A stretch of DNA of 64,000 bases, from assembly GCF_013170705.1 (NCBI RefSeq), contig NZ_CP033334.1, positions 4,131,501 to 4,195,500 of the forward strand, given 5' to 3'. The notes beneath the pieces are model-generated. The model made no database searches. It was given only the letters and a program-made list of their open reading frames with translations, and was not told the DNA's origin. Source of the stretch: Mesorhizobium loti (lineage in GTDB: Bacteria; Pseudomonadota; Alphaproteobacteria; Rhizobiales; Rhizobiaceae). Both the position numbers and the translations under genes were made by a program. Of this stretch, positions 1 to 64,000 are shown one piece after another (the first letter of the stretch is position 1; every line of letters starts with the position of its first letter).

Positions 1-1
1 G

Positions 2-649
2 GCGGTGGTTCTCTACCTTATCCTGCCGCGCCACGAGGCGGCGCGGCCCCACACATCCTATCCGCGCCTGCTGGGCTCGGTGGTGCTGCTGTTCGTGCAG
101 GAACCGCTGCTGCGCGTGCGTGCGGTGCTGGCCATGCTGATCTTCGCCACTTTCAACGTGCTGTGGGCGCCGCTGGTGCTGCCGCTGAGCGCTGCGCCAT
201 TTTCACTCTCGCATACCGAGATCGGGCTGTTCGGCCTTGCCGGCGTCGCCGGCGCATTGGGCGCGCGCTGGACGGGAGGCTTGGTCGATCGCGGGCGCGG
301 GCACCTGGTCACCGGCCTCAGCCTGCTTCTGATGACGGCCGCCTGGCTGCCGATCGCCTTCATGGGTCTGTCGCTGTGGTTGCTTGTCGCCGGCATCGTC
401 ATGCTGGACCTGGCGATCCAGGCCGTCCATGTCACCAATCAGAGCCTGATTTTTTCGCGCCGGCCGGATGCGCGCAGCCGGCTGGTCGGCGGCTACATGA
501 TCTTCTATTCGCTTGGCAGCGCGCTCGGCTCGATCGCTTCGACCATGACTTACGGCGCCTTTGGCTGGAGCGGCGTCTGTCTGCTTGGGGTGGGCATCGG
601 CCTGTTCGCTTTGGCTTTCTGGGCGCTCACGCTGCGCGTGGGTCGGTAG
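2..649 (+). CDS. MFS transporter, C-terminal part (5' cut by window edge)
   Basis: Only the C-terminal half, about 215 residues, of a multi-pass inner-membrane transporter is present. The frame is open to the left edge, so the GTG at position 5 is not the real start. About six hydrophobic helices are visible. A typical MFS loop with glycines and basic residues follows the first helices of the C-terminal bundle (GLAGVAGALGARWTGGLVDR). Full MFS proteins are near 400 residues, so roughly half lies outside. The substrate cannot be told; drug or arabinose-efflux type is the usual annotation for similar proteins. The next gene is convergent and ends 5 bases away. Confidence 0.8.
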   Translation, partial: AVVLYLILPRHEAARPHTSYPRLLGSVVLLFVQEPLLRVRAVLAMLIFATFNVLWAPLVLPLSAAPFSLSHTEIGLFGLAGVAGALGARWTGGLVDRGRGHLVTGLSLLLMTAAWLPIAFMGLSLWLLVAGIVMLDLAIQAVHVTNQSLIFSRRPDARSRLVGGYMIFYSLGSALGSIASTMTYGAFGWSGVCLLGVGIGLFALAFWALTLRVGR

Positions 650-654
650 AGGCC

Positions 655-1305
655 CTATTCGGCATCGATCTGGTTCTGCGGCGCGGCTTTCTGGAAGGCT
701 GGCAGTGCCATGCAGGCGGCATGGATGCGGGCGATTGTCGGGTAAGGCGCCATGTCGACGCCGAAGCGGGCATTGTTGGTGACCTGCGCGGCCAGGCAGA
801 TATCGGCCAGCCCCGGCGCCTCGCCGTGGCAGAAAGTTCCGGTATCGGGCGACGAAGCCAGAATCTTTTCAAGCGGCTGAAAGCCTTCGTTCACCCAGTG
901 GCGGAACCAGTTGGTGATGTCCTGGTCGCCGGCGCTGAACAAAGTGCGCAGCGAGGTCAGCACGCGCAGATTGTTCACCGGGTGGATGTCGCAGGCGATC
1001 GTCTGTGCCAGCATTCTGACGCGCGCCCGGCCAAGTGCGTCTTTCGGCAGCAGCGGCGGTGCGGGCTGGAGTTCGTCGAGATATTCGATGATGGCCAGCG
1101 ACTGCGTTAAAAGCGTGCCGTCGTCGAGCACCAATGCCGGCACCAGCCCCTGCGGGTTGACCGCGAGATAGGCCGGCTCAAGATGCTCGCCATGGCGCAG
1201 ATGATGCGGGACGTAGTCGTAGCTCATCCCCTTCATCTCCAGCGCGATCCGCACCCGATACGAGGTGGAGGAGCGGTAGTAGTTGTGCAGGACGATGTCG
1301 CTCAT
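655..1305 (-). CDS. maiA: Maleylacetoacetate/maleylpyruvate isomerase (zeta-class GST)
   Basis: 216 residues, usual length for the family. The N-terminal thioredoxin-like domain has the zeta-GST signature in the form SSTSYRVRIALEMKG, with Thr where the classic SSCS motif has Cys. It is followed by NPQGLVPALVLDDG and the glutathione-binding QSLAIIEYLDE. The C-terminal half is the helical GST domain. The family performs glutathione-dependent cis-trans isomerisation of maleylacetoacetate (tyrosine breakdown) or maleylpyruvate (gentisate breakdown). It lies 11 bases after the FAH-family hydrolase gene on the same strand, so the two probably catalyse successive steps. Which substrate is used cannot be settled from sequence. 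The ATG at 1305 was chosen because homology begins there; the open frame extends further upstream. Confidence 0.85.
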   Translation of the reverse strand: MSDIVLHNYYRSSTSYRVRIALEMKGMSYDYVPHHLRHGEHLEPAYLAVNPQGLVPALVLDDGTLLTQSLAIIEYLDELQPAPPLLPKDALGRARVRMLAQTIACDIHPVNNLRVLTSLRTLFSAGDQDITNWFRHWVNEGFQPLEKILASSPDTGTFCHGEAPGLADICLAAQVTNNARFGVDMAPYPTIARIHAACMALPAFQKAAPQNQIDAE

Positions 1306-1316
1306 GGCTCTGTCGT

Positions 1317-2015
1317 TCAAGATTGCGGCTGGCCGATCGTCACTTCGATCGTGCCGATGCCGTCGACGCCGCCGGTCATCGTCTCGCCGGGCTTGACCGC
1401 GCCAACGCCGGCAGGCGTGCCGGTGAAGATCAGGTCGCCCGGTTGCAGTTCGACTGCTTCGCTGCAGATCGAGACGATGTCGGCGATTGGCCAGATCAAT
1501 TCGGCGAGGTCGGCATCCTGTTTCACCGCGCCGTTGACGGCGAGCCAGATACGCCCCTTCGTCGGGTGCCCGGATTTCTGCGCGGGAACCAGCGGGCCGC
1601 AAGGGGCTGAACGGTCGAAGGCCTTTGACCAGTCCCACGGCCGCGCCGCCTTCTTGGCCTCATCCTGGAGATCGCGGCGGGTGAGGTCGATGCCGACGGC
1701 ATAACCCCAGACATGATCCAGCGCCTGGTCACGCGCGATGCGGAAGCCAGGTCTGCCGATCGCGGCCACCAGTTCGATTTCGTGGTGCAGATTGGCCGTC
1801 AGCGGCGGGTAGGGGATATCGGTGCCGGAATCGACCACGGCGTCGGCGGGCTTGGTGAAGAAGAAGGGCGGATCGCGTTCGTCGTTGCCGAACTCGCGCG
1901 CGTGCGCCGCATAGTTGCGGCCAACGCAGAAAATGCGCCGTACGGCAAAGCGCTCGGCCGATCCGCTGACGGCGACGGAAGGTGTTGGCGGCACGGGAAG
2001 GACAAAGGCGGTCAT
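1317..2015 (-). CDS. FAH-family hydrolase (fumarylpyruvate/acylpyruvate hydrolase-like)
   Basis: 232 residues, a compact single-domain member of the fumarylacetoacetate hydrolase family. Visible family motifs are FCVGRNYAAHA near the N terminus, the metal-binding HHEIELVAAIG and GIDLTRRDLQ, then the conserved C-terminal DLIFTGTPAGVGAVKPGE. It is far shorter than true fumarylacetoacetase (about 420 residues), which favours fumarylpyruvate hydrolase or FAHD1-type acylpyruvase activity. It is first in a two-gene operon with the GST-type isomerase. No gentisate dioxygenase or homogentisate dioxygenase gene is present in this window, so the upstream pathway is unknown. Confidence 0.8.
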   Translation of the reverse strand: MTAFVLPVPPTPSVAVSGSAERFAVRRIFCVGRNYAAHAREFGNDERDPPFFFTKPADAVVDSGTDIPYPPLTANLHHEIELVAAIGRPGFRIARDQALDHVWGYAVGIDLTRRDLQDEAKKAARPWDWSKAFDRSAPCGPLVPAQKSGHPTKGRIWLAVNGAVKQDADLAELIWPIADIVSICSEAVELQPGDLIFTGTPAGVGAVKPGETMTGGVDGIGTIEVTIGQPQS

Positions 2016-2170
2016 GGTGGTCTCTGCGTTTGGATATCGGGATGAATGGCGGTACCTTCGACCGATTTCGGGGGGCGGGCAAGGCGTCGCTTTTCATAAA
2101 GCAAGGGCTTTGCCTGGGCTGTATGAGGAATTCAGGGTTTCCATTGCTTTTACAGCGGTGCATCCTGGCA

Positions 2171-2194
2171 ATTGGCGATAGACTATTTGCCAAT
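2171..2194. promoter_or_regulatory. Inverted repeat upstream of the response regulator
   Basis: ATTGGC and GCCAAT are perfect inverted arms with a 12-base spacer, 55 bases before the response-regulator ATG. The size fits a dimeric regulator site, perhaps autoregulation. No binding data; inference only. Confidence 0.3.
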
Positions 2195-2248
2195 AATCCG
2201 GCCATGGTCGCGGGACTATGGTGTGGCGGGTAAACCGGAACGAGCCAC

Positions 2249-2932
2249 ATGACAGCACCCAACGATCGCGCCCGGTTCCTGATCATCGACGACCATCCGC
2301 TGTTTCGCGAGGCGCTGCACAGCGCCGTCCAGATGGCCTATCCGGAAGTCGATACGGTGGAAGCGCGCTCGATCACCGAGGCGGTGGAATTGCTGGCGGA
2401 CGCCAAGCCGTTCGATCTTGCGCTTCTCGATCTCTCAATGCCCGACGTGCACGGTTTCGAGGGCCTGCTCCAGCTCAGGACCCGCTATCCGCGCCTGCCG
2501 GTGGTGATCGTGTCTGGATATGAGGAGCCAAGGATCATTTCCGAAGCGCTGTCCTATGGTGCCGCCGGCTTCATCCCGAAATCGGCCCGCAAAAGCGATC
2601 TGGCCGCCGCCATCCGGTCGGTAATGGACGGTGCGATCTATGTGCCGGAAACCTATGAGGGCCAGCCGGCGGACGCCGACAGCATCGACCGCGCCGACAT
2701 GGTCCAGCGCCTGTCCAAGCTGACGCCACAGCAGCTGCGCGTGCTGCAGATGCTGCGCCAGGGCCTGCTCAACAAGCAGATCGCCTACGAACTGCAGGTC
2801 GGCGAGACCACGGTCAAGGCGCATGTCTCGGAGATATTGCGCAAGCTCAATGTCTACAGCCGCACGCAGGCGGTGATCGAGGTGTCGAAGCTGGACAATG
2901 CCGAGCTGTTCAGGGATCAGGCGGGTTTTTGA
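2249..2932 (+). CDS. NarL/LuxR-family response regulator
   Basis: 227 residues. A receiver domain spans about 10-125 with the acidic pair Asp14/Asp15, the phospho-acceptor Asp61 in ALLDLSMPD, and a Lys in GFIPKSA. A LuxR-type helix-turn-helix spans about 155-215 (LTPQQLRVLQMLRQGLLNKQIAYEL, then GETTVKAHVSEILRKLNV). It should be a phosphorylation-dependent DNA-binding activator. The downstream gene is a convergent hybrid histidine kinase whose stop lies 36 bases away, and behind that is a FIST-domain protein. This recalls the Pseudomonas NosP-NahK/ErcS' region, which also sits near a NarL-type regulator (AgmR/ErbR). The kinase partnership is inferred from position only. Confidence 0.85.
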   Translation: MTAPNDRARFLIIDDHPLFREALHSAVQMAYPEVDTVEARSITEAVELLADAKPFDLALLDLSMPDVHGFEGLLQLRTRYPRLPVVIVSGYEEPRIISEALSYGAAGFIPKSARKSDLAAAIRSVMDGAIYVPETYEGQPADADSIDRADMVQRLSKLTPQQLRVLQMLRQGLLNKQIAYELQVGETTVKAHVSEILRKLNVYSRTQAVIEVSKLDNAELFRDQAGF

Positions 2933-2967
2933 GCTTTTACCCTCCCTATCAAGGGGAGGGTAAACCC

Positions 2968-4308
2968 CTAAGCCAGCAAATGCGCCAGAAGCGCGCGCAG
3001 CTGCGCCGGTTTCAGCGGTTTGCGCATCAATTCGATGCCGCCGGCGCGTGCCGCCTTGGCGACGGCTTCGGAACTGTCGGCGGTGACGATGAGCGCCGGC
3101 ACGGCGCGGCCGAGATAATCGCGGACTTCCGATATGGTTGCGGTGCCAAGATCGCCGCCGTCGAGATGCTGGTCGGCAATGACGATGTCCGGCACCCAGT
3201 CGGTGTCGCCGAGCAGGTCGAGCGCATCGTCGGTCGAGGTCGCGGCCCGCACCAGGCACTGCCAGCGCTCGAGCAGGAAGGTCATGGCCTCCAGCACCTC
3301 GATGTCGTTCTCGACCAGCAGCACCTTGGTGCCGAACAGGCCGTAGCCGCGCGACCGCTCAAGGCCGGTGGCGCTGGCGATGGCGTCGGCGGGCGCCCCG
3401 ATGCCGACGGGGACATCGATGTGGAAGATCGTGCCGCGCCCGACCTTCGACGAGAAAGTCACGGGGTGGCCGAGCGCGCCGGCCATGCGGCGCACGATGG
3501 CAAGTCCGAGCCCAAGGCCTCCGCCGTCGAGTTCGGCGCTGGTCGGCGAAGTGCCGCGATGGAACTCCTCGAAAACCGCCTCGCGCTGGTCCTCGGGAAT
3601 GCCGCAGCCGGTATCGGCGACATCGATGCGGATCGTGTCGCCGCGATGCCTGGTGCCGACAAGGACGCCGCCCGAGCGGGTGTAGCCCAGTGCGTTGGAG
3701 AGAATGTTCTGCAGGATGCGGCGCAGCAGCGTCCGGTCGGAGCGGACGACGGCGTTGACCGGCCGGAATTTCAGCGACAACCCCTTCATTTCCGCGACCG
3801 GCTGGAAATCCGAGCGCAGCGACGAGAACAGCGCCTCGAGGCTGACATCGCCAATGTCGGGCTGCACCACACCGGCATCGAGCTTGGAAATGTCGAGCAG
3901 CGTGCGCAGCAGGTCCTCCATCGTTTCCAGCGAGCGCTCGACCTGCCGCACCAGCTTCCTGCCCTCGTCGCTGGTCTGCACCTCGGCGAGTGCGGAGACG
4001 GAGAGATGGGCCGCGTTCAGCGGCTGGAGCACGTCATGGCTCGCGGCGGCGAGGAACCTTGTCTTGGACAGGTTCGCTAGTTCGGCGTTTTCCTTGGCGG
4101 CACTGAGATCTATGTTGGACTGCTCGAGCCGTCGCAAGGTCGAGTGCAGCTCCTCCGTGCGCGTGCGCACGCGGTTTTCGAGCGAGATCGCGGTCTGGAA
4201 CAGCGAGAAGGCATTGCCTTGCTGGTCCATCGACCGTTCGACGCGGCTGACCAGGGCGGCGTTGATCTTCTTCAGCTTTTCGAGATCGTTTATGTCCCTG
4301 AGCGGCAT
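2968..4308 (-). CDS. Hybrid histidine kinase, NahK/ErcS'-like, no own sensor domain
   Basis: 446 residues. A coiled-coil leader (about 1-80) runs directly into the dimerisation box, with the phospho-acceptor His91 in FLAAASHDVLQPLNAAHLS, a form typical of the NahK/ErcS' group. The ATPase domain follows (N box LQNILSNALGYT, G1 DVADTGCGIPE, G2 GGLGLGLAIVRRMA). A C-terminal receiver spans about 330-446 with ADQHLDGG. No PAS, transmembrane or other input domain precedes the coiled coil. It starts 14 bases after the FIST protein gene on the same strand, so the FIST protein is the likely sensory partner. The nearby convergent response regulator is a candidate output. Confidence 0.85.
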   Translation of the reverse strand: MPLRDINDLEKLKKINAALVSRVERSMDQQGNAFSLFQTAISLENRVRTRTEELHSTLRRLEQSNIDLSAAKENAELANLSKTRFLAAASHDVLQPLNAAHLSVSALAEVQTSDEGRKLVRQVERSLETMEDLLRTLLDISKLDAGVVQPDIGDVSLEALFSSLRSDFQPVAEMKGLSLKFRPVNAVVRSDRTLLRRILQNILSNALGYTRSGGVLVGTRHRGDTIRIDVADTGCGIPEDQREAVFEEFHRGTSPTSAELDGGGLGLGLAIVRRMAGALGHPVTFSSKVGRGTIFHIDVPVGIGAPADAIASATGLERSRGYGLFGTKVLLVENDIEVLEAMTFLLERWQCLVRAATSTDDALDLLGDTDWVPDIVIADQHLDGGDLGTATISEVRDYLGRAVPALIVTADSSEAVAKAARAGGIELMRKPLKPAQLRALLAHLLA

Positions 4309-4322
4309 CTTATTTCGCCGCC

Positions 4323-5459
4323 CTATTCTGCCGCTTGCCGTTCGCCGAAAGCGATGCCGGTAAAGGTCTGGTTGAGGTGCATCGACCGGTACTGCTCGCC
4401 ATAAGTGCCGAAGCCGATGACGTTGTTGACCCGGTAGAGCTCCGAAATGTCACGAAAGACCTGGCGGTTGCGTGCATCGAGCCGGCGCAGCACGCAGTCG
4501 AAGCCGAGGATCATGTCGATACCGCCAAGCCTCTCCTCGACCTCGCGCAGGGCGGCGCGTGTCGATTCCACCATATCCTTGGGCTGGGCGATCGACAGCA
4601 CGACGCCGTCGTCGATGGCGCAGAAGAACGATAGCGAACCGTCCGGGTGCATCTTCTGGATGGAACGGCAATAATATTCGCCGCCCACCTTCACCACCAC
4701 CGGATGCGAGGCGAAGCTCAGCGGCGTCAGGGTCTGCGCGACGATTCCAACGGAAGCGGCATATTCCTCGGCCGCATTGGTGGCGTTGAATTCGCGCACG
4801 ATGCGGTGATCGGCATCGGACGCCGTCACCACCAGCTTTTCGTCGGTCGGAACGAAATTGTCGGTCTTGAAGACGTGGAACGGAATCTCCGTGGCGATCA
4901 ACACGATGATGGCGCTGTCAGAGGTGACCCTGCCGTTCGAGATCAGGCGTGTGGTCTCGAACTTCAGATCGTCGCCGGCCGACCCGCCGAGCAGCGGTAT
5001 GTCGTCAAGTCCCCAGTGGATGGCGGAGCTTACCGCTTCCTCGGCATAGGATAGCCCATCGATGAAACAGAGCGCGAAGGTGTTCCTGGTCTGCTCACCG
5101 CCGAGCCGGCCGCGCAGCGCGCGCCGCAAGGCCTCGACCTCGCCGGTGATCCTGTCCATGCCCGATGTGGACAGGTTGCCGACCATGGTGCTGACCGCGG
5201 TGAACGACGCCGACGGCAGCAGCATTGCCAGCATATGGCCTTCTTCGAGCCCCTGCGGCGTGATCTCGCCGGCTGTCGAGCAGCCCGCATGATGGAGCCC
5301 CGGCGCGTGGGCAGAAAGCGCCCGCGACAAGGCACCGGCCTCGACGAGGCTCTGGGAAAAGAACAGCAGCGCAAAGCCGGCGTTGATTGCGGCGGCCTCG
5401 GCGGCCACCGCGCGCGCGAAAACATCCGGGTTGGGCTCGTCCGTGGTCAGCGCCGACAA
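4323..5459 (-). CDS. FIST-domain sensor protein (NosP-like)
   Basis: 378 residues as called, with FIST_N (about 25-225) followed by FIST_C (about 235-365). Segments include HHAGCSTAGEITPQG, GLDDIPLLGGSAGDDL, a central EEYAASVG region and the C-terminal NVIGFGTYGEQY, typical of the family. FIST proteins are cytosolic small-ligand sensors; the Pseudomonas NosP members bind haem and nitric oxide and inhibit the NahK kinase encoded next door. Here the kinase gene follows after 14 bases. The called start is TTG. The frame stays open upstream (coding for TRYACGLSAL), no ATG is in frame, and an AGG-rich ribosome site lies about 45 bases upstream, so the true start may be a little earlier. Confidence 0.8.
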   Translation of the reverse strand: MSALTTDEPNPDVFARAVAAEAAAINAGFALLFFSQSLVEAGALSRALSAHAPGLHHAGCSTAGEITPQGLEEGHMLAMLLPSASFTAVSTMVGNLSTSGMDRITGEVEALRRALRGRLGGEQTRNTFALCFIDGLSYAEEAVSSAIHWGLDDIPLLGGSAGDDLKFETTRLISNGRVTSDSAIIVLIATEIPFHVFKTDNFVPTDEKLVVTASDADHRIVREFNATNAAEEYAASVGIVAQTLTPLSFASHPVVVKVGGEYYCRSIQKMHPDGSLSFFCAIDDGVVLSIAQPKDMVESTRAALREVEERLGGIDMILGFDCVLRRLDARNRQVFRDISELYRVNNVIGFGTYGEQYRSMHLNQTFTGIAFGERQAAE

Positions 5460-5771
5460 GCCGCATGCGTAGCGCGTCCGTGAACTGGTCAGCGGCGTCC
5501 TCCCGCACTTCCTCCAACGCTGTTTTATGCGCGGCTGTTTTTACCAAGCTTCTGGCGCGCGGCGTCGAAGATATTGTTGCTTCCAATAGGCGTTTTGGCA
5601 ATGGGGGCGAGGGGAGTGCGCCTTTGGCCTTGGCCATGACCGAAAGTACAATGATCCGCCTTTTCCGTCGCGCTGTTTTTTGTGCGTTGTGCGGTGTACG
5701 AATAACGCATGGCCGAAGCGCCAGCGGCGTGTCGGCAGGTGAGGACCAAGGTTGATACCCAGGGAGGGACC
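5460..5771. other. Intergenic region between FIST gene and cox-like operon
   Basis: A 312-base divergent intergenic region. It must hold the promoters of the FIST-kinase operon (leftward) and the coxSLM-like operon (rightward). An AGGGAGGG ribosome site lies at 5761-5768. Short ORFs here overlap and have no recognisable product. No convincing sigma-70 box, terminator or known operator was seen. Confidence 0.4.
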
Positions 5772-6272
5772 ATGTCGGACGTTTCGTTTGTTGTGAACGG
5801 GAGGCGCGTCAGCGGCGTTGCCGAGGATCGAACGCTTCTGGTCCATTTCCTGCGCGAGAATCTCGGCCTTACAGGCACTCATGTCGGGTGCGATACCTCG
5901 CAATGCGGGGCCTGCGTCGTCCATGTCGACGGCAAGGCGGTGAAGTCCTGCACCATGCTTGCGGTCCAGGCGTCCGGCTCGAGCGTCGTGACGATCGAAG
6001 GTCTCGCCAACGGCGCCGACCTGCATCCGGTGCAGGCGGCCTTCAAGGAACATCACGGGCTGCAGTGCGGTTTCTGCACGCCAGGCATGATCATGACTGC
6101 GACCGACATGATCAACCGCCACCCCGAAGGCCTCGACGAGGCGACGGTGCGGGCCGAACTGGAAGGCAACATCTGCCGGTGCACCGGCTACCACAACATC
6201 GTCAAGGCGATCCTCGCCGCATCGAAGACGATGTCGAAGGGAGCCAAGGGCAAGGCGAAGCAGGCTGCGTGA
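5772..6272 (+). CDS. coxS: Aerobic CO dehydrogenase-type 2Fe-2S small subunit
   Basis: 166 residues, normal for the family. The plant-type 2Fe-2S cluster ligands are [10 protein letters not shown] plus a later Cys (about 40, 45, 48, 60). The second, all-helical 2Fe-2S domain has [10 protein letters not shown] and [11 protein letters not shown]. It passes electrons from the molybdenum centre to FAD in xanthine-oxidase-family enzymes. The ATG at 5772 was chosen over an upstream in-frame start because a strong AGGGAGGG lies just before it. It is first in an S-L-M operon, the order seen in form II CO dehydrogenase-like clusters. The Lys/Ala-rich tail ([11 protein letters not shown]) is an extension. 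Confidence 0.85.
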
Positions 6273-6275
6273 AGA

Positions 6276-6361
6276 GTGAGCGGTAGAGTAGTGAGTGGTC
6301 AGTTGCCGGTCTGAACCGGCGGCGATCTTCACTATTCAGGTACTCGCTACTTCATACTCAC
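6276..6361. repeat. Imperfect long inverted repeat between coxS and coxL
   Basis: The arm at 6276-6296 (GTGAGCGGTAGAGTAGTGAG plus T) and the reverse complement of 6342-6361 agree at about 15 of 20 positions with one gap. A smaller CCGG-TCTGAA-CCGG hairpin sits inside at 6306-6319. It could fold in the mRNA between the two genes. It may be a copy of a GAGTAGTGAGT-rich intergenic repeat, but no second copy was seen in this window. Confidence 0.4.
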
Positions 6362-6380
6362 CATTTCGGGAGGAATTTCT

Positions 6381-8732
6381 ATGGGCATTGAAGGTGTTGG
6401 CGCTCGGGTCGCGCGCAAGGAAGACAAAAGATTCATCACCGGCGCCGGCCGCTATGTAGACGACATGGTGGTGCCCGGCATGAAGCATGCGGCCTTCGTG
6501 CGCAGCCCGCACGCGCATGCTCAGATCAAGAAGATCGACGTCAAGAAGGCGCAAGCCATGCCCGGCGTCATCGGGGTGCTGACCGGCAAGGAGCTCAAGG
6601 CCGATGGCATCGGTAACCTGATCTGCGGCTGGATGATCCACTCCAAGGACGGTTCGCCGATGAAGATGGGCGCATGGTCGCCGCTGGCCTTCGACAAGGT
6701 TCGCTATGTCGGCGACGCGGTCGTCATCGTCGTCGCCGAGACCAAGGGCCAGGCACGCGATGCGGCCGAAGCGGTCGAGATCACCTACAAGGAACTGAAG
6801 GCGGTCGTCGACGCCTCGAAGGCGATGGACAAGGGCGCGCCGCAGATCCACCCGGAGGCCGACAACAACCTGATCTTCGACTGGGACATCGGCAATGCCG
6901 ACGAGACGGCGGCTGCCTTCAAGAAAGCATCCCATGTCGTCAAGATGGACATCATCAACAACCGGCTGGTTCCCAACGCCATGGAGCCGCGGGCGGCTCT
7001 TGGCCACTACGACAAGGCCGAGGATCACTACACCTGCTGGACCACGTCGCAGAACCCGCATGTCGCGCGGCTGGTGATGAGCGCCTTCTACAATGTAGCG
7101 CCGGAGAACAAGCTGCGTGTCATAGCGCCGGATGTCGGCGGCGGCTTTGGCTCCAAGATCTATATCTATCCCGAAGAGATCGTCTGCCTGTGGGCGTCGA
7201 AGAAGACCGGTGTGCCGGTCAAATGGGTAGCCGACCGCACGGAGAGCTTCCTCACCGACGCGCATGGCCGCGACCATCACACCCATGCCGAAATGGCCTT
7301 TGATGCGAACCACAAGATACTTGGCCTGAAGGTCGAGACCAAAGCCAATCTCGGCGCCTACATGTCGCTGTTCTCGTCGGCGACGCCGACCTACCTCTAC
7401 GCGACGCTGCTGTCGGGCCAGTACAACATTCCGGCGATCCACGCCAATGTGAAGGCGATCTACACCAACACCGCGCCGGTCGACGCCTATCGCGGAGCGG
7501 GGCGTCCAGAAGCGACCTTCGTCATGGAGCGCATGATGGAAACCGCCGCTCGCCAGTTCGGCGTGTCGCCGGCCGAGTTGCGGCGCAAGAATTTCGTCAC
7601 CTCGTTCCCGCACCAGACGCCGGTCATCATGTGCTATGACGCCGGCGACTATGCGGCTTCGCTCGACGCGGCCATGAAGGCTTCGGATTATGCCGGCTTT
7701 GCCAAGCGCAAGGCTGCTGCCGCCAAGAAGGGGCTGCTGCGCGGCATTGGTATGAGTTGCTACATCGAGGCCTGCGGTATCGCGCCGTCGGCGGCGGTAG
7801 GCAGCCTTGGCGCCGGCGTTGGTCTTTGGGAATCGGCGGAGGTGCGGGTCAACGCCGTCGGCACGATCGAGGTGCTGACCGGCTCGCACAGCCACGGCCA
7901 GGGCCACGAAACGACGTTCGCGCAGCTGGTCAACGAGCGTTTTGGCGTGCCGATAGATTCGGTTTCGATCGTCCATGGCGACACCGACAAGGTGCAGATG
8001 GGCATGGGCACCTACGGTTCGCGCTCGGGAGCGGTCGGCATGTCGGCCATCGTCAAGGCGCTCGACAAGGTGGAAGCCAAGGCCAAGAAGATCGCGGCTC
8101 ATCTGCTCGAAGCAGACGAGGGCGATATCGTCATCGAGAATGGTGCGCTGAAAGTCGCCGGCACGGACAAGAACGTGCCGTGGTTCCAGATGGCGCTCGC
8201 CGCCTACACCGCCCACAATCTGCCCGGCGGCATGGAGCCCGGGCTGAAGGAGACGGCGTTCTACGATCCGTCGAATTTCACCTTCCCGGCGGGCTGCTAC
8301 ATCTGCGAGGTCGAGATCGATCCGGAAACCGGCCTGACCGAGATTGTTCAATTCGTTGCGGCCGACGATTTCGGCAACATCATCAACCCGATGATCGTCG
8401 AAGGCCAGGTGCATGGCGGACTGGCGCAAGGCATCGGCCAGGCACTGCTGGAAGGCGCCCACTATGACGCCAGCGGACAGCTGCTGACGGCGAGCTACAT
8501 GGATTACACCATGCCGCGCGCCGGCGATCTGCCGTCGTTCACGGTCTCGACCTCGAACACCCCATGCCCGGGCAACCCGCTTGGGATCAAGGGCTGCGGC
8601 GAGGCCGGCGCCATCGGCTCGCCGCCGGCGGTGATCAACGCCATCACCGACGCCATCGGCATCGCCGATATCGCCATGCCCGCTTCGCCGTCCACCGTGT
8701 GGGCCGCGATCCGCGCCGCGACGAAGCACTGA
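6381..8732 (+). CDS. coxL: Form II CO dehydrogenase-type molybdopterin large subunit
   Basis: 783 residues, full length for the xanthine oxidase superfamily large subunit. The N-terminal domain starts [23 protein letters not shown]. The molybdenum-cofactor domains include [10 protein letters not shown], the loop [13 protein letters not shown] (about residue 368), [16 protein letters not shown] and the C-terminal [17 protein letters not shown] with the conserved catalytic Glu. The loop is AYRGAGR, the form II signature, not the AYxCSFR of proven CO-oxidising form I enzymes. The physiological substrate is therefore uncertain; other aldehydes or N-heterocycles are possible. A GGGAGGAA ribosome site is just upstream. 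None of the cox maturation genes follow. Confidence 0.85.
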
Positions 8733-8744
8733 GGAGGAACAAAC

Positions 8745-9542
8745 ATGTACTCGGTCAACTATCACCGTGCCGCCTCGGTCGCTGAAGCCGCCAAGCTTGT
8801 GAAGAGCGGCGACGCCAAGCTTTTGTCGGGGGGCATGACCTTGATCCCCGCCATGAAAACGCGTCTGGCGGCTCCTTCGGATCTCGTCGACCTCTCGCGC
8901 ATCAAGGAACTGCATGGCGTCAAGGTGTCGGGCAAGACGGTCACCATCGGTGCCGCCACGACCCACTATGATGTCGCCAATGACGAGAAGCTGCGGAAGG
9001 CGTGTCCGGCGCTTGCCCATCTGGCGTCGCTGATCGGCGACCCGGCGGTGCGTTACAAGGGCACGATCGGCGGCTCGATCGCCAACAACGATCCGGCGGC
9101 GGACTATCCGGCGGCCCTGCTGGCGCTGGGCGCCACCATCGTCACCAACAAGCGCGAGATATCAGCCGACAAGTTCTTCAAGGGGCTGTTCGAAACGGCA
9201 TTGAAGGACGGCGAGATCATCACCGCGGTCAGCTTCACCGCTCCGGCAAAGGCCGCTTACGAGAAATTCCGCAACCCGGCCTCGCGCTACGCGATCGTCG
9301 GCGTGTTCGTGGCCAAGGGCAAGGATGGCGTCAGCGTTGCCGTCACCGGCGCCGGCGATGACGGTGTCTTTCGCTCGAAGGAAATCGAGGCGGCCCTTGC
9401 GAAGAATTTCGACGCCGCATCGCTTGCCGGCGTCAAGGTGCCGGCCAAGAACCTGATGAGCGACATCCACGCTTCCGCCGACTATCGCGCAAATCTGATC
9501 GCGGTCATGGCCAAGCGCGCCGTGGCAGCCGCCAACGCCTGA
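8745..9542 (+). CDS. coxM: CO dehydrogenase-type FAD-binding medium subunit
   Basis: 265 residues. The FAD-binding motifs are [18 protein letters not shown] near residues 26-43 and the Rossmann-like [37 protein letters not shown] (about 83-120), whose TIGGSIAN matches the second flavin motif. The C-terminal CODH_FAD_C domain follows. It accepts electrons from the 2Fe-2S subunit and passes them to the respiratory chain. The start is 12 bases after coxL with a GAGGA ribosome site, so S, L and M form one transcription unit, closed by the terminator at 9571. Confidence 0.85.
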
Positions 9543-9570
9543 CACCGGCGCGTTTCATGGTTTCACGGAA

Positions 9571-9593
9571 AGGGGCCATGGCGGCCCCTTTTT
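9571..9593 (+). terminator. Rho-independent terminator after coxM
   Basis: AGGGGCC and GGCCCCT form a 7-base perfect stem with a short loop, followed by a T run, 29 bases after the coxM stop. Confidence 0.75.
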
Positions 9594-9814
9594 CGTGGTG
9601 GCCTGTAGTGGCCACTTGCTGATGGATTCAGCCGCAGCGCAACATCCTTTGCTTGAAGCAATTCCGGGCCATACCGCCTGAAAACCGTGTCGGCGGCAAT
9701 CTCGCACTTGCACAAATTTATATTGCACTGCAGTATGGACGGGGGCGGGAATGCGAGCCGGGTTCGGAATGCGTACCGCCGTGCCCTTTCGCATGCCAAT
9801 GCGAAAGGATCGGC

Positions 9815-10837
9815 ATGTCCGAAATTTCCGCGACCCACATGGTTCCGTCCCGGGCCGTCGTAGACAGATCGGCCAGGACAAGGTTGGCCTATCTCGATGG
9901 CTGGCGCGGCCTGTCGATCGCCCTGGTGTTGATCGGCCATTTTTTCCCGGTCCCCGGAATCAACCTCGGGGTGCTCGGCGTCGAGTTCTTCTTCGTGCTC
10001 AGCGGCCGGCTGATGGCCGAGATCCTTTTCATCGAACGGTATCCGCTGAAGAAGTTCTTCAAGCGCCGTTTCTCGCGCATCTATCCGGCGCTCCTGGTCT
10101 TCGTCATCATTGCCATGATCGCGCTGTCCGGCACATTCATCGCCTTCAAGTGGAAGGCGGCGCTGACGGCGCTGACATTCACCTACAATTACGCGGGCAT
10201 CCTCGTCACCCGCGCCGGGGCGCTTGACCATATCTGGTCGCTCTGTGTCGAGGAGCATGCCTATGTCATCCTGGCGCTGATCAGCGCCACGGTCGTCAGC
10301 CGCGACCGCGTCCTCCCATTGCTGGTAGCGCTGGCCTTGCTTGCCATGGCCAATGGCGCGGTGTCGTACTGGGTCTTCAACCTGGACTACGAGGCCACTT
10401 ACTGGCGCACGGATGTGCACATCGCATCAATCCTGCTGTCGGCGTCCATCTGCCTGCTCAAGGCCGAGGGCAGGCTGCCGGACGTGCTGAAAGGGCCTTA
10501 TGTCGCCCTTGCAGCGGCGGTTGGCGCGGTTTTCCTGTTCGTGGACCCGGTGCCGACGCCGATCCATTATCTCCTGGCCACGCCCCTGCTGGCGCTGGCC
10601 GTCAACGCGCTCGATTTCAGCAACCGGCTTTTTTCCGGTCTGCTGTCGTCCTGGCCAATGACGACATTGGGCCTGTGGTCATATTCGCTCTATCTGTGGC
10701 AGCAGCCATTCTACAAATTCGTCTATGAGCAAGGCAGCAACCCCTGGCCGATGCTGGCCGGCGCCTTTGCCTGCGCGCTCTGCAGCTACTACCTCATCGA
10801 GCGCCCGGCGCGCGAATGGCTCAACCGCAACTGGTGA
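9815..10837 (+). CDS. Acyltransferase 3 family membrane protein
   Basis: 340 residues from the ATG at 9815, which follows an AAAGGA ribosome site; the longer open frame upstream has no such support. About ten hydrophobic helices are visible. The start RLAYLDGWRGLSIALVLIGH carries the family Arg...His pair, followed by GVLGVEFFFVLSGRLMAEIL. The family transfers acetyl, succinyl or similar groups to cell-surface sugars, for example O-acetylation of exopolysaccharide, LPS or Nod factor. No glycosyltransferase or polymerase gene adjoins, so the acceptor is unknown. A second member of the family lies 430 bases downstream. Confidence 0.8.
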   Translation: MSEISATHMVPSRAVVDRSARTRLAYLDGWRGLSIALVLIGHFFPVPGINLGVLGVEFFFVLSGRLMAEILFIERYPLKKFFKRRFSRIYPALLVFVIIAMIALSGTFIAFKWKAALTALTFTYNYAGILVTRAGALDHIWSLCVEEHAYVILALISATVVSRDRVLPLLVALALLAMANGAVSYWVFNLDYEATYWRTDVHIASILLSASICLLKAEGRLPDVLKGPYVALAAAVGAVFLFVDPVPTPIHYLLATPLLALAVNALDFSNRLFSGLLSSWPMTTLGLWSYSLYLWQQPFYKFVYEQGSNPWPMLAGAFACALCSYYLIERPAREWLNRNW

Positions 10838-11018
10838 GTACGGCAACGCAGTTGCGGCGGAGCGGACATGGTGACTGCAACCGGCCGGCCAAATTTCGTG
10901 TTGCGGTCAAGCGAAGCCGGAAGGCGTTCCTGGCGGCCGCCGGGGCTAGCGGCATGCTTCGCACCAACCGTTAAGCGTCCACCTTCACCTGCGCTCCCCC
11001 GTTAACCGCTCGGAAACC

Positions 11019-11270
11019 ATGTCCTTGCGCGACCGGCGGAGGAGTGGTTTGATTTTGGCGGGGGTTCTTTTGAAGCCAATCCTGAACAGAGCATGGCGCG
11101 AGCGACTGACCTTGGTCATCGTCGTCTACGCGATGAGTGCCCTGGTCGCATGGGCATTGAGCGTGGCGGCGGCCAGCATGGTGCCGGCGCGCGCATCGTT
11201 CGTGGCGAGGATATTCGGCGAATGCCTGATTGACGGTCTTATCTGGCCGGTCCGACTGGCGCGGCTATGA
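11019..11270 (+). CDS. Small membrane protein overlapping an acyltransferase start
   Basis: Up to 83 residues with no recognised family. One clear hydrophobic helix (LTLVIVVYAMSALVAWALSV) and weaker hydrophobic stretches on both sides suggest a small inner-membrane protein. Its TGA overlaps the ATG of the next acyltransferase by four bases (ATGA), an arrangement of translationally coupled genes, which is the main reason to believe it. The ATG at 11019 has no good ribosome site. A TTG at 11049 lies 6 bases after GGAGG and may be the real start, giving 73 residues. Confidence 0.5.
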   Translation: MSLRDRRRSGLILAGVLLKPILNRAWRERLTLVIVVYAMSALVAWALSVAAASMVPARASFVARIFGECLIDGLIWPVRLARL

Positions 11271-12253
11271 TTTGGTCGTTGCAGATCCTTCGCTTTGTCG
11301 CGGCGCTGATGGTGGTCTACTCCCATTCAGTGAAGATCGCCATCGAGGTGACGAGATCGAATGGCCTTTTGCCCCTGAGCGTACAGATGGTCGGACGGGC
11401 CGGTGTCGATATCTTCTTTGTCATTTCCGGCGTCATCATCAGCCGGGTATCGATCGGGTTGTCGTGGCAGGAATTCGCGTGGCGGCGACTCCGTCGCGTT
11501 GTCCCGATCTATTTCGTCGCCTGCATTCCAACGGTTGTGATCGCGGCCAAGGATGGCTTCGGCTGGCGCGATGTGCTCGCCACATTCCTGCTTTGGCCGG
11601 CGACCGACGTAATGACAGCGCCCCTGTTGACGGTCGCATGGACCCTTTGTTTCGAAACGCTGTTCTATGCTGCGGCAACCCTGGTGCTCTGGAACCGAAA
11701 CGCGCTCTATGTCCTGCTCGGACTATTCATCGGCGCGATGCTGCTTCGCCCGATGGGTCCGGTGTTCCAGTTCCTCGGCAACCCGATCATTCTGGAATTT
11801 CTGCTCGGTGTCGCTATCGCTCGATTGCCGGAGTGGCGATCGGCCAGATGGGCTATAGTCGTTGGCGCGGGGATGATCGTGCTGGCCGGCCCAATCGGGT
11901 TCGCCACCTCGGGCGATCCTATCGACTATCTGGTTGGCGTTGGCGTAGGACCGCGGCTGCTGATCTACGGCATCCCGGCAGCGTTGATCGTGTATGGGAC
12001 GATGCAAATCAAGGCTGGCCCTAGTTTCTGGACTGCGCAAGGCGACGCCTCATATTCGCTTTACCTCACGCACATCCTGATCCTGTTGACCCTACTGCAA
12101 TTCTGGCTTGCTTTCCCGATCGCCCCGGACCTGATCATCATCCTGTCGACGCTCGCCTGTGTGCTCTTTGGATGGGCGGTTCACACCAGGGTCGAGAAGC
12201 CGCTTTTGAATGCGCTTCGGGGTCAGCGTGAGAAGACTCTGAGGCCCGCTTAG
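11267..12253 (+). CDS. Acyltransferase 3 family protein (ExoZ-like)
   Basis: 328 residues with about ten transmembrane helices. The N terminus LQILRFVAALMVVYSHSVKI carries the Arg...His pair of the family, then GRAGVDIFFVISGVIISRVS and a basic WRRLRRVVPIYFVAC loop as in ExoZ/OafA-type proteins. It probably O-acylates a surface glycan. It is translationally coupled (ATGA) to the small upstream membrane protein. It resembles the acyltransferase at 9815 in family only; the two differ too much to be a recent duplication. Confidence 0.8.
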   Translation: MIWSLQILRFVAALMVVYSHSVKIAIEVTRSNGLLPLSVQMVGRAGVDIFFVISGVIISRVSIGLSWQEFAWRRLRRVVPIYFVACIPTVVIAAKDGFGWRDVLATFLLWPATDVMTAPLLTVAWTLCFETLFYAAATLVLWNRNALYVLLGLFIGAMLLRPMGPVFQFLGNPIILEFLLGVAIARLPEWRSARWAIVVGAGMIVLAGPIGFATSGDPIDYLVGVGVGPRLLIYGIPAALIVYGTMQIKAGPSFWTAQGDASYSLYLTHILILLTLLQFWLAFPIAPDLIIILSTLACVLFGWAVHTRVEKPLLNALRGQREKTLRPA

Positions 12254-12371
12254 ATCAACCGGCGGAGATATTCAGAGCGGTGCCGATCGCGCCAGCTTGG
12301 CATCGCGGTTCCCCTGGTTGGCGGAACGGCTATCTTAGTTGTCGCTTTTTTATGTGGCCAGCGCCAGCGGA

Positions 12372-12860
12372 TCAGGCGACGATCCGCCTGACGTAGTAGC
12401 GCACGGCTTTCTTGCCGCCATGGATGACCGCGTCGCCGACTTCGGCGAAACCGAGAGCGGCGTGGAAGGCATCCGAGGCCGGGTTGGGCGGGTCGATGTT
12501 GACCTCGCAGGTGACCAGCGCGTAGCCGGCGCGCTCGGCATGGTCGAACAGATCCTGATAGAGCCGGCGCGCGTGGCCGCGGCCCCTTGCGTGCGCCGCC
12601 ACGACCACGCGGTCGACATAGATGAAGCGTTCGTAGCGTTCGCGGAACCAGACGAAGTTCGGGCTGTCGTAGTTCGCGTCCTGGTCGAAGGTCATGATGA
12701 AGGCTTCGAGATCGCCGATGCGCCGCGCGTAGAATGCCTCGCCAAGCAGGAACGACAGCCGCTCGGCTTCGAGCCAGGAGAGTTCCGCCGCGTGTTCGGT
12801 GTTGAGCGCCAGTATGGCCGCTTCGTTGTCCTGCGCTATGCGGTCTATCGGAGAGGTCAT
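12372..12860 (-). CDS. GNAT-family N-acetyltransferase
   Basis: 162 residues. The acetyl-CoA-binding motif is VVAAHARGRGHARRLYQDLF (R-G-x-G/A type) near residues 85-105. It is followed by LVTCEVNIDPPNPASDAFHAALGFAEVGDAVI, the usual strand-helix at the CoA pantetheine arm. The family acetylates small molecules, peptides or antibiotics; the substrate is unknown. Its ATG overlaps the stop of cutC by four bases (ATGA) on the same strand, so the two are co-translated. Confidence 0.8.
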   Translation of the reverse strand: MTSPIDRIAQDNEAAILALNTEHAAELSWLEAERLSFLLGEAFYARRIGDLEAFIMTFDQDANYDSPNFVWFRERYERFIYVDRVVVAAHARGRGHARRLYQDLFDHAERAGYALVTCEVNIDPPNPASDAFHAALGFAEVGDAVIHGGKKAVRYYVRRIVA

Positions 12861-13615
12861 GCCTTGGCCGCCGCGATCGTCGCTGCCACCAGCGGTGTGT
12901 CGGTCAATGTGTTGCGGTATTCGCGGTCGAGATCGGAGCCGCCCATGCCGACCTTGGGATTGCGGTAACCCATGGCGCTTGGCACATCCTTCAGCGCCGC
13001 GAAATGCATCTCCGCCAGGCCGGTCTTTTTGCGCACCTCGGCGATGTTGGCGAGATCGAGCCCGCCGCAGCCGAGGATGATTATGCGGTCGCCCGCTTGC
13101 CGCACCAGATCGGCCAGCAATGGCAGGCCTTCGATCGCGGTGTCTCGCTGGCCGCTGGTCAGCACGCGGCCGACCTTGCAGCGGATCAGCGCTTCCAGCG
13201 CCTCGCTGGGATCGCGTGTCATGTCGAAGGCGCGGTGGCAGGTCACATTCAAGGACCCGGCAGCCCGCGTCAGCTCGCCCATGCGCTTCTCGTCGATGGT
13301 GCCGTCGGGGTTCAGGCAGCCGAACACCACGCCGGCCACGCCGAGATCACGCAGCGCCGCGACGTCGGCGAGCATCGAGCCGTATTCGGTCTCGCTGTAG
13401 AGAAAATCGCCACCGCGCGGCCGCACCATGACATGAAACGGCACCGTCGCCTGGTCCAGGGCCGCGCGCACCGTGCCCAGGCTCGGTGTGATGCCGCCTT
13501 CGACCAGGCTGGCGCACAGTTCGACCCGATCGGCGCCGGCAGCCTGCGCCGCGAGCAGGCCATCGATGCCTTCGACACATATTTCGATCAGCGGTGGGCG
13601 GGGTTGTGTGGTCAA
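12857..13615 (-). CDS. cutC: CutC family protein (TIM-barrel)
   Basis: 252 residues from a TTG at 13615, chosen because AGGA lies 7 bases upstream and family homology begins right after it (PPLIEICVEG). An ATG at 13654 would add 13 unrelated residues. Family motifs are AAQAAGADRVELCASLVEGGITPS, VMVRPRGGDFLYSE, GVVFGCLNPDGTID and CHRAFDM. Members are TIM-barrel proteins linked historically to copper tolerance in E. coli; a direct copper role is disputed. It forms a two-gene unit with the overlapping GNAT gene. Confidence 0.85.
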   Translation of the reverse strand: MTTQPRPPLIEICVEGIDGLLAAQAAGADRVELCASLVEGGITPSLGTVRAALDQATVPFHVMVRPRGGDFLYSETEYGSMLADVAALRDLGVAGVVFGCLNPDGTIDEKRMGELTRAAGSLNVTCHRAFDMTRDPSEALEALIRCKVGRVLTSGQRDTAIEGLPLLADLVRQAGDRIIILGCGGLDLANIAEVRKKTGLAEMHFAALKDVPSAMGYRNPKVGMGGSDLDREYRNTLTDTPLVAATIAAAKA

Positions 13616-13718
13616 GGGGCGATCCTGTCCATGATGGTGGCAATGCCCTAGCACCCGAGCGGCTGACGCGAAAGCGTGAACGAAACAAAGCCATTTGGAC
13701 CAGGCGCCATTTCCCGGC

Positions 13719-13748
13719 TTGACAGTCTTATAACCGTGTAGTTATGAA
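13719..13748 (+). promoter_or_regulatory. Putative promoter with palindrome in the spacer
   Basis: TTGACA at 13719-13724 and TATGAA at 13743-13748 are 18 bases apart. ATAAC-CGTGTA-GTTAT (13730-13745) is a perfect 5-base inverted repeat in the spacer, so a repressor bound there would block RNA polymerase. It points toward the AhpD-like gene 140 bases downstream. Confidence 0.4.
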
Positions 13749-13887
13749 TTAAACCCATAGCTGAAGGGTTATCGATTGATCGTCAGCGATGCGGCGGCAG
13801 CCGAAAATCCCATCGAGTCGAAGCTGGATGCGCGGCATCCCGGCTCGGCAAGACATGCCCGCGAAATGCCTTCAATGGAGAAAGACA

Positions 13888-14343
13888 ATGCAAGCTCGAA
13901 TCAAGAACCCGGTCATGCTCATCCCGGGCGCCCTGCAAGCGCTGCTGGCCCTGGACAAGTCGACGGAGGCGGTCGACCTGCCTTATGTGACGCGCAAGCT
14001 CATTCATCTGCGCGCCAGCCAGATCAACAATTGCGCCGTCTGCGTTGACATGCACGCGCGCGAACTGAAAAAGGCCGGTGAAAAGGACGAGCGCATCTTT
14101 GCGCTGGCCGCATGGCGGGAGACGCCGTACTTCAGCGAAGCCGAGCGGGCGGCCCTGGCGCTGGCCGAGGCAGGCACAAGGCTCGCCGACCGCCCGGACG
14201 CCGTGCCGGACGATGTCTGGGACGAAGCCGCCAGGCACTATGATGAAAAGGCGCTTGCCGCCCTGGTTGTCCAGATCGCCTTGATCAACGCCTTCAATCG
14301 GCTGAACGCGACGACTCGTCAGATGGTCGAAAGCTGGAGCTGA
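13888..14343 (+). CDS. Carboxymuconolactone decarboxylase/AhpD-like protein
   Basis: 151 residues from the ATG at 13888, preceded by GGAGAAAG; the open frame extends upstream without support. The redox motif CAVCVDMH (C-x2-C-x3-H) near residue 52 is that of alkylhydroperoxidase AhpD-type proteins, and the whole protein is helical as expected. Members reduce peroxides or act in thiol-based defence. The putative repressible promoter upstream fits an inducible stress gene. It stands alone: the next gene is convergent. Confidence 0.8.
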   Translation: MQARIKNPVMLIPGALQALLALDKSTEAVDLPYVTRKLIHLRASQINNCAVCVDMHARELKKAGEKDERIFALAAWRETPYFSEAERAALALAEAGTRLADRPDAVPDDVWDEAARHYDEKALAALVVQIALINAFNRLNATTRQMVESWS

Positions 14344-14427
14344 GCGCTCTTTGAAACGCTTGGGCAGGGTGGTGTCCGCGACGGCGGGGGAAAGCGGATT
14401 GCTTTTCCGCTTTTCAGGCATGGGCGG

Positions 14428-14859
14428 CTACTGCCGCAATTCCGTATTCTTGGCGCCTTCCTCGACCTGATCGATCACCAGCAGCTTGACCGGGCCATCG
14501 CCGATATTGGTGGCTTGATGCCACTGCCCGATCATTTCGATGATGAAATCGCCTGTCTTGTAGGTGTTGCTGTTGCCGGTCTCGACATTGGTCACCTTCA
14601 GCGTTCCGGCCTCGACATAGGCATAGCGCGGGAAGGGGTGCCGGTGCACCGGCAAGGTCGCACCCGGCGCGATATCATAGGTCGATACCAGCACCTGCAC
14701 ATTCTTTTGCGGCAGCGTGATCGGCTGGCCGGACGCGGTTGTCGTGCGCGATGCAAGCGGTGTCACCACGACAGGCGTGCCGCTGCTGTCGAGTGCGAGA
14801 GCACAATTTGCATAAAGTGCGGCTGCGGACAGCAGCGCCGATGCCAGGATCTTCCGCAT
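14428..14859 (-). CDS. Secreted cupin-domain protein
   Basis: 143 residues from the ATG at 14859, preceded by AGGGAGGAA. A signal peptide (MRKILASALLSAAALYANCALA) is followed by a single small cupin barrel. The first cupin motif is visible as PGATLPVHRHPFPRYAYVEAGTL (two His and a downstream Glu), and the second region includes IIEMIGQWHQATNIG. Such proteins bind a metal and are found in the periplasm; the substrate is unknown. The gene stands alone between the AhpD-like gene and the HxlR regulator. Confidence 0.75.
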   Translation of the reverse strand: MRKILASALLSAAALYANCALALDSSGTPVVVTPLASRTTTASGQPITLPQKNVQVLVSTYDIAPGATLPVHRHPFPRYAYVEAGTLKVTNVETGNSNTYKTGDFIIEMIGQWHQATNIGDGPVKLLVIDQVEEGAKNTELRQ

Positions 14860-15073
14860 GATTCCTCCCTGAACCGACGCATCTATCGCGCGGCGGACAA
14901 CCGCGCGCAAGCGCCGCCAGACGTTGGCGGATATTCCGGATCGGGCCTTTGGAAATGCCGGCGCGCCGGAGCCGACGAAGCAGAGAATTACGAGTCGGCT
15001 ACCGACGACATCGACCCGCGCTGTTGAAGGCGCGCCGAGCAAAGCGGATGGCCATCGTCTCCGCCAAGAAGGA

Positions 15074-15508
15074 TCACCGTATCTTGCCGTTCAACGCCTC
15101 GCGCAGGGCGAAGACGCGCGTGACCTCAGCCATGTTTTCCGTGCCCCAGATGCATAGCGGCACGAGGGCCTCTGCCAGGCTGAGGCCGAGCGGGGTCAGA
15201 CTGTAATCCACCCGAGGAGGGATCTCCTTGTAGTCGGTCCGCTTCACGAGGCCGTCGGTCTCCAGCTCCTTGAGCTGCTGGATCAGCATCTTGTCGCTCA
15301 CGCCGCGCACGGCTCGTCGCAACGCGCCATAGCGGATGGGGCCGCCCTGCGCGAGGAAATACAGGATCAGCGGCTTCCACTTGCCCGCGATGACTCTCAG
15401 GGTGGCATCGAGGCCGCAGGTGAAGCCTGGCAATGTCGGCGTGCAATTCTGGGCCGACGAGAGAATCTCGATCGGCGACGAGGTTGGGTCTGGGCGATCT
15501 AACGACAT
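15074..15508 (-). CDS. HxlR-family transcriptional regulator
   Basis: 144 residues from the ATG at 15508. The winged helix matches the HxlR signature: FTCGLDATLRVIAGKWKPLILY, then LRRAVRGVSDKMLIQQLKELETDGLVKR and VDYSLTPLGLSL. The Cys before the first helix is conserved in redox- or quinone-sensing members such as YodB and QorR. A longer frame reaching 15562 would place the operator-like repeats inside the gene, so the shorter start is preferred. It is divergent from an SDR oxidoreductase gene, which it probably represses. Confidence 0.85.
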   Translation of the reverse strand: MSLDRPDPTSSPIEILSSAQNCTPTLPGFTCGLDATLRVIAGKWKPLILYFLAQGGPIRYGALRRAVRGVSDKMLIQQLKELETDGLVKRTDYKEIPPRVDYSLTPLGLSLAEALVPLCIWGTENMAEVTRVFALREALNGKIR

Positions 15509-15515
15509 CCCATAG

Positions 15516-15551
15516 TACTTACCAAAAGGTGCATACTTGTCAATAGGTGGG
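15516..15551. promoter_or_regulatory. Tandem 18-bp operator-like repeat between hxlR-type gene and SDR
   Basis: Two direct repeats abut: TACTTACCAAAAGGTGCA (15516-15533) and TACTTGTCAATAGGTGGG (15534-15551), 13 of 18 bases identical. The first also has an ACC-AAAA-GGT dyad. The position between the divergent starts, 8 bases from the regulator ATG and 42 from the SDR ATG, fits cooperative binding of two HxlR dimers. Confidence 0.55.
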
Positions 15552-15592
15552 TATGTCGCCAAGTCTGTGTAACCTCAATGAAGGAGCACATC

Positions 15593-16327
15593 ATGAGCAG
15601 ACTACAGGGTAAGACGGCCGTGGTGACGGGCGGCGGAAGCGGCATCGGATTTGGCGCCGCCAAACGGTTCGTCGATGAAGGCGCATTCGTCTACATCTTC
15701 GGGCGGCGGCAGAAGACGCTCGACGCGGCCTTGGAGCAGCTGGGCCCCAATGCGAGGGCGGTGGGCGGGTCCGTAACCGATCAGGCTGACCTCGATCGGT
15801 TGTACGAGACGGTGAAGGCGGAGCGGGGCGGCCTCGACATCCTGCTCGCCAACGCCGGGACCGGAGCGTTCGCGCCGCTCGGCGAGATCACGACCGAGCA
15901 CTACGACCGGATCTTCGATCTGAATGTAAAGGGGCTGGTTTTCACGGTGCAGAAGGCTCTGCCGCTGATGGGCGAGGGGGCGTCGATCATCCTGACAGGT
16001 TCCAGCACGGGCGTGATGGGGACCCCGGCGTTCAGCATTTACAGCGCAACGAAGGCGGCTGTCCGCAATCTGGCGCGTAGCTGGGCGCTGGACCTCAAGG
16101 GGACGGGCATCCGCGTCAACGTCCTGTCGCCGGGACCGACCACGACGGAGCTGGCACTGGAAGTGCTGGGCGACGAAGGCATAGCCGCTCTGGGGGCCAG
16201 CACGGTCCTCGGGCGGATGGGCGATCCGTCGGAAACCGGCGCCGTGGCCGCCTTTCTTGCATCCTCGGACAGCAGTTTCATGACCGGCGGCGAGGTGTTC
16301 GTCGACGGAGGCTTGGCGCAAGTCTGA
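15593..16327 (+). CDS. Short-chain dehydrogenase/reductase (SDR)
   Basis: 244 residues from the ATG at 15593, six bases after AAGGAG. Classical SDR features are the cofactor motif GGGSGIGFGAAKRF, the NAG-type strand ILLANAGTGAF, the catalytic Ser in GSSTGV and YSATKAAVR (Tyr-x3-Lys), then the C-terminal SPGPTTTEL. The Arg pair after the second strand (FGRRQKT) favours NADPH. It is divergent from an HxlR regulator with a tandem operator between them, a common arrangement for electrophile- or quinone-inducible reductases. The substrate is unknown. Confidence 0.85.
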   Translation: MSRLQGKTAVVTGGGSGIGFGAAKRFVDEGAFVYIFGRRQKTLDAALEQLGPNARAVGGSVTDQADLDRLYETVKAERGGLDILLANAGTGAFAPLGEITTEHYDRIFDLNVKGLVFTVQKALPLMGEGASIILTGSSTGVMGTPAFSIYSATKAAVRNLARSWALDLKGTGIRVNVLSPGPTTTELALEVLGDEGIAALGASTVLGRMGDPSETGAVAAFLASSDSSFMTGGEVFVDGGLAQV

Positions 16328-16776
16328 GCTGCCAAGCGGCTGAGCGCGAGGGCTTCGGCGATCGAGTTCGAAGCCCTCGACGCGCCACGTGGGCTTGTCT
16401 CGACGGAATGGCGCGCGACGGCTCTCCCCGCGGCAAGCAGCCGGCCAGACCGGCTGCAGGTCCGATTTGCAGCGGGGCCCAGACCCGACACCCGGCATCA
16501 ACTCACGACACGCCGCGACGGTCGATCCCGCGCGCTGGCGAGGCTGGCGGAGGCCTAACGCCTCACTTGAGGATGAAGTAGAGCGGGACGAGAATCGCGA
16601 ATGCCGCGACAGCGGCGAGAAACAGGTCTGTGGTCATGAGCCCCCGCTCGGAATTCCATGACCATCTCCCACATTTAATTTGGCTAAAATGCAAGGCGTC
16701 ACATCGCCTCGATAGGAACGGAAGCGGGAGTTCGAAGTTTACTGATCGCTAATGCAACCTTGTGCGGAGGTGGCAA
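16328..16776. other. Intergenic stretch with one possible 24-residue ORF
   Basis: 449 bases between the SDR and a small hypothetical gene. Longer ORFs here have no family and unlikely composition (Arg/Pro/Ala shadows). The only plausible gene is the minus-strand hydrophobic peptide at 16563-16637, listed separately. No terminator or repeat was identified. Confidence 0.4.
16563..16637 (-). CDS. Possible 24-residue single-helix membrane peptide
   Basis: ATG at 16637, TGA at 16563. The peptide starts MTTDLF and ends with a Lys after an almost continuous hydrophobic stretch (LAAVAAFAILVPLYFIL), a classic tiny membrane protein. A GCGGGGGCTC stretch upstream could serve as a weak ribosome site. 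No homologue is recognised; the support is composition only. Confidence 0.35.
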   Translation of the reverse strand: MTTDLFLAAVAAFAILVPLYFILK

Positions 16777-16971
16777 ATGGAAACAGCGGTTGGACCCGAC
16801 ACAGTCGACGTGGCCATGGTGGTCGAGACGATGCTGGGTGAACATGACCTCCAATCCATGGCCGAATTTATCGAATTGCTGCGCCAAAGGACTGGAACGC
16901 AACGTTCTGATGCGGATCTGAAAGCTCTGATCTTGAAGAAGGCGGCAGTGCTTGGTGTCGTTGTAGAGTGA
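16777..16971 (+). CDS. Small hypothetical protein
   Basis: 64 residues from the ATG at 16777, which follows GGAGG by 6 bases. It is helical and acidic to mixed (METAVGPD at the start, then LQSMAEFIELLRQR and LKALILKKAAVLGVVVE). No family is recognised. Good ribosome site and normal codon use make it a likely gene. It is the last ORF before the tRNA-Asn gene, which lies on the opposite strand. Confidence 0.5.
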   Translation: METAVGPDTVDVAMVVETMLGEHDLQSMAEFIELLRQRTGTQRSDADLKALILKKAAVLGVVVE

Positions 16972-17105
16972 GACGCCTGACGTTTCGGGTAACGGTGAGT
17001 ACCCTGAAAACTGGTCGATTCTCTCGCGCCGGCACTGGATTGTTGCCCAAGGCAGAGCTTGGCACTGTTGTGTGCGCTAAAATATCACAAGTGCATGGAA
17101 ATGAT

Positions 17106-17180
17106 TGGCTCCCCGGGCCGGATTCGAACCAGCGACCAACCGGTTAACAGCCGGTTGCTCTACCACTGAGCTACCGGGGA
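17106..17180 (-). tRNA. tRNA-Asn (GTT)
   Basis: 75 bases, cloverleaf complete. The acceptor TCCCCGG pairs with CCGGGGA, discriminator G, encoded CCA. The D arm has GCTCAGTGGTAGAGC, the anticodon loop CTGTTAA gives GTT, and the T arm has GGTTCGAATCC. Confidence 0.95.
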
Positions 17181-17402
17181 ACGGAGGCTCTTTCAGCAAG
17201 TGGCGCAGCCTATAGCAAACCCCTTTCGGCTTTGCAAAGAAGCATTTCGTATTTTTCCGAGACTTTTTCGCGCGGCGGTTTCTCGCAATCGCCGGTGTCA
17301 GTCCTCATATTAGCCGTCTTGGCGACGGGCGCGGAACCGATAGGGCTGTCGCGGCTTTCGTAAACTGACATTGTCGAGCCACCAGATGGGCAGCCATTCG
17401 CG

Positions 17403-17663
17403 ATGACGGCAGCAGACGAAAACCGGATACCGGCACGAAAGATCTCGATTTTCGGGCGCGAATTCACCATGCCGCAATCGCGGGGCCTCAGAATCACGAT
17501 CGGCATTCTTTTGACCATCGGCGGCATTCTCGGGTTTCTGCCGATTCTTGGCTTCTGGATGGTTCCGATCGGACTGCTGGTGCTTTCTTATGAATTCGCC
17601 ATGGTGCGGCGCCATCGCCGTCGCCTCGTCGTCTGGTGGGAGCGGCGGCGGCGTCCGGACTGA
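17403..17663 (+). CDS. Small hydrophobic membrane protein (PGPGW-like)
   Basis: 86 residues. The core (RITIGILLTIGGILGFLPIL, then GFWMVPIGLLVLSYEFAMV) is a two-helix hairpin, followed by a very basic tail (RRHRRRLVVWWERRRRPD). The pattern recalls the PGPGW-type small transmembrane family (hydrophobic hairpin with Gly/Pro/Trp turn), of unknown function. No operon partner: a tRNA lies upstream on the other strand, and the next gene is convergent. Confidence 0.6.
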   Translation: MTAADENRIPARKISIFGREFTMPQSRGLRITIGILLTIGGILGFLPILGFWMVPIGLLVLSYEFAMVRRHRRRLVVWWERRRRPD

Positions 17664-17706
17664 ACGTCGCCACCAGCCGTGTCCTTGATCGGGTCTTGCA
17701 GGCGCG

Positions 17707-17952
17707 TCATGCCCTTGTTCGAGTTTCGGATTTTCGCGAATCCGCTCGTCGGTCCGCACTTCTTTCCAGGTCCTCGCGGATTTCCCTGAGAATGGCGGCG
17801 GCCGAGGCGAGGCGCGCGCGGTCACGCGGTGAAAGCTTGGCGGCGCCGTCTATCGCAAGGCAGTCGATGGCATGCCGCAGCAATGCGTCGCATCCCGATC
17901 GCGACAAGCCGTCCCAGGCGTTCATTCCGTTGTTCGGGCTTGCAGACCGCAT
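17707..17952 (-). CDS. Small hypothetical protein
   Basis: 81 residues from the ATG at 17952, seven bases after GGGAGGA; the longer open frame to 18048 lacks such a site. Soluble and helical, with a conserved-looking GCDALLRHAIDCLAIDG segment and a charged C-terminal helix. No recognised domain. It is convergent with the PGPGW-like gene and upstream of the tRNA-Cys on the other strand. Confidence 0.5.
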   Translation of the reverse strand: MRSASPNNGMNAWDGLSRSGCDALLRHAIDCLAIDGAAKLSPRDRARLASAAAILREIREDLERSADRRADSRKSETRTRA

Positions 17953-18175
17953 GGAACAGTCCTCCCGTTTCCCAACGGCGGCCGGGGCGTGGAGTTTCGC
18001 GTGATCTGCTGTTATACCTAATGCCATGCTAATATGCGTCGTGGTCATCGCGGCCGCGACGCTCGATACGGGGGTAAGGATTCATTCAGAGGAAACCGCG
18101 AGGAATGCATGGAGGCCGCTTGACGCCATTTTCGCCGCAACCTATTGGAACCGGGTGGAACGCCGGGAGCAATGA

Positions 18176-18249
18176 GGCCTCGTGGCGGAGTGGTTACGCA
18201 GAGGACTGCAAATCCTTGCACCCCGGTTCGATTCCGGGCGAGGCCTCCA
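18176..18249 (+). tRNA. tRNA-Cys (GCA)
   Basis: 74 bases. The acceptor GGCCTCG pairs with CGAGGCC, discriminator T, encoded CCA. The anticodon loop CTGCAAA gives GCA, and the T arm is GGTTCGATTCC. It lies 92 bases before a methyltransferase gene on the same strand. Confidence 0.95.
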
Positions 18250-18340
18250 ATGCCCCAGGCTCCCGCGCACAAGCGCCGGGGGCTGAAGTTCCAGTCGAAA
18301 TGAGCCGCGTTCTTGACGCGGCAAGCGGATTGGTTGGGAC

Positions 18341-19009
18341 ATGAGCGCTGATTTCTCCGAGCTTCGCGTCAAGATGGTCGACGGCCAGGTTCGCACCACC
18401 GACGTGACCAGCGCCCCGTTGCTGGAAGCCTTGCTTTCCGTACCGCGCGAGCTCTTCGTCGGCGACCAACAGCGCGATCTCGCCTATATCGATGAGGACA
18501 TCCGCATCGGCGGCGGCGCCGATGGCGCGCGCTATCTCATGGAAGCATCGCCGCTGGCCAAGCTGATGCAACTGGCCGAGATCAACCCGACCGATTCGGT
18601 GCTCGATGTCGGCAGCGGCAGCGGCTATGCCTCGGCCATCCTGTCGCGGCTGGCGAGATCCGTCGTTGCGCTCGAAAGCGATTCGGTGTTGGCGCAAACC
18701 GCGGCGTCGACCCTTTCCCGCCTGGGCTGCGGCAATGTGACCGTGGTCCAGGGCGCGCTGGCGCAAGGTCACGCGGCCAAGGCCCCCTATGACGTCATCT
18801 TCATCGGCGGCAGTGTCGAGAAAGTGCCGGCGCCGCTGCTCGATCAGCTCGCCGATGGCGGCCGACTCGTCGCGGTCGAAGGGCAGGGTAATGCCGGCGT
18901 GGCGCGACTTTTTTTCAAGGCTGGGGGGGTTGCAACCGGGAGACGGGCATTTAATGCGGCAATTAAGCCACTACCCGGATTCGAACGTGAGCATGCTTTC
19001 GAATTCTGA
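18341..19009 (+). CDS. Protein-L-isoaspartate O-methyltransferase family protein
   Basis: 222 residues. The N terminus MVDGQVRTTDVTSAPLLEAL and VPRELFVGDQQRDLAYIDED match the PIMT family, and the SAM-binding motif I is VLDVGSGSGYASAILSRLA (about 88-106). It catalyses, or is derived from enzymes that catalyse, methylation of isoaspartyl residues in damaged proteins. It sits just upstream of the TolC-like gene in the same direction, a neighbourhood often seen in Rhizobiales. A second PIMT, next to surE, occurs at 51011; this one is the more divergent paralogue, so its substrate is less sure. Confidence 0.8.
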   Translation: MSADFSELRVKMVDGQVRTTDVTSAPLLEALLSVPRELFVGDQQRDLAYIDEDIRIGGGADGARYLMEASPLAKLMQLAEINPTDSVLDVGSGSGYASAILSRLARSVVALESDSVLAQTAASTLSRLGCGNVTVVQGALAQGHAAKAPYDVIFIGGSVEKVPAPLLDQLADGGRLVAVEGQGNAGVARLFFKAGGVATGRRAFNAAIKPLPGFEREHAFEF

Positions 19010-19177
19010 ATGGTTTGGCCTTGCAGCAAAGGCTTTGTCATGGTCGCTTGCATTTGAACAATCGTTGCTGATCCCGGACTGGGGGCACTTTGGGACCGAG
19101 CGACAGGGAACATCGAAACACGTCACTCCGGCTACTCTAGCGAGAAGCTGGCGCGGCGCGGTTCCCATGGAAAACGA

Positions 19178-20569
19178 ATGAGGGATATACCCGTGCCGTC
19201 TGTATCCAAGATCCTTTTTGCCGCTGTCCTTGTTTCCGCGACCGCGCTGTCTCCACTGACCGCCTCCGCGGAAACCATCACCGGCGCCCTCGCCAAGGCC
19301 TATCAGTATAATTCCTCGCTGAATGCCTCCCGTGCCGGCGTGCGCGTCACCGATGAAGGCGTGGCCATCGCCAAGTCCGGCTGGCGCCCAACCATCGCCG
19401 GGTCCGCCGACGCCAACTATGTGAACACGCGCGCCAGCGGTGCCAACAGCAAGACGTCGTCGGCCAGCGTCGGCATCACCATCAACCAGACCCTGTTCGA
19501 CGGCTTTCAGACCAGGAACAATGTGGCGGCCGCGGAATCCCAGGTGAAGGCGTCGGTGGAGAGCCTGCGCAACACCGAAGAGAACACGCTGTTCAGCGCG
19601 GCCACGGCCTATATGGATGTGATCCGTGATCGGCAGATCGCCGTGCTGACCGAACAGAACCTGCAGTTCCTGACCGAACAGGCGCGCGCCGCGCGCTCGC
19701 GTTTCGAGGTTGGCGAGGGCACGCGCACCGATGTCGCCCAGGCCGACGCGTCGCGCGCCTCGGCGGTGGCCTCGCTCAGTGCCGCCCGTGCGCAGGCGCT
19801 GGCGAGCGCTGCAACCTATCACCAGGTGGTCGGCGACGAGCCGGGCAAGCTCAAGCCCGCTTCGCCATTGGGGAAACTGTTGCCGGCGAGCCTCAATTCG
19901 GCGATTGCCATTGGTTCGGCCGAACATCCGGCCATCCTCGCCACCCAGCATCTGGTCGACGCGGCCGCGTTTTCGGTGAAGTCGGCGGAAGGCGCGCTGT
20001 TGCCGCAGCTTTCCGCATCGGCCGGCATCTCGGATGACTATCTCAACCGCAATCCGAATGTCGGAACGAACGGCAATTCGACGTCGGCCAATATCGGCGC
20101 GACGCTGACCATTCCGATCTATTCGGGCGGGCGGACATCGGCGGTGGTGCGGCAGAACAAGGAATCGCTTGGCCAGGCCCGCATCCAGGTCGATGTCAGC
20201 CGTGACCAGGTGCGCCAGGCCGTTGCCACCGCATGGTCGCAATACACCGCCGCCCAGCAGAGCGTCTCCGCCAACAAGCAGGTGATCGATGCCGCGCAAC
20301 TGGCTCTGAACGGCGTCATCGAGGAGCGCAATGTCGGCCAGCGCACCACGCTCGACGTGCTCAACGCGCAGGCCGCCGTCATCACCGCCAAGATCAACCA
20401 GGCCAATTCCGAACACGATGTGGTCGTGGCAAGCTATGCCATCCTGTCGGCGATGGGCCGCCTGTCGGTCGACCGGCTTGGCTTGCCGGTGACCAAGTAC
20501 AAGCCCGAAGAGCACTACAACGCCGTCAAGGACAAGTGGATCGGCGTGCGGACGCCGGATGGCCGATAA
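19178..20569 (+). CDS. tolC: TolC-family outer-membrane channel protein
   Basis: 463 residues, normal for TolC. A signal peptide ending ALSPLTASA is followed by ETITGALAKAYQYNSSLNASRAGV. Two outer-membrane efflux protein repeats are visible, with the periplasmic coiled-coil segments and motifs such as NQTLFDGFQTRNNV and IPIYSGGRTSAVVRQNKE, the typical Gly-Gly turn before the second half. It forms the trimeric exit duct for type I secretion and RND/ABC efflux systems. The inner-membrane partners are not in this window. Terminator at 20597. Confidence 0.88.
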   Translation: MRDIPVPSVSKILFAAVLVSATALSPLTASAETITGALAKAYQYNSSLNASRAGVRVTDEGVAIAKSGWRPTIAGSADANYVNTRASGANSKTSSASVGITINQTLFDGFQTRNNVAAAESQVKASVESLRNTEENTLFSAATAYMDVIRDRQIAVLTEQNLQFLTEQARAARSRFEVGEGTRTDVAQADASRASAVASLSAARAQALASAATYHQVVGDEPGKLKPASPLGKLLPASLNSAIAIGSAEHPAILATQHLVDAAAFSVKSAEGALLPQLSASAGISDDYLNRNPNVGTNGNSTSANIGATLTIPIYSGGRTSAVVRQNKESLGQARIQVDVSRDQVRQAVATAWSQYTAAQQSVSANKQVIDAAQLALNGVIEERNVGQRTTLDVLNAQAAVITAKINQANSEHDVVVASYAILSAMGRLSVDRLGLPVTKYKPEEHYNAVKDKWIGVRTPDGR

Positions 20570-20596
20570 GGCCATCGGCTGGAATTCTCGCCTTCC

Positions 20597-20636
20597 GCCG
20601 GGACGGGATTTTTTGAAAACCCCGTCCGGCTTTTTT
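20597..20636 (+). terminator. Rho-independent terminator after tolC
   Basis: GCCGGGACGGG pairs with CCCCGTCCGGC (one bulged G) and is followed by six T, 27 bases after the tolC stop. Confidence 0.8.
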
Positions 20637-20785
20637 CGGCTTCACGCTCTAATCTGTTGAAATCCCACGTGTCCCCAGATTGGGGATTCTCGTTCGGCGA
20701 TCCGTCGGTTACGCTGTCGCCATGATTCGAATCCGGCTTTGCCGGAGTGGAAATCTGCAGGGTCACCAGGGCGGCGGATGTGACG

Positions 20786-21625
20786 ATGGCAACGGCAAGC
20801 AGCGCACAGCGCGAACCTTCCATGGAAGAGATACTGGCTTCCATCAGGAGGATCATCGAGGATAGCGATAACGGCCGCAAGCAGCCGGGCGAGACCGATG
20901 AGCTGCGGCAGGACCTGGAGCCGTCGCCGGGCGAAGCTCCGGCGGCGGACGTCGATGCGTTTCGCGCCGAACTGCATGCTGCCCCCGAAGTCAGGACGCA
21001 GGTCGCGCTCGCGGAAGTCCGGGCACCGTCGCCAGAGCCGGTGATCGCGCGCATGGAATCGCAGACGCGCGCCGATCCCGTTCCGGCCAGGCCTTCGATG
21101 ACGCTTGCGGAGGTCAGTGCCAGGGTCGCCGCCGAGCCGGCGCCTGCCGCCAGGATCGACGCGCCAGCGGCGCCAGAGGCCAGCGCGACAAGCGATAGCA
21201 TCGTTGCCGATTGGCGGCGCGAGATCGCCGCGGTTGGAGAGCAGGCGAAGGCGATGCCGGACAGGAGCATCCGCAAGCCCGTTGCCCAGCCCGAGGCCCC
21301 GGCGAGCGAATCGGTGGTTGAGGGCGCGTTCGGACAGCCTTCTTCAAGCGACGCTTCGGCCGGCGCCGCTCAGGCATATGCGGCGACAAATGAAGCGCCT
21401 TCGGCTCGTCCGGCAATTCTTTCCGAACACACGGGCCGGCAGGTCGCCGCGGCCTTTGGCGAGCTGTCCGATGCCTTTGCCAGCCGCAGCAAGAAAACGT
21501 TCGACGAGATGGCCGAGGAGATGCTGCGGCCGATGCTGCAGGACTGGCTGGACAACAATCTGCCGACGCTGGTGGAGCGCCTGGTGCGCGAAGAAATCGA
21601 GCGCGTCGCACGCGGCGCGCAGTAA
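20786..21625 (+). CDS. popZ: PopZ family polar organising protein (DUF2497)
   Basis: 279 residues from the ATG at 20786. The N terminus holds the conserved helix PSMEEILASIRRIIEDSD (about 11-28). The long middle is Pro/Ala/acidic and disordered. The C terminus has the conserved oligomerisation helices EMLRPMLQDWLDNNLPTLVE and LVREEIERVARG. PopZ forms a polymeric matrix at a cell pole that anchors ParB-parS and recruits cell-cycle regulators. It precedes valS in many alphaproteobacteria; here a convergent VOC gene separates the two. Confidence 0.85.
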   Translation: MATASSAQREPSMEEILASIRRIIEDSDNGRKQPGETDELRQDLEPSPGEAPAADVDAFRAELHAAPEVRTQVALAEVRAPSPEPVIARMESQTRADPVPARPSMTLAEVSARVAAEPAPAARIDAPAAPEASATSDSIVADWRREIAAVGEQAKAMPDRSIRKPVAQPEAPASESVVEGAFGQPSSSDASAGAAQAYAATNEAPSARPAILSEHTGRQVAAAFGELSDAFASRSKKTFDEMAEEMLRPMLQDWLDNNLPTLVERLVREEIERVARGAQ

Positions 21626-21648
21626 TCTCCTCCAACGATCATTTTCGA

Positions 21649-21673
21649 AACGCCGCCATGAGGCGGCGTTTTT
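21649..21673. terminator. Terminator between popZ and the convergent VOC gene
   Basis: AACGCCGCC-ATGA-GGCGGCGTT is a perfect 9-base stem with a T run on the plus strand, and TTTCG on the minus strand, so it may serve both genes. Confidence 0.75.
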
Positions 21674-21683
21674 GCCGATGAGG

Positions 21684-22316
21684 TCAGCCCGCGCTGGTCG
21701 CGAAGCAGACAAGGTTGCCGTCGGGATCCGTGACGATGAACGTGCGGGCCCCCCAGGGTTCGGTCCGCAATGTCTGATGGAACGGGGCCGTGGCCTTCTG
21801 ATACTCCAGAAACAGAGCCTTGATGTTGTCGACGACGATCGTCGCCGCCAGCAGGTCATCGGTCGAATTGGCGGCGAGTGGAGGCTTGTCGACATGGCGC
21901 AGGTTGAGCCGTGCGCCATCGCGAATGATTTGGGCGTAGAAGGGCGGCTCGCCATATGTGAAGCGCGTCTCGAAGCCAAGCTTTTCCCGATAGAAATTAC
22001 AGGCCGCTGCGATGTCACAGACAAAGAGCTGTGGCTCGGCAAAGGCGAGATGCGGTTTTGCGGCGTCTGTTGCTGCATGATCGGTCACGGTTTGAAGGCC
22101 TTCCTTCAGCGCCTGCCAGCTCTCGAAACCTGACTTCCTGGCGACGAGTTCCTGGGCATCGGTCAGCTTGAAGTCGTGATCGAGGATTTGGCTGTCGCTG
22201 AAATGGCGAAATCGCGGCAAGAGCCATCCAATCACAGCGGCGACGGGGTAATACCGCTCGCGGTGCCATTTGAGATAGAGCTTGGCCTGTTTCTTGTGGT
22301 GTTCGAGAGTCGGCAT
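21684..22316 (-). CDS. Glyoxalase superfamily (VOC) protein
   Basis: 210 residues. The first 75 are a helical module (HHKKQAKLYLKWHRERYYPV ... FESWQALKEG) seen in front of some VOC proteins and as a stand-alone ankyrin-linked segment. The VOC domain is about 85-205: LAFAEPQLFVCDIAAACNFYREKLGFETRF and, near the end, PWGARTFIVTDPDGNLVCF. Members bind a metal and act as dioxygenases, lyases or resistance proteins; the reaction is unknown. It stands alone between popZ and valS on the opposite strand. Confidence 0.75.
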   Translation of the reverse strand: MPTLEHHKKQAKLYLKWHRERYYPVAAVIGWLLPRFRHFSDSQILDHDFKLTDAQELVARKSGFESWQALKEGLQTVTDHAATDAAKPHLAFAEPQLFVCDIAAACNFYREKLGFETRFTYGEPPFYAQIIRDGARLNLRHVDKPPLAANSTDDLLAATIVVDNIKALFLEYQKATAPFHQTLRTEPWGARTFIVTDPDGNLVCFATSAG

Positions 22317-22580
22317 GGGCGCACTGTGGGGTTGAGGTGGCGTAGGCGGGCAATGCCCCTCCGGCCGGAAGCCGATGCGCCCTACAGCAGCACCGACAAG
22401 GTATTGCCGGGACGGCCGCGGGTCAAGGCGCGGTGCCGTGCAGCATGGCTCCCGTTGAAATGAACACCGCCGCGCCTATCTGCTTCTCATGAACCGAAGC
22501 GGCCCTTGCGGTTGACTTGGCCAAGACCTTCCGATTTACACCGAACCAGCAAAAATCCCGACAGCGCGGACCGTTTTCCC

Positions 22581-25364
22581 ATGCTTGAAAAGACCTACGA
22601 CGCAAAGACCGTCGAGCCGAAGATCGCCAAAGTGTGGGAAGAGGCCGACGCGTTTCGCGCCGGCGCCGGCGCCGAGGAGGGGGCCGAGGCCTTCACCATC
22701 GTCATCCCGCCGCCCAATGTCACCGGCTCGCTGCATATGGGCCATGCGCTGAACAACACGCTGCAGGACATATTGATCCGCTTCGAGCGCATGCGCGGCA
22801 AGAACGTGCTGTGGCAGCCGGGCATGGACCATGCCGGTATCGCCACGCAGATGGTGGTCGAGCGCCAGCTGATGGAAAGGCAGATCCATCGCCGCGACCT
22901 GACGCGTGAGGAATTCATCGAGAAGGTTTGGGAGTGGAAGGCCGAATCCGGCGGCGCCATCTTCAATCAGCTGAAGCGGCTCGGCGCCTCGGCCGACTGG
23001 TCCCGCGAACGCTTTACCATGGATGAAGGCTTGTCCAAGGCCGTGCTTGAAGTCTTCGTCACCCTCTACAAGGAAGGCCTGATATACAAGGACAAGCGCC
23101 TTGTGAACTGGGACCCGAAACTCTTGACCGCGATCTCCGACCTCGAGGTCGAGCAGCAGGAGGTCAACGGCAACCTCTGGCATTTCCGCTACCCGATCGA
23201 GGGCGAGACCTTCGACCCGGAAAATCCGAAGACCTTCATCACCGTGGCGACGACACGGCCCGAAACGATGCTGGGCGACACGGCCGTCGCGGTGCACCCG
23301 GACGACGAGCGGTACCGGCATCTGGTCGGCAGAAACGTTGTGCTGCCGATCGTCGGCAGAAAAATCCCCGTCGTGGCGGACGAATATTCCGATCCGGAAA
23401 AGGGTTCGGGCGCGGTCAAGATCACGCCAGCGCATGATTTCAACGACTTCGAGGTCGGCAAGCGTCACAAATTGCCGGCGATAAACATCCTGACCGTCGA
23501 AGCCGCCATCAAATTGAAGGACAATGAGGACTTCCTCGCCGGCCTCCAGGTCACGCCGGAACGCCAGGCTGTCTGGGCCGAGCTTGAAGGGCTCGACCGT
23601 TTCGTCGCGCGCAAGAAGATCGTCGAGCTGATGGAAGCCGGCGGCTTCCTCGACAAGGTCGAGCCGCATCGCCATGCCGTGCCGCATGGCGACCGCGGTG
23701 GTGTGCCGATCGAACCGTTCCTGACCGAGCAGTGGTATGCCAATGCCGCCGAACTCGCGAAGCCGGCCATTGCCTCTGTGCGCGAGGGCCGCACCAACTT
23801 CGTGCCGAAAAACTGGGAAAAAACCTATTTCGACTGGATGGAGAACATTCAGCCCTGGTGCATTTCGCGTCAGCTGTGGTGGGGTCACCAGATACCGGCG
23901 TGGTACGGGCCGGACGGACGCGTCTTCGTCGAGAAGTCGGAGGAAGAGGCGCTGAGTGCGGCTATCGAATACTATCTGGCGCTTGAAGGCCCGTGGAAGG
24001 CCTGGGTCGAGGACAAGTTGGAGAACTTCAAGCCCGGCGAGATCCTAACCCGCGACGAGGACGTGCTCGATACCTGGTTCTCCTCGGCACTTTGGCCGTT
24101 CTCAACTTTGGGCTGGCCGGACCAGACGCCTGAACTGAAGACGTATTACCAGACCGACGTGCTGGTGACCGGCTTCGACATCATCTTCTTCTGGGTTGCC
24201 CGCATGATGATGATGGGCCTGCACTTCATGGACGAGGAGCCGTTCCATACCGTCTATGTGCACGCGCTGGTTCGCGACAAGAACGGCGCCAAGATGTCGA
24301 AGTCGAAAGGTAACGTCATCGACCCGCTCGACCTCATCGACGAGTACGGCGCCGACGCGCTGCGTTTCACGCTGGCGGTGATGGCGGCACAGGGGCGCGA
24401 CGTGAAGCTCGATCCGGCACGCATCGCCGGCTATCGCAATTTCGGCACCAAGCTGTGGAACGCAACGCGCTTCGCCGAGATGAACGAAGTCGCCCGCAAT
24501 GACGATTTCTGGCTGAACGATGCCAAGCTGGCGGTGAACCGCTGGATCCTGACCGAACTGACACGCGCTGCGCGCGAGGTCACGGACGGCATCACCTCAT
24601 ACCGCTTCAACGAAGCGGCCGGGGCGGCCTACCGCTTCGTCTGGAACCTGTTTTGCGACTGGTATCTCGAGCTGCTGAAACCGGTGTTCATGGGCACGGA
24701 CGAGGCGGCCAAGGCCGAAAGCCGCGCCTGCGTAGCCTTCGTGCTCGACGAGATCTACAAGCTTCTGCATCCGATGATGCCGTTCATGACGGAAGAGCTG
24801 TGGGCGCAGACGGCGGGCGAGGGCAAGGAGCGCGAGTCGCTGCTTTGCCACGCCGCCTGGCCGGCGCCGGATTTCGAGGACGCGGATGCCGCCGCCGACA
24901 TCAACTGGCTGGTCGACCTCGTCTCTGGCATCCGCTCGGTGCGCTCGGAGATGAATGTGCCGCCGGCGGCCATCGCGCCGCTGGTCGTGGTCGGCGCCAA
25001 CGATCTCACGCGTGAGCGGCTGGTTCGCGAGGACTCGGCGATCAAGCGGCTGGCGCGTGTCGGTGACATCTCGCTCGCCGATGCGGCGCCCAAGGGCGCG
25101 GCGCAGATCGTGCTCAACGAGGCGACGATCTGCCTGCCGCTTGGCAGCTTGATCGATCTCGCCGCCGAGGCCACGCGGCTGCAGAAGGAACTGGCCAAGG
25201 TCACAGAGGAAATCGCGCGCTTGCACAAGAAGCTGTCCAACGAACGGTTCGTTGCCAGCGCGCCGGCCGAGATTGTCGAGGCCGAGCGCGAAAAGCTCGC
25301 CGAATACCGCGATGCGCAGGACAAGCTTTCGGTGGCTTTGACCAGAGTTCGCGACGCCGGTTGA
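22581..25364 (+). CDS. valS: Valyl-tRNA synthetase
   Basis: 927 residues, normal length for ValS. The class I signatures are PPNVTGSLHMGHALNN (HIGH) and KMSKSKGNVIDPLDL (KMSKS). The CP1 editing domain lies between them, with TTRPETMLGDTAVAVHP and GSGAVKITPAHDFNDF. The C-terminal coiled-coil arm (AAEATRLQKELAKVTEEIAR) is the ValS-specific tRNA-binding arm. The start is the ATG at 22581, where homology begins (MLEKTYDAKTVEPKIA); the open frame runs further upstream. Confidence 0.95.
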   Translation: MLEKTYDAKTVEPKIAKVWEEADAFRAGAGAEEGAEAFTIVIPPPNVTGSLHMGHALNNTLQDILIRFERMRGKNVLWQPGMDHAGIATQMVVERQLMERQIHRRDLTREEFIEKVWEWKAESGGAIFNQLKRLGASADWSRERFTMDEGLSKAVLEVFVTLYKEGLIYKDKRLVNWDPKLLTAISDLEVEQQEVNGNLWHFRYPIEGETFDPENPKTFITVATTRPETMLGDTAVAVHPDDERYRHLVGRNVVLPIVGRKIPVVADEYSDPEKGSGAVKITPAHDFNDFEVGKRHKLPAINILTVEAAIKLKDNEDFLAGLQVTPERQAVWAELEGLDRFVARKKIVELMEAGGFLDKVEPHRHAVPHGDRGGVPIEPFLTEQWYANAAELAKPAIASVREGRTNFVPKNWEKTYFDWMENIQPWCISRQLWWGHQIPAWYGPDGRVFVEKSEEEALSAAIEYYLALEGPWKAWVEDKLENFKPGEILTRDEDVLDTWFSSALWPFSTLGWPDQTPELKTYYQTDVLVTGFDIIFFWVARMMMMGLHFMDEEPFHTVYVHALVRDKNGAKMSKSKGNVIDPLDLIDEYGADALRFTLAVMAAQGRDVKLDPARIAGYRNFGTKLWNATRFAEMNEVARNDDFWLNDAKLAVNRWILTELTRAAREVTDGITSYRFNEAAGAAYRFVWNLFCDWYLELLKPVFMGTDEAAKAESRACVAFVLDEIYKLLHPMMPFMTEELWAQTAGEGKERESLLCHAAWPAPDFEDADAAADINWLVDLVSGIRSVRSEMNVPPAAIAPLVVVGANDLTRERLVREDSAIKRLARVGDISLADAAPKGAAQIVLNEATICLPLGSLIDLAAEATRLQKELAKVTEEIARLHKKLSNERFVASAPAEIVEAEREKLAEYRDAQDKLSVALTRVRDAG

Positions 25365-25442
25365 AGGACAGATTCGTGCAGGCCATGAGGGGTGTGCCCA
25401 AACGTCAGCTGCCTCGAAAACAGGCATTCCGCTACGTTAATT

Positions 25443-25483
25443 TTGACGTAAACGGAAACTTTGCGTCCATTGTTGCCATAATG
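25443..25483 (+). promoter_or_regulatory. Conserved upstream element of first FadL-type gene
   Basis: TTGACGTAAACGGAA (25443-25457) and TTGCCATAATGTAACA (containing a -10-like CATAAT at 25478) recur almost unchanged in front of the second FadL gene at 26985. They lie about 279 bases before the ATG. There is no good -35 at standard spacing, so the first element may be an activator site. The rest of the 357-base gap holds a TGTACATGTAC palindrome near 25637 and the ribosome site. Confidence 0.5.
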
Positions 25484-25721
25484 TAACAATGGGGCCATAG
25501 CCCCCTTAAAAGTGGCTGTCTTTGAGCCTTTTGGGGCGAATTTTGGTTATTTTCTGTTCGGACAGGCACGCCTCGATCCGTTTTTCGGCCTTACGGTGCT
25601 TATCTGCATTTTGTCGAAAGTGCGTTCGCCGAGCATGTACATGTACGCCCGCTAATTCGTTGTTGCGCCGTTAACCTGAATTGGTTCTAGCTTGATGCAC
25701 TCGAATTCGGGGAGGACATTC

Positions 25722-26864
25722 ATGACCAATCTGCGACTGAAAGCGCTACTGGGGGCGGGGTGCTTTTCACTTGCTTTGATGGGCTCGGCGCACGCTGGCG
25801 GCTTTTCGCGCGGCACGGCTGATACCGATATTCTTTTTGAAGACGGCAATTTCAACATGCGCACCAGCGTGACCTATGTCGCGCCCACGCGAAAATATTC
25901 GGTGGACCAGCTCAATCCCAATTTGGTGGGCGTGAACTATTCCGACAGCTACGCTGTCCCTTCGGCCGCGGTAAAATTCAAGCTGTCGGACAACCTGTCT
26001 TGCGCAGGTACCTACACAGAGTCTTATGGTGGCGGAGCGACATGGCCCTCGCCGAGTGGGACTCTTGCCAAGCTGAGAGAAAATTTCACAATCTACGAAG
26101 GTGCTGTCACCTGCGGCATAAAATTCGATTTGAGCAAAGGTCGCATTTGGATACTCGGTGGCGTCTACCATGAGGATGTTGACTACAACCTTCTTGCGGT
26201 CGCAGGATTGCTTGATGTCGGTCTGAAAGACAGCAATGTGGGGTGGCGTGCAGGCGTTGCTTACGAGATCCCCGAGATCGCGTTACGCGCCCAGCTGATG
26301 TATCGCTCAGGTGTGTCCATCGACGCGTCCGGGTCGGCGGTCGCAAGTCCAGCTCTGATTCCATTCCCGGTCCCAGGGCCGGTCACGGTGGACGCGACGG
26401 GTGACACGAAGTTCCCGCAGTCGCTGGAGTTCAAGGCTCAGACCGGTGTCGCACCAGGCTGGTTGGTCTATGGCAGTGTGAAGTGGACTGACTGGTCGGT
26501 TACCAAGCAGCTCAATCTTCATATCCCGTCCTTGGGCATCGAGAACGGCAACGACTATTTCTGGCGCGATGGCTGGACCGTCACTGGCGGTGTTGGCCAC
26601 AAGTTCAATGATCAGTTGTCCGGAACTGTGTTTGCTTCCTATGACCGGGGCGTAAGCACGGGTTGGGATTTGACCGGAGACACCTACACGATCGGTACCG
26701 GCGTTGCGCTTAAGGACAAGCTCGGTGGGGAGCTTCGATTTGGCGTTGCCGCCATCTATCTCGCATCGGTGTCCGAGACCCAGTACACGCCTTCTTTGCT
26801 CAATCGTACCGTTCAGGGCGATTGGGGCTACGCGCTGTCGGGTGGCTACAGCGTCAAGTGGTAA
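25722..26864 (+). CDS. OmpP1/FadL/TodX-family outer-membrane transporter (copy 1)
   Basis: 380 residues from the ATG at 25722, following GGGGAGGA. A signal peptide (LKALLGAGCFSLALMGSAHA) is followed by GGFSRGTADTDILFEDGN, then a 14-strand beta-barrel with features such as EFKAQTGVAPGWLVYGSVKWTDWS and DGWTVTGGVGHKFNDQ. Family members carry long-chain fatty acids or other hydrophobic compounds across the outer membrane. A paralogue follows at 27258 with a near-identical signal peptide, similar leader and terminator, so the whole transcription unit was duplicated. It lacks the N-terminal NPA hatch motif of E. coli FadL, so the substrate is open. Confidence 0.8.
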   Translation: MTNLRLKALLGAGCFSLALMGSAHAGGFSRGTADTDILFEDGNFNMRTSVTYVAPTRKYSVDQLNPNLVGVNYSDSYAVPSAAVKFKLSDNLSCAGTYTESYGGGATWPSPSGTLAKLRENFTIYEGAVTCGIKFDLSKGRIWILGGVYHEDVDYNLLAVAGLLDVGLKDSNVGWRAGVAYEIPEIALRAQLMYRSGVSIDASGSAVASPALIPFPVPGPVTVDATGDTKFPQSLEFKAQTGVAPGWLVYGSVKWTDWSVTKQLNLHIPSLGIENGNDYFWRDGWTVTGGVGHKFNDQLSGTVFASYDRGVSTGWDLTGDTYTIGTGVALKDKLGGELRFGVAAIYLASVSETQYTPSLLNRTVQGDWGYALSGGYSVKW

Positions 26865-26882
26865 GTCCTTACACTGTCGACC

Positions 26883-26913
26883 AAAAAAGGCCGGGCAATG
26901 CCCGGCCTTTTTT
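26883..26913. terminator. Strong bidirectional terminator after FadL copy 1
   Basis: AAAAAAGGCCGGGC and GCCCGGCCTTTTTT form a 14-base perfect stem with loop AAT. Confidence 0.9.
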
Positions 26914-26984
26914 GGGTTGGCCAGGTCTTTCCCGTGGACCACGTATTCCGTGGCAATACATTAGCTTGCGCGCAAATGTTGTCG

Positions 26985-27024
26985 TTGACGTAAACGGAAG
27001 TTTCTGCCGCGATGTTGCTATAAT
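26985..27024 (+). promoter_or_regulatory. Conserved upstream element of second FadL-type gene
   Basis: TTGACGTAAACGGAA (26985-26999) and TTGCTATAATGTAACA (TATAAT at 27019-27024) repeat the arrangement seen before copy 1, 273 bases before the ATG. The leader (26865-27257) also keeps ACATGTACATGTAC (near 27170) and CTCGAATCCGGGGAGGA at the ribosome site, while the sequence between has diverged. Confidence 0.5.
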
Positions 27025-27257
27025 GTAACAGCAGACCGGCCGTCAGGACGCTATTTTTTGCGAAGATGTTGGCTGTTTTTTTGGGTTTTTCGAATTGGCG
27101 CACGCAGATTGGCTGTTTTTATGACGGTGAGGGCCTTAAGCGGCTCGACGGAGAAGGCACCAAGAAAAACATGTACATGTACACCCTCGAAATCGCTGTT
27201 GCACTACCAGCACAAAGCGGTCTTGCTTGGTTGTACTCGAATCCGGGGAGGAGATTC

Positions 27258-28463
27258 ATGTTCGATGTGCGTCTGAAAGCGCTGCTGGGGGCGGGGTGCT
27301 TTTCGCTTGCTTTGATAGGCACGGTGATGGACACGGCGCATGCTGGTGGCCTGGAGCGCGGCGGCTACGACATCGACCTGTTGTTCGATCCGGGCCCCTT
27401 CGCTTCGGACGTCAGTGGAACCTATGTCATGCCGCAGCGCGATCTCAAGAACGCGACGGACACGTCCGGCGGCGGGCTAACGGGCAAGAGTACCGCCCGT
27501 AACGCCGAGGGCTACTGGGTGCCGTATGTCGGCGTCAAGGCAACGGTTGGCCATGGCGTTGACTGCATGCTTGACTATTCGCAGCCATGGGGTGCGAGTT
27601 CAAACCCCGGTATCTGGAACGGCTCCTATTCCAACATCAACACCCAGATCAAAAGCAACAACTATGCCGGCACGTGCTCCTACAAGATGGATGTCGGCAA
27701 GGGGCAGCTTCGCTTCATCGGCGGCGTTTTCTATCAGGAAGTCTACGGCTTCAAGGAGAGCTATGCGAACCCGGCCTTCGGCACCACAATCGGCCGTGTC
27801 GACCTGAGCAGCAGCGGCTGGGGCTGGCGCGTTGGCGTCGCCTACGAAATTCCTGATATCGCGCTGCGCGCCAGCCTCGTCTACAATTCGCAGGTGAAAC
27901 TCGACAACATCGCGGGCACCTTGAATATTGTCGGCGATATATACGGCGCAACGCAGTCGATGCCGGATTCGCTGGAACTGAAATTGCAATCGGGCATCGC
28001 GCCCGGCTGGCTCGCATTCGGTTCAATCAAGTGGGTCAACTGGAGCCTGCTGCAAAGCATCCCGATCTGCCCGCAGGGGGTTCCGGCTTCCGTGTGCGTT
28101 ACGGGTTCGGCGGCGGCCGTGACCTCGCTGGATCTGATGTATCGGGACGGCTGGACGGTCACCGGCGGCATCGGCCACCAATTCAACGAACAGTGGAGCG
28201 GCGCGGCCCAGATTTCATGGGACCGCGGGACCTCGCATGGCTATGGCGACCAGACCGATACCTGGACGATAGGTGGCGGCATCGCCTACACCCCCAAGCC
28301 CAACATCGAGTTGCGCCTGGCCGGCGCGATCGGCGTGCTGACCAGCGGCCACTCGGGTGTTGTGAACGGTGAGAACGGATTTCAAGCCGGTACGGACGTC
28401 AGCTACGACTTCGGGAACGATCTGGTCTCCGCGATTTCGGGCGGCCTCAAGATCAAGTTCTAA
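27258..28463 (+). CDS. OmpP1/FadL/TodX-family outer-membrane transporter (copy 2)
   Basis: 401 residues from the ATG at 27258, after GGGGAGGA. The signal peptide (LKALLGAGCFSLALIGTVMD ... AHA) is almost identical to copy 1. The mature start GGLERGGYDIDLLFDPGPFA is followed by a beta-barrel with the shared blocks ELKLQSGIAPGWLAFGSIKW and RDGWTVTGGIGHQFNEQWSG. It ends in Phe, as usual for barrel assembly. The mature regions have diverged strongly from copy 1, suggesting an old tandem duplication with different substrate preference. A transport role for fatty acids or other hydrophobics is inferred from family. Confidence 0.8.
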   Translation: MFDVRLKALLGAGCFSLALIGTVMDTAHAGGLERGGYDIDLLFDPGPFASDVSGTYVMPQRDLKNATDTSGGGLTGKSTARNAEGYWVPYVGVKATVGHGVDCMLDYSQPWGASSNPGIWNGSYSNINTQIKSNNYAGTCSYKMDVGKGQLRFIGGVFYQEVYGFKESYANPAFGTTIGRVDLSSSGWGWRVGVAYEIPDIALRASLVYNSQVKLDNIAGTLNIVGDIYGATQSMPDSLELKLQSGIAPGWLAFGSIKWVNWSLLQSIPICPQGVPASVCVTGSAAAVTSLDLMYRDGWTVTGGIGHQFNEQWSGAAQISWDRGTSHGYGDQTDTWTIGGGIAYTPKPNIELRLAGAIGVLTSGHSGVVNGENGFQAGTDVSYDFGNDLVSAISGGLKIKF

Positions 28464-28481
28464 GCTTATGAAAATACTGGC

Positions 28482-28509
28482 AAAAGGCCGGGCATTGCCC
28501 GGCCTTCTT
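28482..28509 (+). terminator. Terminator after FadL copy 2
   Basis: AAGGCCGGGC-ATT-GCCCGGCCTT, the same stem as after copy 1, with a weaker T tract. Confidence 0.8.
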
Positions 28510-28754
28510 CGTTTGGGCGGGCATTGTTGGCGATGCCGCTATCCAAGCTGCGTTGCATATAAGCCGCACTGGGACTGCCTCGTGCAATTGTGACGTTTTG
28601 GCAACACTTTCTGAACAACCCCCGCGCTAAAAGTCAGGCCGGGGAAATTGCCTATTTCCCGCCATAAACCCGGCGCACCTCGAACCTGTCTCGGGACACG
28701 TGCCAAGAAGGCCCGGTGACGAGGCAGGCCGCACCGCCCGCGGCAAGGATGAGA

Positions 28755-30479
28755 ATGGACGCCAAGGTCATTTCAAAGGCTAAGCTCCCTAGCCGCTATG
28801 TGACTGTCGGTCCGGCGCGCGCGCCGCACCGGTCCTATCTCTATGCCATGGGGCTTTCCGCCGCCGAGATCGCACAGCCGCTGGTCGGCGTAGCCTCGTG
28901 CTGGAACGAAGCCGCCCCCTGCAACATCTCGCTGATGCGCCAGGCGCAGGTGGTCAAGAAGGGTGTGGCGGCCGCCAACGGCACGCCGCGCGAATTCTGC
29001 ACCATAACTGTCACCGACGGCATCGCCATGGGCCACCAGGGCATGAAGTCTTCGCTGGTGTCGCGCGAGGTCATCGCCGATTCGGTCGAACTCACCATGC
29101 GCGGCCATTGCTATGATGCGCTGGTCGGCCTCGCCGGCTGCGACAAGTCGCTGCCAGGCATGATGATGGCCATGGTGCGGCTCAACGTGCCATCGATCTT
29201 CATCTATGGCGGTTCGATCCTGCCCGGCAGCTATCGCGGCCGCCAGATCACCGTGCAGGATGTGTTCGAGGCTGTCGGCCAGCATTCGGTCGGCACGATC
29301 GGTGATGCCGAACTGCTCGAGATCGAGCAGGCCGCCTGTCCCTCGGCCGGCTCCTGCGGTGCCCAGTTCACCGCCAACACCATGGCTACCGTTGCCGAGG
29401 CGATCGGCCTGGCGCTGCCTTATTCCTGCGGCGCGCCGGCCCCCTACGAGATGCGTGACCGTTTCAATTTCGCCTCCGGCGAAAAGATCATGGAACTGAT
29501 CGCCAAGAACATCCGGCCGCGCGACATCGTCACGCTGAAGGCACTGGAGAATGCGGCGACCGTGGTTTCGGCCACCGGCGGCTCGACCAACGCAGCGCTG
29601 CATCTGCCTGCGATCGCGCATGAGGCGGGCATCAAGTTCGATCTGTTCGACGTGGCGAAAATCTTCGAGAAGACGCCTTATATCGCCGATCTCAAGCCCG
29701 GCGGAAAATATGTCGCCAAGGACATGTTCGAGGCCGGCGGCATTCCGCTGTTGATGAAGACGCTGCTCGATCACGGCTATCTTCATGGCGATTGCCTGAC
29801 GGTCACTGGCCGTACTTTGGCCGAAAATATGGAGCACGTTGCCTGGAATGAACACCAGGATGTGGTCCGCCCGGCCAACAGACCAATTACCCAAACCGGC
29901 GGTGTCGTGGGGTTGAAGGGAAACCTTGCCCCCGAAGGCGCGATCGTGAAGGTCGCGGGCATGGCGGAGTTGAAATTCTCCGGCCCGGCGCGCTGCTTCG
30001 ATTCGGAAGAGGAATGTTTCGAGGCGGTGACGCATCGCAACTACAGGGAAGGCGAGGTTCTCGTCATTCGTTACGAAGGGCCGCGCGGCGGCCCGGGCAT
30101 GCGTGAGATGCTGTCGACGACGGCGGCGCTCTACGGCCAGGGCATGGGTGGCAAGGTGGCGCTGATCACCGACGGCCGCTTCTCGGGCGCGACGCGCGGC
30201 TTCTGCATCGGCCATGTCGGGCCGGAAGCGGCGGTTGGCGGTCCGATCGGTCTTATCCTGGATGGCGACGTGATTTCGATCGATGCCGTGAACGGTACGA
30301 TCGAGGTGGCGCTGACCGACGCCGAACTGGCGGCGCGGGCAAAGACATGGAAGGCGCGCACGACCGACTACCAGTCGGGCGCGATATGGAAATACGCACA
30401 GACGGTCGGGTCTGCCCGGGATGGTGCGGTCACCCATCCGGGCGGTGCGAAAGAAACACACTGTTATGCGGATATCTGA
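28755..30479 (+). CDS. ilvD: Dihydroxy-acid dehydratase
   Basis: 574 residues from the ATG at 28755; earlier in-frame GTG and ATG codons at 28716 and 28749 are possible but the family start is [10 protein letters not shown]. The [Fe-S] ligands and signatures are [21 protein letters not shown] and [17 protein letters not shown]. The enzyme makes the 2-oxo acid precursors of valine, isoleucine and pantothenate. The C-terminal [19 protein letters not shown] is the second family signature. Sequence is closest in style to the IlvD/Edd subgroup that includes sugar-acid dehydratases, so a pentonate/hexonate dehydratase role is not excluded. It overlaps the start of exoR by 14 bases. Confidence 0.85.
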
Positions 30480-31317
30480 GTTGTTGAAGTCAACACCAGA
30501 GTTGTTGAGGTCATCTGTCCTTCCGGCACTGGTCGCTGTTGCGATCTTTGGGGCCGTGGGCCAGGCTTTGGCCTTCGACGACAAGGTGTTCGACGACAAG
30601 ACCGGCGTGAAGCCGCAGTCCAGTCCCTGGGCGGTGTTCCAGTTCGGCTTCTCCGCCTACAAGAACGGCCACAAGGAACAGGCCGCCGAGGCCTATAAAT
30701 ACGCCGCCGAAAATGGCCAGATCGGCGCCACCTGGAAGCTTGCCCGCATGTATGCCGAGGGCGATGGCGTGGCCCGCGACGACTATGAGGCGTTCAAGTT
30801 CTTCTCGGAAATCGTCGACCAGGATGTCGAGCCCGGTTCTCCGGAAGAAAGCTACGTCTCGGACGCGCTGGTGGCGCTCGGCGACTATCTGCGCAAGGGC
30901 ATTCCCGGCAGTCCGGTCACCGAGAACGAGGTGGCGGCCCAGGAATATTACATGCGCGCCGCCGCCAACTATCGCAACCCGAACGCCCAGTTCGAGATGG
31001 GGCAGATGTTCCTGAAAGGCGAGGGCGGCGTGAAGGCCAGCGTCAAGCAGGCCGGGCGCTGGTTCCAGCTCGCCGCCGAGAAGGGCCATGCCGGCGCGCA
31101 GGCGACGCTCGGCCATCTCCTGTTCCAGAGCGGCAAGATCGTTCGCGGCCTGGCGATGATGACCGCGGCGCTCGAACGCGCGTCGCCGGCCGACCAGCCC
31201 TGGATCCGAGGCATGCAGGAAGAGGCTTTCGCCGCGGCCGGCGAAGCCGACCGGCGCACGGCGATTTCGCTGGCGGATGACATCCTTACCAAGGGCACCA
31301 CCAACGCCGACCAATAG
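30466..31317 (+). CDS. exoR: ExoR-type periplasmic Sel1-repeat regulator
   Basis: 283 residues. A signal sequence ([19 protein letters not shown]) is followed by [43 protein letters not shown], which matches the characteristic start of rhizobial ExoR. Sel1/TPR-like repeats continue through [30 protein letters not shown] and [20 protein letters not shown]. In Sinorhizobium ExoR binds the ExoS sensor in the periplasm and holds the ExoS-ChvI pathway off, controlling succinoglycan, flagella and acid response. The ATG at 30466 lies inside the end of ilvD, so translation may be coupled. Confidence 0.8.
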
Positions 31318-31839
31318 CGGCTGACCGCGTCTTGGCTCGAGGTAGCGACCTTTCGCGCCCTCCGTTCACGTTGGCGAACTCCCTGACATCACAAATGATT
31401 GGAACGCGTGAGGTTCGATCACGTTATGTGACATCGAGTTCTCAATGGTGTCCTCATGGTCATGTTCAGCGATCCGCAACTTCGAGAGGTGGCAGAAGGA
31501 AATGGCATGACGACCGATCAGAAGGTGCTGTTTCTGGTGCAATCCGGACACCTGGGTCCTACTCTTCTTCCCGGTAAGCTGTCGAGCACCGTTGCGGCAC
31601 GCCCACACCCTATTCTCCTGATCCTTGCTTCGATTCTTTCGTCGGTAAGATGGCGATTGCGTTCGATGCGACAAAGGCCGGGTCGCGGCTTTTAAAGCGC
31701 GTCGCCCTGAAGCCGATTCAGGCGACGCGCCTTAAAGTCTTTGTTTTGGTTCATGTCGTCGTCCCAGAACCGCTGCACACTTCTGGGCGACATGCATCAG
31801 GCCCGCGAACGGTAACGATTGCCGCACTCCCAGCAGCGA
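31318..31839. other. Intergenic stretch without a convincing gene
   Basis: 522 bases between exoR and the convergent chrR gene. Several overlapping ORFs on both strands have no family and poor ribosome sites. The right part holds the two-hairpin repeat element at 31691-31794. No clear terminator of exoR was seen. Confidence 0.4.
31691..31794. repeat. Two-hairpin intergenic repeat element, copy A
   Basis: The first hairpin (31691-31737) pairs TTTAAAGCGCGTCGCC with GGCGACGCGCCTTAAA. After TTTGTTTTG, the second hairpin (31752-31794) has CATGTCG...CCCAGAA and TTCTGGGCGACATG around CCGCTGCACAC. The second hairpin recurs at 48889-48930 with about five differences. This looks like a small Mesorhizobium-type palindromic repeat. 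Confidence 0.7.
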
Positions 31840-32460
31840 TCAGAACCTGAGGATTGGCTGTATCAACTGGCCCAAAAAGCTTTGAAGCCTGATGCTTCCT
31901 TGAAGCGCGACTATGCAGACGCAGGGCACGTCACTGCAAATGCGTGGCTTGTGGTCGACGGTTTCGTCCGCCTCGTCGAAGTCGCCAGGACCGTAACGGC
32001 CGAATTGGTGTTCAAAAGCGCCCTCCAGAACACACGTCCATTCGTCACCGGTATGCTTGTGGTGCGGAAGCGTGATTCCGGGTGCCGCCTTCAGCATGAA
32101 GACCTTGATATCGGAATCGCCGGCGACGGAGACGGCGCGTTGCTGCAGACCGGGCCACACCCGGCGCCATGGACCGAGCTTATGACGGTCGAGCAGCTGC
32201 TCGGATGCGATCTCCGCGCCCTGGGCGCTCGTACCGATCGATCCCAGCGCCGCCTGGAGCGCGCCGGGCCTCATCGACACTGGCAATGCCTGCTCAAGGA
32301 GCGCTCCACCGATCGCTTCATATTGATCGACCGCGTGGCCACAGGCGGCGCACAAGGATCGATGGATCGAGACGACCAGGCTACGCGCTTCATCAAGCGT
32401 GCCGGAGGCGAAGGCGGCCAGAGTCTCGTCGCTCGGATGGTGGGTAATGTCGTTCGTCAT
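31840..32460 (-). CDS. chrR: ChrR-family anti-sigma factor (zinc cupin)
   Basis: 206 residues. The N-terminal anti-sigma domain (about 1-85) has HHPSDETLAAFASGTLDEA and the zinc ligands in HRSLCAACG (H-x3-C-x2-C). The C-terminal cupin domain (about 95-200) has the metal motif GITLPHHKHTGDEWTCVLEG. In Rhodobacter, ChrR binds the sigma factor RpoE and releases it in the presence of singlet oxygen or organic peroxide, the cupin domain being needed for peroxide signalling. The ATG overlaps the sigma gene stop by four bases, so the pair is stoichiometrically coupled. Confidence 0.88.
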   Translation of the reverse strand: MTNDITHHPSDETLAAFASGTLDEARSLVVSIHRSLCAACGHAVDQYEAIGGALLEQALPVSMRPGALQAALGSIGTSAQGAEIASEQLLDRHKLGPWRRVWPGLQQRAVSVAGDSDIKVFMLKAAPGITLPHHKHTGDEWTCVLEGAFEHQFGRYGPGDFDEADETVDHKPRICSDVPCVCIVALQGSIRLQSFLGQLIQPILRF

Positions 32461-33008
32461 CTCAGCTCACCAAGCTTCCCTCTCAATCGATGCAGAGCCA
32501 GCCTCATCCGCGACTTTACGGTGCCGAGCGGTATCCCAAGCAGTTTGGCGATCTCGGCATGCGCCAGGCCGTCGAAAAACGACAATCGGACAACGCGCAA
32601 TTGGTCGCTGGGCAGCGTTGCGATCGAGGTCCTGACCAGGTCTTCGCGCTCGGCCGCGAGAAGCTGCCCTTCTGGCTCGTCTGGATCTGCCTCTTCCTGA
32701 ACGGCTTCGTCTTCCAACCATTTGGCGGCTCGAAGGTCACGACGGCCGAGATCGATGCCTACATTGCGCGCGATGGCATAGACCCAGCTCGATGCCGTAG
32801 CGCGTCCGGGGTCGAACTGGCTGGCATTTCGCCAGAGCCTGAGCAGGGTTTCCTGCGCGAGGTCTTCCGCACGGTCGGGGCTTGCGCCGCGTCGGATCAT
32901 CATGGATTTCACGCGTGGCGCGTAGTGCTCGAATAGGCTCACGAAAGCATCCCGATCCTGGGTTGCCGCAACGCGAGTGATTAACCAGGCTGGATCGAAT
33001 TCAACCAT
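32457..33008 (-). CDS. rpoE: ECF sigma factor, RpoE/ECF11-like
   Basis: 183 residues from the ATG at 33008, with AAGGCG just upstream. Sigma region 2 includes AFVSLFEHYAPRVKSMMIRRG and SPDRAEDLAQETLLRLWRN, followed by ASSWVYAIARNVGIDLGRRD. Region 4 includes LPSDQLRVVRLSFFDGLAHA and KLLGIPLGTVKSRMRLALHR. The adjacent overlapping chrR gene identifies the RpoE-ChrR type, which governs the singlet-oxygen response. A TGATCC-N16-CGTAA promoter 64 bases upstream suggests autoregulation. It is divergent from an operon containing a second ECF sigma factor. Confidence 0.88.
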   Translation of the reverse strand: MVEFDPAWLITRVAATQDRDAFVSLFEHYAPRVKSMMIRRGASPDRAEDLAQETLLRLWRNASQFDPGRATASSWVYAIARNVGIDLGRRDLRAAKWLEDEAVQEEADPDEPEGQLLAAEREDLVRTSIATLPSDQLRVVRLSFFDGLAHAEIAKLLGIPLGTVKSRMRLALHRLRGKLGELR

Positions 33009-33071
33009 CGCCTTGCAGTATACGCTCAAACTTGCTCCGGCTGACCAGGCAGCTCTTTGGGTCGTTGGTCT

Positions 33072-33100
33072 TTTTACGAACTGCGCGCGGGTTCGGATCA
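33072..33100 (-). promoter_or_regulatory. ECF-type promoter of rpoE-chrR
   Basis: On the minus strand, TGATCC (33095-33100) is followed after 18 bases by TAAAA (33072-33076), with CG just before it. TGATCC is the -35 known for RpoE-ChrR-type sigma factors. The start codon is 64 bases downstream, a normal leader. Confidence 0.65.
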
Positions 33101-33140
33101 CATTCCCAGGCAAAATGATTTTTGTTCGTTTGATCGGCAG

Positions 33141-33169
33141 TGATCCAATTCGGGTCTTGAGCCGTAACC
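33141..33169 (+). promoter_or_regulatory. Divergent ECF-type promoter of the unknown protein-sigma operon
   Basis: TGATCC (33141-33146), then 18 bases ending CCG, then TAACC (33165-33169). Spacing and the CGTAA -10 core match the promoter on the opposite strand exactly. The first gene starts 52 bases downstream. Confidence 0.6.
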
Positions 33170-33220
33170 AGAACAAACCAATCGCTTCGCAAGCGACCAG
33201 CAGTCAGGAGCCCGCGTGAG

Positions 33221-34054
33221 ATGCCTAAGATCTCGCTGATAATCGGCAGCGCGCCCGACGCGGTCAGGGCCAGGGACTGGGATCGCTCGGCATTCACCGA
33301 CATCGTCGCCATAAACAACGCCTGGGCCGTGCGGCCCGATTGGGACTATCTGATCCACCCAGACGATTTTCCCGAGGGACGGTTGCCGGATAGCCCGAGC
33401 CCGCGGTTTGCATCGATCATAACATCCGCCGAGTTCGTGCCCGCGCAGAACCTGTTCGGTGGATTCGTCTACGCCGGCGGGACAATGGCATTTACCGCGG
33501 GCTACTGGGCGCTGAAGGCGCTGAAGCCCGACATCATAGCCTTTTTAGGCTGCGATATGGTGTATCCCGCGAACGCGCCTACGCACTTCTACGGGGTTGG
33601 CACGGCAGATCCGCTGAGGAACGACGTAACTCTGAGGGATCTGAAGGCGAAGTCGGCAAGGCTGTTCGCCCAAGCCCTGCGTCACGGAACGCTGTGCCTC
33701 AACCTGTCTGAGCTTCCCGTAACGCGTCTTGCCCTACCGCGCGTGACGCTGCCTTTAATCGAGCGGCTTACCTCCGCCCGCATCAAAGCCATCAGGGCGA
33801 AGTTCAGATCGGCGATCGACGATACGTCGATGGAGAACGCCATCAGGCTCGAAAGTGAGCTTGGCTATTTTGTCCAAAATGGGCGGTATTGGGAAAGTAT
33901 CTCGGACTTCGATGGAGTCTCTCTCTCTAAAATCGACGGTCACTGGAGATCTTCTGTAAGGAACATTCCCAACTCGGCATTTCCAAGCGATTTTTGCGGC
34001 GCGCGCGGATCCAAGGTTGTTTCACCTCCGGTCGAGATCGAGCGATTCCCGTGA
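33221..34054 (+). CDS. Unknown protein, possibly glycosyltransferase-like
   Basis: 277 residues, no firm family. The start KISLIIGSAPDAV looks like a nucleotide-binding strand-loop. It is followed by DIVAINNAW, WDYLIHPDDFP, YAGGTMAFTAGYWALKALKP, DIIAFLGCDMVY and THFYG. This layout recalls MAF/DUF115-like or sialyltransferase-like proteins that bind a sugar nucleotide, but no catalytic residue can be assigned. No signal peptide or membrane helix. Its stop overlaps the ATG of the ECF sigma gene (TGATG), so the two are co-translated. A TGATCC-type ECF promoter lies upstream. Confidence 0.6.
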   Translation: MPKISLIIGSAPDAVRARDWDRSAFTDIVAINNAWAVRPDWDYLIHPDDFPEGRLPDSPSPRFASIITSAEFVPAQNLFGGFVYAGGTMAFTAGYWALKALKPDIIAFLGCDMVYPANAPTHFYGVGTADPLRNDVTLRDLKAKSARLFAQALRHGTLCLNLSELPVTRLALPRVTLPLIERLTSARIKAIRAKFRSAIDDTSMENAIRLESELGYFVQNGRYWESISDFDGVSLSKIDGHWRSSVRNIPNSAFPSDFCGARGSKVVSPPVEIERFP

Positions 34055-34593
34055 TGAATCGTGATGACATATCAAGGCTGATCCTGCGGACAAGCATGCA
34101 AGACCGGGCCGCGTTCGATCTTCTCTATCGGCATACGAGCGGGAAGCTATTCGGAATTTGCTTGGGCATACTTGGTCATCGGTGCGAAGCGGAGGAGGCG
34201 CTGCAGGAGGTTTACGTCAAGATCTGGTCCAAAGCAGACCGCTTCGTGATTTCGGAACTCAGTCCCATTTCATGGCTTGCGGCAATCGCTCGCAACCATG
34301 CGATAGATCGGGTCCGGTCGCGCCGGCCAGCTACCGCCGACCTCGCTGCCGCGGACGATGTCGCCGATCCGACCCCTTTGGCCGAAGCTTTGCTAATCGC
34401 AGCCGACGATACGAAGCGCGTGCATCGATGCATCGATGCACTGGGAAGGGAAAAGGCGGAAGCCGTGCGAGGCGCTTACATCGAGGGCCTCTCTTACGCG
34501 CAATTGGCCGAGCGTCATGACGTGCCGATAAACACGATGCGGACTTGGCTTCGTCGCGGGCTGATAAATATCAGAGCCAATTTTGGCAAATAA
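34054..34593 (+). CDS. ECF sigma factor, second in the region
   Basis: 179 residues from the ATG at 34054. Region 2 has FDLLYRHTSGKLFGICLGIL and EAEEALQEVYVKIWSKADRF, then WLAAIARNHAIDRVRSRR. Region 4 has CIDALGREKAEAVRGAYIEG, LSYAQLAERHDVPINTMRTW and LRRGLINIRANF. It resembles SigK/RpoE-type ECF factors, which usually have an anti-sigma gene next door; none is present here. Translation is coupled to the upstream unknown gene. The divergent promoter pair suggests it is transcribed by the neighbouring RpoE, making a two-step cascade. Confidence 0.85.
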   Translation: MNRDDISRLILRTSMQDRAAFDLLYRHTSGKLFGICLGILGHRCEAEEALQEVYVKIWSKADRFVISELSPISWLAAIARNHAIDRVRSRRPATADLAAADDVADPTPLAEALLIAADDTKRVHRCIDALGREKAEAVRGAYIEGLSYAQLAERHDVPINTMRTWLRRGLINIRANFGK

Positions 34594-34739
34594 AATGCCG
34601 CACGGTTGCGCAAGCGGCTGCGCCTGAATTGTGAAATTAGCGATGGCCGATAATGGATAAACCTGCGGTTGAATTTTATGTGGATATCTATCTATGGTTG
34701 AGTGGTTGTCTCGACGCGTGATTTCTCCGGGAGTAGCAA

Positions 34740-34958
34740 ATGACTGACATGCCTACGCTCGCCGCGACGCTTCGAGCCACCAGCGAAACGTTGAAAACCG
34801 TTCGAAACATGGTTGTGCAATCCGGTCATCTTCATGAGATGTTGGACATAGACACGTTGGTCAACGTCGCCCAGGTCGAGGCCGAACGGCGGGCGGTGAT
34901 CATGGAAGTCACCAGCAGCCGACGCCAGATCAGCCCGCGAGACGATAGGGTTCCGTGA
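34740..34958 (+). CDS. Small hypothetical protein
   Basis: 72 residues, ATG at 34740 after GGGAGTAG. Predicted helical (MPTLAATLRATSETLKTVRN, then DIDTLVNVAQVEAERRAVIM), soluble, no recognised domain. It follows the ECF sigma gene by 146 bases on the same strand. The last 29 bases overlap the end of the convergent small gene at 34930. Confidence 0.45.
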   Translation: MTDMPTLAATLRATSETLKTVRNMVVQSGHLHEMLDIDTLVNVAQVEAERRAVIMEVTSSRRQISPRDDRVP

Positions 34959-35157
34959 GGCGCGCCTCCGCCGCAATTCTGAGCGCCGTTTCGCCTGTCA
35001 TGCCGGACTGGAACAAGCGCACCAAATCCGCGGCTAGGTCGAGAGCGGCTTCGGGATCCGGCAAAATCTGGTAACGGTCACACACAGCCTCAAACACGGC
35101 GCAAAGACGGTCGATATCCTCGGGATACAGAATTTGGCTGCTGTCTTGTCCAAACAT
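34930..35157 (-). CDS. Small hypothetical protein
   Basis: 75 residues from the ATG at 35157, preceded by GGAG. Segments LYPEDIDRLCAVFEAVCDRY and ALDLAADLVRLFQSGMTGE followed by ALRIAAEARL suggest a compact helical protein. Similar short proteins occur in Rhizobiales genomes but no function is known to me. It ends inside the 3' end of the convergent gene at 34740. Confidence 0.5.
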   Translation of the reverse strand: MFGQDSSQILYPEDIDRLCAVFEAVCDRYQILPDPEAALDLAADLVRLFQSGMTGETALRIAAEARLTEPYRLAG

Positions 35158-35324
35158 CTCTACGCTCCGGTAAGGGCGAGAGTGCGATGGTCGCTCCCAA
35201 GCAGCGGAGCCCATTTAACTGGCCGCTGACTGGCGCACCTTGTACCGATCCGAGGTCTGCGTCTTTAACATAAGACATAACGATGAAAATAGTCGGCGGC
35301 GAGGTCGATAGCCTGATGAGAAAA

Positions 35325-35624
35325 TCAGTTCTCGGTCGGTTCGGTCGGCACCATGCTTGGCGCGGGCGTCGAGATCGGCGTGACATGCAGATGCGGCGCC
35401 ATCTTGTTTTCGGGGCAGCTGTCGCCGACCTTGGTCCATGACGTGTTGTTGAGCACCATGTCGCAGCGCGCCAGATGGCTCTGGTCGCCAACAGTCAGGC
35501 AGGCGACCTGACCGACCGGATAGGATTTTCCATTGGCGAGACATTCCGGAGCGGCGAAGGCCGGCGGCATGACGACCGTGGCGAATGCCAGGCCGATCGG
35601 ACAAGCAACAAATCGAATAGTCAT
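35325..35624 (-). CDS. Small secreted hypothetical protein
   Basis: 99 residues from the ATG at 35624. A signal peptide (MTIRFVACPIGLAFATVVMP, ending near PAFA) is followed by a small domain with four Cys (PECLANG, VACLTVG, ARCDMV, DSCPEN), probably two disulphides. The tail is Pro/Thr-rich (ISTPAPSMVPTEPTEN). Likely periplasmic; function unknown. It is downstream of xthA in the opposite orientation to none: both are on the minus strand, with xthA upstream by 107 bases. Confidence 0.55.
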   Translation of the reverse strand: MTIRFVACPIGLAFATVVMPPAFAAPECLANGKSYPVGQVACLTVGDQSHLARCDMVLNNTSWTKVGDSCPENKMAPHLHVTPISTPAPSMVPTEPTEN

Positions 35625-35731
35625 GGGAACCCCGGCCGCCATGATGATTTTCGATCATGAGCCTGATTTGTGGCGACACAACGTCGTCGTGGCGAAACAA
35701 AGCCCGGCGATTCGACGGCGGAAGGGGCCGG

Positions 35732-36526
35732 TCAGGCTGGCTGCAGCGCGAGATCGATCGCCACCGGCACGTGATCGGATGGCTTTTCCCAGGCGCGCAC
35801 ATGCTTTTCGATCGAGGCCGACGAGAATCGGTTGGCGGCTTCCGGCGACAGCAGCAGATGGTCGATGCGGATGCCGTTGTTCTTCTGCCAGGCGCCGGCC
35901 TGATAGTCCCAGAAGGTGTAGGTGTCGGGCGCATCGGTCACCGCGCGCACCGCTTCGGTGAAGCCGAGATTGAGAAGCCGCCGGAAGGCCTGCCGCGTCT
36001 GCGGTTGGAACAGCGCGTCGCCCAGCCAGTTCTCCGGAAAGCGCGCATCGATCGGCTCGGGAATGACGTTGTAGTCGCCGGCCAGCACCAGTGCCTCTTC
36101 GAGCCTCAGCCGTTCCTCGGCCCAGCGTTCCAGCCGGGCCATCCAGGACAGCTTGTAAGGAAACTTCTTGTCGTCATCGATCGGATTGCCATTCGGCAGA
36201 TAGAGGGAGGCGACGCGCAGCGCGCCCTTGTCGGTCGAGAACACGCCTTCAATGAAACGCGCCTGTTCGTCGGTGTCGTCGCCCGGCAGGCCGCGGTTCA
36301 CTTCATCAAAGCGCAGCTTCGACAGGATGGCGACGCCATTAAAACCCTTCTGGCCATGGGTTTCCACATTGTAGCCCAACGCCTCGATCTCGGCGCGCGG
36401 GAACTGCTCATCGACCGTCTTGATCTCCTGCAGGCAGACGATGTCGGGCGCGCTTTCGGTCAGCCAGTGGGTGAGGTTGCCGATGCGGGCGCGGACGCCG
36501 TTGATGTTCCAGGTGACGATTTTCAT
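35732..36526 (-). CDS. xthA: Exodeoxyribonuclease III
   Basis: 264 residues, normal for the family. The start KIVTWNINGVRARI carries the conserved Asn, then DIVCLQEIKTVDEQFP with the metal-binding Glu. LVLAGDYNVIPEPID is the DxN active-site motif, and the C-terminal RIDHLLLSPEA and KPSDHVPVAIDL carry the catalytic Asp-His pair. The enzyme removes 3' blocks and cleaves at abasic sites in base-excision repair. It follows the frameshifted VOC gene by 6 bases on the same strand. Confidence 0.92.
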   Translation of the reverse strand: MKIVTWNINGVRARIGNLTHWLTESAPDIVCLQEIKTVDEQFPRAEIEALGYNVETHGQKGFNGVAILSKLRFDEVNRGLPGDDTDEQARFIEGVFSTDKGALRVASLYLPNGNPIDDDKKFPYKLSWMARLERWAEERLRLEEALVLAGDYNVIPEPIDARFPENWLGDALFQPQTRQAFRRLLNLGFTEAVRAVTDAPDTYTFWDYQAGAWQKNNGIRIDHLLLSPEAANRFSSASIEKHVRAWEKPSDHVPVAIDLALQPA

Positions 36527-36532
36527 GACGGT

Positions 36533-36926
36533 CTATTCTTCCTGCGGCGGGTGGCGTTGGACCAGGCCGATCGTATTGCCTGCCGGGTCCTTTAGGAAGG
36601 CCATCCACTCGCTTTCCCCCGCCGGACCGAACTGGCCCTCCGTGTCGCGATGCACCAGCGTCGGCGGCGCGGTGAAGGGGGACTCCCGCGGCTTTCGCCC
36701 CGGCGTGGAAGGCTTCGAGGCCCGTTATGTCGAGAGAGACGGTGCCGGCCGGTATGCCGTCGGTGAACAGCAGCCGCACGCCGCCTGCCATGATGAAGGC
36801 GATACCCGGTGGGTCGAAGCGCGCGTGCACATTCATGCCGAGCACATCGCGCCAGAAGGCGAGCGTCGAATCAAGATCGCGCCCGGCCGACAGCGCGACC
36901 TGACGGACCGCGCCGACGGCAGGCAT
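36533..36926 (-). pseudogene. VOC-family protein, frameshifted in a G5/C5 run
   Basis: The ATG at 36926 begins a good VOC domain (VRQVALSAGRDLDSTLAFWR, then LGMNVHARFDPPGIAFIM). After GAKAAGV the frame shifts at the run of five G (plus strand 36677-36681). One base fewer would read VPFTAPPTLVHRDTEGQFG and WMAFLKDPAGNTIGLVQRHP, ending at the stop at 36533, a complete 130-residue family member. As written, the protein runs on into the xthA region. It may be a true inactivating or phase-variable slip, or a sequencing error. Confidence 0.75.
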
Positions 36927-36930
36927 GCCG

Positions 36931-37278
36931 CTAGATGGAGAAACTGGTGCCGCAGCCGCAGGAGGCGACCGCGTTCGGATTGCGGATCTGGAACGACTGG
37001 CCCATCAAATCGTCGACGAAGTCGATTACCGACCCGCCCATATAGACCAGAGACAAATCGTCGATCAGCACAGTGGCGCCATCCCTCTCGATGGCTACGT
37101 CATCGTCGTTGCGCGTATCGACCAGATCGAACTTGTATGAAAAGCCGGAGCAGCCGCCGCCTTCGACGGAAACGCGCAACGCCGTCTTGCCGTCTTCGTT
37201 GGAGACAATCCTGGCGATCCGCTTGGCGGCAGCCTCGGTCATATCGACTTTCATGGCAGTCTTGGCATCCGCGCCCAT
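36931..37278 (-). CDS. erpA: Iron-sulphur cluster insertion protein ErpA (HesB/IscA family)
   Basis: 115 residues from the ATG at 37278; MKVDMTEAAAKRI, nine codons in, is an alternative start. The three family cysteines are present: GGGCSGFSYKF and the C-terminal SCGCGTSF. A-type carriers deliver Fe-S clusters to apo-proteins. The stop is 5 bases before the VOC gene start, so erpA, the VOC gene and xthA form one minus-strand unit. It is divergent from dgt, as in many Rhizobiales. Confidence 0.9.
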   Translation of the reverse strand: MGADAKTAMKVDMTEAAAKRIARIVSNEDGKTALRVSVEGGGCSGFSYKFDLVDTRNDDDVAIERDGATVLIDDLSLVYMGGSVIDFVDDLMGQSFQIRNPNAVASCGCGTSFSI

Positions 37279-37365
37279 GGGCGTCACCTTGCTTTCGGTT
37301 TCACATGATAGGTATGAAGCGCAAGCGGCCAAGTCAACTAGACCAGTCAACCTGCGGCATCGACC

Positions 37366-38580
37366 ATGACCAACGAGTTGGGCGACATCGGATTCGGCTA
37401 CCGGCCGCGCGCGGCCTATGCCACGGATCCGGCGCGCTCGCGCGGCCGGCTGTTCGACGAGGTCGAAAGCCCGACCCGCACGCCGTTCCAGCGCGACCGC
37501 GACCGCATCATCCATTCGACGGCGTTCCGGCGGCTCAAGCACAAGACCCAGGTCTTCATCGCCCACGAAGGTGATCACTACCGCACAAGGCTGACCCATT
37601 CGATCGAGGTGGCCCAGATCGCGCGCGCCCTGGCGCGGGCGCTGCGCGGCGACGAGGATCTGGCCGAGGCTGTGGCGCTGGTGCATGATTTCGGCCACAC
37701 GCCCTTCGGCCACACCGGCGAGGACGCGCTGAACGACAAGATGGCTGCCTGGGGCGGTTTTGATCACAACGCGCAATCGCTGCGTATCGTGACCCGGCTG
37801 GAAGCGCGCTACGCCGAATTCGACGGGCTGAACCTGAGCTGGGAGACATTGGAGGGCCTGGTCAAGCACAATGGCCCGCTGACCGACAGCCGCGGCAAGG
37901 GCCTGAAAGGGCCGGTGCCGCAGGCGATCCGCGACTACTCGGAGCTGCAGGATCTCGAACTCGACCACTTCGCCGGCATCGAGGCGCAATGCGCCGCCAT
38001 CGCCGACGATATCGCCTACAACACACATGATATTGACGACGGCTTGCGGGCAGGGCTGCTGACGCTCGACATGCTGGAGGACGTCTCGCTGCCGGGAGCG
38101 ATCCTGCGGGGCGTGCGCCAACGCTATCCGGCGCTTGATGGCGTGCGCACCGGCCACGAACTGATGCGGCGGCAGATCACCGCGATGGTCGAGGATGTCA
38201 TCGTTTCCGCGACCGCCAATCTGGAGCGTATCGCCCCACGCAGCGCCGATGCGGTGAGGGCGGCCGGCGAGACGATGGTGACCTTTTCCACCGAGATGGC
38301 CGCGGCCGAGAAGGAACTGAAGGCTTTTCTCTACAAGCACCTCTATCGGCACAAGGAGGTGATGCGGGTGCGCGCCGGCGCCGAGCAGATCGTCAGGGAC
38401 CTGTTCGATGTCTATTTCGCCGACCCGCGCGCCATGCCCGACGGCTGGCGCGAGGGGCTGGACCGGGCCGAGGATCGCATCAAGGCGCGCAGCGTGGCCG
38501 ATTTCCTGGCAGGGATGACCGATACCTACGCACTCAAGGAACATCGACGTTTGTTTGACCGCACCCCGGATTTGAGCTAG
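37366..38580 (+). CDS. dgt: dGTP triphosphohydrolase-like protein
   Basis: 404 residues, the length of the alphaproteobacterial Dgt-like family. The HD-domain metal ligands are [19 protein letters not shown] (His), [19 protein letters not shown] (HD) and a later Asp in [26 protein letters not shown] is the typical N-terminal segment. It hydrolyses dNTPs to nucleoside and tripolyphosphate. It is followed by argS 62 bases later on the same strand, the usual order in this group. Confidence 0.9.
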
Positions 38581-38642
38581 GGCGGGCGCGATTTTGCCGG
38601 CCAACGAGCCGGATTCGCCATAAAGCCGCCAGAGCAATACCC

Positions 38643-40400
38643 ATGAACATCTTCGCCGATTTCACCGCGCGAGTCACAAAGGCTGTCGAAGCGCTCGATC
38701 TGAAAGACAAGGATGGCGTTTCGCCCGACCTGTCGCGCATCGCAGTCGAACCGCCGCGCGACGCCAGCCATGGCGACCTCGCGACCAATGCGGCAATGGT
38801 GCTGGCCAAGCCCACCGGCCAGAACCCGCGTGCGCTGGCCGAAAGGCTGGCGCTGGCGCTGCGCGACGACAAGGATGTCGCCGCCGCCGAAGTTGCAGGC
38901 CCTGGCTTCGTCAATCTCCGCCTCAAGGACGGCTTCTGGCAGGCCCATCTGGCGGCCCTTCTGGGCGAGGGACGCAATTATGGCCGCTCGACGGTCGGTG
39001 CCGGCCGGAAAACCAATGTCGAATATGTCTCGGCCAACCCGACGGGGCCGATGCATGTCGGCCATTGCCGGGGCGCCGTGGTGGGCGACGCGCTCGCCAA
39101 TCTGATGGCGTTTGCCGGTTACGACGTGACCAAGGAATATGTCATCAACGATGCCGGCTCGCAGATCGATGTGCTCGGACGCTCGGCCTTCCTTCGCTAC
39201 CGCGAAGCGCTTGGCGAGGATATCGGCGAGATTCCGCCCGGGCTTTATCCCGGCGACTACCTGGTCCCGGTCGGTCATGCGCTGGTCAAGGAGTTCGGCC
39301 GTTCGCTGCTGCAGATGCCGGATGACGAAGCACTGGCCATCGTCAAGGACCGGACCATTGACGCGATGATGGCGATGATCCGCGAGGATCTGGCGCTGCT
39401 CAACGTGCATCACGACGTGTTCTTCTCCGAACGCACGCTGCATGCCGACAATGCCAGGAAGATCCGCTCGGCGATCAACGACCTGACGCTGAAGGGCCAT
39501 ATCTACAAGGGCAAGCTTCCGCCGCCCAAGGGGGAGAAGCCGGACGACTGGGAAGACCGCGAGCAGACGCTGTTCCGCTCGACCGCGGTCGGCGACGACA
39601 TGGACCGGGCTTTGGTCAAGTCCGATGGCGCGTTCACCTATTTCGCCGCCGACGTGGCGTATCTGAAGGACAAGGTCGATCGCGGCTTCGTCGACCTGAT
39701 CTATGTGCTTGGCGCCGACCATGGCGGTTACGTCAAGCGGCTGGAGGCGCTGGCACGGGCCATCGCGGGCGACGAGGTCAAGCTCACCGTCCTGTTGTGC
39801 AATCTGGTCAAGCTGTTTCGTGACGGCGAGCCGGTCCGCATGTCGAAGCGGTCAGGTGATTTTGTCACGCTTCGGGAAGTGGTGGAAGAGGTTGGCCGCG
39901 ACGCCATCCGCTTCATGATGCTTTACCGCAAAAGCGATGCGCCGCTCGATTTCGACTTCGCCAAGGTGACCGAGCAGTCCAAGGACAATCCGGTGTTTTA
40001 CGTGCAGTACGCTTCGGCGCGCTGCCATTCGGTGTTCCGGCAGGCAAGCGAGCAATTGGGCGAGGCGAATTTCGACCGCAACAGCCTGGCGGCCGCCGTC
40101 GCATCGCTGACCGACGAGGGCGAGATCGGCCTGATCCGCAAACTCGCCGAATATCCACGCCTGATCGAATCCGCCGCTCTTGCGCTGGAGCCGCATAGGC
40201 TGGCATTTTACCTCTATGATCTGGCTTCCAGTTTCCACGGACACTGGAACCGGGGCACGGATAATCCGGACTTACGTTTTGTTAAGGTTAACGACCGACA
40301 ATTGACGCATGCCAGACTAGGGCTGGTGCAGGCTGTTTCGGACGTTCTGACGTCCGGCCTGACGTTGATCGGAGCGGCAGCGCCCACCGAAATGCGTTAG
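38643..40400 (+). CDS. argS: Arginyl-tRNA synthetase
   Basis: 585 residues, normal length. The N-terminal Add-1 domain (about 1-110) precedes the HIGH-type motif [20 protein letters not shown]. The KMSKS equivalent is [13 protein letters not shown]. The C-terminal DALR anticodon-binding domain includes [20 protein letters not shown] and ends with [20 protein letters not shown]. Position between dgt and the SPOR-protein gene is standard for Rhizobiales. Confidence 0.95.
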
Positions 40401-40503
40401 GTTTGACTAAAAAACCTGTCACCTTTTGCCCACATTGCGCTGGTAAGGGCCAACCCTGCGCGACGTCCATGGCGTCCGAATGAGTGCGAGTTCGGGAACA
40501 ATA

Positions 40504-43500
40504 ATGGCAGACAGAACCCAGCTGAGAGTAGCCGACAACAACGACATCGCTGACGATGATCCGTTCGCGGAACTGACCAGGATCATGGGATTCGACCCGC
40601 GCCAGCCGGTCAAGCAACCGGCGCCGGCCCAGGCTCCTGTCGCCAGCCAGCCCGTGCAGGAGGACGATTTCAATATCGACCTCGAAAAGGAGTTGATGGG
40701 CGAGTTCGACGCCGGCGACGGTGCGGCCGCTCCATCCGTCGATGTTCATGAGCCGGCATTCGAAACGGCGGCCACGCACGCGGCCGACGATGATCTTGCG
40801 CTGTCCCTCGACGACGATTTCCATCTGGACTTCACGGGTGCCGATGATCAGGGGCTGGTCGCCAGCCATGCCAACCCTCACGCTGCCGAAGCCGCGCCAT
40901 CCGTCGAACCTGCCTTCGACGCCGATTTCGACAATGCCGTTGCCAGTTCGCTCGAAGACGTTTCGCCCTTCGAAGACGATCTGCCGATGGAGGACGAGCT
41001 TGCCGCGTCGCTCGATCAGGATTTCCACATCGAGGGCGATACCGTCGAGGCTCGGCACGCGGTGGCCGAAGCGCCGGCGGCTGTCGAGCCCGATCATCAA
41101 TTCGACGATGCGGTCGCGCTTTCGCTCGAAGACGAGTTGATGCTTGACGACCATCCGGCGGATCAGCGCCATGTGGCCGCATCCGCCGTCGACTATCCTG
41201 AGCCGGCACTGGCCGTTGCGAATGAGGTCCAGGCGACTTCCGACGAGGATTTCGCGGGTCATTTCGACGACGCCATGGCTGATGTCGATATGGATTTTGA
41301 CGTTCAGGCAGACGAGCCGGTGGCCTTTGATGCAGCGGAAGCGCACGACGTGCTCGCCGATGCCGTGGACACGGAAGGGGAGTTCTCAAGCCCCGATGCC
41401 GCTTCGGATGATGACGCTTTCGACCTGAATTTGGGCGATGCGTTCGCCGAGCCTGCCGAAGAGCCGGTCGCCGAGGTTGCGGCTGCGGTCCAGCCGATGG
41501 CTCCGGCAGCGGTCATCGCCGAGCCCGTGCGGGCCCACGCGGCGGACGAACGGAGCCTCGAAGACGAATTGAACGCGCTTCTGGGCGCCATGACGGCGCG
41601 CACGCCGCCGGCGGTCAACGAGCCTGTCGTTGCTCGGCCTGTTGTAGCCCAACCGGATATTGCTCCCGCCCAGGTCCATGCCGCCGCACCGGCGAAGAGC
41701 GCGGAGGAAAATGCCGATCTCGTTGGCGATCTCGACTGGGATCTCGACGACCATGCGCCCGAGGATCCGCATCGTTCGAGTGCCGCCCACGCCGCCGATG
41801 CCGATCTCTACAATCTGCAGCTCGACGAACTTCAGGACCAGGATCTTGGTTCGGATGCCGCGGATCATATCGATCTCGACGATGATGCGTTCGATGCGGC
41901 CCTTGCCAGGAGTCTCGATGCGCGCCATGAGACGGCTTCCCAGCAGGATCGGGCCGATTCCCTCGATTGGTTGGCCGAACGCTCGGCGCCGACGGAGCCA
42001 ACCCGTTCGTGGAGCCGCGTGACACCGGTTCCCCAGCAGCCGGCATTTGCCACGCAGCCGGCCGCTTCGATGGCGGCCAGGGCCGCCGCGCCGGAAGTGG
42101 CCCCGGCAGTGGCTGTGGTGCCGACCTATCGTGCACCCGAGCCGGTTGCGGCTGCTCCCCATGCGGCCCCTGTATCAGCGCTGCAGCCGCGACAGCCGTC
42201 GCGCTATGAGGAGATGCCTGATGTCGAAACGGTCGATGTGCCGGAGCGCGTCGTGGCGCTGGCGGACGATCTCGACATTCCGGAACTGCATTTCGAGGAA
42301 GACGAGCCGGCCGCGCCTGGCTATGACGATCTCGACGCCGAGTTCGCCAGCCTTCTGACGGAAATGAATTCGGTGGAAGTCGCGCCTGCTCCAGCTGCTC
42401 CCGCAAGCAGCGCTGCCTACGCCGACGAATCCTACAATGCAGGATACAGTTCGGGATATGAGGGGCTCAATCCGGGATATGGGAGTCTCAATCCGGGATA
42501 TGAGAAGTCTAACGCGGGATACCAGGCGCCGGCATACGAAGAGCCCAAGCCTGCCTACCAGCCTGAAGCGCGCACCTATGCGGCGCGGCCGACCGAAACG
42601 CCTGCTCGTGCGGCCGCGAACACTGGCTATGCCGATGCCGCGGACGGCTTCGACCTCGACAATTTGCCCGGCAGCCAGCCGGTCTCGCAGGCGGACGATT
42701 TCACCGTCGATGAACTCGACTATGATCCTGAACTGGACGAGGCGATGTCCGTTCCGGGTCTCGGCGAGCGCGAAGCGGCCAGCTCGTCGGGCCGCCGCGG
42801 CCTGTTCATCGCCGCGATCGTCGGCGCCGTTGCGGTCGCGGGCGGTCTTGGCGCCTTTGCGCTGTCCTTCGGCGGCAAGGGCGGCAGCGAAGCTCCGGTG
42901 ATCGTCAAAGCCGACAATTCACCGATCAAGGTCAAGCCGGAAAATCCGGGCGGCACCGTGGTGCCGAACCAGGACAACAAGGTTTACGACGCGGTGGTCA
43001 AGGGCGCGAAGCCCGCCGAACCGGTGCAGCAGAAGCTTGTCACCAACACCGAGGTGCCAGTGGACGTGCAGGCAAAGGATCCGGCTCGCGCCATAGATAT
43101 TTCTCCTGACCAGAGTGCCGCCGTTGGCGGAGCCGATGACGGCAACGCCTCGCCCACCGCCAATGCGGCCCCAACCGCCAATGCGGCGCCGGCGCCCAAG
43201 TCCGAGGATCGCATCGCGCAGGTGCTGCAGGATGCCGACAAGGGCACCAACACCGATGTCGTCGCCGTCGCGCCGCGCAAGGTGAGGACCATGGTTGTCA
43301 AGTCGGATGGCTCGCTGGTGCCGCGCGAGGACCCGGCGCCGGCCGCGCCGCAGGTCGCGGCCGCTGAGCCGACCGATCCGGCGCCGCAGCATGTCGCACC
43401 CTCTGCCGATACCGACCAGACCGGCACCGTGGCGCCTGCCGCCGCCCAGTCGGGCGACGAGCCGGCCCTCAAGCCGGCGGCCAAACCGGCCAAGGCGCAG

Positions 43501-43872
43501 TCGGCCAACACCCCGGCCAAGGTTGCGATCGCACCGCAGCGCCCGTCCGACCAGCCGGTCGACGTCGTCGGCGAGGTTAAGCCCGATCAGGTCGCTTCCA
43601 TCGATCCGGCAACGACGGCGACCGGTGGCGGTTCGTGGTCGATGCAGGTTGCTTCGCAGCCGACGGTGGAAAGCGCCCAGTCGACCTACCAGGATCTGCA
43701 GCGCCGCTACGGCAGCGTGCTTGCCGGCCGCACCGCCAACATCGTCAAGGCCGAGATCGCCGGCAAGGGCACGTTCTACCGTGTCCGCGTCGCGGCCCAG
43801 TCGCGCAACGATGCCATCAACCTGTGCACCAGCTACAAGGCGGCTGGCGGCAACTGCTTCGTCTCCCGCTAG
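40504..43872 (+). CDS. Large SPOR-domain cell-division protein
   Basis: 1122 residues from the ATG at 40504 (MADRTQLRVAD); an ATG at 40480 would add 8. The N-terminal 650 residues are acidic and disordered, with repeated short blocks such as LALSLDDDFHLDF, LAASLDQDFHIEG and VALSLEDELMLDD. A Gly/Tyr-rich patch (GYEGLNPGYGSLNPGYE) follows near 650. One membrane helix is near 765-790 (GLFIAAIVGAVAVAGGLGAF), then a Pro/Ala linker. The C-terminal SPOR domain is about 1040-1122 (SWSMQVASQPTVESAQSTYQ ... FYRVRVAAQSRNDA). SPOR domains bind denuded septal peptidoglycan. Position between argS and nagZ is conserved. Confidence 0.85.
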   Translation: MADRTQLRVADNNDIADDDPFAELTRIMGFDPRQPVKQPAPAQAPVASQPVQEDDFNIDLEKELMGEFDAGDGAAAPSVDVHEPAFETAATHAADDDLALSLDDDFHLDFTGADDQGLVASHANPHAAEAAPSVEPAFDADFDNAVASSLEDVSPFEDDLPMEDELAASLDQDFHIEGDTVEARHAVAEAPAAVEPDHQFDDAVALSLEDELMLDDHPADQRHVAASAVDYPEPALAVANEVQATSDEDFAGHFDDAMADVDMDFDVQADEPVAFDAAEAHDVLADAVDTEGEFSSPDAASDDDAFDLNLGDAFAEPAEEPVAEVAAAVQPMAPAAVIAEPVRAHAADERSLEDELNALLGAMTARTPPAVNEPVVARPVVAQPDIAPAQVHAAAPAKSAEENADLVGDLDWDLDDHAPEDPHRSSAAHAADADLYNLQLDELQDQDLGSDAADHIDLDDDAFDAALARSLDARHETASQQDRADSLDWLAERSAPTEPTRSWSRVTPVPQQPAFATQPAASMAARAAAPEVAPAVAVVPTYRAPEPVAAAPHAAPVSALQPRQPSRYEEMPDVETVDVPERVVALADDLDIPELHFEEDEPAAPGYDDLDAEFASLLTEMNSVEVAPAPAAPASSAAYADESYNAGYSSGYEGLNPGYGSLNPGYEKSNAGYQAPAYEEPKPAYQPEARTYAARPTETPARAAANTGYADAADGFDLDNLPGSQPVSQADDFTVDELDYDPELDEAMSVPGLGEREAASSSGRRGLFIAAIVGAVAVAGGLGAFALSFGGKGGSEAPVIVKADNSPIKVKPENPGGTVVPNQDNKVYDAVVKGAKPAEPVQQKLVTNTEVPVDVQAKDPARAIDISPDQSAAVGGADDGNASPTANAAPTANAAPAPKSEDRIAQVLQDADKGTNTDVVAVAPRKVRTMVVKSDGSLVPREDPAPAAPQVAAAEPTDPAPQHVAPSADTDQTGTVAPAAAQSGDEPALKPAAKPAKAQSANTPAKVAIAPQRPSDQPVDVVGEVKPDQVASIDPATTATGGGSWSMQVASQPTVESAQSTYQDLQRRYGSVLAGRTANIVKAEIAGKGTFYRVRVAAQSRNDAINLCTSYKAAGGNCFVSR

Positions 43873-43889
43873 GCGCCGATCAATCAATC

Positions 43890-43923
43890 AAGCCGGCGTG
43901 GTCTTTGACCGCGCCGGCTTTTT
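43890..43923 (+). terminator. Terminator after SPOR gene
   Basis: AAGCCGGCG and CGCCGGCTT form a 9-base stem with a 13-base loop, followed by five T. Confidence 0.75.
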
Positions 43924-43979
43924 CATGCGCCCAGCGTTTTCATGCGCCCAGCGTTTTCATGTGCCCAGCGCTTTCATGT
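43920..43979. repeat. Tandem 17-bp repeat, about 3.5 copies
   Basis: TTTTCATGCGCCCAGCG at 43920 and 43937 (identical), TTTTCATGTGCCCAGCG at 43954, then a partial copy from 43971. It starts in the T tract of the terminator and fills the gap before nagZ. Slippage-type array. Confidence 0.85.
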
Positions 43980-44055
43980 GGAAGCAGTTCCGGCGTTGGG
44001 CCGCATGTGATCGCAAGCGATTCCCTTTGATCGCGCGAAGCCCTAAACTCCTGAC

Positions 44056-45075
44056 ATGACCGAATCAAAATCCATGATCCTCGGCTGTGCCGGGAAATCG
44101 CTCACCCGCGAAGAAATCAATTTCTATCGCAATGAATGCCCGTGGGCCTTCATCCTGTTTGCCCGCAACATTGGCGAGACCGAGCAGATCCGCGATCTGG
44201 TCGCCGAGATGCGTGATTGCATCGGACGCCCCGACGCGTTGGTGTTCATCGATCAGGAGGGCGGCAGGGTGCAACGCCTGCGGCCACCGCTGGCTCCCAA
44301 CTATCCGGCCGGCGGGGCGCTTGGCGCGCTGTGGCGCGACGATCACGACGCCGGCGCCCGTGCCGCATGGCTGATGGCGCGCCTGCACGCCTTCGACCTG
44401 CTGCGCTACGGCATCACGGCGGATTGCCTGCCGGTGCTCGACGTGCCGATCGAAGGCGCCAGCGACGTGATCGGCGCGCGCGCCTATGGCAAGGAGCCGC
44501 GCGCGGTCATCGAACTCGGTCGTGCCGCCGCCGAAGGCCTGATGTCCGGCGGGGTCCTGCCGGTGATGAAGCATATTCCGGGGCATGGCCGGGCCTTTGC
44601 CGACACGCATTTCGAGCTGCCGACGGTCGATGCTTCGCTCAGCGATCTGCAGCGGCATGATTTTGCGCCGTTCCGGGAACTCAACGACCTGCCGATGGCA
44701 ATGACGGCGCATGTCGTTTATAGCGCCATCGACCCGAAGAACCCGGCGACGACATCGGGCAAGGTCATCGACGAGATCATCCGCCGCGACATCGGCTTTG
44801 ACGGGCTCCTGATGAGCGACGACACCTCGATGAAGGCACTTTCTGGGGATTTCCCGACAAAGGCGGCATCGATCCTTGCGGCGGGCTGCGATCTGGTCCT
44901 TCACTGCAACGGCGTTTTCGAGGAGATGGTGGGCATCGCATCGCGCACCACGGGGCTTGAAGGCAAGTCTCTGGAGCGTGCAAAGCGGGCTCTGACCTAT
45001 ATAAGGAAACGCGACGCGGCCGAGGAAAACGAGATACGCGCCGAATTCGCCACCTATTTCGATGCGGTGGCCTAA
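44056..45075 (+). CDS. nagZ: Beta-N-acetylhexosaminidase
   Basis: 339 residues, GH3 family, single-domain NagZ length. Motifs are WAFILFARNIGETEQI, FIDQEGGRVQRLRPP, the NagZ-specific loop VMKHIPGHGRAFADTHFELP (catalytic His with Asp) and the nucleophile region GLLMSDDTSMKALSG. It removes GlcNAc from recycled muropeptides in the cytosol. It precedes scpA by 21 bases in the same direction, the usual alphaproteobacterial order. Confidence 0.92.
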   Translation: MTESKSMILGCAGKSLTREEINFYRNECPWAFILFARNIGETEQIRDLVAEMRDCIGRPDALVFIDQEGGRVQRLRPPLAPNYPAGGALGALWRDDHDAGARAAWLMARLHAFDLLRYGITADCLPVLDVPIEGASDVIGARAYGKEPRAVIELGRAAAEGLMSGGVLPVMKHIPGHGRAFADTHFELPTVDASLSDLQRHDFAPFRELNDLPMAMTAHVVYSAIDPKNPATTSGKVIDEIIRRDIGFDGLLMSDDTSMKALSGDFPTKAASILAAGCDLVLHCNGVFEEMVGIASRTTGLEGKSLERAKRALTYIRKRDAAEENEIRAEFATYFDAVA

Positions 45076-45096
45076 CGACAAGGAAGTGACAAGGCT

Positions 45097-45942
45097 GTGG
45101 CGGAAACATTGGAGAGCAAGGCCGCGAAGGCCGCACCGATGGACCGCCTGTGGGCCGAGAACGATGATTCACGGCTGACCGGCGACCCATCGCTGGTCGT
45201 CGATGTCGCCGGCTTCGAAGGTCCGCTCGATCTCTTGCTGCATCTTGCCCGCAACCAGAAGGTCGACCTGGCGCGCATTTCCATCCTGGCGCTGGCAGAG
45301 CAATATCTGGCCTTTGTCGAGACGGCGAGGACGCTGCGCCTCGAGCTTGCCGCCGATTATCTGGTGATGGCGGCGTGGCTGGCGTTCCTGAAGTCGAAGC
45401 TCCTGATCCCCAAGCAGCCTGGCGAAGAGGGCGAAAGCGGCGAGGAACTGGCGGCGGTGCTGCAATTCCGCCTGAAGCGGCTAGAGGCCATGCGTGACGC
45501 GGCGTCGCGTCTCGTCAATCGCAACCGGCTCGGTCGAGACGTGTTCGCGCGCGGCATGCCCGAAATGGTCATTATCGAGAAGCGCAACACCTATTCGGCG
45601 TCGCTCTACGACCTCTTGACCGCCTATGCCCAGCAGCGGCAGAAGCAGGCGATCACAAATGTGACGATCGCCAGGCGCGGCGTCTGGTCGCTCAAGGACG
45701 CGCGCGACATCCTGACCCGGCTGATCGGCTCGTTGCGGGACTGGACGGCTCTCGACAGCTTCCTCATCCAATATATGACCAGCCCTGAAGAGCGGCGCAC
45801 GGCGATCGCCAGCTCATTCGCGGCGACACTGGAATTGGTGCGCGAGCGCAAGATGGATGTCCGGCAGGACGAAGTGTTCGCGCCGATCTATCTGCGCGAT
45901 CACCGCGCACCGGCAATCAAGGCAGTCGAGGTTGCATCATGA
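45097..45942 (+). CDS. scpA: Segregation and condensation protein A
   Basis: 281 residues with a GTG start at 45097 after AAGGAAG. The kleisin start VDVAGFEGPLDLLLHLARNQ is followed by DLARISILALAEQYLAFVE and YLVMAAWLAFLKSKLLIPKQ, all typical of ScpA. The C-terminal winged-helix part ends with a conserved ATLELVRERKMDVRQDEVF. ScpA bridges SMC heads in the condensin complex. It overlaps scpB by four bases. Confidence 0.92.
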   Translation: MAETLESKAAKAAPMDRLWAENDDSRLTGDPSLVVDVAGFEGPLDLLLHLARNQKVDLARISILALAEQYLAFVETARTLRLELAADYLVMAAWLAFLKSKLLIPKQPGEEGESGEELAAVLQFRLKRLEAMRDAASRLVNRNRLGRDVFARGMPEMVIIEKRNTYSASLYDLLTAYAQQRQKQAITNVTIARRGVWSLKDARDILTRLIGSLRDWTALDSFLIQYMTSPEERRTAIASSFAATLELVRERKMDVRQDEVFAPIYLRDHRAPAIKAVEVAS

Positions 45943-46706
45943 GCGAACGCGCCAACGCTTCGGTTATCCCCTTCAAGGTGGATGATGGGCCGGATGAGGG
46001 CGATCTCGACCAGGCTTCGCCCCAGAATCAGCCCCAGAATCCGGCCGAGCGCCTGCATATGTCGGAGGCCGTGCGCATGGCCGAGGCGATCGTGTTCGCC
46101 AGCGCCGAACCGGTAAGCGAAAAGCAGCTCGCCGCGCGCCTTCCCGACGGCATCAACATCGCCCTCGCAATGGACGAGTTGCAGCAGATCTACGCCCGGC
46201 GCGGCGTCAATCTGGTGCGGGTCGGCGACGCCTGGGCGTTCCGTACCGCCGGCGATCTCGCCTTCCTGATGAGCCGTGACACGGTGCAGCAGCGCAAGTT
46301 GTCGCGCGCGGCGCTCGAAGTGCTGGCGATCATCGCTTACCACCAGCCGGTGACGCGCGCCGAGATCGAGGATATCCGCGGTGTCGAGACTTCGAAGGGC
46401 ACGCTCGACACGCTGCTCGAGACGGAATGGGTGCGCATGCGCGGCCGTCGCAAAACGCCCGGCCGTCCCGTCACCTACGGCACCACCGAAACCTTCCTCG
46501 ACCATTTTGCGCTCGAGGAAATCCGCGATCTTCCCGGCATGGAGGAACTGAAGGGCGCCGGCCTGCTTTCGGGCCGCATGCCGTCGAATTTCTCCATTCC
46601 GCAGCCGCCGGCCGACCCCGACACGCTCACCGAGGACGAGGATCCGCTGACCGATATCGACCTCGAGGAACTCGGCTTGCTGACGCCGCGCGTCACGGAA
46701 GATTGA
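45939..46706 (+). CDS. scpB: Segregation and condensation protein B
   Basis: 255 residues. Two winged-helix domains are visible: AEAIVFASAEPVSEKQLAAR and, in the second, ALEVLAIIAYHQPVTRAEIE then VRMRGRRKTPGRPVTYGTTE, the ScpB hallmark. The C-terminal tail is acidic (DPDTLTEDEDPLTDIDLEE) and probably disordered. Binds ScpA to regulate SMC condensin. Coupled to scpA through ATGA, and followed by the Tat operon after a 180-base gap. Confidence 0.92.
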   Translation: MSERANASVIPFKVDDGPDEGDLDQASPQNQPQNPAERLHMSEAVRMAEAIVFASAEPVSEKQLAARLPDGINIALAMDELQQIYARRGVNLVRVGDAWAFRTAGDLAFLMSRDTVQQRKLSRAALEVLAIIAYHQPVTRAEIEDIRGVETSKGTLDTLLETEWVRMRGRRKTPGRPVTYGTTETFLDHFALEEIRDLPGMEELKGAGLLSGRMPSNFSIPQPPADPDTLTEDEDPLTDIDLEELGLLTPRVTED

Positions 46707-46886
46707 CCACTGGCGCTCTGTCCAAGCGCGCCGATAGATCGTAGATGCGCCGATTGGTAGCGGGCCAGTGAGTCGAAAAAGCGTGACATCCGTCACCCTT
46801 TCATAAACTCTGTCGCTGTTGTGTTTGAATCCCAACGCGAAAACGCATAGATCATCGCCAGGGAAAACATTCGAGAGAGATTTGCT

Positions 46887-47108
46887 ATGGGTTCATTTTC
46901 GATTTGGCACTGGATGATCGTGCTGGTGATCGTGCTGCTGGTGTTCGGCCGCGGCAAGATTCCCGAGCTGATGGGTGACATGGCCAAAGGCATCAAGAGC
47001 TTCAAGAAGGGCATGGCCGACGATGACGTCGCCGACGACAAGCGTACCGTCGAACACCGTGCCGACGAGACCGTTTCGGCCGTGAAGGAAAAAGCCAGCA
47101 AGAGCTGA
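46887..47108 (+). CDS. tatA: Twin-arginine translocase subunit TatA
   Basis: 73 residues. Short periplasmic start, one membrane helix ([20 protein letters not shown]) with the conserved FG hinge, then the amphipathic helix [19 protein letters not shown] and a charged tail. TatA polymerises to form the passage for folded Tat substrates. First of tatA-tatB-tatC. Confidence 0.93.
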
Positions 47109-47138
47109 GCCAAAAAGTTCTAGTCGGAACAAAGTGCC

Positions 47139-47888
47139 ATGTTTGAAGTCGGCTGGACCGAAATGCTGGTGATCGCGATCGTCATGATCGTGGTCGTCGG
47201 GCCGAAGGATTTGCCCAATATGCTGCGCACCTTCGGCCGCACGACGGCGAAGCTGCGCGCCATGGCGGCCGATTTCCAGAAACAGTTCAACGACGCGCTC
47301 AAGGAAGCCGAGCTCGACGACGTCAAGAAGTCGGTCGACGAACTCAGGGGCCTCAGCCCTATTGCCGAGATCAAGAAGCAGCTCAACCCGTTCGAGCAGG
47401 CGGCGGCCGATGTGCGCGCCGGCGTCGATGCGGCGATGAAGCCGAAGCCTGCCGCCGATCCGTCCACGCCAGCAGCTTCGACGCCGCTGCCGGCCGAGCC
47501 GTTGAAGAATGGTGCAACGGAAATGCCTGGCGTCAGTGTGGCGGGAGCCGCGGCGCCAACACCGATTTTCCCGGCGATGACCGATGAATCGGTCGTATCG
47601 GCACCCACGGAAGCGGCCGCGGCGCCAAAGGCATCCGCGGCCAGGAAGGCTTCCAAGTCGGCACCGGTGGCAAAAGCGCCGGCCAAGGCCTCGACATCCG
47701 CGAAGACTGTGACGGCAAAAGCCGCACCAGCGACAAAGGCCGCGACAGCAGCAAAGCCTGTGACCGCCGCTGCGAAGAAGCCCGCCGCCGCCAAGGCGAC
47801 TGCCGCCAAGGCCGTGGCGAAAGCCGAACCGAAACCCGCGCCCGCGAAGAAGCCGGTGACCAAGAAGACGGCTGGAGCCGCCAAGTGA
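47139..47888 (+). CDS. tatB: Twin-arginine translocase subunit TatB
   Basis: 249 residues. The start MFEVGWTEMLVIAIVMIVVV and GPKDLPNMLRTFGRTTAKLR give the Glu-containing helix and hinge of TatB, then the amphipathic helix with FQKQFNDALKEAELDDVKKS. The tail is long and Ala/Lys/Pro-rich (TAKAAPATKAATAAKPVT and similar), low in complexity, as is common in Rhizobiales. TatB with TatC recognises the twin-arginine signal. Its stop overlaps tatC by four bases. Confidence 0.92.
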   Translation: MFEVGWTEMLVIAIVMIVVVGPKDLPNMLRTFGRTTAKLRAMAADFQKQFNDALKEAELDDVKKSVDELRGLSPIAEIKKQLNPFEQAAADVRAGVDAAMKPKPAADPSTPAASTPLPAEPLKNGATEMPGVSVAGAAAPTPIFPAMTDESVVSAPTEAAAAPKASAARKASKSAPVAKAPAKASTSAKTVTAKAAPATKAATAAKPVTAAAKKPAAAKATAAKAVAKAEPKPAPAKKPVTKKTAGAAK

Positions 47889-48760
47889 GCGTTTCGGACA
47901 AGGAAAAGGACGAGATCGAGAAGTCGTCGGCACCGCTGATCGAGCATCTCATCGAGTTGCGCCGCCGGCTGATCTGGTCGCTTGGCGGCTTCTTCGTCGC
48001 CTTCCTGGTGTGCTTCTTCTTCGCCAAGAAGCTGTTCAACCTTCTGGTCGTTCCGTTCAAATGGGCGACCAAGTGGGCGGGTCTCGATCCGCACAAAGTC
48101 GAACTGATCTATACCGCGCCGCAGGAATTCTTCTTCACGCAGGTCAAGCTCGCCATGTTCGGCGGCATGGTGATCGCCTTTCCGCTGATCGCCACGCAGA
48201 TCTACAAATTCATCGCGCCCGGCCTCTACAAGAACGAGCGCAACGCCTTCCTGCCGTTCCTGATCGCGTCGCCCATCCTGTTCCTGATGGGCGCCTCGCT
48301 GGTCTATTTCTTCTTCACGCCGATGGTGATGTGGTTCTTCCTCGCCATGCAGCAGGCCGGTACCGACGAGCAGGTGCAGATTTCGCTGCTGCCGAAAGTG
48401 TCGGAATATCTCAGCCTGATCATGACGCTGATCTTCTCCTTCGGCCTGGTGTTCCAGCTGCCGGTGGTGACCAGCCTGATGACCCGCGTCGGCATGTTGT
48501 CGTCCAAGGCGCTGGCCGAGAAGCGCAAATGGGCGATCGTCATCGCCTTCGTCGTCGCGGCGGTGCTGACGCCGCCCGATCCGATGAGCCAGATCGGTCT
48601 CGCCATCCCGACCATCCTGCTCTACGAGGTCGCCATCTGGTCGGCCCGGCTGATCGAGCGCAGCCAAGAGCGCGAGCGCCTGGCACGCGAGAAACAGGAA
48701 GCCGGCGAGACTGTGGCGGACAAGGCACCGGACGAACCTCCGGCGCCGGCAGCCTCGTAA
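47885..48760 (+). CDS. tatC: Twin-arginine translocase subunit TatC
   Basis: 291 residues with a GTG start, six membrane helices. The start includes the signature APLIEHLIELRRRLIWSLGG with the Glu needed for twin-arginine binding. APQEFFFTQVKLAMFGGMVI, FIAPGLYKNERNAFLPFL and FGLVFQLPVVTSLM are further family motifs. It is the receptor of the Tat system. Overlap with tatB gives translational coupling. Confidence 0.93.
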   Translation: MSVSDKEKDEIEKSSAPLIEHLIELRRRLIWSLGGFFVAFLVCFFFAKKLFNLLVVPFKWATKWAGLDPHKVELIYTAPQEFFFTQVKLAMFGGMVIAFPLIATQIYKFIAPGLYKNERNAFLPFLIASPILFLMGASLVYFFFTPMVMWFFLAMQQAGTDEQVQISLLPKVSEYLSLIMTLIFSFGLVFQLPVVTSLMTRVGMLSSKALAEKRKWAIVIAFVVAAVLTPPDPMSQIGLAIPTILLYEVAIWSARLIERSQERERLAREKQEAGETVADKAPDEPPAPAAS

Positions 48761-48840
48761 GACATCGGCTGCCGCGGAAAACGACAACCGCCGCCCAGCC
48801 TCATCTTGCATCGATCAAGGATGCGGTTTACGCCCTCTGA

Positions 48841-48930
48841 CTGAAACGCATCGCCATCAAGGCGGTGCGTTTCAGTTTTTGTTTTGAGCATGTCGTTGTC
48901 CCAAACCGCTGCGCACTTTTGGGCGACATG
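48841..48930. repeat. Two-hairpin intergenic repeat element, copy B
   Basis: The first hairpin (48841-48875) pairs CTGAAACGCATCGCC with GGCGGTGCGTTTCAG. After TTTTTGTTTTGAG, the second (48889-48930) has CATGTCG...CCCAAA and TTTTGGGCGACATG around CCGCTGCGCAC. The second hairpin is a close match to 31752-31794. The T tract after hairpin one could terminate the tat operon. Confidence 0.75.
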
Positions 48931-48951
48931 CCACCCGAGGACGGATAGACC

Positions 48952-50256
48952 ATGCTTGACATCAAATGGATTCGCGACAACCCGAAGGCCCTTGTCGAGG
49001 CGCTGGCCAAGCGCTCGTGGTCGGCGGCGGAGGCGCAGTCCACGGTCGATGATTTGATTGCCAGGGACGAGGCGCGGCGCGAGCACGTCACCGAGCTGCA
49101 GACCAAGCAGGAGCGCCGCAACGCCGCCTCCAAGGAGATCGGCAACGCGATGCGTTCGGGCGATGCCGCCCTTGCCGAGAAACTCAAGGCCGAAGTTGGC
49201 GAGATAAAAACCTTCATCCAGAACGGCGAGGCGCGCGAGCGCGAGCTCGACAAGGCGCTGAACGACGCGCTGGCTGTGCTGCCCAACGTGCCGCTCGATG
49301 ACGTGCCGGTCGGCAAGGACGAGCACGACAATGTCGTCAAGCACATCGTCGGCAAGGTGCCGACGCGGCCGAACTGGGTGAAGGAGCATTTCGAGATCGG
49401 CGAAGCGCTCGGGATGATGGATTTCGAGCGGGCGGCAAAGCTGTCGGGCTCGCGCTTCACGGTGCTGAAGAGCGGCCTGGCGCGGATGGAACGCGCGATC
49501 GGCCAGTTCATGCTCGACCTGCACACGACCGAGCATGGCTATGAGGAAGTCATCCCGCCACTGATGGTCCGCGACGAGGTGCTTTTCGGCACCAACCAGC
49601 TGCCGAAGTTCGAGGAGGATCTGTTCTTCACGCCGCACGGGGAGGGCAGGCTTGGTCTGATCCCCACCGCCGAGGTGCCGCTTACCAATCTCGTGCGGGA
49701 GGAAATCACAGCGCATGAAAAACTGCCGCTGCGCTACACGGCGCTGACGCCTTGCTTCCGCTCGGAAGCAGGCTCGGCCGGACGCGACACGCGCGGCATG
49801 CTGCGCCAGCACCAGTTCTACAAGGTCGAGCTGGTGTCGATCACCGACCAGGAATCATCGCTTGCCGAGCATGAGCGGATGACCGAGTGTGCCGAGGAAG
49901 TGCTGAAGCGGCTCGAACTGCCGTTCCGCACCATGGTGCTGTGCACCGGCGACATGGGTTTTGGCGCGCGCAAGACCTATGACATCGAGGTCTGGCTGCC
50001 CGGCCAGAACGCCTATCGCGAAATCTCGTCCTGCTCGGTCTGTGGCGATTTCCAGGCGCGCCGCATGGACGCCCGCTACAAGGACAAGGATGGCAAGGGC
50101 AATCGCTTCGTCCATACGCTCAACGGCTCGGGCACCGCTGTTGGCCGCGCTCTCATAGCTGTCATCGAAAACTACCAGAATGAGGATGGCAGCGTAACCA
50201 TTCCTGAAGTGCTGCGGCCTTACATGGGCGGTCTGGAAAAGATCGAATCGAAATAA
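48952..50256 (+). CDS. serS: Seryl-tRNA synthetase
   Basis: 434 residues. The N-terminal long coiled-coil arm that binds tRNA-Ser is about 30-105. The class II core follows: motif 2 in [20 protein letters not shown] with [16 protein letters not shown], and motif 3 in [20 protein letters not shown]. It charges tRNA-Ser and tRNA-Sec. The stop overlaps the surE start by one base (TAATG), so serS, surE and pcm are co-translated. Confidence 0.95.
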
Positions 50257-51014
50257 TGCGCATTCTTTTGACCAATGACGACGGCATTCATGCCGAGGGC
50301 CTGGCGTCGCTCGAACGCGTCGCCCGCACGCTCTCCGACGATGTCTGGGTGGTGGCGCCGGAGCAGGACCAGTCAGGCTATGCGCATTCGCTGTCGATCT
50401 CGGAGCCGTTGCGGCTGCGCAAGATCGGCGAGAAGCATTTTGCCGTTCGCGGCACGCCGACCGACTGCGTCATCATGGGGGTGAAGAAGATCCTGCCCGG
50501 TGCGCCCGACCTGATCCTGTCCGGGATCAATTCCGGCGCCAATATCGCCGACGACGTGACCTATTCGGGAACCGTCGCCGGCGCCATGGAAGGCGCGCTG
50601 CTCGGCATCCGCTCGATCGCGCTCAGCCAGGGCTACTCCTATGTCGGCGAGGATCGCGTCGTCCCCTACGAGACCACCGAAGCGCTGGCGCCGGCACTGC
50701 TGAAGAAGCTCGTCGCGACGCCGCTGCCGGACGGTGTGCTGCTCAACGTCAATTTTCCGAACTGCCTTCCAGAGGAGGTTGCCGGCACGGTGGTCACCTC
50801 GCAGGGCAAGCTCGTGCACAGCCTGTGGGTCGACGAGCGCCGTGATGGGCGCGGGCTGCCTTACTATTGGCTGCGATTTGGCCGCGAGCCAGTCGAGGGC
50901 AAGCGAGGCACCGATCTCTACGCCCTGCGCAATCGCCTGGTGTCGGTGACGCCCTTGCAGCTCGACCTCACCGCGCATGAGATCCGTGACCAGCTGAGCA
51001 AGGCGCTTGCATGA
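50256..51014 (+). CDS. surE: 5'/3'-nucleotidase SurE
   Basis: 252 residues. The start [20 protein letters not shown] has the metal-binding Asp pair. [37 protein letters not shown] and [20 protein letters not shown] are hallmarks of SurE. It dephosphorylates nucleoside monophosphates and short polyphosphates and helps in stationary phase. It overlaps both neighbours (one base with serS, four with pcm). Confidence 0.93.
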
Positions 51015-51664
51015 ACCTGCCAATCGATGACCGCGAAGGATTTGCCGCTTTCCTCCTGCGCCTGCGCGGCAGGGGAACCGTGCCGAAGGCATTGATCGCG
51101 GCTTTCGAGGCGACGCCACGGCGAGGTTTCCTGGCGGCGCAGTTCCACCAGATCGCCTGGTCCGACCGCATGCTGCCGATCGAGTGCGGCGAGGCGATCG
51201 AAGGCGCGGACATGCAAGCAGCTGTTATCGCGGCGCTTGCCATCGAGCCCGGCAATCGCGTGCTCGAGATCGGTACCGGCTCCGGCTACACGGCGGCGGT
51301 GATGTCGCGGCTGGCGGCACGGATCGTCACCATCGACCGCTACAAGACGCTTGTCGAACAGGCCAGGCAGCGCTTCGAGGCGCTTGGCATCGGCAACGCC
51401 ATAGCGCGCCAGGCTGACGGCTCCGGCGGTCTGCCTGCCGAGGGGCCATTCGACCGCATCGTCGCCTGGGCTGCCTTCGACAGCCTGCCGCGCTTCCTGC
51501 TCGACCAATTGTCGAGCGGCGGCATCGTCATCGCACCGATCGGGCCGGAAGAGGGCGAGCAGGTGCTGGCCAAGCTCACCAAGGTCGGCAGCCGTTTCGA
51601 GCGTGAGGATATCGGTCTCGTGCGGCTGCAGCCGATCCTGCGCAGCGTCGCCGCGGTGATCTAG
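51011..51664 (+). CDS. pcm: Protein-L-isoaspartate O-methyltransferase
   Basis: 217 residues, standard PIMT. The N-terminal region [20 protein letters not shown] and [20 protein letters not shown] is followed by SAM motif [20 protein letters not shown] and, at motif [19 protein letters not shown]. It repairs isoaspartyl damage. The surE-pcm pairing plus the following LysM-M23 lipoprotein reproduces the E. coli surE-pcm-nlpD order. A more divergent PIMT paralogue is at 18341. Confidence 0.9.
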
Positions 51665-51791
51665 TCGCCTCCGGCGCACTCGAAAATGTTTTAAGAAAAT
51701 TTTCGTCGGATTCTAATGGGTTAACCGCCCAGTAACATTAACGCGCTTTAATCCTGTCTCAGTTGGTGCAGAGTTTGTGCGGGTTAGTGCG

Positions 51792-53324
51792 ATGCAACTC
51801 AATGTTTTGAAGGCAAATGGTCGCAATCTGGCGCGGGGCTGCGCCGTTCTCATGATTGCAGGCGCGGCCGCCGGGTGCAGTTCCCAGGCGTCGCGGTTCA
51901 ACAGTGTCGACGACGTCTTCACTTCCTCGACCAACAATCAGCGCACCATCATCAACAAGCAGGATGCCGTGCAGCCCTATCCGGGCGATGTCTCGGCAGC
52001 CCCGCTCGACGGCACCCACACGCAGTCGGTCAGCCGCTCCAGTCTAGAGCCGGTCTCCAGCCGGCCGCTGCCTCCGCCCGTTTCAGCCCAGGCGCAACCC
52101 GCTCCGGCACTCGCGCCTGCGGCCAATCCCGTGCGTGTCGCATCGGCGCCGGCCATGGTTCGGCCCGCTCCTCATCTCGACAGGACGACGACCAGCACTG
52201 TCGAGCCGGCCGCGAAGCCATTCAAGAGTGCCCAGCCCGACGCGCCGAGGATGGCGCAGGCCGGCACACCGCATGCGACCGAGATCGTCGTCAGGGACGG
52301 CGAGACCATTTCCGGCCTGGCGGCGCATTACAAGGTGCCGGCCGATGTCATCATGAAGGTGAATGGCCTGAGCCCGACCAAGGGGCTGAAGACCGGCCAG
52401 AAGATCGTTATCCCGGCCTATGCTTATTCCAGCAAGGCTGAGCCGAAAGTCGCTGATGGGAAGCCGGTAAAGGATGGCAAGCACGACTTGCCGGCCACCG
52501 CGCCGGACAAGGTTGCCGTTCTGCCGCAACAGCCGAAACTCAAGGAGGGCAAGTCCGCCGCTCAGGTCGATGCTTCGGCCGCCGCGAGCCAGCCCAAGGA
52601 GCCCAAGCCCGCGCAAGTGGCCAAGGCAACCGGCGGCGCCGGCACCTACACGGTCCAGTCGGGCGACACGATGTCCTCGATTGCCAGGAAGACCGGCGTT
52701 GGCGTCGTGGCGCTGAAGCAGGCCAACGGCATGAAGGACGGTTTGCTCAAGATCGGCCAGACCCTGAAAGTGCCGGCCGGCGGAACGGCGACGGTCGCCA
52801 GTGCAAAGCCGGCGAAAGTCGATCCGGTGACCACGGCAACCACGCAGCCTCCTGCAAAGACCACGCCGTCGGAAACGCTGGCGTCCTACACGCCGCCGAA
52901 GAAGGATGCGAAAGTCATCCAGCAGGCCGAGGACGATGAAGCGGTGGCGCCCGACGCCACGGGTATCGGCAAGATGCGCTGGCCGGTGCGCGGCCGGGTG
53001 ATCTCAGGCTTCGGATCCGGCAAGGATGGCGTCGACATCGCCGTGCCCACGGGCACGCCGATCAAGGCGGCCGAAAACGGCGTCGTCATCTACGCCGGCG
53101 ACGGTCTCAAGGAATTCGGCAACACGGTGCTGGTGCGCCACGAGAACGGCCTGGTCACCGTCTACGGCCATGCCAGCTCGATCGAGGTGCAGCGCGGCCA
53201 GAAGGTCAAGCGCGGCCAGGAAATCGCGCTTTCGGGCATGAGCGGCACGACGGACTCGCCGAAGCTGCACTTCGAAGTGCGCAAGAACTCGGCGCCGGTC
53301 GATCCTTCGACCTATCTCGAATAG
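51792..53324 (+). CDS. LysM-M23 lipoprotein, NlpD/DipM-like
   Basis: 510 residues from the ATG at 51792; a GTG at 51777 would add 5. The signal peptide ends in a lipobox (LMIAGAAAGC). Two LysM domains lie at about 163-208 (VRDGETISGLAAHYKVPADV) and 285-330 (YTVQSGDTMSSIARKTGVGV). An M23/LytM domain is at about 395-510. The first zinc His of active LytM enzymes (H-x-x-x-D) is replaced: the sequence reads GKDGVDIAV. The later YGH and LHFEV motifs remain. It therefore resembles non-catalytic NlpD, an activator of septal amidases. Terminator at 53378. Confidence 0.85.
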   Translation: MQLNVLKANGRNLARGCAVLMIAGAAAGCSSQASRFNSVDDVFTSSTNNQRTIINKQDAVQPYPGDVSAAPLDGTHTQSVSRSSLEPVSSRPLPPPVSAQAQPAPALAPAANPVRVASAPAMVRPAPHLDRTTTSTVEPAAKPFKSAQPDAPRMAQAGTPHATEIVVRDGETISGLAAHYKVPADVIMKVNGLSPTKGLKTGQKIVIPAYAYSSKAEPKVADGKPVKDGKHDLPATAPDKVAVLPQQPKLKEGKSAAQVDASAAASQPKEPKPAQVAKATGGAGTYTVQSGDTMSSIARKTGVGVVALKQANGMKDGLLKIGQTLKVPAGGTATVASAKPAKVDPVTTATTQPPAKTTPSETLASYTPPKKDAKVIQQAEDDEAVAPDATGIGKMRWPVRGRVISGFGSGKDGVDIAVPTGTPIKAAENGVVIYAGDGLKEFGNTVLVRHENGLVTVYGHASSIEVQRGQKVKRGQEIALSGMSGTTDSPKLHFEVRKNSAPVDPSTYLE

Positions 53325-53377
53325 AATAAAAAAAGCGATTTGCGGGCCGTCTGACCTCCAGTCCGGCCCGCCGGCTC

Positions 53378-53405
53378 AGCCCGTTCCGCGAGGAGCGGGC
53401 TTTTT
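53378..53405 (+). terminator. Terminator after the LysM-M23 gene
   Basis: AGCCCGTTCC-GCGA-GGAGCGGGCT, a 10-base stem with one G-T pair, followed by five T. Confidence 0.85.
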
Positions 53406-53434
53406 CAGTTGTGAAAAATGCCCGCCCGCAAGCC

Positions 53435-54325
53435 TCAGAGATGATCAAGGAGCGTGTCGGCGATCATCTCCTCAAGGCTGCTGGCCTTCACGCCGAGAAG
53501 CGTCTCGGCGTCCGAGGAGTCGACCAGCAAGGGACGTTCAAAGAGGTAGCTCATTTCGATGAGTTCGTGCATGCCCAGAGCCTCCATCTCGGGGACGGAG
53601 TAGGAACGTGTCTCTGGGATCTCTTGCCCGAGCATCGCCGCGGTTTTCTGGATGAGTTCCCGAGGGGAGGCGTATTGCGAGGGAACGTGAAACGCCCGTC
53701 CCCATTCACCCGTGTAGCGGGTGGCCGCGACCAGTGTCCTGGCGACGTCCTTGGTGAAGGCCCAGGCGTGGGTTGCGTCGAGGTCTCCAATGAAGGCGGT
53801 AGGCTTGCCCTCGATGATGGAGGGCAGCGCGACCAGTGAGAAATAGCTGATTGCGCCATGTCCGAGATAGTCGCTGGACCGTACTTCGATGGCCGGTACA
53901 TTGGCGCGGACCGCCCGCTGCCACATGATCGTCCGGGCGGTTCCCTTCCTCGAGGTCGGGTCCAGAGACAGGTCGGAGCGAAGCGGGCTATCGGCATTTG
54001 CCCCGTAACCATAGAGGTTTCCCAGCACGATGAGCTTCGCGCCGACCGCTTCCGCGGCGCGCACGGTGCCGTCGATGATGGGGAAAAAGTCGGTCGGCCA
54101 CCGATGATATGTGGCCATGGCACACATGAATATGGCCTCGGCGCCCTGGCAGATACGCGCCAGTTCCGAGGCATCCGTGGCGTCGGCCTGTATGGCCCGC
54201 ACGTTGCGCAGTGCGTTCGAGCCGACGCTTCGGCTCGTGAGGACGACGTCATGTCCTTCTTCGCCAAGAAGGCGAGCGGTCTCGCGTCCAACCGGGCCCG
54301 CGCCGACAACAACATAGAAACTCAT
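53435..54325 (-). CDS. NAD(P)-binding epimerase/NmrA-like oxidoreductase
   Basis: 296 residues, ATG at 54325 after AGAGAGG. The Rossmann motif is VVVGAGPVGRETARLLGEEG (about 4-23). IQADATDASELARICQGAEA and LGNLYGYGANADSPLRSDL follow the atypical/extended SDR pattern. There is no clear YxxxK pair, so it may be an NmrA/atypical SDR without dehydrogenase activity. It is divergent from an AraC-family regulator 95 bases away. The pair interrupts the otherwise conserved run between the NlpD-like gene and the DUF815 gene. Confidence 0.75.
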   Translation of the reverse strand: MSFYVVVGAGPVGRETARLLGEEGHDVVLTSRSVGSNALRNVRAIQADATDASELARICQGAEAIFMCAMATYHRWPTDFFPIIDGTVRAAEAVGAKLIVLGNLYGYGANADSPLRSDLSLDPTSRKGTARTIMWQRAVRANVPAIEVRSSDYLGHGAISYFSLVALPSIIEGKPTAFIGDLDATHAWAFTKDVARTLVAATRYTGEWGRAFHVPSQYASPRELIQKTAAMLGQEIPETRSYSVPEMEALGMHELIEMSYLFERPLLVDSSDAETLLGVKASSLEEMIADTLLDHL

Positions 54326-54419
54326 GGCAACCTCTCTTCAAGCTGATGGAGAGGCGTGAGTACCGGTTGCCGGCATTGAAAATCGCGCGGGAATTGCCAA
54401 ATCTTGGACAGGTTTTGCC

Positions 54420-55256
54420 ATGAATCGAGAGAGCATGCGTCCGCAATTCGCTCCGGCCCGATCCTCCTCCGACGTAACAATGGTTTCCCGGCATATCGAG
54501 GCCGGTGTCCATCGTCTGCCGCGGGCGCCACACCACCGCATCATGGTGCATGCAAGCGCGGCGACGCGCTCCTACTGCAATCAGGTTGGGCGATATTTCG
54601 TCAGGCGCGCCGGCGACATCGACCTGGTGCCGGCTGGCGAGGAGGGCGGCTTCGAGGCTGAAAACCCGTTCGACACGATTGAGATTGTCTTGCAGCCAGC
54701 CCTGATGGAAAGGGTGGCGGCGGAACTTGGCGGCAAGGCGCTGACAACGCGGCTCGACACACGCCATTTGCTTCGTGACCAACGCATCGAACATCTTGCT
54801 CGAGCACTCCAGAGCGATCTCAATGCCGGCGCGCCGAGCGGCTCTCTGTTTGCCGACAGCATTGGCGCCGCACTCGCGGTCAGGCTGCTTGGCCTTGATG
54901 TTTCAGACATCGATCGAACAAACCGGCTGTCGGATACCCAGCTCAAGCGCGTCCTGGAGCACATTGAAGCCGCCCTCCATGAGCCGCTTTCGATTCATCG
55001 CCTGAGCAGGGTTGCCGGCGCGAGCAGCTCGCACTTGCGGACATGGTTCAAGGTGGCAATGGGCATCACCCTGCATCGCTATGTGTTGCGACGCCGCGTC
55101 GAACGCGCGCGCGTTCTGCTGCAGCAGGACGATCTCAGCACAAGCGAGATCGCGGAACTGACGGGCTTCGCGCACCAGTCACACCTGGCGCACTGGATGC
55201 GCCGCGAGATTGGCCAGACGCCGCGCGACTTGCGACGGGCGCGGCTGCCCAAGTGA
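54420..55256 (+). CDS. AraC-family transcriptional regulator
   Basis: 278 residues. The N-terminal half is a ligand-binding region without clear family (VSRHIEAGVHRLPRAPHHRI). The C-terminal AraC domain (about 175-275) has two helix-turn-helix motifs: HEPLSIHRLSRVAGASSSHL with RTWFKVAMGITLHRYVLRRR, and LSTSEIAELTGFAHQSHLAH with WMRREIGQTPRDLRRARL. Such regulators often control the divergently transcribed gene, here the Rossmann-fold oxidoreductase. Confidence 0.85.
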   Translation: MNRESMRPQFAPARSSSDVTMVSRHIEAGVHRLPRAPHHRIMVHASAATRSYCNQVGRYFVRRAGDIDLVPAGEEGGFEAENPFDTIEIVLQPALMERVAAELGGKALTTRLDTRHLLRDQRIEHLARALQSDLNAGAPSGSLFADSIGAALAVRLLGLDVSDIDRTNRLSDTQLKRVLEHIEAALHEPLSIHRLSRVAGASSSHLRTWFKVAMGITLHRYVLRRRVERARVLLQQDDLSTSEIAELTGFAHQSHLAHWMRREIGQTPRDLRRARLPK

Positions 55257-55283
55257 CATCCCGGAATTTGCCTTGGCGATGCC

Positions 55284-56174
55284 TCAATCCTTCAGCGGCC
55301 TGCCAAGCCGGCCGGCTAGGTCCTGTGTGAACTGCCAGGCGACGCGACCCGAGCGGCTGCCGCGTGTCGTCGCCCATTCCAGCGCCTCGGCGCGCAGCTG
55401 CTCGGGATCGATGTCGAGGCCATGATGGCTGGCATAGCCGTTGACCATCTCGAGGTAGTCGTCCTGCGAGCATTTGTGGAAGCCGAGCCAAAGTCCGAAA
55501 CGATCGGACAGCGAGACCTTTTCCTCGACTGCCTCGGACGGGTTGATGGCTGTCGAGCGCTCATTGTCGATCATGTCGCGCGGCAACAGATGGCGGCGGT
55601 TCGAGGTGGCGTAGAAGATGACATTGGCCGGGCGCCCCTCGACGCCGCCCTCAAGAGCTGCCTTCAGCGACTTGTAGGACGTATCGTCGTGATCGAAGGA
55701 CAGATCGTCGCAAAACAGGATGAAACGGAAGGGGGCTGCCTTCAGCAAACCCATCAGCTTCGGCAGCGTGTCGATGTCCTCGCGGTGGATCTCGATCAGC
55801 TTCAGCGGCAGGTCGGATTTGGCGTTGTGTGATCTGGCCTTGGCATTGATCTCGGCATGCACGGCCTTGACCAGCGACGATTTGCCCATGCCGCGCGCGC
55901 CCCACAACAGCACGTTGTTGGCCGGATGGCCGGCGGCGAAGCGCTCGGTGTTGTCGACAAGGATGTCGCGGACACGGTCGACGCCCCGGATCAGGCCGAT
56001 ATCGACGCGGTTGACCTTGCGCACCGGCTCCAGATAGCCCGGCTCCGCCTGCCAGACGAAGCAATCGGCCTCACCAAGGTCGGTTTCGGGCACGGGCGGC
56101 GGGGCGAGGCGGCTGACGGCCTCGATCAGGCGGTCAAGTTTCTTGTTGAGGGCGTCGATGGTGCTGTCGGTCAT
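55284..56174 (-). CDS. DUF815 AAA-type ATPase
   Basis: 296 residues from the ATG at 56174; the frame extends to 56252 without support. The P-loop is LLWGARGMGKSSLVKAVHAE (about 90-109), and the Walker B is FILFCDDLSFDHDD. RRHLLPRDMIDNE and SLSDRFGLWLGFHKCSQDDY follow the family pattern. DUF815 proteins are cytosolic ATPases of unknown role. It is divergent from yajC-secDF, the usual neighbour in Rhizobiales. Confidence 0.85.
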   Translation of the reverse strand: MTDSTIDALNKKLDRLIEAVSRLAPPPVPETDLGEADCFVWQAEPGYLEPVRKVNRVDIGLIRGVDRVRDILVDNTERFAAGHPANNVLLWGARGMGKSSLVKAVHAEINAKARSHNAKSDLPLKLIEIHREDIDTLPKLMGLLKAAPFRFILFCDDLSFDHDDTSYKSLKAALEGGVEGRPANVIFYATSNRRHLLPRDMIDNERSTAINPSEAVEEKVSLSDRFGLWLGFHKCSQDDYLEMVNGYASHHGLDIDPEQLRAEALEWATTRGSRSGRVAWQFTQDLAGRLGRPLKD

Positions 56175-56262
56175 TTCAGGTCTTTTGGTTCGTTTCCTTG
56201 GGGCGGGCAGGTAGGACCCGTTCGATTCCGTCAGGTTCGAAACCGGTTCCAACCTTTTGTTC

Positions 56263-56311
56263 GAGCGTGATCTTTTCCGAAAACCGGCTCGCGCTTTTCG
56301 CGATCATGCTC
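56263..56311. repeat. Palindromic intergenic repeat (GATCATGCTC type)
   Basis: GAGCGTGATC (56263-56272) and GATCATGCTC (56302-56311) pair at 9 of 10 positions, with an inner CGAAAA...TTTTCG pairing around CCGGCTCGCG. This is the form of the very common Rhizobiales element with CCGAAAACCGG and TTTTCG. It lies between the DUF815 and yajC genes. Confidence 0.65.
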
Positions 56312-56464
56312 TAACACGGCCCGGCAGGCCGGAAAAGCAGCCGATTTGCCGGGCCGCGCAGTTGCATTGACAACTTTACCGACTATATTCCGGCCAAATT
56401 TCAAGGGGCCGCCAAACTCCGCAGAACGGTTGGCGGCTGTTTTCAAAATTCAGGAGTACTCTCG

Positions 56465-56806
56465 ATGTTCGTGACACCGGCATACGCCCAAGGCATCGGC
56501 GGCACCTCTCCCGATATGCTCATCAGCATTTTGCCGTTTGTCCTGATTTTCGTGATCATGTATTTTCTGATCATCCGCCCGCAGCGCACGCAGCTGAAGA
56601 AGCGCGGCGAGATGCTGGCGGCGGTCCGTCGCGGCGATACTGTCGTCACCGGCGGCGGTTTCGTCGGCAAGGTGACGAAGGTGATCGACGACAATGAGCT
56701 CGAGATCGACCTAGGCGGCGGCACCAAGGTGACGGCGCTGCGCTCGACGATCGCCGACGTACGCGTCAAGGGCGAACCCGTGGCGAACCAGAACGCCAAG
56801 AAATAA
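56465..56806 (+). CDS. yajC: Preprotein translocase subunit YajC
   Basis: 113 residues. One membrane helix (ISILPFVLIFVIMYFLIIRP) followed by QRTQLKKRGEMLAAVRRGDT and VVTGGGFVGKVTKVIDDNELE, the YajC signature. An accessory of the SecDF complex. First gene of a unit with secDF and the genes behind it. Confidence 0.93.
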   Translation: MFVTPAYAQGIGGTSPDMLISILPFVLIFVIMYFLIIRPQRTQLKKRGEMLAAVRRGDTVVTGGGFVGKVTKVIDDNELEIDLGGGTKVTALRSTIADVRVKGEPVANQNAKK

Positions 56807-56857
56807 CCTAATTCCAGGCGGAGCGATCCGCGGACACGCTCTGACGGACGACGCCAT

Positions 56858-59407
56858 ATGCTGTATTTTTCGCGCTTCAAGATGATCCTGATCTGGGTGG
56901 CCGTGGCCATCACAGTGATCCTCGCCGCGCCCAATCTGTTCTCCGCCAGCACGCTGGCCCAGCTGCCGAGCTGGGTGCCGAAGCGGCAGATGACGCTCGG
57001 CCTCGATTTGCAGGGCGGTTCACACATCCTGCTCGAGATGAACCAGAACGATCTGATCAAGGATCGGCTGGAGACGACGCGTGACGAAATCCGCACGCTG
57101 CTGCGTGACGCAAAGATCGGCTATACCGGCCTTGGCGGCACGGGGCGTACCTTGCAGGTTCGCATCACGGATCCGGCGCAACTCGATGCCGCCAAGAAGG
57201 CGTTGAAGACCTTGACCGATCCGGTCGCGGCCGGCCTGTTCACCGGCGGGTCGATCCAGGAAATGTCGCTGGACGATTCCGAGCCGGGCCTGCTCAAGTT
57301 CACCGTCACCGACGCCGGAATCAAGTACCGCACGTCGACCGCCTTGGCGCAATCGATCGAAGTGGTTGAGCGCCGCGTGAACGAACTCGGCACCACCGAG
57401 CCTATCGTGCAGCGGCAAGGCGACGACCGCATCCTTGTCCAGGTGCCTGGCCTGCAGGATCCGCAGCGGCTGAAGGAAATCCTCGGTCAGACCGCGAAGC
57501 TGACCTTCCAGATGGTCGACCAGTCGATGCCGGTGCAGGACGCGCTCAAGGGTCGCCCGCCCGCCGGCTCCTCGGTGCTCTATTCCCAGGACGATCCGCC
57601 GGTTCCGTATCTGATTGAAAACCGTGTCATCGTTTCGGGCGAAAACCTCGTCGATGCGCAAGCGACGTACAATTCGCAGAACAACGAGCCGGTGGTTTCA
57701 TTCCGCTTCGATTCCAAGGGGGCCGCGCGCTTCGGCCAGGCGACGTCGCAGAATGTCGGCAAGCTGTTCGCCATCATCCTCGACAACCAGGTGATTTCGG
57801 CGCCGCAGATCCGTGAGCCGATCCTCGGCGGCACCGGCCAGATTTCAGGCAATTTCACCGCCCAGAGCGCCAACGATCTCGCCGTGCTTTTGCGAGCCGG
57901 TGCGCTGCCGGCGACGCTGACGGTGATCGAGGAACGCACTGTCGGTCCGGGCCTTGGCCAGGATTCGATCCATGCCGGCAAGGTCGCCGGCATCATCGGT
58001 TCGATCCTCGTCGTTGCCTTCATGTTCGTCGCCTACGGCTTCCTCGGCTTCCTCGCCAACATCGCGCTGGCGGTGCACGTGGCGATGATCGTCGGACTGT
58101 TGTCGCTGCTTGGGGCGACGCTGACCCTGCCCGGTATTGCCGGTATCGTGCTGACCATAGGCATGGCCGTCGATTCCAACGTGCTGATCTACGAACGTAT
58201 CCGTGAGGAGCGACGAGCTGGCCGCTCAGTGATCCAGGCGATCGACACCGGCTTCTCGAAGGCGCTGGCGACCATCGTCGATTCCAACGTCACGTCGCTG
58301 ATCGCCACCGTGGTGCTGTTTTATCTCGGCACCGGTCCGGTGAAGGGCTTTGCCATCACTTACGCCATCGGCATCCTGACCACGGTCTTCACCGCTTTCA
58401 CCTTCACGCGCCTGCTGGTATCGATCTGGCTGCGCCGCGCTCGCCCGAAGGAGCTGCCGAAGGCGCCGGTGACCTTCATTCCGCCAGGCACCAAGATCCC
58501 CTTCATGGGCATCCGTCGCTGGACGTTCGCGCTGTCGAGCTTCCTGTCGGTGTTGTCCGTGGTGCTGTTCATGACGGTCGATATCAATTACGGCATCGAC
58601 TTCAAGGGCGGCTCGATGATCGAGGTGAAGTCCAAGAGCGGCGACGCCAATCTCGGCGATATCCGTGCCAGGCTGATGGAACTCAACATCGGCGAGGTGC
58701 AGGTGCAGCAGTTCGGCGCGCCGAACGACGTGCTGATCCGCGTCGGCACGCAGGATGGCGGCGAGAATGCCGAGCAGACGGTCATCGACAAGGTGCGTGG
58801 CGAGCTGCAGGACCAGTATGATTTCCGCCGCGTCGAGGTTGTGGGACCGACGGTTTCCGGCGAACTTGCCAAGCAAGGCACCATCGCCATGCTGGTCGCG
58901 CTGGTCGGCATCCTGGTCTATGTCTGGTTCCGTTTCGAATGGCAGTTCGCGGTCGGCGCCATCGTTGCGACCGTGCACGACGTGGTCATGACGCTCGGCT
59001 TCTTCGTCATCACCGGCCTTGAATTCAACCAGTCGTCGCTGGCGGCGATCCTGACCATTATCGGCTATTCGCTGAACGACACGATCGTGGTCTATGACCG
59101 CGTCCGCGAGGATCTGCGAAAATACAAGCGAATGCCGCTGCCGCAGCTGTTGAACAACGCCATCAACGAGACGCTGTCGCGAACGACGCTGACCTCGGTG
59201 ACGACGATCCTGGCCTTGCTGGCACTGGTGCTGTTCGGCGGCGAGGTCATCCGCTCCTTCACCATGGCGATGCTGTTCGGTGTCGTGTTCGGCACCTATT
59301 CGTCGATCTTCATCGCCGCACCGCTGCTGATCCTGTTCAAGCTGCGGCCGCAGGCCACGGCCGACGAGGAGAAGCCGGTCGGCGGCGGCAAGGCGGTCGC
59401 GACCTGA
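56858..59407 (+). CDS. secDF: Fused SecD-SecF protein translocase subunit
   Basis: 849 residues, a natural SecD-SecF fusion. The SecD part (about 1-540) has GLDLQGGSHILLEMNQNDL, the P1 domain, and the membrane region with GLGQDSIHAGKVAGIIGSIL and GIVLTIGMAVDSNVLIYERI. The SecF part (about 545-849) has NYGIDFKGGSMIEV and GYSLNDTIVVYDRVREDLRK. Twelve membrane helices are expected. It uses the proton gradient to pull exported proteins from the SecYEG channel. The next gene begins 25 bases after it. Confidence 0.95.
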   Translation: MLYFSRFKMILIWVAVAITVILAAPNLFSASTLAQLPSWVPKRQMTLGLDLQGGSHILLEMNQNDLIKDRLETTRDEIRTLLRDAKIGYTGLGGTGRTLQVRITDPAQLDAAKKALKTLTDPVAAGLFTGGSIQEMSLDDSEPGLLKFTVTDAGIKYRTSTALAQSIEVVERRVNELGTTEPIVQRQGDDRILVQVPGLQDPQRLKEILGQTAKLTFQMVDQSMPVQDALKGRPPAGSSVLYSQDDPPVPYLIENRVIVSGENLVDAQATYNSQNNEPVVSFRFDSKGAARFGQATSQNVGKLFAIILDNQVISAPQIREPILGGTGQISGNFTAQSANDLAVLLRAGALPATLTVIEERTVGPGLGQDSIHAGKVAGIIGSILVVAFMFVAYGFLGFLANIALAVHVAMIVGLLSLLGATLTLPGIAGIVLTIGMAVDSNVLIYERIREERRAGRSVIQAIDTGFSKALATIVDSNVTSLIATVVLFYLGTGPVKGFAITYAIGILTTVFTAFTFTRLLVSIWLRRARPKELPKAPVTFIPPGTKIPFMGIRRWTFALSSFLSVLSVVLFMTVDINYGIDFKGGSMIEVKSKSGDANLGDIRARLMELNIGEVQVQQFGAPNDVLIRVGTQDGGENAEQTVIDKVRGELQDQYDFRRVEVVGPTVSGELAKQGTIAMLVALVGILVYVWFRFEWQFAVGAIVATVHDVVMTLGFFVITGLEFNQSSLAAILTIIGYSLNDTIVVYDRVREDLRKYKRMPLPQLLNNAINETLSRTTLTSVTTILALLALVLFGGEVIRSFTMAMLFGVVFGTYSSIFIAAPLLILFKLRPQATADEEKPVGGGKAVAT

Positions 59408-59432
59408 CGCGCGGCCCCGAAGGGGTGACTGA

Positions 59433-59828
59433 GTGGTGACCGGCAAAGGGATCGTCATCCGCGAGGCGCATTTCCCAGGCCGCGCTCCGATCGAGGCCTA
59501 TGGCAATGGCGGGTTTCGCTTTGCCGACATGTCGCATCGCGGCTCGTTGCTGTGCCTACCATCCGGCATCCATGGCTGGGAGCCGGCGGACGCTGCGGCG
59601 CTGACGGTGGCGGATTTCGACAAACTTCTGGCCGAGGCCGACAAGGTCGAGATCCTGCTGGTCGGCATGGGCAGGGATCTCCGGCCGTTGCCGGCAGCGT
59701 TGCGGGCGGCGCTGAAAGAGGCGGGCATAGCGTCCGATCCGATGTCGACCGGAGCGGCGGTGCGAACCTACAATGTCCTTCTGGCGGAAGACCGCGCCGT
59801 GGCTGCCGCGCTCATCGCCGTCGATTGA
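59433..59828 (+). CDS. Mth938-like domain protein (NDUFAF3 homologue)
   Basis: 131 residues with a GTG start. The family pattern is APIEAYGNGGFRFADMSHRG and SLLCLPSGIHGW near the start, then KVEILLVGMGRDLRPLPAAL and MSTGAAVRTYNVLLAEDRAV at the end. The mitochondrial relative NDUFAF3 is a complex I assembly factor. In bacteria the function is not settled. It lies between secDF and an NDUFAF6-like gene; the start of the latter follows its stop by one base. Confidence 0.85.
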   Translation: MVTGKGIVIREAHFPGRAPIEAYGNGGFRFADMSHRGSLLCLPSGIHGWEPADAAALTVADFDKLLAEADKVEILLVGMGRDLRPLPAALRAALKEAGIASDPMSTGAAVRTYNVLLAEDRAVAAALIAVD

Positions 59829-59829
59829 C

Positions 59830-60681
59830 ATGTCCCAGAATGCCAAAATCGTCATGGACGCGGTGCGCGCCGCCGACCATGACCGGTATCTCACGGCGCT
59901 CTACGCGCCGGCCGACAAGCGCGATGCGCTGTTGTCGCTTTACGCTTTCAATGCCGAGGTCGCGGGCATTCGCGACCGCATCCATGAAGCGTTGCCGGGT
60001 GAGGTACGGCTGCAATGGTGGCGCGATCTCATCGCCGCCGACAATGATGGCGCAGGCATCGGTCATCCCACCGCCGACGCGCTGAAGGCGACAATTTCCG
60101 TCCATCGCCTGCCGAAATTGGCCTTCGAGAACATGCTCGAAGCGCGCATCTTCGATCTCTACGACGATCCGATGCCGTCGCGCACGGATCTGGAAGGCTA
60201 TTGCGGCGAGACGGCAGCCGCGCTCATCCAGCTTGCGGCGATGGTGCTCGATCCCGTCGACGCGCCGCGGATTGCGGAATTGGCGGGCAGGGCGGGCTGT
60301 GCGCAGGCGATGACCGGCCTGCTTCTGCTGTTACCGCTGCACCGCAAGCGCGGGCAATGCTTTGTCCCGGCCGACATCCTGGCGGCGGCGGGATCGTCGC
60401 CGGAAGAGTTTGTTGCCGGCGATGGCGGCCCTGGAGCGCAGCGCGCCGTGGCGGCGATGATCGCTCTGGCACGCGAACACCTTTCAGCCTTCGAGCGGGG
60501 CGCCGCGGAGTTGCCGGCGTCGTTGCGCCCGGCATTCCTGCCGCTGGCGCTGTCGCGCGCCTATCTCGACAAGATGGAAGGGTCGGGCCATTCACCGCTC
60601 GTCAGCGTCGCGCGGCTCTCTGCCTTGCGCCGGCATTGGCTCCTGTTGCGGCGCGCAAGCAAGGGCTGGCCGGCGCTTTGA
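59830..60681 (+). CDS. Squalene/phytoene synthase family protein (NDUFAF6-like)
   Basis: 283 residues from the ATG at 59830, directly after the stop of the previous gene. The fold is recognisable (DRYLTALYAPADKRDALLSLYAF, VRLQWWRDLIAA, GYCGETAAALIQLAAMVLD, HRKRGQCFVPADIL). The first Asp-rich motif of prenyl synthases (DDxxD) is lost: the region reads YAFNAEVAGIRDRIHE. The second NxxxD-type motif is not evident either. This matches the non-catalytic NDUFAF6 group, whose mitochondrial member is a complex I assembly factor. No other carotenoid or hopanoid genes are near. Confidence 0.8.
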   Translation: MSQNAKIVMDAVRAADHDRYLTALYAPADKRDALLSLYAFNAEVAGIRDRIHEALPGEVRLQWWRDLIAADNDGAGIGHPTADALKATISVHRLPKLAFENMLEARIFDLYDDPMPSRTDLEGYCGETAAALIQLAAMVLDPVDAPRIAELAGRAGCAQAMTGLLLLLPLHRKRGQCFVPADILAAAGSSPEEFVAGDGGPGAQRAVAAMIALAREHLSAFERGAAELPASLRPAFLPLALSRAYLDKMEGSGHSPLVSVARLSALRRHWLLLRRASKGWPAL

Positions 60682-60693
60682 CGTAAACGTCAA
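60678..60693. promoter_or_regulatory. Palindromic TTGACGT-AA-ACGTCAA site
   Basis: Perfect 7-base arms around AA, overlapping the stop codon of the previous gene. The left part (TTGACGTAAACG) is the same as in the elements before both FadL genes at 25443 and 26985. It could be the operator of the following 60763-61197 gene pair. Confidence 0.45.
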
Positions 60694-60762
60694 TCATGTT
60701 AAGGATCCGGCTGAGCCCGAAAACTGTCGCCGAAGACGACGGCCCGGGCCCGGAGGAAATCC

Positions 60763-61197
60763 ATGAGCTTGCCCGTGCTGGTCGCGATCGTCGCCTTCGG
60801 CATTGCGCTGTCGGTTGCCGCGGTGCATTTCACCGGCGGCAGCAAGACGGCCACACTGGCCGGCGCGAATCAGGCGTTGCGCCGTTTCGCCGAAGATTAT
60901 CCTGACGAGACGGCTGTGACGGTCCGCCTGACGGCGGATGCCAAGACGGCATTTATCGATCTTGGGCGAGGGCGTATCGGCATTGTTCACGGCATCGGCG
61001 ATCGGTTTTTGACCCGCATCGTCACGCCTGCAGACACAAAGGTCTGCGGCGCCGACGAGGCGCATACGATTCTGGTCCGGCTGACGGATTTCACCTGGAA
61101 GGGCGGCCGCTTCCGCTTCGCGAGTGCCGCCGATGCCCGGGCCTTGCTGATGGCTTTCGGATCGCATCATTCAAATTCCGCTGGGGAGGCCGCGTGA
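60763..61197 (+). CDS. Hypothetical membrane-anchored protein
   Basis: 144 residues. An N-terminal helix (VLVAIVAFGIALSVAAVHFT) anchors it to the membrane, and the rest is a small soluble domain with LRRFAEDYPDETAVTVRL and RGRIGIVHGIGDRFLTRIV. No recognised family. Its stop overlaps the start of the sterol-desaturase-family gene (GTGATG), so the two are probably co-translated and work together on the membrane. Confidence 0.6.
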   Translation: MSLPVLVAIVAFGIALSVAAVHFTGGSKTATLAGANQALRRFAEDYPDETAVTVRLTADAKTAFIDLGRGRIGIVHGIGDRFLTRIVTPADTKVCGADEAHTILVRLTDFTWKGGRFRFASAADARALLMAFGSHHSNSAGEAA

Positions 61198-62147
61198 TGG
61201 AGAGCTATGATTTCCCGCAGGTCACCCAACTCGCCATTCCGTTCTTCGTCGCCGCGATCCTGATCGAGCTCTGGCTGGTGCGCAGCGGCCGCGCCAAGGG
61301 CTCGTTCGAGACGCGCGATACGCTGACCAGCCTGATGATGGGTACCGGCAATGTCGTCGCCGGGCTGCTGCTTGGTGTCGTCTCCTACTGGGCGCTGCTG
61401 TGGCTATGGCAGTTCCGCGTCTTCAATCTCGGCCTGTCGGCCTGGGTGTTCCTGGCCGCCTTCCTGCTCGATGATCTGCGCTACTATGTCTATCACCGCA
61501 TTGCGCACCGGGTGCGCTGGGTGTGGGCCGAGCATGTCAACCATCATTCGAGCCAGCACTACAATCTGTCGACGGCGCTCCGGCAAAGCTGGACCGGGCT
61601 GTTCACCTTCATGTTCGTGCTGCAGGCGCCGCTGGTGCTGCTCGGCTTCCATCCGGCGGTGATCGCCTTCACCTTCGGCTTCAACCTGGTCTGGCAGTTC
61701 TGGATCCACACCGAGACCATCGGCAAGATGTGGGGCTGGTTCGAATTGATCTTCAACACGCCGTCCCACCACCGCGTCCACCATGCCACCAACCCGCGCT
61801 ATCTCGACGCCAACTATGCCGGAACGCTGATCATCTGGGACCGGATGTTCGGTACCTTCGTCGAGGAATTGGAGGAGGACCGGCCGCGCTACGGCATCGT
61901 CAAGAATCTCGGCACCTTCAACCCGCTGAAAGTGGCCTTCCACGAATGGATCGGCATGTTCAGGGATGCGTTTTTGCCGGGCCTGACGCTGCGCGAGCGC
62001 CTGAATTACTTGATCAAGCCGCCAGGCTGGAGCCATGACGGCTCGCGCGAAACTTCTGAAAGCCTGAAGGCTGCTTATGTCAGGCGAAATCCCGCCGAGG
62101 CGGGGAAGCCGGGACTGCCTATGGCGAGTGCCGAGCCGGCGGAGTAA
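61197..62147 (+). CDS. Sterol desaturase/fatty acid hydroxylase family protein
   Basis: 316 residues; the ATG at 61197 is 7 bases after GGAGG, while the adjacent GTG at 61194 would be too close. Several membrane helices. The di-iron His clusters are visible: YHRIAHRVRW (HxxxH), EHVNHHSSQHYN and HHRVHHATNPRY. Family members hydroxylate or desaturate lipids; the substrate is unknown. It is coupled to the membrane-anchored protein upstream. Confidence 0.85.
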   Translation: MESYDFPQVTQLAIPFFVAAILIELWLVRSGRAKGSFETRDTLTSLMMGTGNVVAGLLLGVVSYWALLWLWQFRVFNLGLSAWVFLAAFLLDDLRYYVYHRIAHRVRWVWAEHVNHHSSQHYNLSTALRQSWTGLFTFMFVLQAPLVLLGFHPAVIAFTFGFNLVWQFWIHTETIGKMWGWFELIFNTPSHHRVHHATNPRYLDANYAGTLIIWDRMFGTFVEELEEDRPRYGIVKNLGTFNPLKVAFHEWIGMFRDAFLPGLTLRERLNYLIKPPGWSHDGSRETSESLKAAYVRRNPAEAGKPGLPMASAEPAE

Positions 62148-62158
62148 CTGCTTGGCTG

Positions 62159-62489
62159 CTAGGAGGCGTCGTTCGAACCGCCACCGCGCATCAGCGTCTC
62201 GTAGTCGCGGCCGCCGTAGAAGATATTGACGATGCGGACAACATCGCCCTCGATCACGTAGGCGATAACGGCCGAGTGTTCGAACGGGACGGTTCGCAGC
62301 CCCGGCACAATGTCGTCGCGCGAGCGGCCGCCGCGAGGTGCATTGCCGATGTTCTGGCAACGGCCTTCGATGCGCAGAACGAAATTTCTCGCGGCGTCAG
62401 GGCTTCCGCGCCTCGACGAGGTATCTGAAAATGTCTGCAAGATCGTTACTGGCGCTTTCGCGATATTCGACCTCAAGCCGCCGGATCAT
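62159..62489 (-). pseudogene. parE: ParE/RelE-family toxin, frameshifted
   Basis: The ATG at 62489 lies inside the end of the antitoxin gene, as usual for parDE. It reads a typical ParE start (RLEVEYRESASNDLADIFRY) but stops after VEARKP. The neighbouring frame then continues with PDAARNFVLRIEGRCQNIGN, APRGGRSRDDIVPGLRTVPF and VNIFYGGRDYETLMRGG, which is the rest of a ParE protein, ending at 62159. A single-base insertion (or two-base loss) near 62424 explains it. The toxin is inactive unless translation slips or the base is a sequencing error. Confidence 0.75.
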
Positions 62490-62763
62490 CGGCGCGGCTC
62501 GAATACTGTGCGAACAATCGTCCAAGGCGGTCGCGAACCTCCTCCCCAGAAAGATTCGGCCTTGTATCTTCGATCGACGCCTTCACCCGAGCCCTGATCG
62601 AGGCCATGCGCTCGGCATGCTCGTCCTCTTCGCGCTGGAAGGCGCGGAGCGCCGCACGGATGACCTCGCTCGCCGAGCCGAAGGAGCCGTCCTCGACTTT
62701 CTCGCGGATCATGCGCGCCATGGCGGGCGTGACGGTGACGGACAGTTTTTCGGCAGATTCCAT
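62473..62763 (-). CDS. parD: ParD-family antitoxin
   Basis: 96 residues, intact. The N-terminal ribbon-helix-helix is EKLSVTVTPAMARMIREKVE with SFGSASEVIRAALRAFQR; the C-terminal tail ending ADDPAA would bind the toxin. It should repress its own promoter, and nested palindromes lie just upstream (62774-62810). It overlaps the frameshifted toxin gene by 17 bases. GAGGGAG lies 9 bases before the ATG. Confidence 0.85.
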   Translation of the reverse strand: MESAEKLSVTVTPAMARMIREKVEDGSFGSASEVIRAALRAFQREEDEHAERMASIRARVKASIEDTRPNLSGEEVRDRLGRLFAQYSSRADDPAA

Positions 62764-62773
62764 AGAGCGGCTC

Positions 62774-62810
62774 CCTCAGGCAGGATAGTATCCTACTTTC
62801 CTGCCTGAGG
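62774..62810. promoter_or_regulatory. Nested palindromes, likely parD operator
   Basis: CCTCAGGCAGGA (62774-62785) and TCCTGCCTGAGG (62799-62810) are perfect 12-base arms. Inside the left part, AGGATA-G-TATCCT (62782-62794) is a second palindrome. It lies between the parD ATG and the trmFO stop and covers the ribosome-site side of parD, fitting autorepression by the ribbon-helix-helix protein. Confidence 0.6.
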
Positions 62811-62827
62811 TTCAATCCCGAGATTGC

Positions 62828-64000
62828 TTATTCCGCCGCCTGCGCTGCCTGCGCCGGCAGCCCCAGCCATTGCCGGCAATCGCCCAGCGCGCGTGACGTG
62901 ATGGCGTGCCTTTTGGCGACTGTCTTGTCCTTGCCGCGCAGTCGCTTGCCTTCGGTCTTCGGCGCTTCCATCGGGGGGAACAGGCCGAAATTAACGTTCA
63001 TCGGCTGGAACGAGCGCTTGCCTGGCTCATCGTCGGAAACAATATGGCCGCCTGTGATGTGGTTGAGCAGCGCGCCGAAGGCCGTGGTGAGCGGCGGCAG
63101 CGACGGCGCATAGCCGAGCCGTTCGGCGGCGGCGAAGCGGCCGGCGAGCAGGCCGATGGCGGCGCTTTCGACATAGCCTTCGCAACCGGTGATCTGGCCG
63201 GCGAAACGCAGGCCAGGGCGCGACTTCAGCTGCAGCGAGGCGTCGAGCAGCGTCGGCGAGTTGATGTAGGTATTGCGGTGCAGGCCGCCGAGGCGAGCGA
63301 AGTCGGCGTTTTCCAGGCCCGGAATGGTGCGGAAGATACGGACCTGCTCAGCGTGCTTCAACTTGGTCTGGAAACCGACCATGTTGTAGAGCGTGCCCAG
63401 CGCATTGTCCTGCCGGAGCTGGACGACCGCATAGGCCTTCACCGTCGGATTGTGCGCGTTGGTCAGGCCCATCGGCTTCATCGGCCCGTAGCGCAGCGTC
63501 TCGACGCCGCGCTCGGCCATGATCTCGATCGGCAGGCAGCCGTCGAAATAGGGCGTGCCTTCCCATTGCTTGAATTCCGTCTTCTGGCCGTCGATCAATG
63601 CCTGCACGAAGGCAAGGTACTGCTCCTTGTCCATCGGGCAATTGATGTAGTCCTTGCCGGTACCGCCAGGCCCGACCTTGTCGTAGCGCGACTGGAACCA
63701 GCAAATGTCCATGTCGATCGTGTCGAAATGGATGATCGGCGCGATGGCGTCGAAGAAGGCGAGCGCGTCGGCGCCGGTCGCCTCGGCGATCGACTGGGCA
63801 AGTCCAGGCGCGGTCAGCGGCCCCGTGGCGATGATCGCCTGGTCCCAGTCCGCTGGCGGCAGGCCTGGCACTTCCTCGCGCTGGATGGCGATCAGCGGGT
63901 GTGCTTCGAGCTTCTTCGTCACGGCCTCGGAGAAACCGTCGCGGTCGACGGCAAGCGCGCCGCCGGCCGGCACCTGGTTGGCGTCGCCGGCACTCATGAT
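62828..64000 (-). CDS. trmFO: tRNA (uracil-5-)-methyltransferase TrmFO, C-terminal part
   Basis: The frame is open to the window edge; about 390 residues are present and the FAD-binding N terminus lies outside. Visible motifs are [60 protein letters not shown], the Cys-containing [15 protein letters not shown] and the C-terminal [20 protein letters not shown]. TrmFO uses methylenetetrahydrofolate and FADH2 to make ribothymidine at position 54 of tRNAs. The apparent Met at 63997 is internal, not the start. Confidence 0.92.

What the first reader, a model, noticed from the sequence alone, without database searches (positions are those of the whole stretch)
32457..34593. Apparent two-step sigma cascade: RpoE-ChrR divergent from an operon carrying a second ECF sigma factor, with matching promoters
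Seen: on both strands between 33008 and 33221 there is a TGATCC-N16-CGTAA element (33072-33100 minus, 33141-33169 plus), identical in spacing and core. The minus one serves rpoE-chrR; the plus one serves a gene of unknown function whose stop overlaps the start of another ECF sigma factor. Known: RpoE-ChrR (ECF11) sigma factors use a TGATCC -35 and respond to singlet oxygen. Inferred: the first sigma factor transcribes the second, and a soluble unknown protein is made with it in fixed ratio. The second sigma factor has no recognisable anti-sigma neighbour, so the unknown protein might control it.
Basis: partly seen in the sequence, partly recalled or inferred. Interest (0 to 1): 0.7.

Follow-up and report, generated by a model that had tools for sequence, protein, structure and literature searches.

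The report
Oxygen-stress sensor relayed through second sigma
In some Mesorhizobium bacteria a sensor-controlled transcription factor for singlet-oxygen damage appears to switch on a second, related transcription factor in place of the membrane-lipid genes it faces in relatives, and the second factor probably passes the signal on to a separate set of such lipid genes.

Summary
TGATCC-N16-CGTAA occurs twice in the 6.87 Mb genome, as a divergent pair at 33100-33074(-) and 33141-33167(+). The core is invariant in 20 of 20 promoters of 10 related rpoE-chrR loci, so RpoE control of the rightward operon is very likely. Other inferences need changing. The unknown protein has a predicted Maf/GT42/MptE-like enzyme fold, is absent from one genome that keeps rpoE-chrR and sig2, and in 38 of 46 genomes occurs without sig2: probably not an anti-sigma. 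The stop/start overlap is in 2 of 9 loci. The second sigma is a 67% duplicate of a near-universal RskA-linked sigma (137 of 146 genomes). In 18 of 18 other-type ECF11 loci examined, the divergent promoter faces a ufaD-like gene (furan fatty acids). All 7 chrR genomes lacking that gene carry sig2 and an unlinked ufaD-ufaO-ufaM-like operon, whose promoter (TGAAACTC-N14-CGTA, 15 of 15) resembles that of the fasciclin gene beside the sig2 paralogue. I propose RpoE -> Sig2 -> lipid operon: a relay replaces direct control. The first step is strongly supported; the second is inferred, and the association is not significant once relatedness is controlled.

The parts
31840..32460 (-). chrR: zinc anti-sigma/cupin factor, ECF11 partner
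   Evidence: TIGR02451 158.7 bits (cut-off 124.5; NF051881 197.2, under its cut-off 300) and Pfam ChrR cupin; PDB 2z2s ChrR E 3.3e-29; the 8 zinc-ligand positions named in PMC6852236 are present by my reading of the alignment
32457..33008 (-). rpoE: ECF11 sigma factor
   Evidence: sigma regions 2 and 4; best PDB match R. sphaeroides RpoE 2q1z E 1.8e-32
33074..33100 (-). RpoE-type promoter of rpoE-chrR: TGATCC (33100-33095) N16 CGTAA (33078-33074)
   Evidence: GTGATCC-N16-CGTA invariant in 10 of 10 close-type loci
33141..33167 (+). RpoE-type promoter of the orfX-sig2 operon: TGATCC (33141-33146) N16 CGTAA (33163-33167)
   Evidence: GTGATCC-N16-CGTA invariant in 10 of 10 close-type loci
33221..34054 (+). 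orfX: predicted enzyme of the MptE/DUF115, Maf and GT42 sialyltransferase-like fold, substrate unknown
34054..34593 (+). sig2: second ECF sigma factor, SigK-like, no recognisable adjacent anti-sigma
   Evidence: sigma regions 2 and 4; NF009167 252.4 bits, just under cut-off 265; best PDB match SigK 4nqw; 67% identical to the RskA-linked paralogue
34052..34056 (+). TGATG overlap of orfX stop and sig2 start
   Evidence: sequence; overlap seen in 2 of 9 loci

Best explanation
RpoE, held by ChrR until singlet oxygen or organic peroxide inactivates ChrR, transcribes its own operon leftward and orfX-sig2 rightward from two copies of the same promoter. Sig2, made without a recognisable linked anti-sigma, then reads TGAAACTC-N14-CGTA-type promoters, the type found at the locus of its RskA-linked paralogue, and so turns on an unlinked ufaD-ufaO-ufaM-like furan-fatty-acid operon and a fasciclin/MsrB locus. 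In relatives RpoE drives a ufaD-like gene directly from this same divergent promoter; here a duplicated sigma factor occupies that slot and relays the signal. OrfX is a co-induced enzyme, perhaps of surface glycan chemistry, not a regulator. Shown by sequence and comparison: the genes, the promoter pair and its conservation, the different content of the divergent slot, the motif before the unlinked operon. Inferred: that RpoE reads the pair, that Sig2 reads TGAAACTC promoters, the inducing signal, and OrfX's chemistry.
For: Exact pair unique in the genome; GTGATCC-N16-CGTA in 20 of 20 promoters of 10 loci while spacers average 42% identity overall and 55-58% within each direction. Close ChrR type and sig2: 8 genomes have both, 1 only the first, 1 only the second, 136 neither. 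In 18 of 18 other-type ECF11 loci examined (19 were found) and in close-type G092 the divergent slot holds the ufaD-like amine oxidase behind a TGATC-type promoter. Of 27 genomes with a strong ChrR match, 20 have this ufaD type with a TGATC-type promoter; the other 7 all have sig2 and the unlinked operon. That operon has GAAACT-N15-CGTA within 200 bases upstream in 15 of 15 genomes and TGATC[CT]-N16-CGTA in 0 of 15; the fasciclin gene beside the paralogue has the same motif in 29 of 30 loci. In this genome GAAAC-N16-CGTATC has 5 sites, 0 in the control: these two and 3 inside ORFs. Sig2 and paralogue consensus sequences agree at 24 of 27 region 4.2 and 15 of 18 region 2.4 positions.
Against: No expression data. 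The sig2/unlinked-operon association (8 of 9 sig2 genomes versus 7 of 137 others, Fisher p 1.3e-8) is not significant by independent pairs on a tree of 50 genomes: taking sig2 as the splitting trait, 2-3 of 5 pairs agree and 0 oppose, median p 0.25; taking the operon, 2-3 agree, at most 1 opposes, median p 0.5. 7 genomes have the operon and its motif without sig2, so the paralogue alone can plausibly serve it. G020 has sig2 but no unlinked operon and no adjacent rpoE-chrR. The looser motif GAAACT-N15/16-CGTA is no commoner than its reversed control (9 versus 15). Among 29 ufaD homologues of other genera in the order, 2 have a GAAAC-type and 6 a TGATC-type site within 300 bases. In B. japonicum no common motif was found before EcfQ-dependent genes (PMC3420878), if EcfQ is a fair comparison.
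Confidence: 0.62

Rival explanations
1. One-step version: RpoE transcribes orfX-sig2, but Sig2 reads a different, unidentified promoter set; the TGAAACTC promoters belong only to the RskA-linked paralogue or to another sigma.
For: 7 genomes have the TGAAACTC-type operon without sig2; the tree-controlled association is not significant; Sig2 and paralogue share only 11 of 29 linker positions.
Against: Near-identical promoter-contact regions (24 of 27 and 15 of 18); all 7 chrR genomes without the TGATC-type ufaD have both sig2 and the unlinked operon.
Confidence: 0.25
2. Sig2 acts mainly by competition: it titrates the RskA anti-sigma of its paralogue, so RpoE activation frees the paralogue to drive the shared regulon.
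For: 67% identity to the paralogue; RskA linked to the paralogue in 30 of 30 loci examined; no anti-sigma recognised beside sig2.
Against: Sig2 keeps complete regions 2 and 4 with conserved DNA-contact positions, which pure titration would not need. Binding was not tested.
Confidence: 0.08
3. One reading: the unknown protein binds and controls Sig2.
For: Same operon; overlapping stop and start in the window and in M. erdmanii.
Against: Predicted MptE/Maf/GT42-like enzyme fold; 38 of 46 orfX genomes in the genus lack sig2; none of 31 loci from other genera has sig2 in the flanks held; G138 has sig2 and no orfX match; overlap absent in 7 of 9 loci.
Confidence: 0.04

Closest known systems
Rhodobacter sphaeroides RpoE-ChrR (ECF11) -> RpoHII cascade (PMC6852236; passages read)
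   Same: ChrR-held ECF11 sigma transcribes a second sigma factor; rpoE-chrR and furan-fatty-acid genes are in its core regulon.
   Different: There the second sigma is of the heat-shock family and the furan-fatty-acid genes are direct targets; here it is a SigK-like ECF sigma sitting in the slot that holds a ufaD-like gene in relatives.
Bradyrhizobium japonicum EcfQ / Blr3042, ECF class 33 (PMC3420878; abstract, passages and section 9 read)
   Same: Two related ECF sigmas; in most species of the class one has a linked anti-sigma and one has none; the orphan EcfQ is controlled by transcription and induced by H2O2 and singlet oxygen.
   Different: The regulator of ecfQ is unknown and the promoter boxes given (GCAGAC, TAACAAT) are not RpoE-type; here the orphan is behind an RpoE-type promoter. 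Sequence membership in class 33 was not tested.
Mycobacterium tuberculosis SigK-RskA (PDB 4nqw; its fasciclin-type target genes are recalled)
   Same: Sig2 is closest to SigK among solved sigmas; its paralogue is followed by an RskA_C protein and a fasciclin gene.
   Different: Sig2 itself has no RskA beside it and sits behind another ECF sigma's promoter.
Azospirillum brasilense RpoE1/RpoE2 -> RpoH cascades and RpoE6 -> RpoE8 (PMC8226930, PMC12826043; passages read)
   Same: ECF sigmas acting through further sigmas in an alphaproteobacterium.
   Different: No ECF11 to SigK-like step and no replacement of a furan-fatty-acid gene is described in the passages read.

Membership tests
ECF11 RpoE-ChrR | Sigma with regions 2 and 4, closest to R. 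sphaeroides RpoE | tested here: met
   (2q1z best, E 1.8e-32)
ECF11 RpoE-ChrR | Linked zinc anti-sigma with cupin domain and conserved zinc ligands | tested here: met
   TIGR02451 above cut-off; 2z2s match; H8, H33, C37, C40 and H134, H136, E140, H170 align, by my reading, with the ligands named in PMC6852236
ECF11 RpoE-ChrR | TGATC-type promoter in front of its own operon | tested here: met
   28 of 28 genus loci examined; that TGATCC is the ECF11 -35 is recalled, not read
ECF11 RpoE-ChrR | Response to singlet oxygen or organic peroxide | not testable with these tools
   needs expression data
SigK-type sigma with RskA anti-sigma | Sequence closest to SigK | tested here: met
   4nqw best solved match, E 5.2e-23
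SigK-type sigma with RskA anti-sigma | Adjacent RskA anti-sigma | tested here: not met
   no Pfam match in the 3 ORFs tested downstream of sig2; met for the paralogue in 30 of 30 loci
ECF class 33 (EcfQ type) | Sequence membership in the class | not tested
DUF115/MptE-like enzymes (orfX) | Match to a DUF115/MptE profile in Pfam | tested here: not met
   0 families for orfX at E 0.1; among 72 members only 5 unrelated families, each in 1-3 members, best E 0.012
DUF115/MptE-like enzymes (orfX) | Shared fold | tested here: inconclusive

The most novel reading that the evidence does not exclude
A regulatory rewiring by sigma insertion: a duplicated SigK-like ECF sigma has taken over the divergent RpoE promoter slot of the furan-fatty-acid genes, and a second, unlinked furan-fatty-acid operon is now reached through that sigma. 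Because furan fatty acids are needed for ChrR turnover under singlet oxygen in R. sphaeroides (PMC6852236), the relay would also sit inside the feedback loop that switches RpoE on, and the shared promoter would let a second, RskA-sensed signal feed the same lipid output.
Probability: 0.45. Interest if true: 0.72.

Novelty: new variant of a known kind. Interest (0 to 1): 0.57.

Why it matters
It offers a natural series within one genus (direct control, both, relay, relay without orfX, orfX-sig2 without a local sensor) for asking how a stress sensor's core regulon is rewired through an extra sigma factor, and why orphan ECF sigmas without anti-sigmas exist. It also gives a concrete predicted controller, RpoE-ChrR, for one such orphan; for B. 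japonicum EcfQ, a comparable orphan, the regulator was left unknown (PMC3420878).

Tried and rejected
Anti-sigma role for orfX: rejected as unlikely (fold, distribution, absence from G138). Fixed-ratio coupling: rejected as a general feature, 2 of 9 loci.

Autoregulation of sig2 by its own predicted promoter: no GAAAC-N15/17-CGTA site lies near the operon; the only one in the window is at 24368 on the minus strand.

Other direct RpoE targets in this genome: GTGATCY-N16-CGTA has 4 sites, the pair plus 609617 and 4979189, both inside ORFs (153 and 116 codons) whose coding status is unsure. The third site of the near relative G013 has a different sequence and was not placed on a gene. In the ten genomes the reversed control gave 0 to 2 hits a genome. 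Degenerate RpoE sites could be missed, so 'few direct targets' is only a suggestion.

TGAAACTC control of ufaD beyond the genus: of 231 of 397 order genomes with a match I examined 29 loci: 2 with GAAAC-N15/17-CGTA, 6 with TGATC[CT]-N15/17-CGTA within 300 bases, 0.06 and 0.04 expected from shuffles. Not a general rule.

Rows dropped: 33 of 146 genomes had a ChrR match; 6 weak ones (E 1e-5 to 1e-3) were dropped, leaving 27 (28 strong-match loci fetched or examined of 29 found; one of two loci of G141 was left out of the promoter count). 35 of 146 had a ufaD match; G134, in three fragments, was dropped from the counts. The tree holds 50 genomes: the 30 whose paralogue loci one search returned and 20 that I chose for their sig2, ufaD or chrR content.

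Sequence look-up of orfX itself gave nothing with E under 0.1 in Pfam, NCBIfam or the PDB; plain Foldseek against the PDB gave no match under E 0.068.

Literature: searches of the held PMC library (20 of 24 listed; 15 of 62 listed). None of the titles and abstract beginnings shown describes RpoE-ChrR control of a second ECF sigma in Mesorhizobium. I did not look for the Caulobacter SigE-ChrR regulon paper or Dufour 2008 by id; both are known to me only as references.
Full report
What is in the window. The four genes are chrR (31840-32460, minus), rpoE (32457-33008, minus), an unknown gene here called orfX (33221-34054, plus) and a second ECF sigma, here called sig2 (34054-34593, plus). RpoE and ChrR are closest to the R. 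sphaeroides ECF11 pair among solved structures (2q1z and 2z2s). The window lies in a one-contig 6,870,350-base genome; the nearest named relative found is Mesorhizobium erdmanii (97% orfX identity).

The promoter pair. TGATCC-N16-CGTAA occurs twice in the window, never in 100 shuffles, and twice in the whole genome, with none for the reversed pattern. Both copies lie between rpoE and orfX. Looser forms are commoner: TGATCY-N16-CGTA 11 and GTGATCY-N16-CGTA 4 in the genome. I collected rpoE-chrR loci from 146 genus genomes. Ten loci in nine genomes carry the close ChrR type (63% identity or more). All ten have one GTGATCC-N16-CGTA in each direction: 20 of 20 promoters. Core positions are identical throughout, while spacers average 42% identity over all and 55-58% within each direction; this is the mark of conserved promoter elements. 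Of 19 loci of the other ChrR type I examined 18, and they too have the pair: 36 of 36 promoters with TGATC[CT]-N16-CGTA.

What sits on the right-hand promoter. In 18 of 18 other-type loci examined it is a homologue of that amine oxidase. In G092 it is followed by a DUF1365-like reading frame (read by eye). I take the amine oxidase to be UfaD of furan-fatty-acid synthesis: PMC7380195 (passages read) gives DUF1365 as UfaO, a SAM methylase as UfaM and three consecutive R. palustris genes for UfaD, UfaO and UfaM; that UfaD is of this oxidase family is by gene order and recall. PMC6852236 (passages read) puts furan-fatty-acid genes in the core RpoE-ChrR regulon. So the divergent promoter slot is conserved and its content has changed.

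What sig2 is. Its best solved match is SigK. The genome holds a 67% identical paralogue, followed by an RskA_C anti-sigma, a fasciclin gene and an MsrB-type gene with a Tat-like start. The paralogue is in 137 of 146 genus genomes at 84% identity or more; sig2 is in nine genomes, ten loci, at 65-69% (identities to the paralogue). Nine of the ten sit beside the close-type rpoE-chrR. RskA follows the paralogue in 30 of 30 loci examined; no anti-sigma is recognisable beside sig2. Consensus sequences of sig2 (10) and paralogue (30) agree at 24 of 27 positions of region 4.2, 15 of 18 of region 2.4 and 11 of 29 of the linker (region limits set by me).

Where the signal may go next. Before the fasciclin gene, TGAAACT-N15-CGTATCT (one extra base allowed) is present in 29 of 30 loci. 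GAAAC-N16-CGTATC occurs five times in this genome, 0 in the control: before the fasciclin gene, before an unlinked operon at 2145483, and three times inside reading frames. The unlinked operon encodes a flavin amine oxidase, a DUF1365 protein and a CMAS-type methylase, the ufaD-ufaO-ufaM order inferred for R. palustris. Its first gene is in 15 of 146 genomes at 76% identity or more; all 15 have GAAACT-N15-CGTA within 200 bases upstream and none has TGATC[CT]-N16-CGTA there. Among 27 genomes with a strong ChrR match, 20 have the other ufaD type behind a TGATC-type promoter. The remaining seven all have both sig2 and the unlinked operon (Fisher p 4e-5 for sig2 and 9e-6 for the operon, not corrected for relatedness).

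Limits. A tree of 50 genomes (DNA of the paralogue and rskA; sample chosen partly by content) shows sig2 and the unlinked operon to be patchy (7 and 9 changes). Independent pairs agree in 2-3 of 5; none opposes with sig2 as the splitting trait (median p 0.25) and at most one with the operon as the splitting trait (median p 0.5): same direction, not significant. Seven genomes have the operon without sig2. A looser form of the motif is not enriched over its control. Beyond the genus the motif is rare before ufaD homologues (2 of 29 examined). No expression data were available, so the pairing of Sig2 with TGAAACTC promoters rests on adjacency to its paralogue, conservation and similar DNA-contact regions.

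Verdict. The extra finding is that this cascade occupies the slot that holds a furan-fatty-acid gene in relatives and probably reaches a second such operon through sig2. Sigma cascades below RpoE-ChrR are known, so this is a new variant of a known kind.

Noticed in passing
L109 and L110 (G024:C1:6169500-6177000 and 2797000-2804500): One genome carries two complete copies of the chrR-rpoE/orfX-sig2 module plus an unlinked TGATC-type ufaD-like gene (promoter at 6255373), so it may have both direct and relayed control.
   Followed up: partly
L116 / L006 (G020, M. jarvisii): orfX-sig2 with its TGATCC promoter is kept although no rpoE-chrR is adjacent; an other-type rpoE-chrR lies about 354 kb away on the same contig.
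   Followed up: partly
L152:873 and equivalents in L148, L149, L150, L153, L154: A further GAAACTC-N15-CGTA site lies about 600 bases before the unlinked ufaD-like operon, just upstream of a short reading frame with a signal-peptide-like start (by eye); not seen in L151.
   Followed up: no
L016 and L018 (Roseicyclus): An orfX homologue lies about 2 kb from rpoE-chrR in a different family of bacteria, transcribed towards it; may be chance.
   Followed up: no
G134:C1:739910-741242: The unlinked ufaD-like gene is in three fragments in this genome.
   Followed up: no
L108:3230-3316: Upstream of the RskA-linked paralogue a block around TTGCAAATAC...CCTAATTTG looks conserved in most of 30 loci (by eye) and resembles a housekeeping promoter more than an ECF one.
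   Followed up: partly
PMC3420878, section 9: The B. japonicum ecfQ upstream region is described as having repeated GAAAC boxes; the same pentamer is the core of the motif found here before the fasciclin and unlinked ufaD-like genes. Whether this is more than chance was not tested.
   Followed up: no
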